From Candidatus Nomurabacteria bacterium RIFCSPLOWO2_01_FULL_42_20 (GTDB taxonomy: Bacteria; Patescibacteriota; Minisyncoccia; Phycocordibacterales; CAZVEC01): a DNA stretch of 39,896 nucleotides. The first letter of the stretch is position 1. Each line of letters begins with the position of its first letter. Position numbers and translations under genes: made by a program. Of this stretch, positions 1 to 39,896 are shown in pieces. The stretch spans positions 1-39,896 of the forward strand of contig MFVF01000034.1 of NCBI GenBank assembly GCA_001785965.1, in the 5' to 3' direction. The notes beneath the pieces were generated by a model. The model worked only from the letters and a program-made list of their open reading frames with translations. It was not told the origin of the DNA and made no database searches.

Positions 1-641
1 TCCAAAAAATCTTTTGAAAATCCATCTTTCTCGCCCAAAAGAATTCCGGAGAGGAAGGCGGACTGCGAGGAGTTGAACAATTTGCCGAACATTTCTTCCA
101 TTGCGTTTTTCAATCCATAAAGATTCCGCCAGAAAAAGTTTCCAACATTATGGAGCACTAGAGCTTCAGGATAAAACATTGTGCCCGCGATACGCTCTTT
201 GGCCAGGTAATTGCCATAAGAATCACGGGGCGGCAATTCAACTTTACCGGTCATGGCCACGAGGTCGCCGTAATGAAACTCCGGATATGGCGGAAGAGTT
301 GCTATAATTCTGATTCCTTGATCGGATTTTAATTTTACGCTTTGCTTAAATTCTCCCCGGCGCGGAGGGCTGACGATCATTCCCAGAAAAGAATCTGCTC
401 CGGCTAGCATATCGACCTTAGAGCGGTATCTAAAATCATCAAGACTGTAATAAATATTGCCAATCAAAAAGAAAATGGCGGCCATCAAAATTAAATATTT
501 TGGCAATTTGCGAAAAAATCCGAAAAATAAGAAAAAGACAACTAAAAGAACCAGGGAGGCAATCAGCGGAGAGCCGCCCAAACCTCCGAGAATCGCCCCT
601 AAAACAAAGGGAAGCGCCGTTAAAAATAAGCGGTTATGCAT
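1..641 (-). CDS. comEC: ComEC/Rec2-type competence protein, N-terminal part (runs off the left window edge)
   Basis: Manual translation from ATG at 641(-): MHNRLFLTALPFVLGAILGGLGGSPLIASL...SFLGMIVSPPRRGEFKQSVKLKSDQGIRIIATLPPYPEFHYGDLVAMTGKVELPPRDSYGNYLAKERIAGTMFYPEALVLHNVGNFFW...NSSQSAFLSGILLGEKDGFSKDFL; TM segments, OB-like domain and the LSGILLGEK motif are typical of ComEC. Absent from the ORF track because it is truncated by the window. Confidence 0.85.
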   Translation of the reverse strand, partial: MHNRLFLTALPFVLGAILGGLGGSPLIASLVLLVVFFLFFGFFRKLPKYLILMAAIFFLIGNIYYSLDDFRYRSKVDMLAGADSFLGMIVSPPRRGEFKQSVKLKSDQGIRIIATLPPYPEFHYGDLVAMTGKVELPPRDSYGNYLAKERIAGTMFYPEALVLHNVGNFFWRNLYGLKNAMEEMFGKLFNSSQSAFLSGILLGEKDGFSKDFL

Positions 642-670
642 TAAAAAAATTTTATGCTACAATTTTTGCA

Positions 671-841
671 ATGTCAAATTACAGCTTCAAAGAATTAATT
701 GAGAATATAAAAAAGCAAAAAAGCAATATTTTAATTTCACTCGTCATTATCGCTCTCGCCTTCCTCTCTTTCGGCTTGGGCCACCTTTCAGCCCAAAAAG
801 GCGACCGCACCCCCATTATTATCGAAAAAAATTCTAAATAA
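671..841 (+). CDS. Small single-TM protein divergent from comEC (56 aa)
   Basis: ATG at 671: MSNYSFKELIENIKKQKSNILISLVIIALAFLSFGLGHLSAQKGDRTPIIIEKNSK; the longer ORF start at 500 lies antisense to comEC. Confidence 0.6.
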   Translation: MSNYSFKELIENIKKQKSNILISLVIIALAFLSFGLGHLSAQKGDRTPIIIEKNSK

Positions 842-897
842 GCAAGAATTGTTCTTGCAAAAATAGCGGAAAGGTAATATATTATTATAATGAAACA

Positions 898-957
898 CCC
901 CAGCACCAGAAATCAATAACGAACGCTCTATTGATTTCGGTGCGGGGCAGGAAGTGG
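898..957. repeat. Imperfect inverted repeat ending in ggggc-aggaagtggttaa (GTGG-type dispersed element)
   Basis: ccccagcaccagaaatcaata ... tattgatttcggtgcgggg, followed by caggaagtggttaatttt; the same tail recurs near 10038, 10140, 10262 and 31367. Confidence 0.6.
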
Positions 958-1008
958 TTAATTTTATTAGTTGTAAGTTATTGATTATAAGTTGTAAAGT
1001 TAAAATAT

Positions 1009-1269
1009 ATGCCTACTATGAAACACTACATTTGCACGGGCGGCTGCGGCGGGGTCTCGGAAAGCCCCGGAGTCTGCCAAGCCAACGTTTGCGTTAAAAA
1101 AGGACATTCACTTATAGAGTGCGATTGCGCCGACGGCAAGCACGGCGGCAAGATTTCCGCTTGCGTACATTGCGGCAAGCTCTGCGGTCTCTCCGGCGGC
1201 TGCGATTTATCCCGAGTAGAATCGAGGGAAGTCGAACCACGTCCCGGTACTACAAATTCTAATTCGTAA
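1009..1269 (+). CDS. Cysteine-rich small protein (putative metal binding)
   Basis: MKHYICTGGCGGVSESPGVCQANVCVKKGHSLIECDCADGKHGGKISACVHCGKLCG; many Cys/His; C-terminal tail low complexity. Confidence 0.6.
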   Translation: MPTMKHYICTGGCGGVSESPGVCQANVCVKKGHSLIECDCADGKHGGKISACVHCGKLCGLSGGCDLSRVESREVEPRPGTTNSNS

Positions 1270-1377
1270 TTCGCATGAGCGCATTCGTCCTTCGATCCCG
1301 CTCAGGACCCTGAGGAATTCGAAGGGTAGCGCGCATCATGATTTTTGAACTCAATGTTCAAAAATCATGACCTTAAC
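1270..1377. repeat. TTCGCATGAGCGCATTCG hairpin element, copy 1 (with a nested second repeat)
   Basis: TTCGCATGAGCGCATTCG (1270-1287), nested tccttcgatcccgctcaggaccctgaggaattcgaaggg (1288-1326), TAGCGCGCAT, stem catgatttttgaac / gttcaaaaatcatg with loop tcaat, then ACCTTAAC. Confidence 0.8.
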
Positions 1378-1379
1378 TA

Positions 1380-2171
1380 ATGATTTCAACTATCGGACTT
1401 ATAATTCTCGGTCTGGTCACTGGAGTTATCACCGGTGTTACTGGCGCCTCCGGCGTGCTTGTGATCGTGCCGATTTTAGCAACCATCACGGACATGCCGC
1501 TTCATGCCGTGCTCGGCACGAGCCTCCTCGTTGACATACTCGCTTCGATTTTCGTCTCCTATACTTACGCGCGCAATAAGCACGTTGACATCAAGAAAGC
1601 TGTCTGGCTTTTGGTCGGCGCCCTGATTGGCGCTCAAGCGGGATCTTTTTTCGCGGTCGGCTTTTCAAAACTTTTTATAATTATCGCCATTGCCGCCGGC
1701 ATGCTTTTTTTTGGAATAAGCATGTGGCGAAGCGGGGTAACCCAAAGAACGCCGCGTTTTATCACGCTGGCGGAACACCACGCGGCGTATCTTCGGACGC
1801 CTGCCGTGATGGTTATTTTAGGCATCTTGATTGGCCTTGCGACCGGCATCTTCGGCGCCGGCGGCGGGCTCGCCATCTTTATAATTCTTTTTTCATTTCT
1901 GCGTCTGCCGATTAAAACCGCCGTGGGCACATCCACTTTTGTCATGCTCTTGACCGCTCTCTCCGGAGTTGCCGGCTACGTGCAATATAATAATCTCAAT
2001 CTTGAAACCGGCCTCATTATCGGCGCGGCCGCGGCGCTTGGCGGGACTTTTTCCGCGAGTATTGCCAATCGCATCAGGGACGACATCCTCGCCCGCCTCA
2101 TCGGCGCGTTCTTTGTCCTCTTGGCCCTTGCCATGCTCGCGCTCAAAGTAGCCATGCCACTCTTTATGTGA
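1380..2171 (+). CDS. TSUP (TauE/SafE) family membrane permease
   Basis: 263 aa, multi-TM, duplicated G-x-x-T/A-G motifs: GLVTGVITGVTGASGVLVIVPIL ... GLATGIFGAGGGLAIFIIL ... KTAVGTSTFVM. Confidence 0.85.
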   Translation: MISTIGLIILGLVTGVITGVTGASGVLVIVPILATITDMPLHAVLGTSLLVDILASIFVSYTYARNKHVDIKKAVWLLVGALIGAQAGSFFAVGFSKLFIIIAIAAGMLFFGISMWRSGVTQRTPRFITLAEHHAAYLRTPAVMVILGILIGLATGIFGAGGGLAIFIILFSFLRLPIKTAVGTSTFVMLLTALSGVAGYVQYNNLNLETGLIIGAAAALGGTFSASIANRIRDDILARLIGAFFVLLALAMLALKVAMPLFM

Positions 2172-2183
2172 TATGATAAAGAT

Positions 2184-3137
2184 ATGTCAAATGAGGGGGA
2201 AAAAACACCTAGAACGCCGACTGCCGGTCCCGGGAGTATTGTTAAGTATGAAAAGGAAAGCAAGGAAAGCAAGGATTTAGATCTGAGTAATTTTTTGTTT
2301 CATTATCATGAGCTCGAGAAGATCGTAAAGAGTGTGGGCGGCGATTCAAAATGGCTGATGGAAGAAAAATATGATTCAGCAACTAAAAAAATTACAACAG
2401 AGCATAAAGATATCTTAGACGCCTTGGGGCTTGAGCTCAATACTGTCGCGCCTTCTAAAGAGGCGATGAGAGAAAGCGATAAACAAAAATTAAATTACCC
2501 CGAAATAAGAATAGACATAAACGACAGAAATAAATTTCTTCATTACCTAAAAGAATTACATCCCAGCTTTCTTTCGCCTCCGCAAGAAGATTTTTTAATC
2601 ACCGCCATTACGTCGCTTTATAAGCAAGCCAGAGATGAATATGATCCTCGAAATCCAGATGGTCGTTTTCTTGAATTTTTTAGAAGTTTAGGAGACATAA
2701 TTGAACGTTACAAACATTTTTATCTTCCGAAAGATCCTAGCACGAGCACGGGAGATAATACAGAAATTGAAAGTAAAATCATCCCGGAATTGGAAGACTA
2801 TCTCCATGCGTATAAAAGTGGTTCTTTAAAAGAACTGCTTTTAGCAGAAAGAGCGGGACTGCCCCTAGAGTTCGAGCTTCTTAATAAGCGTGACAGGGTT
2901 AATTCCTTTTTAGGAATGATTTATGACAAGGAAAAGAAACAGCTCGATTATGAATTTTTAGACGAGTGGGTTATGCTTTTGAAAGAAATGGGAAAAAATA
3001 AGAATGCGGAAAGTTTATATTCCGGATTACTTTTCAATATTCTGGGTTTGCTTGATGTCTTAATCAGCGACGCCCCCTCTGAAGAAGTTCTAAGGGAAAT
3101 TGATGATTACAAGAAAAGATTCAAGAATATTGCGTAA
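2184..3137 (+). CDS. Hypothetical protein (317 aa, helical, charged)
   Basis: Long uninterrupted ORF just downstream of the TSUP gene. Confidence 0.65.
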   Translation: MSNEGEKTPRTPTAGPGSIVKYEKESKESKDLDLSNFLFHYHELEKIVKSVGGDSKWLMEEKYDSATKKITTEHKDILDALGLELNTVAPSKEAMRESDKQKLNYPEIRIDINDRNKFLHYLKELHPSFLSPPQEDFLITAITSLYKQARDEYDPRNPDGRFLEFFRSLGDIIERYKHFYLPKDPSTSTGDNTEIESKIIPELEDYLHAYKSGSLKELLLAERAGLPLEFELLNKRDRVNSFLGMIYDKEKKQLDYEFLDEWVMLLKEMGKNKNAESLYSGLLFNILGLLDVLISDAPSEEVLREIDDYKKRFKNIA

Positions 3138-3243
3138 TCTTGCCTGATTGCATGGATTTGTGATAGTCTTAAATTCGCTCGCCCTACGTCGCGAATAAAT
3201 CTAAGTACTAACGAGCTATATCGCTCCTTTAAATTTAAATATT

Positions 3244-3774
3244 ATGAAAAAAACATTTCTGATGTCCTTGTTTTTGGTCTTTGTGAGCGCTCAAACTCAA
3301 ACTTTTTTGAGCCCTGTTAACACAGATGAGCCGCTCATCCTTGATGCTTGCGACGGCAGTGAAACTATCGGCGATGCCAAGGATGTTTTCAAAGCCGGAA
3401 TTGATCCCAGCTTCAAAAGTTGGAATGCAAATGATTCAGGACCGGCAACAAAAGAAGAAGAGGTAAAAGCTCTTAACTTAGTTAAAAGCGGAACTTTTGT
3501 CCAAATGTTTGGTTATTTGAATCCGGATATTAGTAAATCTCGACTTACCCACGGGCAAGTCATTAATTATTGCAAAAAGTATGAAAAATATCTGGTAAAA
3601 AACGGTTGGACATTCTTTTTGTACAAGTCAGGCAAAAATTTCTTTGTTGCCAGAGTGGGTCTGCGCTCCGATGGACTGCTCGATGCATCTGTCTACAGGC
3701 TTGAAAATAATAAGGTTTGGGAAACCGAGCTTGGCTACCGCTTGGTTGTCCCGAAATTACCGCCCGGAAACTAA
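3244..3774 (+). CDS. Hypothetical secreted protein
   Basis: N-terminal signal-like MKKTFLMSLFLVFVSAQTQT; 176 aa ORF. Confidence 0.65.
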   Translation: MKKTFLMSLFLVFVSAQTQTFLSPVNTDEPLILDACDGSETIGDAKDVFKAGIDPSFKSWNANDSGPATKEEEVKALNLVKSGTFVQMFGYLNPDISKSRLTHGQVINYCKKYEKYLVKNGWTFFLYKSGKNFFVARVGLRSDGLLDASVYRLENNKVWETELGYRLVVPKLPPGN

Positions 3775-3874
3775 TATTGTTCATTTGAAACGGAATCCTC
3801 ACCCTTTGGTTCTTTATGAATCGAAGGGATTTTTTGTTATGCGCCGAAGTAAGGAGCCTCTTTACTTTAGTACA

Positions 3875-3945
3875 TTCGCATGAGCGCATTCGTAGCGCGC
3901 ATTGCCATTTCTGAAACTCGATGTTTCAGAAATGGCAACCTTAAC
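3875..3945. repeat. TTCGCATGAGCGCATTCG hairpin element, copy 2
   Basis: TTCGCATGAGCGCATTCG-TAGCGCGCAT, stem ttgccatttctgaaac / gtttcagaaatggcaa with loop tcgat, then CCTTAAC; same flanks and loop as 1270-1377 but a different stem. Confidence 0.8.
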
Positions 3946-3946
3946 A

Positions 3947-3975
3947 AAAAAATCCCCCCGACATGATCGGAGGGC
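3947..3975 (-). terminator. Rho-independent terminator for the 4003-4359 minus-strand gene
   Basis: On the minus strand: ccctccga tcatg tcgggggg followed by atttttttg. Confidence 0.65.
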
Positions 3976-4002
3976 TTATGTTGTGCTCTGCGTATTATTT
4001 TA

Positions 4003-4359
4003 TTACAGCAGATCGAGACGGGAACTATATGCCGTTATCGCCATGTCAGGCGTAACTCTCCCTAAGTTTTTTCCAAATCCCCGGACACAGCCGATGATCG
4101 TCCCGCTTTCTAATTTTTCTAAAGTGAGCTTAAGTTCATCATAGCCCTCTTTAGTCGTCTTTTTAGCAGAAGCGGTAATCAATCGCTGCCCATCTTTTTG
4201 GTACTTAATGTTTTTACTTTTGAGCATTTTTTCTAAGACACCCAAAGTAATCACTTTTGAATTTTTCTTTCCCATACCGTAAGTTATTAAATTGTTTTTG
4301 TATACTTTGTATACAATATTTTCTGATTCCAGATTATCAAAAAATCTTTGACTTGTCAA
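4003..4359 (-). CDS. Hypothetical protein (118 aa)
   Basis: Complete ORF MTSQRFFDNLESENIVYKVYKNNL..., followed by a terminator hairpin. Confidence 0.6.
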   Translation of the reverse strand: MTSQRFFDNLESENIVYKVYKNNLITYGMGKKNSKVITLGVLEKMLKSKNIKYQKDGQRLITASAKKTTKEGYDELKLTLEKLESGTIIGCVRGFGKNLGRVTPDMAITAYSSRLDLL

Positions 4360-4414
4360 TGGTTTTGTGATAAGTTTATTATAAATTTATTATTGAACAT
4401 TTAAAATTTGAATT

Positions 4415-4774
4415 ATGGAAACAAAATCAAAAGAAATACCTCAAGAAGATCTTAACGATTACATTAAAGGCAATCTTGGTTATGGAATCGAAGGATTATT
4501 AGGAGAGAAAAAAGCACAAACTTTAAAAAATGAATTAAGTGCAGTAATATATGTCGTACCTGAATTTCACTATAAGGTTGAAGTACCAGTTGTACTTGAT
4601 GCTGGGACAGAAATTGTTATGGGAATCCCGGGTGAAAATATTGAAAATGATTTTCAATTTATTTTAAGAAGTAACTGCATCGAGTTTCAATTAAAAAATC
4701 TAACTTTTAAAGGAGTGCCTGGGAGCAGTCATTTTCGTGCTCGCTTGAGGGATGTTGTCGCTGCTTTGAAATAA
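4415..4774 (+). CDS. Hypothetical protein (119 aa)
   Basis: Complete ORF METKSKEIPQEDLNDYIKGNLGYG..., followed by a terminator. Confidence 0.65.
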   Translation: METKSKEIPQEDLNDYIKGNLGYGIEGLLGEKKAQTLKNELSAVIYVVPEFHYKVEVPVVLDAGTEIVMGIPGENIENDFQFILRSNCIEFQLKNLTFKGVPGSSHFRARLRDVVAALK

Positions 4775-4792
4775 AAATAAAACGAATAAAAG

Positions 4793-4819
4793 TCCTCACA
4801 GAAATGTGAGGCTTTTTTA
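4793..4819 (+). terminator. Rho-independent terminator
   Basis: cctcaca gaaa tgtgagg cttttttat. Confidence 0.8.
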
Positions 4820-4912
4820 TTTTCCTCTGCTACCTCGCCCCTCCTTTATCAAAGACTTCGGAGGAGCAAAGCAAGGCTTCGCAGTACAAGAAAAATCTGC
4901 TATATTGTTCCA

Positions 4913-5902
4913 ATGTCATTAAGTATCGGAATCGTGGGTCTTCCAAATGTAGGCAAGTCCACGCTCTTTAACGCGCTTACCAAAAAGTGTGTGCCGGCGG
5001 AGAATTATCCTTTTTGCACGATTGAGCCTTCAGTGGGCGTTGTGCCGGTGCCTGACCCTAGACTTGCTAAACTCTCCGAGTTTAGCAAGTCGGGCAAGAC
5101 GATTCCGGCCGCCGTTTACTTTGTGGATATCGCGGGACTCGTGGCTGGCGCGGCAGAAGGACAGGGCTTGGGCAACAAATTTCTTTCGCACATCCGGGAA
5201 GTTGACGCCATCGCGCATATAGTGAGAGTTTTTCAGGACCCTTCTATAATTCATGTGGCCAATAAAGTAGAACCCTTGGAGGATATCGGTGTCATCAATC
5301 TTGAACTTGTCTTGTCAGACATGGAGGTTGTAACCAAGAGATTGGCTAGTTTACAAAAAGAAACTAAACGAGGCGACAAAGAATCAGTAGCTGAAGAAAT
5401 AATTTTAAAAAAAATAGAAAAAGTTTTGGAAGGCGGCAAAATGGCAACGGAAACGAATTTGAATGAAGAAGAGAAATTTAAAATAAAATCCCTAAACTTG
5501 CTCACTTTGAAACCGATGCTGTATGTTTTAAATGTTTCCGAGGCCAGTGAAAATATTGAATTCAAAGCGCCAGGTATGATCGTGAAAATTGACCCTGTTT
5601 TTGAGCGTGGATTTGATGACCTGATTAAAAAAAGCTACGAACTGCTTGGTTTGGAAACTTTTTTCACGACCGGCGTTGATGAAACACGCGCCTGGACAAT
5701 AAAAAAAGGATCAACCGCGCCGGAAGCCGGCGCGGCCATCCACACCGACTTCCGCGACAAATTCATCCGCGCCGAAGTCATAAACTGGCAAGATCTGCTT
5801 GATAGTGGAAGTTATGCCACCGCCCGCGCCAAAGGCCTTGTCCGTACAGAGGGGAAAGACTATATTGTTAAGGATGGAGACGTGATTGAGTTTAAGATAT
5901 GA
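4913..5902 (+). CDS. ychF: Redox-regulated/ribosome-binding ATPase YchF
   Basis: [51 protein letters not shown]...[32 protein letters not shown]-terminal TGS domain ending [14 protein letters not shown]. Confidence 0.97.
5061..5091. repeat. Perfect 14-bp inverted repeat inside ychF
   Basis: gacttgctaaactc tcc gagtttagcaagtc. Confidence 0.9.
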
Positions 5903-5965
5903 TGGAGATGCCTGCCCCGTAGCGAGCTTTGCTCTGCTACTGGGGTGATTGAATTTAAGATTTAG
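5903..5965. repeat. Palindromic intergenic element plus second copy of the ychF 3' end
   Basis: ccccgtagcgag ctttg ctctgctactgggg hairpin, then GTGATTGAATTTAAGATTTAG (5945-5965) resembling the ychF end GTGATTGAGTTTAAGATATGA (5882-5902). Confidence 0.75.
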
Positions 5966-5983
5966 CTCTATAATATATTTAAT

Positions 5984-6457
5984 ATGAAAAATTATATAAG
6001 GAATAGTTTTGAAAAAGCTCCTGTAGAAACAAAAACTTTGACACCACAAGAACTAGAAAAAATCATTCTAGAGGAGGACGGATATACGGTTAAAGATAAA
6101 CGCTTTCTTTCTAAAGAAGAAGGTGGGGTCTTTCATTATTTCAGGCCGGAAGACCTTAGAACTGAAAATTACTTTCCAATTGTTAAAGAAGGAGATCTAA
6201 TAACAGGAATTGCTGCACTCCAAAAAAGTCCATTCGCAGAAAAATTGTTTTGGATGAAGTCTATTTCCATAGATCCAAAATATCAAGGTAATCACTATGC
6301 AACTAAACTTGCTGAGGAAATCATTAGGTTTACTAAAGACCAAGGTTATCAATTAGAAGTCTCTGGATATTCTAATAGGGAAGCAAAGGATAAATTAGAA
6401 AGATTGTTCAATAAATTTGCAGAGAAATATGGAGTCACTTTGGTTTCTGAAAAATAA
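5984..6457 (+). CDS. GNAT-like N-acetyltransferase
   Basis: C-terminal half KSISIDPKYQGNHYATKLAEEIIRFTKDQGYQLEVSGYSNREA resembles the GNAT acetyl-CoA binding region. Confidence 0.6.
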   Translation: MKNYIRNSFEKAPVETKTLTPQELEKIILEEDGYTVKDKRFLSKEEGGVFHYFRPEDLRTENYFPIVKEGDLITGIAALQKSPFAEKLFWMKSISIDPKYQGNHYATKLAEEIIRFTKDQGYQLEVSGYSNREAKDKLERLFNKFAEKYGVTLVSEK

Positions 6458-6576
6458 CTTGCTATACAAAAGTCTTTGTTTATAATGAAAAAAAGAATTT
6501 TGAGCCCAATACCTCCTCCTAATCATACTTACACTATTCGTATTAAGAAAGAAGATTTTAAATGATTTCGTTAGTT

Positions 6577-6606
6577 TATTCCATAATTCTGCAGAATTAT
6601 GGAATA
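6577..6606. promoter_or_regulatory. 30-bp perfect palindrome (candidate operator) upstream of a winged-helix gene
   Basis: TATTCCATAATTCTGCAGAATTATGGAATA; just upstream of a TAAAAT -10-like box (6612-6617) and ATG 6624. Confidence 0.75.
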
Positions 6607-6623
6607 CATGATAAAATTTTAAT

Positions 6624-6908
6624 ATGAGCAAAAATAACAATTTAAATTATAGAAGAATAGAAAGAACCGTTAAGGGCTTTTCTAATCATCGGCGGATTCA
6701 AATTATGGATCTTCTTTTCAAAAAACCGGAATTATCAGTTGCAGAAATTTCTGACTTGCTGAAAATCAATTTCAAAACTGCCTCGCAGCACATTACTCGG
6801 CTGGCTTTTGCTGGTCTAATCATGAAGCGATCCGATGGAACAAGTATCCGGCATAAATTGACGCCACTAGGGGAGAGTGTTCTTAAATTCTGCAGAACAT
6901 TAGAATAG
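6624..6908 (+). CDS. Winged helix-turn-helix (ArsR-like) regulator, paralogue A
   Basis: NHRRIQIMDLLFKKPELSVAEISDLLKINFKTASQHITRLAFAGLIMKRSDGTSIRHKLTPLGESVLKFCRTLE; similar to the 8808-9077 product. Confidence 0.8.
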   Translation: MSKNNNLNYRRIERTVKGFSNHRRIQIMDLLFKKPELSVAEISDLLKINFKTASQHITRLAFAGLIMKRSDGTSIRHKLTPLGESVLKFCRTLE

Positions 6909-6938
6909 TGATTCACCGTTTAATTTAAGATATAAATT

Positions 6939-7526
6939 ATGAAAGAGCTTTACGCATATGTTTCGATAATCAATAATTCTTTTAAGAAGGAGATTTTGTC
7001 TATTCAAGAAAAGATTAAGCAAATAACAGGCGAACTTGATTACTTTTTACAATGGCCTCCCCATTTTACTGTTTCTTATGGAAATTCTCTTAACGAGGAT
7101 GAACTTGCCGAAATTATAAAGACTTTCGAAAAAGTTGCCATAGAAACAAAACCTTTTCAAATTGATTTTGATAAAGATCCCGTGTTCTCAACAAAAATCT
7201 TAAATGGCACAAAGTTTTTTTCAATGAAATTAAAAATCATAAATAATCGAGATATTGGACGGCTTTCTGATCAACTTATTTCGATTGCAGATAGTTACGA
7301 ATGTCCTTTTAAAAATCTTTTTAAAAGAGATAAATTTCATTTGACTTTAGTTACGACATCACAAATCACTGACAAAGAATTTTTAATTTTAATGGAGGAA
7401 TCTAAAAAATGGCTTATCCCCAAGGGTGTTTTTGTTGATTCTTTTTCTATAATTAAGGGTGGCCCGGTTGTGAATGGATACCCAACGATGGATTCAGAAA
7501 TAAAAAAATTTTATTTACATGATTAA
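6939..7526 (+). CDS. 2H phosphoesterase / 2'-5' RNA ligase-like protein
   Basis: Two H-x-T/S-like motifs: PPHFTVSYG and KFHLTLVTT, spaced as in the 2H superfamily. Confidence 0.65.
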   Translation: MKELYAYVSIINNSFKKEILSIQEKIKQITGELDYFLQWPPHFTVSYGNSLNEDELAEIIKTFEKVAIETKPFQIDFDKDPVFSTKILNGTKFFSMKLKIINNRDIGRLSDQLISIADSYECPFKNLFKRDKFHLTLVTTSQITDKEFLILMEESKKWLIPKGVFVDSFSIIKGGPVVNGYPTMDSEIKKFYLHD

Positions 7527-7554
7527 TGTGATAGAATTTAAGATATAAAAAATT

Positions 7555-8421
7555 ATGGAATTATTTTCATCACTTTCTTGGTTTCCGTTTGCCTTAGCCA
7601 TTCCAATTTTGTTTGGTATTGCGATGGTCTTTTTTAAGTTGCCGTCACTTAGAGGCCACAGTAGTTATACGGCCATGTTTTGGGCCAATTTGTTTATGGC
7701 GATATTGGCAGTGGCTTTTTTCTTTAATTATGCTGCGGGTATTAATACAAAATTAATTCTTTTAGCTTTGGCTTGGGGTATAACTTTTTCTTCAATCTCA
7801 CTTTTGCAGATGTATGCTTTAAAATATGTTGATACTAATGCGCTTTTTCCTATTACTACAACTTTAAGTTTGATAGGTACAATCATTGTTGCCTTTATAT
7901 TTTTTAGCGCAAAGTTAACCCTCTTTCAATATTTAGGATTAATACTGGCTATTATTATTGTTTTCTTCTTTTTGTATAAAGGGAAAAAATTGCAATACTC
8001 AAAATGGATGATTTATATCGGTTCTCTCATTGTCGGCATTTCTATTTTAAATAAAATTTTTCAAAAAGTAGCAGCTGATTCCTTTGATATTAGAACTTTT
8101 ATGATTTATCAGTTTATTTTTGCCGCCATTTTTTCTTTGTTTGTTTTTTTCTTTAGCCACTGGAAAGATTATAAGAAGCACATTTTTTCTGAGGGCGTAT
8201 TCACCGGTCTTTTAATTGGTGTGCCTGCTTTCTTAGGAACTTATGTCATGTTTATAGCTCTTATCAGAGGTCCTTTTGCATTAATAACTTCAATGCACTC
8301 TCTTTATATTATTGTCACTGCCGTAATGGCCAGTATTTTATTCAAGGAACAGCTGACAAAGAGAAAAATTTTTCTCATGTTTTTAGCAATTCTGGCGATA
8401 TTCCTGATTCGTTTGGGATAG
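7555..8421 (+). CDS. EamA/DMT-superfamily transporter-like membrane protein
   Basis: 288 aa, about 10 TM segments, repeated DMT-like pattern (YALKYVDTNALFPITTTLSLIGTIIVAFIFFSAKLTLFQYLGLILAIIIVFF ... MASILFKEQLTKRKIFLMFLAILAIFLI). Confidence 0.75.
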   Translation: MELFSSLSWFPFALAIPILFGIAMVFFKLPSLRGHSSYTAMFWANLFMAILAVAFFFNYAAGINTKLILLALAWGITFSSISLLQMYALKYVDTNALFPITTTLSLIGTIIVAFIFFSAKLTLFQYLGLILAIIIVFFFLYKGKKLQYSKWMIYIGSLIVGISILNKIFQKVAADSFDIRTFMIYQFIFAAIFSLFVFFFSHWKDYKKHIFSEGVFTGLLIGVPAFLGTYVMFIALIRGPFALITSMHSLYIIVTAVMASILFKEQLTKRKIFLMFLAILAIFLIRLG

Positions 8422-8455
8422 CTAATTTTTTAATATTTAAAATAGTGACGATACC

Positions 8456-8491
8456 TTCATGCTTTCATGCACTAAAGCATGAAAGCATGAA
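8456..8491. repeat. 15-bp perfect inverted repeat upstream of the MGMT-family gene
   Basis: ttcatgctttcatgc actaaa gcatgaaagcatgaa. Confidence 0.85.
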
Positions 8492-8496
8492 TAAAA

Positions 8497-8742
8497 ATGA
8501 CATTCAAAGAAAAAGTTTTGACGATGGTGAGGAAAATTCCGAAAGGAAAGACGATGACATACAAAGAAGTGGCAAAGATGGCCGGCTTGCCACGAGCTTG
8601 TCGAGTGGTGGGGAATATTTTGAGTAAAAACTATGACCCGAAAATTCCGTGCCATCGGGTAATTCGCTCGGACGGCAAATTAGGCGGCTACAATCGCGGC
8701 GTAGGCCTTAAGAAAAAACTGCTTAAAAAAGAAAATCTCTAA
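8497..8742 (+). CDS. MGMT family / alkyltransferase-like DNA repair protein
   Basis: KEKVLTMVRKIPKGKTMTYKEVAKMAGLPRACRVVGNILSKNYDPKIPCHRVIRSDGKLGGYNRG; PCHRV active-site motif. Confidence 0.9.
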   Translation: MTFKEKVLTMVRKIPKGKTMTYKEVAKMAGLPRACRVVGNILSKNYDPKIPCHRVIRSDGKLGGYNRGVGLKKKLLKKENL

Positions 8743-8749
8743 TTAGATT

Positions 8750-8779
8750 GATTCTTAAATTCTTAAGAATTTGAGAATA
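8750..8779. promoter_or_regulatory. 30-bp near-perfect palindrome (candidate operator) overlapping a -35 box of winged-helix paralogue B
   Basis: GATTCTTAAATTCTTAAGAATTTGAGAATA; TTGAGA (8771-8776), 16-bp spacer, TATAAT (8793-8798), ATG 8808. Confidence 0.75.
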
Positions 8780-8807
8780 GAATTCATTGTGCTATAATTA
8801 AATCAAT

Positions 8808-9077
8808 ATGAAAAAACCAAGAGAAATAGAAAGAATTATAAAGGGTGCCGCCAATCATCGAAGAATTCAAATTCTAGATGCACTGGAAAGGGAACCGGAA
8901 TTATCTTTGATGGAAATTGCTGACAAGTTTAAAATAAATATTAAAACAGCATCAGAGCATGTTAGAAGAATGGCGATTGCCGGTTTGGTTTTGAAAAGAA
9001 ATGAAGGTAATTTAGTACGGCATGCTTTGTCGCCGCGAGGTAAATCTATTCTCAAATTCTTAAGAATATTGGAATAG
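8808..9077 (+). CDS. Winged helix-turn-helix (ArsR-like) regulator, paralogue B
   Basis: NHRRIQILDALEREPELSLMEIADKFKINIKTASEHVRRMAIAGLVLKRNEGNLVRHALSPRGKSILKFLRILE. Confidence 0.8.
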   Translation: MKKPREIERIIKGAANHRRIQILDALEREPELSLMEIADKFKINIKTASEHVRRMAIAGLVLKRNEGNLVRHALSPRGKSILKFLRILE

Positions 9078-9091
9078 ATTTAGAGCAGAAA

Positions 9092-9634
9092 ATGAAGGAT
9101 AAAAAGATTGTGGAAATTTTAAGACGAGGGGGAATAACAGTGATACCAACTGATACAATTTATGGCCTAGTCGGCTCTGCTTTTTCAAAGAAGGCGATAG
9201 AGAGAATTTATAAAATCAAGGGGCGGAAGAAGACCAAACCTTTTATCATTCTCATCTCATCTTTTAATGATTTAAAAAGATTTAACATCAAACCTTCAGT
9301 TAAAGAACTCAAAATATTGAAAAAAATCTGGCCAGCGCCGGTAAGCATCATTCTTCCTTGCCCAAGCAAAAAATTTAGTTATCTTCATCGCGGCACAAAA
9401 AACTTAGCCTTCAGATTACCAAAGAAAAAATCTTTAATCGCTATTTTAAAAAAATCAGGGCCCTTAGTCGCGCCCTCTGCAAATCCTGAAGGATGTAAAC
9501 CCGCTCAAACTGTCAAAGAGGCTAAGAAATACTTTGGTGATAAGATTGATTTCTATGTAAACAGTGGTCATCTTGCTGGTAGGCCATCAAAACTTGTTTC
9601 AATTGAAAGCGGAATAATTAAATTGTTACGCTGA
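9092..9634 (+). CDS. Sua5/YciO/YrdC family protein (L-threonylcarbamoyladenylate synthase type)
   Basis: GGITVIPTDTIYGLVGSAFSKKAIERIYKIKGRKKTKPFIILI ... GPLVAPSANPEGCKPAQTVKEAKKYFGDKIDFYVNSG. Confidence 0.93.
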   Translation: MKDKKIVEILRRGGITVIPTDTIYGLVGSAFSKKAIERIYKIKGRKKTKPFIILISSFNDLKRFNIKPSVKELKILKKIWPAPVSIILPCPSKKFSYLHRGTKNLAFRLPKKKSLIAILKKSGPLVAPSANPEGCKPAQTVKEAKKYFGDKIDFYVNSGHLAGRPSKLVSIESGIIKLLR

Positions 9635-9657
9635 CCAAAGAAATAGAATAATTTAGA

Positions 9658-9984
9658 TTAATTATTGGACTCGAGTTCTTCGGGGATGAATTCTTTGGGA
9701 GTCAGATCTTTTTTAGTTTTAAATTCGTAGAAGATCGTGCCCTTTTTGGGCCCCTTGATTGTAACCATGGCGCCGCGTGGGGTTGCGCCAACCAATGGTT
9801 CCTCGGGATAGCCGAGCTCTTCTTTGACAGCGTCGCTGATTTTTTTCAAAGAAGTTACCTCTTTGCAAATTCTATCGCAAATTTCTTTGAGTGACTTTCG
9901 GATTTCTTCTTCAGTCATTGTTTCGTAAGATTTCAGTCCCTCTAATGGTTTAGGCTGATGTGCAAATATGTTTAAAAGTGCCAT
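9658..9984 (-). CDS. Hypothetical protein (108 aa)
   Basis: Complete ORF MALLNIFAHQPKPLEGLKSYETMTEEEIRKSLKEICDRIC.... Confidence 0.6.
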   Translation of the reverse strand: MALLNIFAHQPKPLEGLKSYETMTEEEIRKSLKEICDRICKEVTSLKKISDAVKEELGYPEEPLVGATPRGAMVTIKGPKKGTIFYEFKTKKDLTPKEFIPEELESNN

Positions 9985-10037
9985 AAAATGTATTGATTAT
10001 TTAATAATTAATGCAGGTGATGCCTCATTATATCATA

Positions 10038-10268
10038 AAGTGGTTAAATTACTAGATACTTTTTCTGCGTATGTTCCGCATCTGCTAGTTATCCACCCCG
10101 TAAAATCCTCCTAATCGTCGGATCACGGGGCGCGAAGTGCCAAAATATAATTCAGTATGAAATATTGACCTTTTCTGCGTATGTTCCGCATCTGCTAGTT
10201 TTCCACCCCATACCAGATCCTCGCGCCGAATGCGCGCTCGGCTCGGTACGGGGCGCGAAGTGGTTAAA
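10038..10268. repeat. Tandem copies of the GTGG-type palindromic element with upstream ctgcgtatgttccgcatctg module
   Basis: ttttctgcgtatgttccgcatctgctagttWtccacccc...ggggcgcgaagtg occurs at 10061-10140 and 10171-10262; a third tail aaagtggttaaatt lies at about 10038. Confidence 0.85.
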
Positions 10269-10368
10269 TAGGACAAGTATTACAAGATAGACTTAGTCTT
10301 TGTAATAACTGTGGTAAAAAAGTTTTCCACACCTTAGGCTTGCTTATCGATCTCGCTATTATTATAAT

Positions 10369-10378
10369 GTACTAGTAC
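10369..10378. promoter_or_regulatory. GTACTAGTAC palindrome upstream of the TrpR-like gene (candidate autoregulatory operator)
   Basis: tattattataatGTACTAGTACgctg; adjacent to a TATAAT-like sequence; resembles the ACTAGT core of trp operators. Confidence 0.4.
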
Positions 10379-10391
10379 GCTGATACAACAT

Positions 10392-10694
10392 ATGAAGCCG
10401 AACAACAAACCTAAAGACGAGTTTTTGAGTATTTTGATTGGAATTTCTTCAGACAAAAAATTACTGGACGGATTTTTCAAAGCTATTCTCTCCCCGAGAG
10501 AATATGAGGAAATTATTCACCGTCTGCAAGTCTTCAAAATGTCTTTCAAAGGATTCCCTCAAAGGCAGATAGCCAGTAAATTAAAAGTGGGATTGGCCAC
10601 CGCGAGCCGCGGCGCGCGAGAAGTAAAAAAGCAGGAAAAAATATTTAAAAAAATATTTCAACATGCTAAAAAAACTTCAAAAAATAAAGACTAG
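10392..10694 (+). CDS. TrpR-like / YerC-YecD family transcriptional regulator
   Basis: FFKAILSPREYEEIIHRLQVFKMSFKGFPQRQIASKLKVGLATASRGAREVKK. Confidence 0.85.
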   Translation: MKPNNKPKDEFLSILIGISSDKKLLDGFFKAILSPREYEEIIHRLQVFKMSFKGFPQRQIASKLKVGLATASRGAREVKKQEKIFKKIFQHAKKTSKNKD

Positions 10695-12411
10695 GAATTT
10701 TATTTTCACTCTTTTAGTTTTTTTTATTTTTCCATTTTACCCCCACACCTTCCTGCAGGAAGGTGTGGGGGTTTATTTTGTTTTTGCTCAAACTGAAAGT
10801 ACCGGGAGTATCGTTATAACAGAAATCATGTATGATCTTTCCGGATCCGACACTGGTCGGGAATGGATTGAGGTTAAAAATAATAATTCGGCTGATGTTG
10901 ATCTCTCCACTTACAAATTTTTTGAAGACGATACCAATCATAAATTAGAGAGCTTTCAAGGCGAACCCATTTTAGATTCTGGTAGTTTTGCCATCATCGC
11001 CGATGATCCATCAAAATTTTTAATTGATTGGCCGAATTTCTCCGGCGCTATTTTTGACAGCAGTTTCTCATTATCAAATACCGGCGAAGCTCTGACTCTG
11101 AAAGATGAAAACTCAAATATTGTTGACGAGGTAAATTATGTTTCTCTTTGGGGAGCTTCCGGCAACGGCAAATCTCTTCAGCGTAAAATTGATAGCAGTT
11201 TCATTGAAGAATTACCGACTCCCGGCGCGGAATTAGCTGAAGAAATTATACCAGAGGAAGTAATTACAGAAGAAATTATCCCAGAAGAAGTTATTCCGGA
11301 AGAAATTATTACAGAAGAGATTATTTCAGAAGAGGTAGTTACAGAAGAAGTTATCCCGGAGGAGATTATTACGGAAGATTCTTTGGAAAATAATGAAATT
11401 ACGGAGAATATAGAAGTCATATTAGAAAATTTGACAGGCGAAGAGTTTATAGAAGATACAGAATCAGAAAGCACAGAATCTAATGAAAATGCCGAAGAAA
11501 ATGTTGATCAGTCAGAGGAGCAAACAAAAGAAGATCCTGAAAATCCTGAAGAAGCTGAAATAATCAGCACGGAAACGCCTAAGGTTTTTATAAACGAAAT
11601 TAATTGGATGGGCAGCGCGGGTAATGCATATGGCGAATGGATAGAACTTTACTGCAATTGCGCTAGTGATATGGATTTAGCTGATTTTGGAATTTATGAC
11701 GGTGATGAAAAATTGATTATAAAATTAACTAAAAAAATATCAGCTCACGGCTATTATCTCATAGCAAGAACAACACCAAGTCATAAAAATGAATTGGAAG
11801 AATATGCTGATGAAATCGGCCAATTTGGCGGTAGCGGTTTATCAAATGAAGCCGAAATGCTTGTCTTAAAAGACGGCGGCGGCAATATTGTAGAGAGTCT
11901 TGATTTTAGGAGCGGCTGGCCGGCGGGAGATAATAGCACAAAAGAAACAATGCAGTGGGACGGGGCAGGGGAAAATTGGTTCACCAGTCCGGCCACGCCT
12001 CGGGCGGAGAATAAAAAAATAATAACTGAAAACAGTACAACTAATTCAAACGCATCTAATACGGATTTTTCTGCAAGCGAGAGCGCAAATGTAGCGCCAA
12101 TTGTTAATGTCCAAGAAAAAAAACAAGAGAAAAAAATTATTACTTCGAAGGATCTAAAAATTTACTTCAACCAAAATGATTTTTCCATAAAATTCAAAAA
12201 TACTACAAAAAAAGAAATTAATTTATCAAATTTAAAATTGCAAAGCGGAAGCAAAACATTTACAATTCCTAAAAACACATTTTTGCTTGGCGGCAGTGAA
12301 ATTATTGGGTCATCTAAAATTACCGGTTTTAACCAAAAAGACGATTTAATTCTGATTGGTGAAGATAATAAAATAATCACTGACGCTTCATTCATGAACC
12401 CTCGACTTTAA
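10663..12411 (+). CDS. Secreted lamin-tail-domain (LTD) repeat protein with acidic E/I/T/P linker
   Basis: Two LTD-like segments: IVITEIMYDLSGSDTGREWIEVKNNNSADVDLSTYKF... and VFINEINWMGSAGNAYGEWIELYCNCASDMDLADFGIYD...; signal-like N terminus. Confidence 0.85.
   Translation: MLKKLQKIKTRNFIFTLLVFFIFPFYPHTFLQEGVGVYFVFAQTESTGSIVITEIMYDLSGSDTGREWIEVKNNNSADVDLSTYKFFEDDTNHKLESFQGEPILDSGSFAIIADDPSKFLIDWPNFSGAIFDSSFSLSNTGEALTLKDENSNIVDEVNYVSLWGASGNGKSLQRKIDSSFIEELPTPGAELAEEIIPEEVITEEIIPEEVIPEEIITEEIISEEVVTEEVIPEEIITEDSLENNEITENIEVILENLTGEEFIEDTESESTESNENAEENVDQSEEQTKEDPENPEEAEIISTETPKVFINEINWMGSAGNAYGEWIELYCNCASDMDLADFGIYDGDEKLIIKLTKKISAHGYYLIARTTPSHKNELEEYADEIGQFGGSGLSNEAEMLVLKDGGGNIVESLDFRSGWPAGDNSTKETMQWDGAGENWFTSPATPRAENKKIITENSTTNSNASNTDFSASESANVAPIVNVQEKKQEKKIITSKDLKIYFNQNDFSIKFKNTTKKEINLSNLKLQSGSKTFTIPKNTFLLGGSEIIGSSKITGFNQKDDLILIGEDNKIITDASFMNPRL
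10739..10772. repeat. 34-bp perfect palindrome inside the signal-peptide coding region
   Basis: A-CCCCCACACCTTCCTGCAGGAAGGTGTGGGGG-T; encodes PHTFLQEGVGV in FPFY-PHTFLQEGVGV-YFVFAQ. Confidence 0.9.
11238..11379 (+). repeat. Degenerate tandem repeat encoding EEIIPEEVITEE-type linker
   Basis: EEIIPEEVITEEIIPEEVIPEEIITEEIISEEVVTEEVIPEEIITED. Confidence 0.85.
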
Positions 12412-12435
12412 ATCAAAATTGAATATAATGTATTC

Positions 12436-13479
12436 ATGCCTAAAACAAAATTAAGTCCTAAGTATTTCTTTTTATCACTAGGTGTTTTGGTTACTTTAAT
12501 CGCTTCAGTCGTTTCTTTTCTGAACCTTGTTTTTGAGACCCTAAACAAGAGATTTCCTGATGTTTTGAACGCCACTTATCAGTACGGCTATAATACTTTT
12601 GATTATGAAAATATGCGGTCGGCTCTAGCCACCCTGATTATTATTTTTCCGGTGTTTTTAATAATCTCGTATTTCTGGTGCCGGCAGTCGGAGAAAGGAA
12701 TCGGAGCGGTTGATGATATTATCAGGCGCTGGGTGCTTTATCTTATTCTTTTTCTTTCAAGCATTGTCATCATCGTTGATTTAGTCACTTTAGTGAAATA
12801 TTTTGTAGCTGGCGAAATTACCACTCGTTTTATTTTGAAAGTGGCTATCGCCTTAATTGTTGCTTTGTTAGTCGGGCTTTACTATATTCTTGAGTTAAGA
12901 TTTAAGGATCAAGGATCAAGGATTAAGGATAAAGCTTTTATAATTGGCGCCATATTTGCGGGAGTTGGCGGTGTGCTTGTTTTAGCCGCGATCATATTTA
13001 GTTTTATGATCATGGGCAGTCCGGCCAAACAGCGGCAACTTAGATTGGACGACAGGCGGATAAGCGATTTGCAAAACATTCAGTGGCAAGTAATAAATTA
13101 TTGGCAGCAGAAAGAAAAATTGCCGGAATCGCTGAAAGATTTGAAAGATCCGCTTTCAGGTTTTTCACTTCCAGTAGATCCAGATTTTGAGAAAGGAATT
13201 AATTATGAATACGCTAAAAAGGAGAAGCTGAAATTTGAACTTTGCGCGACTTTTTCTCTACCGATGCCTAAGGGCTGGCGGGAGAATAATTATTATGGTG
13301 GGCCAGTGCCGCTTTATGAAAAAGGCATGATGGGCGGGGGTGATATGGCCATGGAAATGATATACCCTTATCCCGGTCCGGATGGCATGAACGAATCGTG
13401 GGATCATGAGGCGGGCAGGACTTGTTTTGAGAGGACGATAGATCCGGAGATTTATCTTCCGTTTAGAAAATTGCAATGA
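12436..13479 (+). CDS. Multi-TM protein (DUF5671-like), soluble C terminus
   Basis: Several TM segments; in-frame repeat LRFKDQGSRIKDKA (tttaaggatcaaggatcaaggattaaggataaag, about 12900-12933). Confidence 0.7.
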   Translation: MPKTKLSPKYFFLSLGVLVTLIASVVSFLNLVFETLNKRFPDVLNATYQYGYNTFDYENMRSALATLIIIFPVFLIISYFWCRQSEKGIGAVDDIIRRWVLYLILFLSSIVIIVDLVTLVKYFVAGEITTRFILKVAIALIVALLVGLYYILELRFKDQGSRIKDKAFIIGAIFAGVGGVLVLAAIIFSFMIMGSPAKQRQLRLDDRRISDLQNIQWQVINYWQQKEKLPESLKDLKDPLSGFSLPVDPDFEKGINYEYAKKEKLKFELCATFSLPMPKGWRENNYYGGPVPLYEKGMMGGGDMAMEMIYPYPGPDGMNESWDHEAGRTCFERTIDPEIYLPFRKLQ

Positions 13480-13570
13480 TTTATCAACATCGTCGCTTGT
13501 ATAAAATGTAGATATTGTGGGATAATAAAGTAGGTCGATATTATATAAATTAAGCGCTTAATTTAAATAA

Positions 13571-13939
13571 ATGGAACCAACAAAAAAATTTAATTGGGGT
13601 ACCCTTATTTTGGGTCTTATCATCGGCGCGGCAGTTGTCGGCATCATTGTGGCGGCTTCCAAGCCAGCGGTGACGGGGGGACAGGCTGAAGAAAAATCCT
13701 TTGCATGTAAGGTTGTAACTACACTATCTGAAGGAAGAACACCAGGAGGCCAACCACTGAATCTTTCTGGGGATGTTCTGAAAAAACTTAGTCTCGTGGC
13801 AGAGGACCTTTGTCTCCAAGATGGCGGCGGTAGCGGCCGTTGTAGCGAAGGTTTTGTTTGTAACACATCGGGCGTTCTTTGCAACGTAGATGATACGTGT
13901 ACTTCAGGAGGTCTTACTGGTTGCTGTGTTCTGGAATAA
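13571..13939 (+). CDS. Membrane-anchored Cys-rich small protein
   Basis: One N-terminal TM (NWGTLILGLIIGAAVVGIIVAA) then CSEGFVCNTSGVLCNVDDTCTSGGLTGCCVLE. Confidence 0.6.
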   Translation: MEPTKKFNWGTLILGLIIGAAVVGIIVAASKPAVTGGQAEEKSFACKVVTTLSEGRTPGGQPLNLSGDVLKKLSLVAEDLCLQDGGGSGRCSEGFVCNTSGVLCNVDDTCTSGGLTGCCVLE

Positions 13940-13974
13940 GGGTTCAGGTACCTTTTTCTGATTTACAGCCAAAA

Positions 13975-14004
13975 GCCACTCCGACAAAATTGGAGTGGTT
14001 TTTG
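13975..14004 (+). terminator. Rho-independent terminator
   Basis: ccactcc gacaaaatt ggagtgg tttttg. Confidence 0.8.
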
Positions 14005-14055
14005 ATTTTCTCCTAAGTTCTGCGGCGAAGCCGGGGATTGACGTAGATGTAACCT

Positions 14056-14101
14056 GGTTAACCCTTTGGTTTAACTAGACGTTTAACCCAAAGGGTTAAC
14101 C
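14056..14101. repeat. About 20-bp near-perfect inverted repeat
   Basis: ggttaaccctttggtttaac tagac gtttaacccaaagggttaacc (one bulge, one mismatch). Confidence 0.85.
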
Positions 14102-14201
14102 AAAGGTTTTAGGTCAAGATTTCCTGATTTTTTATTAAATTTCAAAATTCGCGATCTCTAACGGGATTGATGAAAGGCTATAAATTTGGTATATTTTAGG
14201 T

Positions 14202-15115
14202 GTGAAGAAAAATAAAACAAACAAAATCGCTTTGTTTGAAGGGCAGAAAATCCGACGGCATTGGGATGAAGACAAAGAATTGTGGTATTTTTCTATTGTA
14301 GATGTTATTGCGGTGTTAACGAATAGCGATAACCCGCAGGTTTATTGGCGCGTGCTTAAGAAAAGGCTTATAGACGAAGGTTCAAATGAAACCGTTACAA
14401 AATGTAACGCTTTGAAAATGTTGGCTCCCGACAACAAAATGCGGCTTACTGACGTCGCTGATACAGAAACAATACTTCGCCTCATTCAATCTATTCCTTC
14501 ACCGAACGCCGAACCATTTAAGCTCTGGCTGGCGCGCGTGGGCTACGAGCGTTTGGAAGAAACAGCTGATCCGGAACTAGCTATTAATCGGGCGCTCAAG
14601 ACATATTTGCAAAAAGGATACAGCAAAGATTGGATAAATCAGCGCCTTAAGAGTATTGAAATTAGAAAAGCATTGACAGATGAATGGGAAAATCGCGGAG
14701 TGAAAGAGGGGCTTGAATTTGCTATTTTGACCAATTAAATTACAGAGGCCTGGACCGGGCTCTCGACTAGTACAGTATAAAAATTTGAAGGGTCTCAAGA
14801 AAGAAAATTTGCGCGATAACATGACCAATCTGGAATTAGTTTTGAATATGCTGGCCGAAACTGCGACAACTGAAATTTCCCAAAAACGCGAACCGAAAGA
14901 TTTTGCGCAAAATAAAGAGTACTTTGATTCGACTTCGCTTTGACGCTGTGTGCGAGAGTACTCGCCCACGCGCTCCTCGCTCGTCGAAATAAAAAAGTTG
15001 CTCGCGAAGGCGGAAATATTGCCGGCCATGCGCGAAAGCAAATTGAGGGAAAAACAGGAAAGAAAGTCATCAGTAAGATCAGTTTTAAAAAAATTAAAGA
15101 GCAAAAGAAATTAGG
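14202..15115 (+). pseudogene. BRO-N / DinD-like protein, disrupted
   Basis: MKKNKTNKIALFEGQKIRRHWDEDKELWYFSIVDVIAVLTNSDNPQVYWRVLKKRL...EFAILTN* stops at TAA 14736-14738; homologous coding resumes as ITEAWTGLSTS, +1 shift, QYKNLKGLKKENLRDNMTNLELVLNMLAETATTEISQKREPKDFAQNK, then a repeat insert (about 14920-14996), then VAREGGNIAGHARKQIEGKTGKKVISK. Confidence 0.85.
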
Positions 15116-15195
15116 ATGAAACAATACGACCACAAAAAAATTGAGCGAAAGTGGCCCTCCTTCGCCAAGGCTTCAGATGGGCAAGCAAAAGGAAT
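15116..15195 (+). repeat. Partial duplicate of the leuS 5' end plus repeat element
   Basis: ATGAAACAATACGACCACAAAAAAATTGAGCGAAAGTGG (MKQYDHKKIERKW), then ccctccttcgccaaggcttcagatgggcaagcaaaaggaat, then the true-looking start ATGAAACAATATAATCATAGTAAAATCGAA. Confidence 0.8.
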
Positions 15196-18100
15196 ATGAA
15201 ACAATATAATCATAGTAAAATCGAAAAATACTGGCAAAAGGAGTGGGCCAAGAAAAAGATTTACAAAACCCTTTCTTCGCAAGAAGCTAGACGCAAGACC
15301 CTTCGTCGCCAAGGCTATGCAGGGCGAGAGCTAAAGCCTTTCTATGTTCTTGACATGTTTCCGTATCCGTCGGGAGCGGGACTGCATGTGGGGCATCCGA
15401 GAGGATACATCGGTTCGGACGTTTGCGCTCGCATGAAAAGAATGCAGGGCTACAACGTGCTTCATCCGATGGGCTATGACGCTTTCGGTTTGCCGGCCGA
15501 GCAATACGCCATTGAACACAAAGTCCATCCGCGTGAGGCGGTCAAAAGAAATGTGGCGACATTTGAAAAACAATTATCCATGATTGGCCTTTCTTATGAT
15601 TGGTCGCGCAAAATCAATACCAGCGATCCTGATTATTACAAATGGACCCAGTGGATTTTTTTGAAGCTGCACAATCATTATTATGATGAGAAATTACAAA
15701 AAGCCAGATCAATTTCGGAACTAATTAAAAAATTTGAAAAAGAAAATAAAGAATGGGAAAAGCTCTCGCCTCTTGAAAAACAAGATCACTTGATGAAATA
15801 TCGTCTTGCTTACGAAGGCGAAGCGGAAGTGAATTGGTGTCCGGGGCTAGGAACAGTTCTTGCCAACGATGAAGTTAAAGAAGGCCAGGACGGACACTTG
15901 ATTTCCGAACGCGGCGGTTTTCCGGTTGAAAAAATAAAAATTAAGCAATGGTTTTTGCGTATTACGGCTTACGCGGACAGATTACTTTCAGGGCTGGAGG
16001 AGTTGAAATGGTCACTGCATTTGAAAGAGATACAGAAAAATTGGATTGGGCGCTCCGAAGGGGCGGAAATAGAATTTAAGCTAGTCGCTAGGAGCCAGCC
16101 GCTAGGAGCTATTAAAGTTTTTACCACGCGGGCGGATACGCTTTTTGGCGCGACTTATCTGGTACTCTCGCCGGAGCATGCCATCATTCCCAAATTAAAA
16201 ATTGAAAATATAAAAGAGGTTGAAAATTACATCAATCAAGCAAAGCACAAAACTGCTGAAGAAAGAACTCGGGTGGAAAAAGACCCTTCGACGGGCTCAG
16301 GGCAAGCAAAGACAGGCGTTGAGCTGAAAGGTGTGAAGGCGATAAACCCGGGGAATGGTGAGGAAATTCCGATTTGGATTTCCGATTATGTTTTAGCTGA
16401 TTACGGGACTGGTGCCATCATGGCCGTGCCGGCGCATGATGAGCGGGATTTTGCGTTTGCGAAGAAATATAATCTGCCGATTAGAGAGGTTATTGTAAAC
16501 TATGACATAGACGGAATGGGCTGGGCGCCAAAGGCAGGCAAAAAGTTTAGCACATACAGAGGAGTAAGTGCGGTGATTTTCAATAAAAAAAATGATACTG
16601 TTCTATGTTTGAGATGGGCTCCGCAAGGTTGGGGCACTTTTGTTACCGGAAAACTTGATCCCAATGAGAATAATTTTAAAGAAGTTGCTCGGCGCGAGAT
16701 CTACGAAGAGACTGGTTATAAGAACTTAAAATTGATTTACGAACAAAAAAATCCATACTTCACGACTTATTATCATGACGGCAAAGATGAAAATCGTTTT
16801 ACGGAAATGCACCGTCTATTTTTTGAGCTTATGGATGAAGAGAAGGATGAAATTTCTGATGAGGAAAAATCCAAGCATGAAATTGTCTGGGTTGCGCGAA
16901 AGGATATTCAAAAGTTTATAACCGCGAGTTACGATCAGGAAATTGTGGAAAAAGTAATAAATGGAACTTTTATGGAGAAATCTTGCTTTGCATGCCATGG
17001 TATATTAGTTGACTCAAAACAATTCACAGGCATGACTTCTGAAGAAGCGCGTAAAAAAATCACTGACTTTGTCGGCGGCCAGATCGTCACCAAATACAAA
17101 ATGCGGGATGCCGTTTTTGCCCGGCAAAGATATTGGGGCGAGCCGATTCCGCTTTGGCGCGATAAAGAGGGAATAATCCATGAAGTAAAAAAGTTGCCGC
17201 TTAAATTGCCTAATGTAAAATCATACGAACCGACAGGGAAGGCGGAAGGGCCTTTGGCTGGAGTGAAATCTTGGGTGGCGAAAGGCTACGAAACTAATAC
17301 CATGCCCGGCTGGGCGGGAAGCTCTTGGTATTATCTGCGCTACATGGATCCGAAAAATAAAAAAGAACTTGCGGGGAAGAAAGAAATTGAATACTGGCAA
17401 CAAGTTGATATATATGTGGGCGGGACAGAACATGCTACAGGGCATCTTCTTTATGCGCGTTTTTGGAACAAATTTCTGCATGATCTTGAAATTACGCCGA
17501 CCGAGGAGCCGTTTAAGGAACTGCACAATCAGGGGATGATCATAGCTTCAGATGGAAGAAGGATGTCTAAACGATGGGGCAACGTCGTTAACCCAGACGA
17601 TATTGTCAAAACTTATGGCGCCGATACGCTTCGGGTTTATGAGATGTTCATGGGGCCGTTTACCGATTCGATCGCTTGGTCAACCGAGAGCATCATCGGC
17701 CCGAGAAGATTTTTAGAAAAAGTTTGGCGTGTCGCACAGCGACTACAGATTAACACTGATAAAAAACTGATCAACACTGATAAAATCGGTGAAAATCAGT
17801 CTAGAAATCAGAGTAAATCAGTAGATTTTTCTGTAGAAAAATTATTACACAAAACAATCAAAAAAGTCACCGAAGATATTGAAGCGATGCGTTTCAATAC
17901 TGCCATATCTAGCATGATGATTTTCGTCAACGCTCTAGATGCGGAACATACGCGGAAGGATGCGCAAATAGATATTGGAAACTGGGTACTATTTTTAAAA
18001 CTACTTGCGCCTTTTGCTCCGCATATTGCTGAAGAACTTTACAACGAACAACTTATAACTAACAACAAAAAAAGTCTGCGTAAGTCTGCGGCGAGTATTC

Positions 18101-18333
18101 ACGAGCAAGAGTGGCCGAAGTGGAATCCAAAATTGATTATTGACGAAACAGTTAAAATCGCCGTGCAGGTGAACGGAAAAGTCCGGGCTGAAATTGAAAT
18201 TCTGGCTGACATTAATGAAGGCGAGGTCCGAGAGATTGCCTTAGCCAATGAAAATATCAAAAAGTGGGTAGAGGACAAAGAGGTCAAAAAGTTTATTTAT
18301 GTGAAAAACAAGCTTGTTAACATTGTAATATAA
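15196..18333 (+). CDS. leuS: Leucyl-tRNA synthetase with in-frame repeat insertions and a NUDIX-like domain insertion
   Basis: MKQYNHSKIEKYWQKEW...FYVLDMFPYPSGAGLHVGHPRGYIGSD...MSKRWGNVVNP...; the ORF-track start 15151 is probably too far upstream. NUDIX box-like GKLDPNENNFKEVARREIYEETGY. Confidence 0.97.
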   Translation: MKQYNHSKIEKYWQKEWAKKKIYKTLSSQEARRKTLRRQGYAGRELKPFYVLDMFPYPSGAGLHVGHPRGYIGSDVCARMKRMQGYNVLHPMGYDAFGLPAEQYAIEHKVHPREAVKRNVATFEKQLSMIGLSYDWSRKINTSDPDYYKWTQWIFLKLHNHYYDEKLQKARSISELIKKFEKENKEWEKLSPLEKQDHLMKYRLAYEGEAEVNWCPGLGTVLANDEVKEGQDGHLISERGGFPVEKIKIKQWFLRITAYADRLLSGLEELKWSLHLKEIQKNWIGRSEGAEIEFKLVARSQPLGAIKVFTTRADTLFGATYLVLSPEHAIIPKLKIENIKEVENYINQAKHKTAEERTRVEKDPSTGSGQAKTGVELKGVKAINPGNGEEIPIWISDYVLADYGTGAIMAVPAHDERDFAFAKKYNLPIREVIVNYDIDGMGWAPKAGKKFSTYRGVSAVIFNKKNDTVLCLRWAPQGWGTFVTGKLDPNENNFKEVARREIYEETGYKNLKLIYEQKNPYFTTYYHDGKDENRFTEMHRLFFELMDEEKDEISDEEKSKHEIVWVARKDIQKFITASYDQEIVEKVINGTFMEKSCFACHGILVDSKQFTGMTSEEARKKITDFVGGQIVTKYKMRDAVFARQRYWGEPIPLWRDKEGIIHEVKKLPLKLPNVKSYEPTGKAEGPLAGVKSWVAKGYETNTMPGWAGSSWYYLRYMDPKNKKELAGKKEIEYWQQVDIYVGGTEHATGHLLYARFWNKFLHDLEITPTEEPFKELHNQGMIIASDGRRMSKRWGNVVNPDDIVKTYGADTLRVYEMFMGPFTDSIAWSTESIIGPRRFLEKVWRVAQRLQINTDKKLINTDKIGENQSRNQSKSVDFSVEKLLHKTIKKVTEDIEAMRFNTAISSMMIFVNALDAEHTRKDAQIDIGNWVLFLKLLAPFAPHIAEELYNEQLITNNKKSLRKSAASIHEQEWPKWNPKLIIDETVKIAVQVNGKVRAEIEILADINEGEVREIALANENIKKWVEDKEVKKFIYVKNKLVNIVI
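17748..17832 (+). repeat. In-frame low-complexity repeat in leuS (aacactgataaa...gaaaatcag type)
   Basis: attaacactgataaaaaactgatcaacactgataaaatcggtgaaaatcagtctagaaatcagagtaaatcag encodes INTDKKLINTDKIGENQSRNQSKS. Confidence 0.8.
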
Positions 18334-18349
18334 GATATAATACTGGGAT

Positions 18350-20305
18350 ATGAAGAACCAAGGCGTCATTGACAAAATCTCTTATTATTCTTTTTTGGTG
18401 ACAATTTTTCTTCTGCCTTTTTTCTTCTTGCCGGCCTTCCAATTTTCTCTTGGCGTCAGCAAGGGTTTTCTTTTTTCCATCGGCATCCTGCTTTCTCTTT
18501 TCTTTTGGCTCTTGGCCCGCATAATAGAGGGCAAGATCTCTGTTCCCAAAAGCGGAATTCTTTTGTCCAGTCTTGTCTTAGCCGCCGTCTACTTGCTGGC
18601 TTCTCTCCTTTCTCCGGCCAAAACTATTTCTCTGTGGGGTCAGGGTTTTGAGGTTGACACTTTTGTTTCCATACTCACTTTTGTCTTGGCCATGTTTTTA
18701 GCTTCTGTCTTTTTTTCCGCCGAAAAGAAGCGGATTTTTGACCTGCAAATTCTCTTGGTGCTTTCTTTCGCCTTGCTTTCGGTTTTCTGGATTTTAGATA
18801 TGATTTTCGGTTTTTCAGCGTCTTGGCCGGCATTTTTCGGCAATTCGGGCAGCGGCAATTTATTCGGCAGTTTTAATGACTTGGCCATATTTGCCGGCCT
18901 GGTGGCGATTATTTCTCTTATTGCCCTGGAATCTCTCCTCTTGACTAAATATTCCCGACTCACTGCGGGGCTTGTTCTTCTTTTATCTTTATTTACGGCG
19001 GCGGCGATCGGTTTCCAGGCAGTTTGGCTTGCCATAGGCGTTCTTGCTCTAATTTTTTTTATTTATCGAATGTCAAATGTCTCCGCCGGGAGGCCCATTA
19101 TTTCTCTCTTAGTGTTTTTGATTTCCGTTTTCTTTTTTTCAATAAACTCTAATTTTTTAGCAAACTATTTAGATATAAAAAATGTTGATGTTCGCCCCTC
19201 GGTCTCTTCGACCCTCACGGTTATAAACGGCGCCTTGAAAGAAAATCCGATACTGGGAATCGGCCCGAATCGATTTTCCGCCGCTTGGTCTATGCATAAG
19301 CCTACAGCGATCAACCAAACTATTTTTTGGGACGCCAATTTTAATTTTGGCTTCGGCTTAATTCCTTCTCTTTTGGCCACGACTGGAATTTTAGGGATTT
19401 TATCTTGGCTCCTTCTGGCCGTATTTATTTTGCTTTCCATATTAAAGGCGGCGGCAAATGCCATAAAGATAAAAAACACCGCCTTAAATTATCTTCTCTT
19501 AAGCTCTGCCGCCGCCGCGGCATACCTTTTGATTTTTAATTTCGTCTATGTGCCGAGTTTGGCTCCTCTGGCTCTTTTCTTTGTTTTAATCGGCGTCCTA
19601 GTCGGCTCGCAGGCGCTCGCCAAGCTTATTAAAACCCCAATCTTTTCTTTCTTGAACGATCCAAGACTTTCTTTCTTTTCCATTCTTTTGATTATTGCCG
19701 TAATGGTCCTGACCGGATTTCTCGGCTATAAATCTGTCAAGAAATTCACCTCCATTGTTTTCTATGAAAGAGCCGTGACGGCCGAGACTTTGGATAGGGC
19801 GGAGGAGAAGATTATCAAGGCTCTTTCCTTAAATAAGAGCGATTTGTATTTTAGGTCTCTTTCAGATGTTTATCTGCTGAAGATGAATAATCTGCTCCAA
19901 GAGGGGCAGCTGGGGGAAGCCGATAAAAAAATACTGCAAGATATCATAAGCCGAGCGGAAGCGTCTGCCGAGCTTGGAGTGGAATTCGACAAAACTAATT
20001 ATCAAAATTGGCTCTCTCTCGGTGCGGTTTATGAGAATGTTTTGCCGCTTTCCGTCGAGGGGGCTTACGAGGCGGCGGGAAAAGCTCTGTTTGAAGCGGG
20101 GCGTCTCGCCCCGAATAATCCTGTTGTAGATTTAAGGCTTGGCCTATTGGAAGCCGCAGGGGACAATTTTGACGGCGCTAAAAAATATTTTGAACAAGCT
20201 TTGGCAAAAAAGCCCGATTACGCCGAAGCGAGCCGATACATTCAATATATTGAGGGCTTAGGAAAAGACAACAATGGCCAAGAGAATACTACGATTAATC
20301 AATAA
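18350..20305 (+). CDS. O-antigen ligase-like multi-TM protein with C-terminal TPR-like repeats
   Basis: 651 aa, about 12 TM, then ERAVTAETLDRAEEKIIKALSLNKSDLYFRSLSDVY ... GAKKYFEQALAKKPDYAEASRYI. Confidence 0.75.
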   Translation: MKNQGVIDKISYYSFLVTIFLLPFFFLPAFQFSLGVSKGFLFSIGILLSLFFWLLARIIEGKISVPKSGILLSSLVLAAVYLLASLLSPAKTISLWGQGFEVDTFVSILTFVLAMFLASVFFSAEKKRIFDLQILLVLSFALLSVFWILDMIFGFSASWPAFFGNSGSGNLFGSFNDLAIFAGLVAIISLIALESLLLTKYSRLTAGLVLLLSLFTAAAIGFQAVWLAIGVLALIFFIYRMSNVSAGRPIISLLVFLISVFFFSINSNFLANYLDIKNVDVRPSVSSTLTVINGALKENPILGIGPNRFSAAWSMHKPTAINQTIFWDANFNFGFGLIPSLLATTGILGILSWLLLAVFILLSILKAAANAIKIKNTALNYLLLSSAAAAAYLLIFNFVYVPSLAPLALFFVLIGVLVGSQALAKLIKTPIFSFLNDPRLSFFSILLIIAVMVLTGFLGYKSVKKFTSIVFYERAVTAETLDRAEEKIIKALSLNKSDLYFRSLSDVYLLKMNNLLQEGQLGEADKKILQDIISRAEASAELGVEFDKTNYQNWLSLGAVYENVLPLSVEGAYEAAGKALFEAGRLAPNNPVVDLRLGLLEAAGDNFDGAKKYFEQALAKKPDYAEASRYIQYIEGLGKDNNGQENTTINQ

Positions 20306-22010
20306 AGAAATTGGCAGTATAAATCAAGCCGCTTTTTTGCTCGGCCTTTTTGCCCTACTGGCCCAATTCTTAGGTCTTATTCGCGACCGCTTGCTTGTTC
20401 ATTTCCTTGGGCCGGGCCTTGAGCTTGATATTTATTATGCCGCCTTCCGCGTGCCTGATCTCATCTTTGTCTCTATTGCTTCGCTTTTTGCGATAACGGC
20501 CCTTCTGCCTTCTCTTAATCTCAAAATCGGCCGCGATACAAACGGAGAGTTGAATACCGACGCGCCCAAAAATGCCCAAAAATTTTTCTCTGATGTTTTT
20601 ACAGTTTTTCTTGTGACAATTATTTTAATTTGCGCCCTAGCTTTTCTTTTGATGCCATTTTTAACCAAGTTGATTGCGCCGGGTTTTGACGGAGAGGCGC
20701 TGGAGCAAGTTACTTATCTTTCGAGAATCATGCTTTTGTCTCCTATTCTTTTAGGCTTTTCCAATCTATTCGGCTCCATCACCCAGCTTTTTCGAAAATT
20801 TTTTGTTTTTGCCCTAAGTCCTTTCTTTTACAATCTTGGCATCATCATCGGCATTATCCTGCTTTATCCGTTTATTGGCATACCCGGACTTGCTCTGGGC
20901 GTTGTTCTGGGAGCCCTTCTTCATTTCGGCGTAAATATTCCGGTGGTAATCCGCCATCGATTTTTGCCCTATTTCTCCCGCGCAATCGATTGGCAGGGAA
21001 TCAAAAACTTAGTTAAATTATCACTGCCTAGAACTCTCGGTCTTGCCTTATACAGCATTGCTTTCCTCGTCATTGTGGCCATTGCTTCAACGATGGGGGA
21101 AGGATCTGTTTCAATTTTGAATTTATCATTCAATATCCATGCCGTTCCCATAACAATCATCGGCCTTTCTTACTCGGTGGCCGCTTTTCCAAGTCTTGCC
21201 CGATATTTCTCTGTCCAAGATATTGAAAGTTACATAAGGCAAATTGGTCTTGCTGCTAAACAAATTATTTTTTGGTCTTTGCCCGTCACTTTTCTCTTTA
21301 TTGTTCTGCGGGCGCAAATTATCCGCGTGATTTTGGGAACGAGCAATTTTTCATGGGAAAACACGCGCCTGGCCGCCGCAATGTTTGCTTTATTTTCAAT
21401 TTCCGTTGTTGCTCAAAGCCTGAATACTCTTTTTGTCCGGGCTTTTTATGCCGGCGGCAAGACGCGTCGGCCGCTCTTAGTCAATATTTTTTCCCTCTTT
21501 TTAATCGTCGGCCTTTCCTTCATTTTTCTCTATGTATTTAAGGCCGTGCCGGAAATAAAAACTTTTTTTGAGTCCCTTCTGCGGGTCAAAGGTCTGCCGG
21601 GGACAGAGTTGATGGCGATTGGTTTGGGTTACTCAATCGGCATTATATGCAATTTTTTTCTGCTTTGGCGTTTTTTTAGAAGGGATTTTACTTTAGCGAA
21701 AAATTTGGATTTTTTGGGTCGGGTTTTTTGGCAGAGCCTGCTCGGAGCTTTGACAATTGCCGCGGTGGCCTATGGCCTTTTGGGAGTATTTGATAATATT
21801 TTCGACATTAATACGTTTTACGGCATTTTTATGCAGGGGTTTTTGGCGGGCATTCTTGGTATTGCCGGCGGCGTCGTAGTTCTTCATCTGCTAAAAAATC
21901 AAGAGCTTTTAGATGTTTGGCAAACTGTCAGATCAAAGTTTTGGAAAATCAAAGCCATAAGTCCTGAGCAAAGTCGAAGGATGGTGGCGCCTCCGCAGGA
22001 AAAGTTGTAA
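20274..22010 (+). CDS. murJ: Lipid II flippase MurJ (MviN family)
   Basis: INQAAFLLGLFALLAQFLGLIRDRLLVHFLGPGLELDIYYAAFRVPDLIF; 14-TM pattern. Confidence 0.92.
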   Translation: MAKRILRLINKEIGSINQAAFLLGLFALLAQFLGLIRDRLLVHFLGPGLELDIYYAAFRVPDLIFVSIASLFAITALLPSLNLKIGRDTNGELNTDAPKNAQKFFSDVFTVFLVTIILICALAFLLMPFLTKLIAPGFDGEALEQVTYLSRIMLLSPILLGFSNLFGSITQLFRKFFVFALSPFFYNLGIIIGIILLYPFIGIPGLALGVVLGALLHFGVNIPVVIRHRFLPYFSRAIDWQGIKNLVKLSLPRTLGLALYSIAFLVIVAIASTMGEGSVSILNLSFNIHAVPITIIGLSYSVAAFPSLARYFSVQDIESYIRQIGLAAKQIIFWSLPVTFLFIVLRAQIIRVILGTSNFSWENTRLAAAMFALFSISVVAQSLNTLFVRAFYAGGKTRRPLLVNIFSLFLIVGLSFIFLYVFKAVPEIKTFFESLLRVKGLPGTELMAIGLGYSIGIICNFFLLWRFFRRDFTLAKNLDFLGRVFWQSLLGALTIAAVAYGLLGVFDNIFDINTFYGIFMQGFLAGILGIAGGVVVLHLLKNQELLDVWQTVRSKFWKIKAISPEQSRRMVAPPQEKL

Positions 22011-22012
22011 GA

Positions 22013-22100
22013 AACAAGTAAATCAAGTAAAGTAAGCGAGATAAGCAAGATAAGCAAGATAAGCGAGACAAGCTTAATTTACTTAATTTACTTGATTTAC
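22013..22100. repeat. Degenerate short tandem repeat / inverted repeat upstream of lepA
   Basis: aagtaaatcaagtaaagtaagcgagataagcaagataagcaagataagcgagacaagcttaatttacttaatttacttgatttact. Confidence 0.85.
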
Positions 22101-22105
22101 TATTT

Positions 22106-23929
22106 ATGGACCTAAAACATATTCGTAATTTTTCTATCATCGCTCACATTGATCACGGCAAGTCGACTTTGGCTGACCGGATGCTTGAAATAACGCACAC
22201 TATTGAAGCGCGGAAAATGCGCGATCAGGTGCTTGATCAGATGGAGCTTGAGCGCGAGCGAGGCATCACTATCAAAATGACGCCTGTTCGCATGAACTAC
22301 AGCTTAAATCTTACATCTTACATCTTAAATCTCATTGACACTCCTGGCCACATTGATTTTTCGTATGAAGTCTCGCGGGCTATCAAAGCCGTTGAAGGAA
22401 CAATTTTGCTCGTTGACTCTACGCAAGGGATTCAAGCCCAAACTTTGAGCGTTCTTGAGATGGCCCAAGATGCCGGCCTTAAAATTATTCCTGTTCTTTC
22501 TAAAATTGATTCGCCTTTGGCTCGGATTGAAGAAGTTCGCGGGGAAATCGTTAACTTGCTTGGTTGCATCCCTGAAGAAGTTTTGGAAGTCTCTGGTAAA
22601 ACCGGGCAAGGAGTCAATCAATTACTAGAAGCGATAATAGAAAAAATTCCGTCCCCGACCCCCTCCTTCCTCCCCCTTAATAAGGGGGAGGTGCCGCCGG
22701 CGGAGGGGGTGCAAGCCTTGGTATTTGATTTCAAGTATTCCAACCATAAAGGGGTTATTGTTTATGTCAGAATGTTCGGCGGCGAGGTCAGACGGGGTGA
22801 GCAGCTTCTCTTTGCTCAAGCCGTAGAAAAATTTATTGCACTCGAAGTCGGCGTGTTTACGCCGGCCGAGACGCCGAAAGATTATCTTGCTTCAGGCGAG
22901 ATCGGCTATATCGTCACCGGCATCAAACAGCCGGGCATTGCCTCGGTTGGCGACACCGTCACTTCATTTAAAAAGCCGGCTTCAGCGCTTTCGGGCTATA
23001 TGTCGCCCCTGCCAGTTGTTTGGGCCTCCGTCTATCCGGAGTCCGGAGACGATTTCCCAATTTTAAAAAGCGCGCTTTCCCGGCTCAAATTATCCGACTC
23101 GGCCTTTACTTATGAGGAAGAAAGTTCCGGGGCGCTCGGCCGGGGATTTCGGTGCGGATTTTTGGGCATGCTTCACTTGGAAATTATTACCGAGCGGCTC
23201 AAAAGAGAATTTAATTTGAAATTAATTATCACCACACCCTCAATCACTTACAAAATTGTTTACAAGAATGATAAAGAAGAGATTATTTATTCGCCCCATA
23301 AGTTTCCGGATCACGGAAGTTATGAAAAGGTTCTGGAGCCGTGGGTTTTTGTTAAAATTATTCTGCCGACTGAATATCTTAGCCAAATTATGCAGCTTTT
23401 ACATGACCACGAAGCCGAGATCGGCGAGACGGAGAGCATGGGCCTCGGTCGTGCGGCCCTCAATATTAAAATGCCGCTTCGGGAGATGATGAGAAACTTT
23501 TTTGACGAATTAAAAAGCGCTTCTTCTGGTTATGCTTCGATTTCATACAAAATTGGTGATTTTCGCGAAGCGGACGTTGTGCGTTTGGATATACTGGTCG
23601 GGGGCGAGATCGCGGCGGCTTTCTCCAGAATAGTTTCTCGCCAGAAAATGGAAACGGAAGCTGAAAAAACAGTTGAAAAATTATATAATATTCTGCCGAG
23701 GCAGATGTTCGTAACCAAGATTCAAGGCCAAGCGGCCGGGCGGATTATCTCCTCGCGGACTCTCTCGGCTCTCAAAAAAGACGTTACTCAACACATGTAT
23801 GGCGGGGATATTACGCGCAAAATGAAACTGCGAGAAAAGCAGAAAAAAGGCAAGAAAAAAATGGCCGAGCGCGGCCGAGTCAATATTCCCCAAGACGTCT
23901 TTATGAAGATGATGCGTTCAGGAGAGTAA
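22106..23929 (+). CDS. lepA: Elongation factor 4 (LepA)
   Basis: MDLKHIRNFSIIAHIDHGKSTLADRMLE...LNLIDTPGHIDFSYEVSRAIKAVEGTILLVDSTQGIQAQTLS.... Confidence 0.97.
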   Translation: MDLKHIRNFSIIAHIDHGKSTLADRMLEITHTIEARKMRDQVLDQMELERERGITIKMTPVRMNYSLNLTSYILNLIDTPGHIDFSYEVSRAIKAVEGTILLVDSTQGIQAQTLSVLEMAQDAGLKIIPVLSKIDSPLARIEEVRGEIVNLLGCIPEEVLEVSGKTGQGVNQLLEAIIEKIPSPTPSFLPLNKGEVPPAEGVQALVFDFKYSNHKGVIVYVRMFGGEVRRGEQLLFAQAVEKFIALEVGVFTPAETPKDYLASGEIGYIVTGIKQPGIASVGDTVTSFKKPASALSGYMSPLPVVWASVYPESGDDFPILKSALSRLKLSDSAFTYEEESSGALGRGFRCGFLGMLHLEIITERLKREFNLKLIITTPSITYKIVYKNDKEEIIYSPHKFPDHGSYEKVLEPWVFVKIILPTEYLSQIMQLLHDHEAEIGETESMGLGRAALNIKMPLREMMRNFFDELKSASSGYASISYKIGDFREADVVRLDILVGGEIAAAFSRIVSRQKMETEAEKTVEKLYNILPRQMFVTKIQGQAAGRIISSRTLSALKKDVTQHMYGGDITRKMKLREKQKKGKKKMAERGRVNIPQDVFMKMMRSGE

Positions 23930-24000
23930 ATCAAGTAAATTAAGTAAAGCAAGTAAATCAAGCTTGCCTCGCTTGATTCGCTTGCCTTGCTTGATTTACT
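23930..24000. repeat. Degenerate short tandem repeat / inverted repeat downstream of lepA
   Basis: aatcaagtaaattaagtaaagcaagtaaatcaagcttgcctcgcttgattcgcttgccttgcttgatttact. Confidence 0.85.
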
Positions 24001-24005
24001 GTTAT

Positions 24006-24110
24006 CTAAAAGATCGGAGTATAGAGCATGATCATACTGATGATGATGAGTATGACTAGCACGCCCCAGATAATTTTGATCTTTTTGCGATGTTTGGGAT
24101 TAAATAGCAT
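24006..24110 (-). CDS. Small single-TM protein (34 aa), below the ORF-track cutoff
   Basis: MLFNPKHRKKIKIIWGVLVILIIISMIMLYTPIF, ATG at 24110(-), stop 24008-24006. Confidence 0.55.
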   Translation of the reverse strand: MLFNPKHRKKIKIIWGVLVILIIISMIMLYTPIF

Positions 24111-24127
24111 GGGTATAGTATAATATG

Positions 24128-24218
24128 GATAGCTTCTAGCGTCTAGCGCCTAGCTCCTAGCTTGAATTAATTGTAGCTTGAATTAATTGCTAGATGCTAG
24201 TAGCTAGGGGCTAGAAGC
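24128..24218. repeat. Degenerate ctagc-type inverted/stuttering repeat
   Basis: agcttctagcgtctagcgcctagctcctagcttgaattaatt...aattaattgctagatgctagtagctaggggctagaagctt. Confidence 0.85.
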
Positions 24219-24226
24219 TTAAAAAC

Positions 24227-24619
24227 ATGCTAGATTATCAAAAAAAGAAAAAAATATCGCGCTTTCTTTACTCAAAAACAATGATTTTTATCATAGCTCT
24301 TGCGGTTGCTTTTCTTATTTATAGCACGGCAGGAATTTTTCCAAAGATGAAAGAGGCGGCGGAAAATAAAAAAAATATTTTGGAAGAACTTGGAAAACTG
24401 AAAGCCAGAGAAGATAATTTGACCGCTCAAGTTGAGAAACTTAGCACGCCGGAGGGTATTGAAGAGAGCATCCGGGAAAAATTTCGGGTTGTCAAAGAGG
24501 GGGAGGGCTTGATCGTGATTGTGAATGACAAAACCGATTTGGATCAAGATAAAGGCGCAACCTCCGGCCAAAAAATCAAGAATTTTTTGAAGCGAATCTT
24601 TCCGCGGAAAGTCCGTTAG
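24227..24619 (+). CDS. FtsB/DivIC-like septum formation initiator
   Basis: One TM, coiled coil, then PEGIEESIREKFRVVKEGEGLIVIV. Confidence 0.8.
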   Translation: MLDYQKKKKISRFLYSKTMIFIIALAVAFLIYSTAGIFPKMKEAAENKKNILEELGKLKAREDNLTAQVEKLSTPEGIEESIREKFRVVKEGEGLIVIVNDKTDLDQDKGATSGQKIKNFLKRIFPRKVR

Positions 24620-24698
24620 TAAATTCTTGATCTTTAACGGCCATTCAGGCGGACCCGCCCAAATGCGTAGCTTTTGGCGGGAAGGAAATTGAAAATAG

Positions 24699-24769
24699 GC
24701 GAGATTAGTTTAGTGGTAGAATGTCTGCTTCCCAAGCAGAGGACACCAGTTCGATTCTGGTATCTCGCA
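24699..24769 (+). tRNA. tRNA-Gly(CCC)
   Basis: GCGAGAT-TA-GTTTAGTGGTAGAAT-GTCTGCTTCCCAAGCAGAGG-ACACCAGTTCGATTCTGGT-ATCTCGC-A; anticodon loop TTCCCAA. Confidence 0.93.
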
Positions 24770-24854
24770 CATCGAAGACCTTCCTCCGCCGTCCGCCACA
24801 ACTTCGCAGATGTTGGCGGACAGGCGGACCCGCCTGCATGCGAAGCTTGCGGCG

Positions 24855-24896
24855 GGCAAGCAGAGGACACGGGTCCGATTCCCGTCACTCGCACCA
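24855..24896 (+). tRNA. Orphan 3' half of a tRNA (probably Gly) with encoded CCA
   Basis: gcaagcagagg acacgggtccgattcccgt cactcgc a cca; no matching 5' half (gcgagtg...) upstream, where a palindromic repeat sits instead. Confidence 0.6.
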
Positions 24897-24924
24897 TAAA
24901 AAAAGCCCCCTATTTGAGGGCTAT
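24897..24924 (-). terminator. Terminator for the minus-strand gene 24921-25517
   Basis: Minus strand: agccct caaata gggggct ttttttt. Confidence 0.65.
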
Positions 24925-25517
24925 CGGAAGATTTTCCTATTTGTTCGTCTTTCGACAAAAAATATGAACGAGCAAAAAATACAGAGCAGACGAATCCATA
25001 GATTTTTTGGATTTTTAGCGGCGCCAATGTAAAATTTGTTTTTTAGAGAATCCCCAAATCTTCTCTTAAGGTGGAGAAGATTACTAAGATTACTGTTATC
25101 GGCAAGCTGTATTTGCCAATCATTTTCATCTTGGAAAAATTCTATGAACTCGTACTGATTTGCGGCATGAGATGTCAATATACTCATACTTTTTTCTAAT
25201 TTCCTGCTGTCTTTATACCGTAGGGCAAAAGCCGCCATTTCTGTCGGAGTGAGGAATCGATCTTTCTTAAGATAATTTTCCCTTAGCTCTTTTTTGGAAT
25301 AAAGACAATCAAAAGATATGAGCTCCGCGATAACGATTCTTCTTCTGACTTGGGAAACAAAGAAGATGTCTTTGCCTATTTTGCCTTCCTCCAGGAGGCT
25401 AGCTATGTTTTCGGAAGTTTGCTCTCCGACCATGATGGGGAACTGCATCGTCTTAGACCATAGCATTAACACGGTTACAAAGTAAAAAAGAATTCCCAAT
25501 AAAACAATTACTGTCAT
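24921..25517 (-). CDS. Hypothetical protein with N-terminal TM (198 aa)
   Basis: MTVIVLLGILFYFVTVLMLWSKTM...; followed by a terminator. Confidence 0.65.
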   Translation of the reverse strand: MTVIVLLGILFYFVTVLMLWSKTMQFPIMVGEQTSENIASLLEEGKIGKDIFFVSQVRRRIVIAELISFDCLYSKKELRENYLKKDRFLTPTEMAAFALRYKDSRKLEKSMSILTSHAANQYEFIEFFQDENDWQIQLADNSNLSNLLHLKRRFGDSLKNKFYIGAAKNPKNLWIRLLCIFCSFIFFVERRTNRKIFR

Positions 25518-25710
25518 TGTATTTAATTTTTTAAGTAATTTTTAAAAGAATTGATTAAATACACTATGCACTTCTTTGCCCCCGATGTCAACCTGAATTA
25601 ACTGATAACGAATAACGAATAACTGATAACAAACATGGCTTCTTTACTATTTTTGATTTTTGACGTAGTATTAAAGTAGTTGAACTTAACTTAATTTTTA
25701 ATAGTAAAAA

Positions 25711-28700
25711 ATGTTAAAACATATGTCAAAAAAAATTTTATTGCGTTTTTTAATTATCAGCCTACTTTTTTCAAGCGGATTTTTCGTATTTCCTCAAAAT
25801 ACAGAGGCTCAAGAAGCGCCAGCAGGACAGCACTGGGAAAGACAATGGGTCTTGAGCGACTCATCGAGTAACGGGCAGTATCAATCATACAGGATGGAGC
25901 TAGTACTGGTAGCCGACGATGCATGCTTTCCGGCGGGAACAAAAATAACAATGGCTGATGGCGCCGAAAAGAATATTGAAGATGTAGAAATAGGCGATTT
26001 CGTTCTTGCATATGACGAAGAGAGTGGTGAGAAGAAATCTGCAAAAGTGCTTGAAATTGAGTCACCAATGGCAGAAGGATATTACGCACTTAATGATGAC
26101 TTACTCCGAGTTACGGATGAACACCCAATATACACGCGTAAAAAAGATGGTACTGTGGGATGGGGTTCTATTTTACCAGAAAAAACAAAGGAACTTTTAA
26201 GGTGGCGGTCAATACTTTCACTTGAAGCTGGAGATTCTGTATTTACTCAAGATAATGAATGGGTGGAGCTTACGTCAATAGAATATATTGAAGGTGAAAT
26301 ACAGACATATAATCTAAAAGTGGTAGAGCCATACCAAACATTCTTTGCTGATGGTGTGTTAGTTCATAATAAGCCTCCGGAAAAGGAAGAAGTGGGAGGT
26401 GGGAATAGTGAGACGAATAGTTATACTTTTGGTACAGAGCAATCTGGTCTGGCCATTGAGGTGACGAGTAAGAGTAAAGTAATAGCAAAGCCATTTGCGG
26501 TTTGCATACCATTACCAGAGATACCGGGCGCGGTCAGTTATGAATGGAGGATTTTTGCAGACGGACAAGAAGTTCCACGATTTCAATTCCCCAGCACTCC
26601 ATTTTCCCAGAATACAGATGAACCAATTGGTTGTATAACGATAGGCTATGGAGCTGGCGGGGCGATAGAGCTGGGGAAACCTTGGAGCCACACACTCTAT
26701 AATAATACAACTTTTTCTTATGATATAAGGCCGCTTAATGTTGATGGTGCACCTCTATTCCCATTTTATAATAATGGATGGCTGCCGCGTGAGATTACAT
26801 CAATTCCCCCACACGCACTGCCATTAACGCTAAAAAGATTAGACTGGAGCGGCGTTTTCACAGCTCCTCCGAGTACTGTAGAGTATGCCTTAGTGATAAG
26901 AGAAAATCTAAATGACATAATATCTTTTAATCCCTCCACTGCTTACACTTTTAGAAATATCCTAGCAAATGAGACAAGCGCAAAAGTCTGGGAAGAAAAA
27001 GAGGGGTGGTATTATTGGGGATTAGACGCCCTTGATGCCTATGGCGACGTTCTTGGTGTGCCCGCTCCTTCTACAACATACGCCTCTGGCCTCACCTGGA
27101 ATTTTGGTCCCCCCACCAGTATCAATGGTCATTTTTTCTATATTCCTCCTGAACCGGGTCAAGAACCAGGTTATAGAGCAAGTGGAGCTGGAAGTGAAAC
27201 TCAGAGGACTCCTTATTTACAATGGAATAGAATTCCTGGCGCAGTGAAATATCAGCTCCAAATCCTTAATGAGGAATACTGGACGGAATATCCGGGGGTA
27301 GCAGGTTACGCGGGAAATTTTACTTATATTGATTTTAACCCTGATACCTCTCCTACTGCTAATGAAAAGTTTATAACTCTTCCCGATCAGGCTTATAATA
27401 ACGATCCCTATTATGGTTATGGTACTTGGGCTAGCGGGACTCTTATACGCTATGCCCCGCCTCAATATCAAATACCAGTAAAATACCCACAAGCGTCACG
27501 AGCTTACTATTGGCGAGTGAGAGGGATTGATGGGGATGGGAATGTCGTTGGAACGAGGCCAATGTCATATAATGGAGGAAGTGTTTATTTTGAACAGCCG
27601 GTTTTTGAGTATAAGAATGTGGGAGTACTCTGGAATAGAGATCCAAATGCCAAATATGATATCGTAGATTTAGTCCAAAATCCAGCTGATTTTGATCTTC
27701 TGCCGACGGCCCCGGGAGATCCTATTCTTCCTGGAAAAGGAACAAAAGATCAGCAAATATTAATGAATGAAAAGAAAAAATCATTCTTCGGTTCTCTCTT
27801 AGCAAAAATTTCCCAAATTGCTCATGCCCAAGGTGGCGGTGGTAATGATGGTGACATGCCATTTCTAATTAGGAAAGTTATTGTCGGCACACCAACGAGC
27901 GAAGAAGTAGTTGCCAAAAATCTAGCAAAACTTATGAGGGATGCTGTAATAAATTATGGCCATTTGATGTTTTTCGATATTGTTATAGACGGTGGAAAAG
28001 AACTCCATCAATTCTTTATTGATTATTGTGATAATGATCCTAACGTAGTTGGCGAATTTGAATATGATACGCTTTGCCATCCAGATGGTGTTTATGGTTG
28101 GGCTATAAAAGTATGTGAAATGGACTATCCTGGCGTTTCGCAATGGAGAGAATTTGAGAATTGTTTATGGCCAAAGGTGATAAATGGGCAGATAATCGTA
28201 ACCGGAAATGTGATTACTGTAAATCACCCTAGCAGCTCGTTTAATGTCATAGACGCAAGCACTGGCTCTGCCAATATCGTTATAAACGAGCTAAATAGCA
28301 CTACAACCACCCTTACGTTAACAGGGAATCAAGGTCAGTTTATACTGGAATTTCCCTCACTAGCTGATTTCAAAATTATATCTCCGTCTGTTGATTTAGG
28401 CGGTCAGATATATTATGAATTTGAAAATCTTTTACCTGATACAAAATATTACTGGCGAGTAAAATCGGCAGGTGAAGGCCCTCCAACAAATGGTGGTGGA
28501 AATTTGATAACAAGCCATTGGACTGCGATTGCTTCTTTTACAACCCCACCCACTAACCCAATTTTCTTTGAAGAACCCGAGCTTGAGTTGGTTGCACCGG
28601 TGAGTTTGAAAGGGAAAGAACCATTTTTTAAAGAAAGTGGATTTAGCAATTTTATTGGTAGAATTAAATTTAGGCTGGATACTTTATTTCAAGGGAAAAC

Positions 28701-28806
28701 TGAAGCTCAAGAAAAAGAAAAAAGGAGAAAGGAGGAAAAAAAAGTTGACATGGTTATGAGAAAAATGGATGAGCTAAGAAAAGAAATGCGAGAAAACGTT
28801 AGATAG
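25711..28806 (+). CDS. Large secreted protein with N-terminal Hint (intein/BIL-like) domain and repeated Fn3-like segments
   Basis: Signal-like N terminus; Hint start CFPAGTKITMADGAEKNIEDVEIGDFVLAYDEESGEK, DEHPIYT block, C-terminal end YNLKVVEPYQTFFADGVLVHN|K; later repeats R(I)PGAVKYQLQI / TKYYWRVKSAGEG. Confidence 0.9.
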   Translation: MLKHMSKKILLRFLIISLLFSSGFFVFPQNTEAQEAPAGQHWERQWVLSDSSSNGQYQSYRMELVLVADDACFPAGTKITMADGAEKNIEDVEIGDFVLAYDEESGEKKSAKVLEIESPMAEGYYALNDDLLRVTDEHPIYTRKKDGTVGWGSILPEKTKELLRWRSILSLEAGDSVFTQDNEWVELTSIEYIEGEIQTYNLKVVEPYQTFFADGVLVHNKPPEKEEVGGGNSETNSYTFGTEQSGLAIEVTSKSKVIAKPFAVCIPLPEIPGAVSYEWRIFADGQEVPRFQFPSTPFSQNTDEPIGCITIGYGAGGAIELGKPWSHTLYNNTTFSYDIRPLNVDGAPLFPFYNNGWLPREITSIPPHALPLTLKRLDWSGVFTAPPSTVEYALVIRENLNDIISFNPSTAYTFRNILANETSAKVWEEKEGWYYWGLDALDAYGDVLGVPAPSTTYASGLTWNFGPPTSINGHFFYIPPEPGQEPGYRASGAGSETQRTPYLQWNRIPGAVKYQLQILNEEYWTEYPGVAGYAGNFTYIDFNPDTSPTANEKFITLPDQAYNNDPYYGYGTWASGTLIRYAPPQYQIPVKYPQASRAYYWRVRGIDGDGNVVGTRPMSYNGGSVYFEQPVFEYKNVGVLWNRDPNAKYDIVDLVQNPADFDLLPTAPGDPILPGKGTKDQQILMNEKKKSFFGSLLAKISQIAHAQGGGGNDGDMPFLIRKVIVGTPTSEEVVAKNLAKLMRDAVINYGHLMFFDIVIDGGKELHQFFIDYCDNDPNVVGEFEYDTLCHPDGVYGWAIKVCEMDYPGVSQWREFENCLWPKVINGQIIVTGNVITVNHPSSSFNVIDASTGSANIVINELNSTTTTLTLTGNQGQFILEFPSLADFKIISPSVDLGGQIYYEFENLLPDTKYYWRVKSAGEGPPTNGGGNLITSHWTAIASFTTPPTNPIFFEEPELELVAPVSLKGKEPFFKESGFSNFIGRIKFRLDTLFQGKTEAQEKEKRRKEEKKVDMVMRKMDELRKEMRENVR

Positions 28807-28881
28807 ATAAAAGAGCAGAGATAGTAAACTATCTGAATAGTAAAAAAGAACTGAAGATAAGCATAAATCCTCCAAAATAAA

Positions 28882-28915
28882 AAGGCGGTTCGACAATTAT
28901 TGAACCGCCTTTTGG
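28882..28915. terminator. Bidirectional terminator between convergent genes
   Basis: aaggcggttc gacaattatt gaaccgcctt ttggcttt. Confidence 0.8.
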
Positions 28916-28932
28916 CTTTGTATTTTTTATAT

Positions 28933-29568
28933 TCATTCCGGACTGAATAATTTACCATTAGCACTGTCGGCAAATTGAATGGCAAAAATTTTTTCATACT
29001 TATTTACTATAGAATATCCTCTTTCATTATTTAATAATTTTTGAACAGATATTCTTTCGCGCTCATTGTTACTATTGTAAATAAGTTCATTAGTGATTGA
29101 ATTATATCCGACAAGTAATATAAAATGATCCGCTGTCCACTCCGGGTGCTCATCCGGATAAATTTTCACCCCCAGCAAAACAGGATTATTGTTTAAGATT
29201 GCTGGTATAATTACTTTATTCAAATATTCTGAATATCTTCGAGTAATTATTGAGATGTCTTTGTATGTAATATCATTTTTCTCAAGGGCTTTTATTATTT
29301 CATTCCCATGTAATCCTCTGCCCGGGTTTCTCACGGATTCATTTATTTCCTTTTGAGACATAGCTTTCTCTTGCATTCTGAAAACCGTAGATAAGCAATC
29401 CTCCCCGCAACCTCCTTCTTTAATGTCAAGAGAGCTTTCTGGCGGATCGGCATTTGGTATTATATAATCATGGTTTAAGTTTTCAGAATTTCTATTGTGA
29501 GGTTCAATCTGTCCGAATAAATTCAAACTAACTAATACGATGCTGTAAATAATGAGTATTTTTTTCAT
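28933..29568 (-). CDS. Secreted C39-like (papain-fold) peptidase
   Basis: Signal-like MKKILIIYSIVLVSLNLFGQ; Cys region GGCGEDCLSTVFRMQEKAMSQKEI; His region WTADHFILLVGYNSITNELIYNSN. Confidence 0.7.
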   Translation of the reverse strand: MKKILIIYSIVLVSLNLFGQIEPHNRNSENLNHDYIIPNADPPESSLDIKEGGCGEDCLSTVFRMQEKAMSQKEINESVRNPGRGLHGNEIIKALEKNDITYKDISIITRRYSEYLNKVIIPAILNNNPVLLGVKIYPDEHPEWTADHFILLVGYNSITNELIYNSNNERERISVQKLLNNERGYSIVNKYEKIFAIQFADSANGKLFSPE

Positions 29569-29770
29569 TTTGCCTCCTATTTTAATTTCAAAAATCTACA
29601 TTTAATTGTTTTAACTATACATTAATCGCTGAAAATGTCAAATTTTTCCTATGGCACTCTCAAGTTTCAATCGCACCACTTAAGCAATATCATGAAAATA
29701 TATGAAACATTTGAATAGGGCAGAAGATCCTTGTGAGGCGGGGCGAGAGAACGAAGCAGACAAGCAAGAA

Positions 29771-30012
29771 CGGCCAGAGCTAGACCGGGTCTAGCTCTGG
29801 CTCGAATTGGCCGGGAAACCCCTGTTGAAACCTGGTTTCAACAGTTCTTCAAAAATTAAAGATTTTGTCGAATATTTTCTAGAAAACACCCCCGTCAAGG
29901 AGCCTCCTTGACGGGGGTGGACTTTTAGTAAATTATTAGAAAGTGATAACTGAAGTCAGACCTCAGCAAACCCTTTATTGACGGCCCTTTACTGAGGTCT
30001 GAATTCAGTCTA
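29771..30012. repeat. Cluster of four different long inverted repeats
   Basis: gccagagctagac cgg gtctagctctggc; ctgttgaaac ctg gtttcaacag; cacccccgtcaagga gcc tccttgacgggggtg; actgaagtcagacctcag ... ctgaggtctgaattcagt. Confidence 0.85.
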
Positions 30013-30108
30013 TGGAAAAAGGGGTCTGCCAAAGGGGAGTCCTTTGGTTTGATGATTTTCCCGTTGGCTATTATGAAAAAAGCGACAATGAATTTACCGC
30101 TTTAACAC

Positions 30109-30135
30109 AAAAAAAAGCCCGCGAGAGGGCTTTTG
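30109..30135. terminator. Terminator-like hairpin
   Basis: aaaaaaaagccc gcgaga gggcttttgttg. Confidence 0.6.
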
Positions 30136-30152
30136 TTGTATCTTTCGGTTTT

Positions 30153-30374
30153 TTAATCATCACTCGCAAGACCAAAACCGTCAGCAAGACGGTTTCCCAA
30201 TCTTTTTTTACTGCTGTAATCCGAACAATCCAGGGTTTGGTTATTTTTTATCACCTCGCCGCTTGGGTTTTGCTCCTCTTGACTTGTGGGGGATTTTTGA
30301 TTTAACCCTTCAAAAAACTCTTTTTTGGCTTTTTTTAGCCTTGAATAAAAAGAACGTTTCTTTACTTTTGCCAT
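30153..30374 (-). CDS. Small basic hypothetical protein (73 aa)
   Basis: MAKVKKRSFYSRLKKAKKEFFEGLNQKSPTSQEEQNPSGEVIKNN...; internal start of the 30153-30416 ORF preferred. Confidence 0.45.
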   Translation of the reverse strand: MAKVKKRSFYSRLKKAKKEFFEGLNQKSPTSQEEQNPSGEVIKNNQTLDCSDYSSKKRLGNRLADGFGLASDD

Positions 30375-30476
30375 TATTTTTGATTTTGAAAATGAAAAAA
30401 TGAACGAAAACTGCACTTATGGTAACATATTAAAATTAAAAGTCAAATCCTCAATGCCAAAATGCCCATATGGGCC

Positions 30477-30512
30477 ATACCTACACCTGGTGTCGACACC
30501 AGGTGTAGGTAT
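30477..30512. repeat. 36-bp perfect palindrome upstream of the DUF5667-like gene
   Basis: ATACCTACACCTGGTGTCGACACCAGGTGTAGGTAT. Confidence 0.92.
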
Positions 30513-30588
30513 TTTGACGGTAACCTTTTTAATGAGCTAGAACGAAATATGGTATAATAAGTAAATTATTAGTAATTTTTTAAAATTT

Positions 30589-31293
30589 ATGATTAAAAAA
30601 ATATCTATTGGTTTTGTGATAATGGCTTTGCTTTTTGCCTTTTCGGTGACTGCGGTCAGGGCGCAAGAGGCGAGCATTGACGTTAAGGCCGAACTGGGTA
30701 TTGAAAATGTTGGCCGATTGCCGGGGAGCCCCTGGTATTTCTTGAAAGAACTGCGCCGAGGCATAAGCAAGCTGTTTGCTTTTGGTTCGGTCAGAAAGGC
30801 CGAAGTAGAACTTGAGATTGCTAACGAGAAAGCGGCGGAAGTCGTGGTCCTGGAAGAGAAAGAACCCCTTAATACGGCGGCTATCAAACAGGCCATGGCT
30901 AATTATGGCGAGTCCAAAGAAAGGCTGGCCGAAAGAGTCAAGAGACTGGAAGCGGAATCTGATAATCCGAATGTTGAAAAACTGCTCATCAAGATTGAAG
31001 AGCAGTCTGCCAAACACGCGGAAGTTTTCAGTAAATTAGAAGCTAGGTTTAAAGTTGAGCCAGTTGAGTTGGAGTCTGGTCTGGATATGGATTTTGAGGT
31101 AGAGACAAAGGTAGAAGTAGAGGGAGCGGCAAAGGCGACAATGCCTTCAACTTCAATCAGCGAAGAGGTTGAGCCGGTAGCAAGTCCGGCAACAAGTCCG
31201 ACAACAAGTTTAGAAACAAGCATTGAACAAGATTTAGAAGCAATACAATTACCAGAATTAGAGGATCTTAATTTAGGAGACTTTAACTACTAA
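30589..31293 (+). CDS. Secreted DUF5667-like protein
   Basis: Signal peptide then GRLPGSPWYFLKELRRGISKLFAFGSVRKAEVELEIANEKAAEV.... Confidence 0.75.
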   Translation: MIKKISIGFVIMALLFAFSVTAVRAQEASIDVKAELGIENVGRLPGSPWYFLKELRRGISKLFAFGSVRKAEVELEIANEKAAEVVVLEEKEPLNTAAIKQAMANYGESKERLAERVKRLEAESDNPNVEKLLIKIEEQSAKHAEVFSKLEARFKVEPVELESGLDMDFEVETKVEVEGAAKATMPSTSISEEVEPVASPATSPTTSLETSIEQDLEAIQLPELEDLNLGDFNY

Positions 31294-31301
31294 ATAAACT
31301 A

Positions 31302-31427
31302 TGACTAAAAAAATCACAACCCCAGTAGCAGATCCTCGCACCGAATGCGCGCTCGGCTCGCTACGGGGCGAGAAGCGGTAAAACAAACTTTATAACATTA
31401 TAGACTTTATAACTTTATAACTAACTT
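31302..31427. repeat. Duplicate glutaredoxin start plus GTGG-type palindromic element
   Basis: ATGACTAAAAAAATCACAA, ccccagtagcagatcctcgcaccgaatgcgcgctcggctcgctacggggcgagaagcggtaaaa, ctttataac stutter, then real start ATGACTAAAAAAATTACAATT. Confidence 0.8.
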
Positions 31428-31688
31428 ATGACTAAAAAAATTACAATTTACTCAACACCGAGCTGTCATTTTTGCCACGCGGCTAAGGATTTTTTCAAGG
31501 AAAATAAAATTAAATTTACCGATTATGATGTCTCAACCGATATGGAGAGGCGCAAAGAGATGATTGATCTGACAGGCCAGATGGGCGTGCCGGTCATTGT
31601 CATTGGTGATCCCTCGGATCCATCGGGGCAAGCAGAAACTCTTATTGGTTTTGACAAGCGCAAAATCAAAGAATTGCTCGGGCTTTAA
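31428..31688 (+). CDS. Glutaredoxin-family protein
   Basis: KKITIYSTPSCHFCHAAKDFFKENKIKFTDYDVSTDMERRKEMIDLTGQMGVPVIVIGDPSDPSGQAETLIGFDKRKIKELL; CHFC motif. Confidence 0.92.
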   Translation: MTKKITIYSTPSCHFCHAAKDFFKENKIKFTDYDVSTDMERRKEMIDLTGQMGVPVIVIGDPSDPSGQAETLIGFDKRKIKELLGL

Positions 31689-31773
31689 TTGTGGTCAGGA
31701 ATAATTTTTTTGTCGTCACAAAAAAATTTTCACGACCCTGGCTCGGTAATTTTTTCTGCTGAAAAAATTATAC

Positions 31774-31840
31774 CTGCGCCGGGCACAAAACGCAGAAAAG
31801 TTCCGCGGGGAACTTTTCTTGAAATTGCGTTTTGTGCCCC
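31774..31840. repeat. Nested hairpin abutting the tRNA-Arg 3' end
   Basis: gggcacaaaacgc [agaaaagttcc gcgg ggaacttttct tgaaatt] gcgttttgtgccc. Confidence 0.85.
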
Positions 31841-31906
31841 CGGCCAGAATTGAACTGACATCAGACCCTTAGGACGGGCCTGTTCTATCCGTTGAACTAC
31901 GGGGGC
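31835..31906 (-). tRNA. tRNA-Arg(CCT)
   Basis: Minus strand: GCCCCCG-TA-GTTCAACGGATAGAAC-A-GGCCC GTCCTAA GGGTC-TGAT-GTCAGTTCAATTCTGGC-CGGGGGC-A. Confidence 0.93.
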
Positions 31907-31987
31907 ATTGAATCCCGACGCTTTCCCCGACTTTACGTCGGGGCTACGGGGGCCTTGAAATATAAAAATTTGTGCTAATATATTAAC

Positions 31988-32260
31988 ATGGAAAATGAGG
32001 AAATAAAAACATTACTTGAGGCGAATTTAAAGCTTTCTAAAGAGAATAATAAGCTCCTGCACAAAGTCCGCGGGGTTCAAAAAAAGCATTATTTTTTTCT
32101 GGGTTTAAGATGGCTTGTTATAATAGCCCTTCTTTTCGGCGCCTATTATTACATTCAGCCTTATTTAAAGCAGATCGTCGAGGTTTATAATTCGATTCCG
32201 AATTTAGGCAAGATTGATATTGGAAACATTGAAGGTTTGATAGAAGGCCTAAGGCCATAA
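31988..32260 (+). CDS. Small TM protein (90 aa)
   Basis: Coiled-coil N terminus then TM HYFFLGLRWLVIIALLFGAYYYI. Confidence 0.6.
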   Translation: MENEEIKTLLEANLKLSKENNKLLHKVRGVQKKHYFFLGLRWLVIIALLFGAYYYIQPYLKQIVEVYNSIPNLGKIDIGNIEGLIEGLRP

Positions 32261-32264
32261 ACAA

Positions 32265-32339
32265 GCCGCGGTAGCTCAGTGGCAGAGCGCTGCCCTGAAG
32301 AGGCAGGCGTCGGGTGTTCGATTCACCCCCGCGGCACCA
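32265..32339 (+). tRNA. tRNA-Phe(GAA), CCA encoded
   Basis: GCCGCGG-TA-GCTCAGTGGCAGAGC-G-CTGCC CTGAAGA GGCAG-GCGTC-GGGTGTTCGATTCACCC-CCGCGGC-ACCA. Confidence 0.95.
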
Positions 32340-32348
32340 GAAATTTAT

Positions 32349-32618
32349 ATGGAAAATATTGATGAGACAAAAAATAATAAAAGTGAAAATATAATTCTAA
32401 TGGAAAGACAGGGTTTAACTGCGCATCTTCGTAATGCATTAGGACCTTTTAAGAGTCACATTACGATGATGGAAATGATAGATAAGGGCGAAGTTCCAGC
32501 CGATAAGATTGAAGATTTTAAAAAAATTCAAAAGGAAAATATTAAAATACTGAAAGAGAATCTTGATAACATTATGGAGGTCATTGTGTATCTTGAAAAA
32601 AATAACAAGAATATATAA
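32349..32618 (+). CDS. Hypothetical protein (89 aa)
   Basis: Complete ORF followed by a terminator. Confidence 0.6.
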   Translation: MENIDETKNNKSENIILMERQGLTAHLRNALGPFKSHITMMEMIDKGEVPADKIEDFKKIQKENIKILKENLDNIMEVIVYLEKNNKNI

Positions 32619-32620
32619 AA

Positions 32621-32648
32621 CAAAAATCCGCTCTAGGGCGGATTTTTG
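32621..32648. terminator. Bidirectional terminator
   Basis: caaaaatccgc tctagg gcggatttttg. Confidence 0.8.
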
Positions 32649-32660
32649 TTTTTCTATTTT

Positions 32661-33119
32661 TTAGAGAGACTTGACTTTGAGATTTGCTTTTTTAGTTTTA
32701 TCAATCTTGGGCAGCTTGATGATAAGGAGGCCGTGTTTTTCAACCGCTTCAGCTTCCTCCGGCTCTACTTCTTGGGGCAGGAGAATAGTTCTAGAAAATG
32801 CGCCCCAATAAAGTTCTTGAATAAAATAATTGTCTTCGCTGATGGTTTTGTTTTCCTCACGACGGCCTTTGATAGTGATCATGTCCCGGCCGATTTCAAT
32901 CTGCATGTCCTCGGGTTTCACGCCGGCGGCCATAGTTTGGACAATAATATCTGTCGGTGTCTGGTAAACATCGACAGTCAATTGAGCCTCTTCGGCCTCT
33001 TCTTCCATCCAATTATCTTTTGGAGGCATTTTACCCATTCTATCGTATTCACTGCCCGCTTCATCTTCTTCTAATCTAACCCCGCCCGTAAGCCTGTCAA
33101 AAAAAGATCTTTTTTTCAT
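32661..33119 (-). CDS. Hsp20/alpha-crystallin family small heat-shock protein
   Basis: AQLTVDVYQTPTDIIVQTMAAGVKPEDMQIEIGRDMITIKGRREE...YWGAFSRTILLPQEVEPEEAEAVEKHGLLIIKLPK. Confidence 0.92.
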   Translation of the reverse strand: MKKRSFFDRLTGGVRLEEDEAGSEYDRMGKMPPKDNWMEEEAEEAQLTVDVYQTPTDIIVQTMAAGVKPEDMQIEIGRDMITIKGRREENKTISEDNYFIQELYWGAFSRTILLPQEVEPEEAEAVEKHGLLIIKLPKIDKTKKANLKVKSL

Positions 33120-33212
33120 GATTGATTTTGTTGACGAACGAAGTGAGGATTACAAAATTTTACAAAAATATAGTCGTTCACTCCGTTCACTTCTTATTTT
33201 TTTAATAATTTT

Positions 33213-33932
33213 TTAAACTTGACCTTGAATTTGTTTGAAGGCGGTTGAAGCGCCCATTCTTCGAAGCTTCTCCAAAATTAGAATTATGATTATAGTCACC
33301 ACCCACAGAAAAGCGAAGATTCGGAGAAAGTTCTCGCCCCCGTCCCTAATTATATAAAAGTTAAAGGCAGTATGCAAGGCAATGGCGAAAATCAAGCCGC
33401 CCAAAAGGTACAATCCCTTAACAGCGGCTTTTTTAAAGAAGGCCAGACCCAAGGCTACGCCTACAAAAGCGCTTGAGGTGGCATGAAGAAGCGTGGCTCC
33501 AAGGAAGCGAAGATTGCCCGTAAGCAGGCTGACGGTCGTTTCTTGCAATGAAATTGGCTGGATTAAGAAAAGGATGTTTTCAAAGGCGGCAAAACCCAAG
33601 GCCGCGGTAATCATATAAATGGCCGGATCGATCGGCTCGTCATTGAACTTGCTTTTAAGAGCCAAAACGGCCGCCGCCAGGTATTTTATAACCTCCTCCA
33701 TGAAACTTAAGGCAAGGACGAGCGAAATCTTGCCGCCGGTAATGTAGATGCTGGCGACTTTCTCAAGCGGCAGGACAAGAATGACGGAAATCATGCCTAA
33801 AATAAAAGTAAGAAGGATCAGGCCTTTGGGTTCGGGATTTTCTTTGTCTTCCCGAAGCCAGAACCACAGCCAAATCAAGGCCGGAATGACGCCGATCAGA
33901 ACTGCTATTAAAAGTGTTTTTGGATCAGTCAT
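33213..33932 (-). CDS. PrsW-like intramembrane metalloprotease
   Basis: SFMEEVIKYLAAAVLALKSKFNDEPIDPAIYMITAALGFAAFENILFL...HATSSAFVGVALG...ALHTAFNFYI. Confidence 0.85.
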   Translation of the reverse strand: MTDPKTLLIAVLIGVIPALIWLWFWLREDKENPEPKGLILLTFILGMISVILVLPLEKVASIYITGGKISLVLALSFMEEVIKYLAAAVLALKSKFNDEPIDPAIYMITAALGFAAFENILFLIQPISLQETTVSLLTGNLRFLGATLLHATSSAFVGVALGLAFFKKAAVKGLYLLGGLIFAIALHTAFNFYIIRDGGENFLRIFAFLWVVTIIIILILEKLRRMGASTAFKQIQGQV

Positions 33933-33940
33933 AGAATAAG

Positions 33941-34050
33941 TGAATCAAGTAAGGCAAGTGAATCAAGTAAAGCAAGTAAAGCAAGTGAATCAAGTAAGGC
34001 AAGTGAATCAAGTTAAATAATATATCAGCTTGCCTCGCTTACCTTGCTTG
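33941..34050. repeat. Degenerate caagtaa/caagtga stuttering repeat overlapping the valS C terminus
   Basis: aagtgaatcaagtaaggcaagtgaatcaagtaaagcaagtaaagcaagtgaatcaagtaaggcaagtgaatcaag ... cagcttgcctcgcttaccttgcttg. Confidence 0.85.
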
Positions 34051-36357
34051 TTCGGGCCATTTTTCTACCATTAATAAATTTGTTTTTCCCATCAGTTGCC
34101 AGATCTCTTCAGTCACGAACGGCATAAAAGGATGGAGGATTTTCAATGAATCTTCCAAGATTTTAAACAAAGCCCATTTTCTCGAATTTTGTTCGGCGGC
34201 AGATCCTTTGGCAAAAATTCCCTTGCTCTCTTCCAGTATTATATCAGCAAATCGGTGCCAGACATAGTGGTAGATTTTTTCGCCAGCCAGATAAAAACGA
34301 AATTCCTCAATATCTTTAGTAATATCTTTTGCCAAACTACTGAATTCGTCAAGCAGTGTTTTGTCTTCTTCCGTCAAAATTATCTCATCATTCCGCGTAT
34401 GTTCCGCGTTCTTCTGCAATAGAACAAACCGGCTAATGTTCCAAATCTTATTGGCGAAATGCCTATAGGCTTTTATTTTATTTTCATCAACCTTGCTGTC
34501 CGTGCCCGGCGCCGTACCGACCACCAGCGACATCCGGACAGCATCCGTGCCGTATTTGGCAGTCATGTCTAGGGGATCAATCGCGTTGCCGAGCGACTTG
34601 GACATTTTTTTGCCCTTGCTGTCGCGGATGGTGCCATGGAGGTAAACTGTCCGAAAGGGAATTTCGCCCAAGAAAAAACCGGACATCATAATCATCCGAG
34701 CAACCCAGAAGAAAAGAATCTCATAGCCGGTTTCAAGCACTGAGGTGGGGTGGAAAGTTTCTAGATCTTTTGTTTTTTCTGGATAACCAAGAGTCGAAAA
34801 AGTCCAAAGGGCCGAAGAAAACCAAGTATCCAGAGTGTCTGGATCTTGTTCTAATTCATTTCCGCAATCAGGACATTTTTTTATTGGCTCTATTGAAATA
34901 ATAGGTTGACACTCTAATTTTTCCGCCGAAGGCGGATCCGCCTCTGGCGGAAAATTTTTAATTTTTAATTTTTGATTTTGTTTGGAAATTGGAAATTGGA
35001 AATTGGAAATTCCTGCCTGTTTACAGTAGTAAACAGGCAGGCGGTGGCCATACCAAATTTGGCGGGAAATGCACCAGTCGCGAAGGTTGTCTATCCAGTG
35101 AAAATAAGTTTTTTTGAAGTGGTCGGGAATAATTTCAATTTCGCTGTTTTCCACTGGTTCGCGCATCAAATCCTTCAAAGTTTTATTTTTTCGTTCCTTT
35201 ATGGGCTTATTTACGTTAACAAACCACTGGAGCTTGGGTAAGGGTTCTACAACGCCGCCGGTTCTTTCGGCTAAAGCAATATTGTGGATTATTTCTTCTT
35301 CTTTCTCCAGAAGGCCTTCTTTTCTAAGAGTCTCAACAATAATTTCTCGAGCCTCCGACACTTTTTTGTCTTTCAGCAGAGGATTGGGAACCATCATTCT
35401 GGCATATTCGTTTATAACTTGAATCATCGGCAGGTTGTGCCTTTGGGCAATTTCCGAATCTATGACGCTGTGGGCGGGAGTGACGCCCAAGGCGCCGGTG
35501 CCGAATTCCGGATCAACTGATTGGTCAGCAATAATTTTTATGTGCAATTTCACGCCGACAAAATCAACATCATATTCTTGACCGATATATTTTTTATATC
35601 TTTGGTCATTGGGGTTGACCGCCACTGCCGTGTCGCCCAATTTAGTTTCCGGCCTAGTGGTGGCGATGGAAATAGGGAAGTCTTTTGAGTAGCGAAAAGT
35701 GTAAAATTTTGTTTTTCTTTCTTCGTAGACAATTTCATCGTCGGAAATTGTTGTCTGGCCTTTAGGATCCCAGTTGATCACTCTCTGCCCGCGGTAGATT
35801 AGTCCTTGGTCATACATTTTTTTGAAAGCGGTGCGCACAGCCAAACTTCTTTTCTCATCTAAAGTAAAAGCTTCTCTTGACCAATCCAAAGACGCTCCCA
35901 TTTTTTTTGTTTGATTAACGATTGTGTCGTGGCTTTGTTTGGCAAATTCTTCTATCCTTCGAAGAAGTTCTTCCCGTCCCAAATCCTGCCGGCGCTTGCC
36001 TTCTTTTTTATAAATTTCTGTTTCCACTCTCGATTGGGTGGCGATGGCGGCGTGATCTGTGCCGGGAATCCAGAGAGTTTTATATCCTCTCATTCGGTGA
36101 AAGCGAACCATGATGTCTTCAATGGCGATAGTAAGCGCGTGGCCCATGTGAAGGACGCCGGTAACATTCGGCGGCGGCAGGACCATCGAGAAGGTTTTAT
36201 CTTTGTTCGGATTATCCGTCCAAGGCGGGTGCGCCTCTGGCGCAAAAAAGCCCGACTCTTCCCAGAGCTTGTAAATTCTGTCTTCAGTTTCGGCAGAGTT
36301 GTAGGGCTTTAGCAGTTTTCTTGCCCCGTTAGAATTTTTTTCTGAATTAATATTCAT
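34039..36357 (-). CDS. valS: Valyl-tRNA synthetase with in-frame repeat insertions
   Basis: SMVLPPPNVTGVLHMGHALTIAIEDIMVRFHRMRGYKTLWIPGTDHAAIATQSRVE...DTWFSSALWTFSTLGYP...SKGKKMSKSLGNAIDPLD. Confidence 0.97.
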   Translation of the reverse strand: MNINSEKNSNGARKLLKPYNSAETEDRIYKLWEESGFFAPEAHPPWTDNPNKDKTFSMVLPPPNVTGVLHMGHALTIAIEDIMVRFHRMRGYKTLWIPGTDHAAIATQSRVETEIYKKEGKRRQDLGREELLRRIEEFAKQSHDTIVNQTKKMGASLDWSREAFTLDEKRSLAVRTAFKKMYDQGLIYRGQRVINWDPKGQTTISDDEIVYEERKTKFYTFRYSKDFPISIATTRPETKLGDTAVAVNPNDQRYKKYIGQEYDVDFVGVKLHIKIIADQSVDPEFGTGALGVTPAHSVIDSEIAQRHNLPMIQVINEYARMMVPNPLLKDKKVSEAREIIVETLRKEGLLEKEEEIIHNIALAERTGGVVEPLPKLQWFVNVNKPIKERKNKTLKDLMREPVENSEIEIIPDHFKKTYFHWIDNLRDWCISRQIWYGHRLPVYYCKQAGISNFQFPISKQNQKLKIKNFPPEADPPSAEKLECQPIISIEPIKKCPDCGNELEQDPDTLDTWFSSALWTFSTLGYPEKTKDLETFHPTSVLETGYEILFFWVARMIMMSGFFLGEIPFRTVYLHGTIRDSKGKKMSKSLGNAIDPLDMTAKYGTDAVRMSLVVGTAPGTDSKVDENKIKAYRHFANKIWNISRFVLLQKNAEHTRNDEIILTEEDKTLLDEFSSLAKDITKDIEEFRFYLAGEKIYHYVWHRFADIILEESKGIFAKGSAAEQNSRKWALFKILEDSLKILHPFMPFVTEEIWQLMGKTNLLMVEKWPEQAR
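34918..35041. repeat. Three stacked repeats inside valS
   Basis: Plus-strand order: ttccgccgaaggcggatccgcctctggcgga; aatttttaatttttaatttttgattttgtttggaaattggaaattggaaattgg; cctgcctgtttac agta gtaaacaggcagg. Confidence 0.88.
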
Positions 36358-36470
36358 AATTAAAATATATTAGCAAAATAATCATTTAATTAACCACCAA
36401 ATTAGAATTTTAAAAATTTCTAATGGGGTCGGGGAGGGCCATGAATTAAATAATACCGTAATTTTTCAGA

Positions 36471-37625
36471 TTATTCCAATCGTAGACCGCCACAGGCGGC
36501 GATGGAGTGGGATTTGGACGGCGCGCTTTTGGTGATGTAGCGAAAATAGCCGGCCAGAGCGATCATGATGGAATTATCAACGGAAAGCTCTTTAGTGGGG
36601 AAGTAAATCGGAATGTTAAGTTTTTCCACTTCTTTTTGCAAAGTTTTTCTAATTTGATCATTGGCAATTACGCCGCCGCCAGTAATAATTGTTTTTACTT
36701 TGAATTCTTTGGCCGACCGCATTGTTTTTGAAACCAAAACATCAGTCACCGCGTCTTGAAATTCTTTGGCGATTGCCATTTTCCAGCCCGAGGCTGGTCC
36801 GCCTTGGGCGGATATTTTGAATTTATATTTTTTTTCTAAATCTCTCACTAGATATAATACGGCGGTTTTGAGTCCCGAAAAGGAAAAATCGAAATCACCG
36901 CTGTTAATCATAGGGCGGGGGAGGGAAATTTGAATTTTCCCTCTCCTTACTAAGGAGAGGGCAGGGTGAGGTGGATTTAATTTCGCCAATTTTGAAATTT
37001 CCGGCCCGCCGGGATAGGGAAGGCCAAGAAGCCGCGCCACTTTGTCAAAAGCTTCGCCGGCCGCGTCATCTCTTGTCTCGCCCAGAATTTTATAGTTCAT
37101 AAATTTTTTTACTAAAACCAACTCGGTATGTCCGCCGGAAATAAGCAAAGCCAAGGCCGGAAATCCCACTTTCCTTAGTGTTTCAAATTCTTTTAACTTT
37201 AAACTTTTAACTTTCAACTGGTCATATTTTTTCTTCTCTTTAAGAAGAGAAGAAAAAATATGACCTTCCATGTGATTAACCGGTATTAATTTCTTTTTCA
37301 ATTTTTTGGCAAGGGCCTTGGCGAATTCAAGGCCGGTCCATAAAGCCGGCTCTAATCCTGGTCCATAGGTGACAGCGACAATATCAATTTTTTTCTCGCT
37401 TAGACCTGCCTCTTTCAGCGTTTTTTTAAAAAGAATAGGCAGATTTTTGAGATGTTCGCGTTTGGCAAGCATCGGATAAACTCCGCCGTATTTCCGGTGA
37501 ATTTTTATTTGGCTGGCGACATTGTTGGCCAAAATCCTAAAACGCGCGCTTTTTATACCGCCCCTCGCCTCAACTATACTTATCGCTGTTTCGTCGCAGG
37601 ATGTTTCGATGGAAAGTATGATCAT
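36471..37625 (-). CDS. tsaD: tRNA N6-threonylcarbamoyladenosine transferase TsaD, with in-frame repeat insertions
   Basis: MIILSIETSCDETAISIVEARGG...VNHMEGHIFSSLL...ALLISGGHTELVLVKKFMNYKILGETRDDAAGEAFDKVARLLGLPYPGGPEIS. Confidence 0.97.
   Translation of the reverse strand: MIILSIETSCDETAISIVEARGGIKSARFRILANNVASQIKIHRKYGGVYPMLAKREHLKNLPILFKKTLKEAGLSEKKIDIVAVTYGPGLEPALWTGLEFAKALAKKLKKKLIPVNHMEGHIFSSLLKEKKKYDQLKVKSLKLKEFETLRKVGFPALALLISGGHTELVLVKKFMNYKILGETRDDAAGEAFDKVARLLGLPYPGGPEISKLAKLNPPHPALSLVRRGKIQISLPRPMINSGDFDFSFSGLKTAVLYLVRDLEKKYKFKISAQGGPASGWKMAIAKEFQDAVTDVLVSKTMRSAKEFKVKTIITGGGVIANDQIRKTLQKEVEKLNIPIYFPTKELSVDNSIMIALAGYFRYITKSAPSKSHSIAACGGLRLE
37220..37265. repeat. 21-bp perfect-arm hairpin inside tsaD
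   Basis: ggtcatattttttcttctctt taag aagagaagaaaaaatatgacc. Confidence 0.92.
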
Positions 37626-37743
37626 AACTTTTATACACTAGCATATTAAAAATCAAAAATATATAATAAACATGTGGGTATTCGCGAAACTTAGTCGACT
37701 TTCGCAAATCCAGGTGTTAGCGGTAATAATAAAAACGAACTCC

Positions 37744-38223
37744 ATGACACAAGTTAGATTAATGACAGAATCCGATTCTTTGGAACTTTCACAAGTTATT
37801 AAAGAAGTAATTCAAGATATTCCATACTACAACGACCTTGCAAAATCTAACGAGATTAAAAAATTTTCTGCTTCGGCTCTTGCTGACAAAATTCGTGAGG
37901 ACAAATACTCTGCAATAGTTGCTACCGAAAACAAAAAAATAATTGGCTTTTGTTTAAGCCGTTTTGACGATTATTTAATTTGGCTTGAATGGTTTGGAAT
38001 ACTTAAAAACCAACGGGGCAAAAGAATTTCAAAATTATTATTAGAAGAATTAGAAAAGACAACTCATTTAAGGGGATGTCATAAAATATGGTGCGACTGC
38101 CGAACAACTAACGAAGCGTCAAAACATATCCTTTCTGCTTTTGGCTACCAGCAAATTGCAACTGTATCAAATCACTGGTATGGACAAGATTTTATTTTGT
38201 GGCAAAAACTACTTGCTAAATGA
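37744..38223 (+). CDS. GNAT N-acetyltransferase
   Basis: MTQVRLMTESDSLELSQVIKEV...LIWLEWFGILKNQRGKRISKLLLEELEKTTHLRGCHKIWCDCRTTNEASKHILSAFGYQQI; ATG at 37744 preferred over 37672. Confidence 0.8.
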   Translation: MTQVRLMTESDSLELSQVIKEVIQDIPYYNDLAKSNEIKKFSASALADKIREDKYSAIVATENKKIIGFCLSRFDDYLIWLEWFGILKNQRGKRISKLLLEELEKTTHLRGCHKIWCDCRTTNEASKHILSAFGYQQIATVSNHWYGQDFILWQKLLAK

Positions 38224-38288
38224 TTTATTACTGGGAATATTTTAAACAAAGCTCTAGCATTATACCTAGATTTTGCTAAAATTAAAGT

Positions 38289-38699
38289 ATGTCTGCCTTA
38301 TCTTTAATTTTCACATTGGCGGCGATTGGCATAAGCGAGACTGTTTATTTGATTAGAATGAGAATTGTTGCCCAAAAGCCAATTTGTCCCATCGGCGGCG
38401 ATTGCCAAATTGTTCTAACTAGCAAGTGGAGCCATATTTTCGGCGTGCCAAATGATATTTTGGGACTTTTAAACTATATCGGTGTTGCTTTTCTTTCCGC
38501 ATTTCTTGTAATCGGATTTGGGCCGGCAAGTCTCTGGCTTCTTCTTTTGAAAATCAGCATTGCTCTTACTTCATTGCTTTCGCTATTTTTAATTTATTTA
38601 CAGTGGAAGGTAATCAAGGCGTGGTGTTTTTGGTGCGTCATGTCGGCTTGCACATTTTGGCTGATGGGGATTATAATGATAGTAAACAGTTTCGTTTAA
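38289..38699 (+). CDS. Vitamin K epoxide reductase (VKOR) family protein
   Basis: ICPIGGDCQIVLTSKWSHIFGVPNDILGLLNYIGVAFL...KAWCFWCVMSACTFW; paired Cys and CxxC. Confidence 0.9.
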   Translation: MSALSLIFTLAAIGISETVYLIRMRIVAQKPICPIGGDCQIVLTSKWSHIFGVPNDILGLLNYIGVAFLSAFLVIGFGPASLWLLLLKISIALTSLLSLFLIYLQWKVIKAWCFWCVMSACTFWLMGIIMIVNSFV

Positions 38700-38705
38700 T
38701 TTAAT

Positions 38706-39362
38706 ATGAAGAAAAACTTTCTCATTACAACTTTTATTTTTGTTTTCGGTTTCGTCTTACTCCCCAGCTTTTCTTTTGCTCAAGGAATGATGGAAAATAC
38801 CGCGGTAGTGTCAGATGGCCATACCGCCCGCGAAGAAGCCGAGGGTAAAATTATTTTGGAAAAACTCCAAGCCAAACAAGCCGCCTGTGCGGATTTGTCC
38901 GATGATGACTTTGAAAAATTAGGTGAATACTTTATGGGTACTATGATGGGCGCGTCTCATGAGGCAATGAATATTATGATGGTTGGAATGATGGGGAAAG
39001 ATGGTGAAGAACAAATGCATATAGCGATAGGTAAACGAATGAGCAATTGCGAGCCTGACGCGTCAATCCCACAAAATATAATGAACATGATGATGGGCGG
39101 CGGCATGATGGGAGGAAGCGGCAATTCTATGATGAATTTTGGTACTTTTGGTTTATTCGGCTGGATATTTGTGGTTCTTTTATGGGTTTTAGTTATCGTT
39201 AGCATTGTTGCTCTTATTAAATGGCTCATGGCGCAACCCCGCGGCTCACACGATCATGCACGCGACCACGAGAATCCTCCGCTTGAAATTCTAAAAGAAC
39301 GCTATGCCCGCAGCGAGATTGATAGAAAAGAATTTGAGGAAAAGAAAAAGGCTTTAGACTAG
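38706..39362 (+). CDS. Secreted/membrane Met-rich protein with SHOCT-like C terminus
   Basis: Signal peptide; MMGASHEAMNIMMVGMMG / NMMMGGGMMGGSGNSMM; C-term LEILKERYARSEIDRKEFEEKKKALD. Confidence 0.75.
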   Translation: MKKNFLITTFIFVFGFVLLPSFSFAQGMMENTAVVSDGHTAREEAEGKIILEKLQAKQAACADLSDDDFEKLGEYFMGTMMGASHEAMNIMMVGMMGKDGEEQMHIAIGKRMSNCEPDASIPQNIMNMMMGGGMMGGSGNSMMNFGTFGLFGWIFVVLLWVLVIVSIVALIKWLMAQPRGSHDHARDHENPPLEILKERYARSEIDRKEFEEKKKALD

Positions 39363-39380
39363 ATAAATTTATCAAAGAGC

Positions 39381-39779
39381 ATGAAAAAAACTTCGTTCCA
39401 TATTTTAAGAGTCGGATTAGCTATCACTTTCCTTTGGATTGCTGTTTTGATATTCAAAGAGCCGGAAGCTTGGGGCGCGATGTTACAGCCTTGGGCGGCC
39501 GGCCTTCTGCCGATTCCGATTGAAACTGCCATGATCGGCACGGCTGTTTTGGATTTGCTGATCGGCTTTCTGCTTTTGCTTGATGTTTGGGTTTTACTTG
39601 CCGCCATTTTGGGAAGTATTCATTTACTTATCATCATTATCACCGTCGGCATCAATCCGATTACCGTCCGCGATGTCGGTCTTCTGGCGGGAACTCTGGC
39701 ATTGCTTATTGATTCACTGCCGGCGGATATTATTAAAAAATTAAGATTAAACAACCAACAAAACCAAAATGCTAATTGA
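39381..39779 (+). CDS. Small multi-TM (DoxX-like) membrane protein
   Basis: 132 aa, four TM segments. Confidence 0.55.
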   Translation: MKKTSFHILRVGLAITFLWIAVLIFKEPEAWGAMLQPWAAGLLPIPIETAMIGTAVLDLLIGFLLLLDVWVLLAAILGSIHLLIIIITVGINPITVRDVGLLAGTLALLIDSLPADIIKKLRLNNQQNQNAN

Positions 39780-39896
39780 ATTTTACGGTAAAGAATGCCC
39801 TCATTGCGCCAAAATGGCGCTGGTCGTCGATAAACTTGAAAAAGAAGAGGGAATTAAGATTGAAAAATATGAAGTCTGGCACGACGACAAAAATCT
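39769..39896 (+). CDS. Thioredoxin-fold protein with CPHC motif (runs off the right edge)
   Basis: Manual translation from ATG 39769: MLIEFYGKECPHCAKMALVVDKLEKEEGIKIEKYEVWHDDKN. Confidence 0.8.
   Translation, partial: MLIEFYGKECPHCAKMALVVDKLEKEEGIKIEKYEVWHDDKN

Follow-up and report, generated by a model that had tools for sequence, protein, structure and literature searches.

The window, the whole 39,896-nt stretch analysed here, is contig 34 of a 697-kb genome (95% complete) and contains two copies of a short folded repeat (Table 1). Copy 1 occupies the entire gap between the stop codon (1267–1269) of a gene for a small cysteine-rich protein and the start codon (1380) of a TauE-type gene. 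The product of the 5' gene (1009–1269, + strand), which lies upstream of both copy 1 and the TauE/SafE-type exporter gene, is 86 amino acids long and is without a Pfam or NCBIfam match. Both copies read as they were first described in an earlier note on this DNA, which presented copy 1 as an element with constant flanks and loop and a swapped stem, itself invaded by another repeat.

Table 1. Parts of the two copies of the element in the window
Feature	Position	Strand	Remark
Copy 1	1270..1377	+	108 nt: 69-nt element plus 39-nt insert
5' unpaired tag TTCGCATGA, copy 1	1270..1278	+	an A precedes the tag in nearly all copies
Hairpin A, 5' arm GCGC, copy 1	1279..1282	+	
Loop A, first part ATTCG, copy 1	1283..1287	+	
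Nested 39-nt foldback TCCTTCGATCCCGCTCAGG...TTCGAAGGG within loop A, copy 1	1288..1326	+	
Remainder of loop A (TAGC), hairpin A 3' arm GCGC and linker A, copy 1	1327..1335	+	
Hairpin B, copy 1	1336..1370	+	perfect 15-bp stem TCATGATTTTTGAAC, loop TCAAT
3' tail CCTTAAC, copy 1	1371..1377	+	
Copy 2	3875..3945	+	71 nt, uninterrupted
Hairpin B, copy 2	3902..3938	+	perfect 16-bp stem TTGCCATTTCTGAAAC, loop TCGAT

Comparison with relatives gives the order of parts as a tag (ATTCGYRTGA), hairpin A, a linker base, hairpin B and a short tail. The constant flanks and loop around an altered stem are retained in this anatomy, but the part that precedes the stem, described previously as flank, is itself a small hairpin. 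Hairpin A has a stem of 4–5 bp beginning with GC and a loop, mostly of 9 nt, of the form ATTYGTRRY; in the copies of the window's own genome it reads GCGC-ATTCGTAGC-GCGC, and in other genomes its stem takes on new sequence that still pairs (GCGGC/GCCGC, GCGAC/GTCGC and GCCAA/TTGGC). The register used first for this hairpin in model R1, ATGAGCGC/GCGCGCAT, was rejected in favour of GCGC, a 9-nt loop and GCGC because the latter is common to nearly all relatives; it leaves one mismatch in the own copies. Hairpin B usually has a stem of 13–18 bp (8–9 bp in a few relatives) and a loop that is TCRAT in the window's genome and in genomes G019 and G042, and TCTG or TCGG in G081 and most copies from genus g62. 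The tail is CCTTRAC in most copies of the window's genome.

The two copies in the window are more than a chance pair. A genome search with the 14-mer CATGAGCGCATTCG, allowing at most one mismatch, returned eight copies as against none with the reversed control, and a covariance model trained on these eight found 11 copies in the genome (E-values 1.7e-31 to 1.4e-13), on contigs 3, 5, 7, 16, 22, 25, 31, 32 (two) and 34 (the two in the window); those on contigs 3, 22 and 25 were recovered though absent from the training set. Folded as single strands, copies give z-scores of −5 to −9. All 11 appear intergenic, and both the neighbouring gene and the orientation relative to genes vary. The open reading frames that overlap copies in a mechanical list are short or doubtful with one exception on contig 32, where the copy at 2752–2820 overlaps by about 30 bases a frame that runs off the locus and whose start codon is uncertain. 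Copies often abut the A/T-run of a neighbouring gene's intrinsic terminator (contigs 3, 16 and 25, copy 2 on contig 34, and several in G129); such sites may be preferred targets or merely tolerated ones. Upstream of the copy on contig 22 (L040:685-730) stands ATTCGCACCTTAACAACCTTAAC, the tag joined to the tail with both hairpins gone, which looks like a hairpin-deleted remnant of the element.

The unpaired parts of the element are nearly constant, while its longer stem is not. Compared across nine own copies, the 18-nt 5' block shows 0.012 differences per site, loop B 0.11 and the tail 0.09, against 0.36 and 0.47 for the two arms of stem B, values which are inflated by a 1-bp indel as counting is by position. 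Eight different B stems occur among the 11 own copies, and these are Watson–Crick paired in 167 of 168 cells, the sole exception being one G-T, with no mismatches; the 23 curated copies yield 319 Watson–Crick, two G-T and two mismatched pairs in stem B, and 22 copies yield 99, one and one, respectively, in stem A. The pair-counting script takes the best stem and trims bad ends; the own copies nevertheless pair over the full 15–16 bp. In the eight-copy alignment, stem B is paired in 100% of cells with changes on both sides at 11 of 14–15 pairs, and its covariation score was reached by none of 500 shuffles, slid versions coming nowhere near. As the unpaired letters are near-constant and the stem is varied but paired, stem B is held to pairing and not to sequence. 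This bears out the proposal of a constant outer sequence with fully compensated stem changes and the expectation that no single stem is fixed. The swapped stem of the earlier note stands in so far as the stem differs between copies, but rapid paired divergence describes the difference better than exchange of a module.

Two ways of keeping the arms matched, selection for pairing and a copying process that rebuilds one arm from the other, had been suggested from the two copies in the window, and the larger set is open to both. Template switching during replication (quasipalindrome correction), in which a base change spreads from one arm to its partner and no selection for folding is needed, is known to homogenise the arms of inverted repeats and to maintain hairpins (PMC8794818, PMC8604942), and hairpins maintained in this way share with the element perfect arms and compensated stem changes of several bases. 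Such copying is favoured by arms whose per-site divergence is about 30-fold that of the 5' tag although they remain paired, by the 1-bp indel between the 15- and 16-bp stems being present in both arms and by the scarcity of G-T intermediates; the other perfect foldbacks of at least 14 bp, of which the genome holds about 42 per 198 kb (11 of these being the element), also speak for it. However, inversion of the spacer, a known by-product, is absent, the loop being TCRAT in 11 of 11 own copies and never ATYGA, and nine of the 11 covarying pairs alternate by transitions, which are passable through G-T. Furthermore, the stem varies rather little near the loop and in its TTTT part, an observation that copying by itself would leave unexplained, and the element, in contrast to hairpins maintained by template switching, is repeated at scattered sites and has unpaired motifs that stay constant. 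Template switching is therefore held here as a tentative though serious possibility; it concerns only the matching of the stem and is compatible with mobility of the element. A related scheme, in which fold-back copying during transposition or replication rebuilds one arm such that copies would start out with perfect stems whose sequence changes quickly beside fixed unpaired letters, appears rather improbable. The family offers a compact natural data set on arm matching, where the tag marks copies as close kin and stem divergence exceeds one-third.

Loop A carries an extra foldback in five of the 11 own copies: 39 nt in copy 1, 33 nt on contig 32, 107 nt on contig 7, about 34 nt on contig 22 and, on contig 25, a rearranged and extended hairpin. 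One copy in G097 also carries an insert in loop A. Self-folding was computed for three of the inserts and judged by inspection for the remaining ones. The 107-nt piece recurs at 95% identity on contig 32, separately and with other surroundings, and is thus an element of its own. Relative to uninterrupted copies, the 107-nt and 33-nt pieces are joined at ATTCG^TAG with neither duplication nor loss of target bases, and the 39-nt piece at the same point with at most one ambiguous base, consistent with the exact split between TTCG and TAGC reported previously for copy 1. The core CCTTCGANNNNGCTCAGG of the 39-nt piece is found again, with mismatches, at other places in the genome, in agreement with the proposed invasion of copy 1 by another repeat; from this recurrence, its self-folding and its clean joints, the piece most likely represents a second foldback of REP-like type inserted into loop A. 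The placing of one foldback inside the loop of another, with the target left unduplicated, is what single-strand insertion would be expected to produce.

Convincing copies are present, in diverged form, in about ten genomes of the same order as the window's genome, and genome searches found relatives at the level of the order only. Named carriers are Taylorbacteria and Wolfebacteria; Falkowbacteria yielded two matches of hairpin A only. The hairpin-A pattern is found in 16 of 397 genomes of the order at 26 sites, as against seven matches for the reversed control, and part of these 16 are chance as judged by inspection. Model matches in G017, G034, G043, G066, G090, G095, G215 and G262 were weak and, on inspection, due to chance or to loosely related sequence. 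A phylum sample of 380 genomes besides the window's own gave two weak pattern matches, both in low-complexity TTTTTTTT and not exceeding the reversed-pattern controls, and viral contigs searched with the 5' pattern gave zero matches. The wider search proposed for such genomes is thus borne out within the order, but across the phylum sample returned only chance-like matches. In genus g62, some copies have two further hairpins upstream. A separate two-hairpin repeat of this genus, GAGCGACACCGCAGGG...GCGCAGGGTA, often immediately precedes the tag and is also found alone; occurring both with and without the element, it indicates that the units are modular. Loci L068 and L118, also from genus g62, hold the two-hairpin repeat GAGCGACACCGCAGGGCGTTAAACCCTGCGGGTCGC...ACCCTGCGCAGGAGCGCAGGGTA, which has many copies in several species, frequently lies upstream of the element and is sometimes followed by ATTCGTA-type motifs.

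A check for empty sites, as the earlier note had advised, was positive at one site. On contig 6 of G129 (genus g62) a copy lies between two genes in a gap of about 99 nt, and the same gap, counted by eye, is element-free in four sister species, measuring 7 nt in G364, 8 nt in G286, 14 nt in G394 and 47 nt in G239. The comparison covers this one site, and its boundaries can be placed only approximately, not to the base, because the genomes compared differ by 20–30%.

Conserved loops and covarying helices also resemble an RNA family, and the element might accordingly be a dispersed structured RNA or a 3'-end stabilising element co-transcribed with neighbouring genes. The location of several copies just downstream of genes or beside intrinsic terminators would suit such a role, as would the two extra upstream hairpins of some g62 copies. 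However, the near-absence of G-T pairs (2 of 323 in stem B) fits pairing at the level of DNA better than a structured RNA, and a search of Rfam 15 gave only tRNAs in the window and nothing credible for the long form. Inconstant neighbouring genes and orientation, the interruption of hairpin A in five of the 11 own copies and the presence or absence of a copy between sister species likewise argue against a transcribed function, making this explanation unlikely. Ordinary intrinsic terminators, or other hairpins belonging to the adjoining genes, are very improbable: the stems are long and perfect and the site is intergenic, as would be needed, but the bases next to the stem are ACC(T)TRAC in the + direction and GCGC-rich in the opposite one, a T-run follows the hairpin in neither, the constant 28-nt 5' part is alien to a terminator, and distinct true terminators lie beside several copies. 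Identity with an integron attC site was set aside, as we take the end boxes of such sites to be unlike those of the element.

We propose that the element is a non-autonomous interspersed foldback DNA of the REP/MITE type, which probably moves as a folded DNA single strand with the help of an HUH enzyme provided in trans, and assign this reading a probability of about 0.58. Dispersed intergenic copies, covarying stems, presence and absence at one site between sister species and the precise insertions in loop A count in favour of mobility. Fixed unpaired letters combined with free but paired stems are a signature of folded-strand recognition: the recognised substrate would be the folded single strand, in which tag, loop A, loop B and tail are fixed in sequence and the stems only in pairing. 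Similarly, TnpA-REP and IS200/IS605 enzymes contact single-stranded DNA hairpins at loops, bulges, the 5' tag and unpaired bases (PMC8266576). Movement would be catalysed by a Y1 (HUH) transposase in trans, probably a RAYT-like protein of a kind common in the order, and the arms may stay matched because only foldable copies serve as substrate, possibly aided by template switching during replication. If this is correct, the fixed unpaired letters predict the contacts of the enzyme once it is found. Counted against this reading are the absence, among 28 loci examined, of a Y1 gene flanked by the element and a copy number that is low for REPs. A bias of copies towards the lagging strand was considered and dropped, since GC skew on the element strand was negative for 13 of 19 copies, several being near zero, which is not significant.

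The element shares with the REPs of the GTAG and CGTC superfamilies (PMC3733652) the character of short, non-coding intergenic palindromes in many copies, with compensated variable stems and a conserved unpaired motif, and also resembles them in serving as an insertion hot spot, as documented for REPs (PMC1525189, PMC3733652). It differs in size and composition (69–71 nt with two different tandem hairpins, as against 20–40 nt with one), in copy number (about 11 as against hundreds) and in its tag, ATTCGYRTGA in place of a GTAG (GYRG) or CGTC foot tag (PMC3733652). Hairpin A has ATGA or GTGA at its foot and hairpin B has GCGCA or similar, GTRG occurring only within loop A. In REP/RAYT-type systems the RAYT gene is flanked by its own repeat, whereas a scan for the tag and loop motifs around 28 Y1 loci from 10 genomes found none bordered by the element; the cognate gene may reside in another genome. 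As the foot tag and a flanked RAYT are both lacking, we do not file the element as a classical REP member. REPINs (PMC3116915) are likewise dispersed, non-autonomous two-hairpin units, but consist of inverted copies of one REP, whereas hairpins A and B are unlike in sequence, loop and length and are fixed head-to-tail. IS200/IS605 and the miniature elements derived from them share subterminal hairpins on one strand, recognition of loops and unpaired bases (PMC8266576) and insertion without target duplication; no full-length parent insertion sequence with the element's ends was present among the transposases examined. A limited literature search found no description of REP-type repeats in Patescibacteria, whose genomes are small.

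The window's genome has three RAYT-like Y1 genes (L009, L010 and L011), which match PF01797 above its cut-off and NF047646 (REP_Tyr_transpos) below its cut-off, and none of the three is flanked by a copy of the element. The few motif matches near the 28 Y1 loci are not element copies at gene ends. Y1 genes occur in nine of 10 carriers as against 58% of genomes in the order (115 of 197), and the carriers are not phylogenetically independent; the remaining carrier, G077, is without a Y1 gene among the matches listed. This co-occurrence lends weak support to mobilisation by an HUH enzyme. Other palindromes stand on either side of two of the three own RAYT-like genes and downstream of the third: AATTAAGCAGGTTGAACCTGCTTAATT on both sides in L010:1185-2060, CCCCGTCAAGGAGGCTCCTTGACGGGG upstream in L009:1215-2060, where a partial copy lies downstream, and CCAGAGGAGGACCAGGTCCTCCTCTGG downstream in L011:1100-1240. 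It is possible that these palindromes are the cognate repeats of the adjoining enzymes. In G081, a RAYT gene lies 1.5 kb from a copy of the element (contig C28), probably by coincidence, given the intervening sequence, an apparently opposite-strand gene and the RAYT's own AATTGGTGTCAGGTACC-type repeats. At this locus (L114:2440-3540, contig 28) the RAYT gene lies amid many short repeats of this type and a partial duplicate of its own 3' end.

Other foldbacks accompany the element in its own genome. A longer one, TTCTGTCCGGGGAAAATTC...GAATTTTCCCCGGACAGAA, which represents a further dispersed inverted-repeat family, lies immediately or a short way upstream of two copies (L005:1521-1640 and L002:1310-1465). 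Within the window, further perfect inverted repeats of 15–21 bp are found at 10739–10772, 29887–29919, 30477–30512 and 37220–37265.
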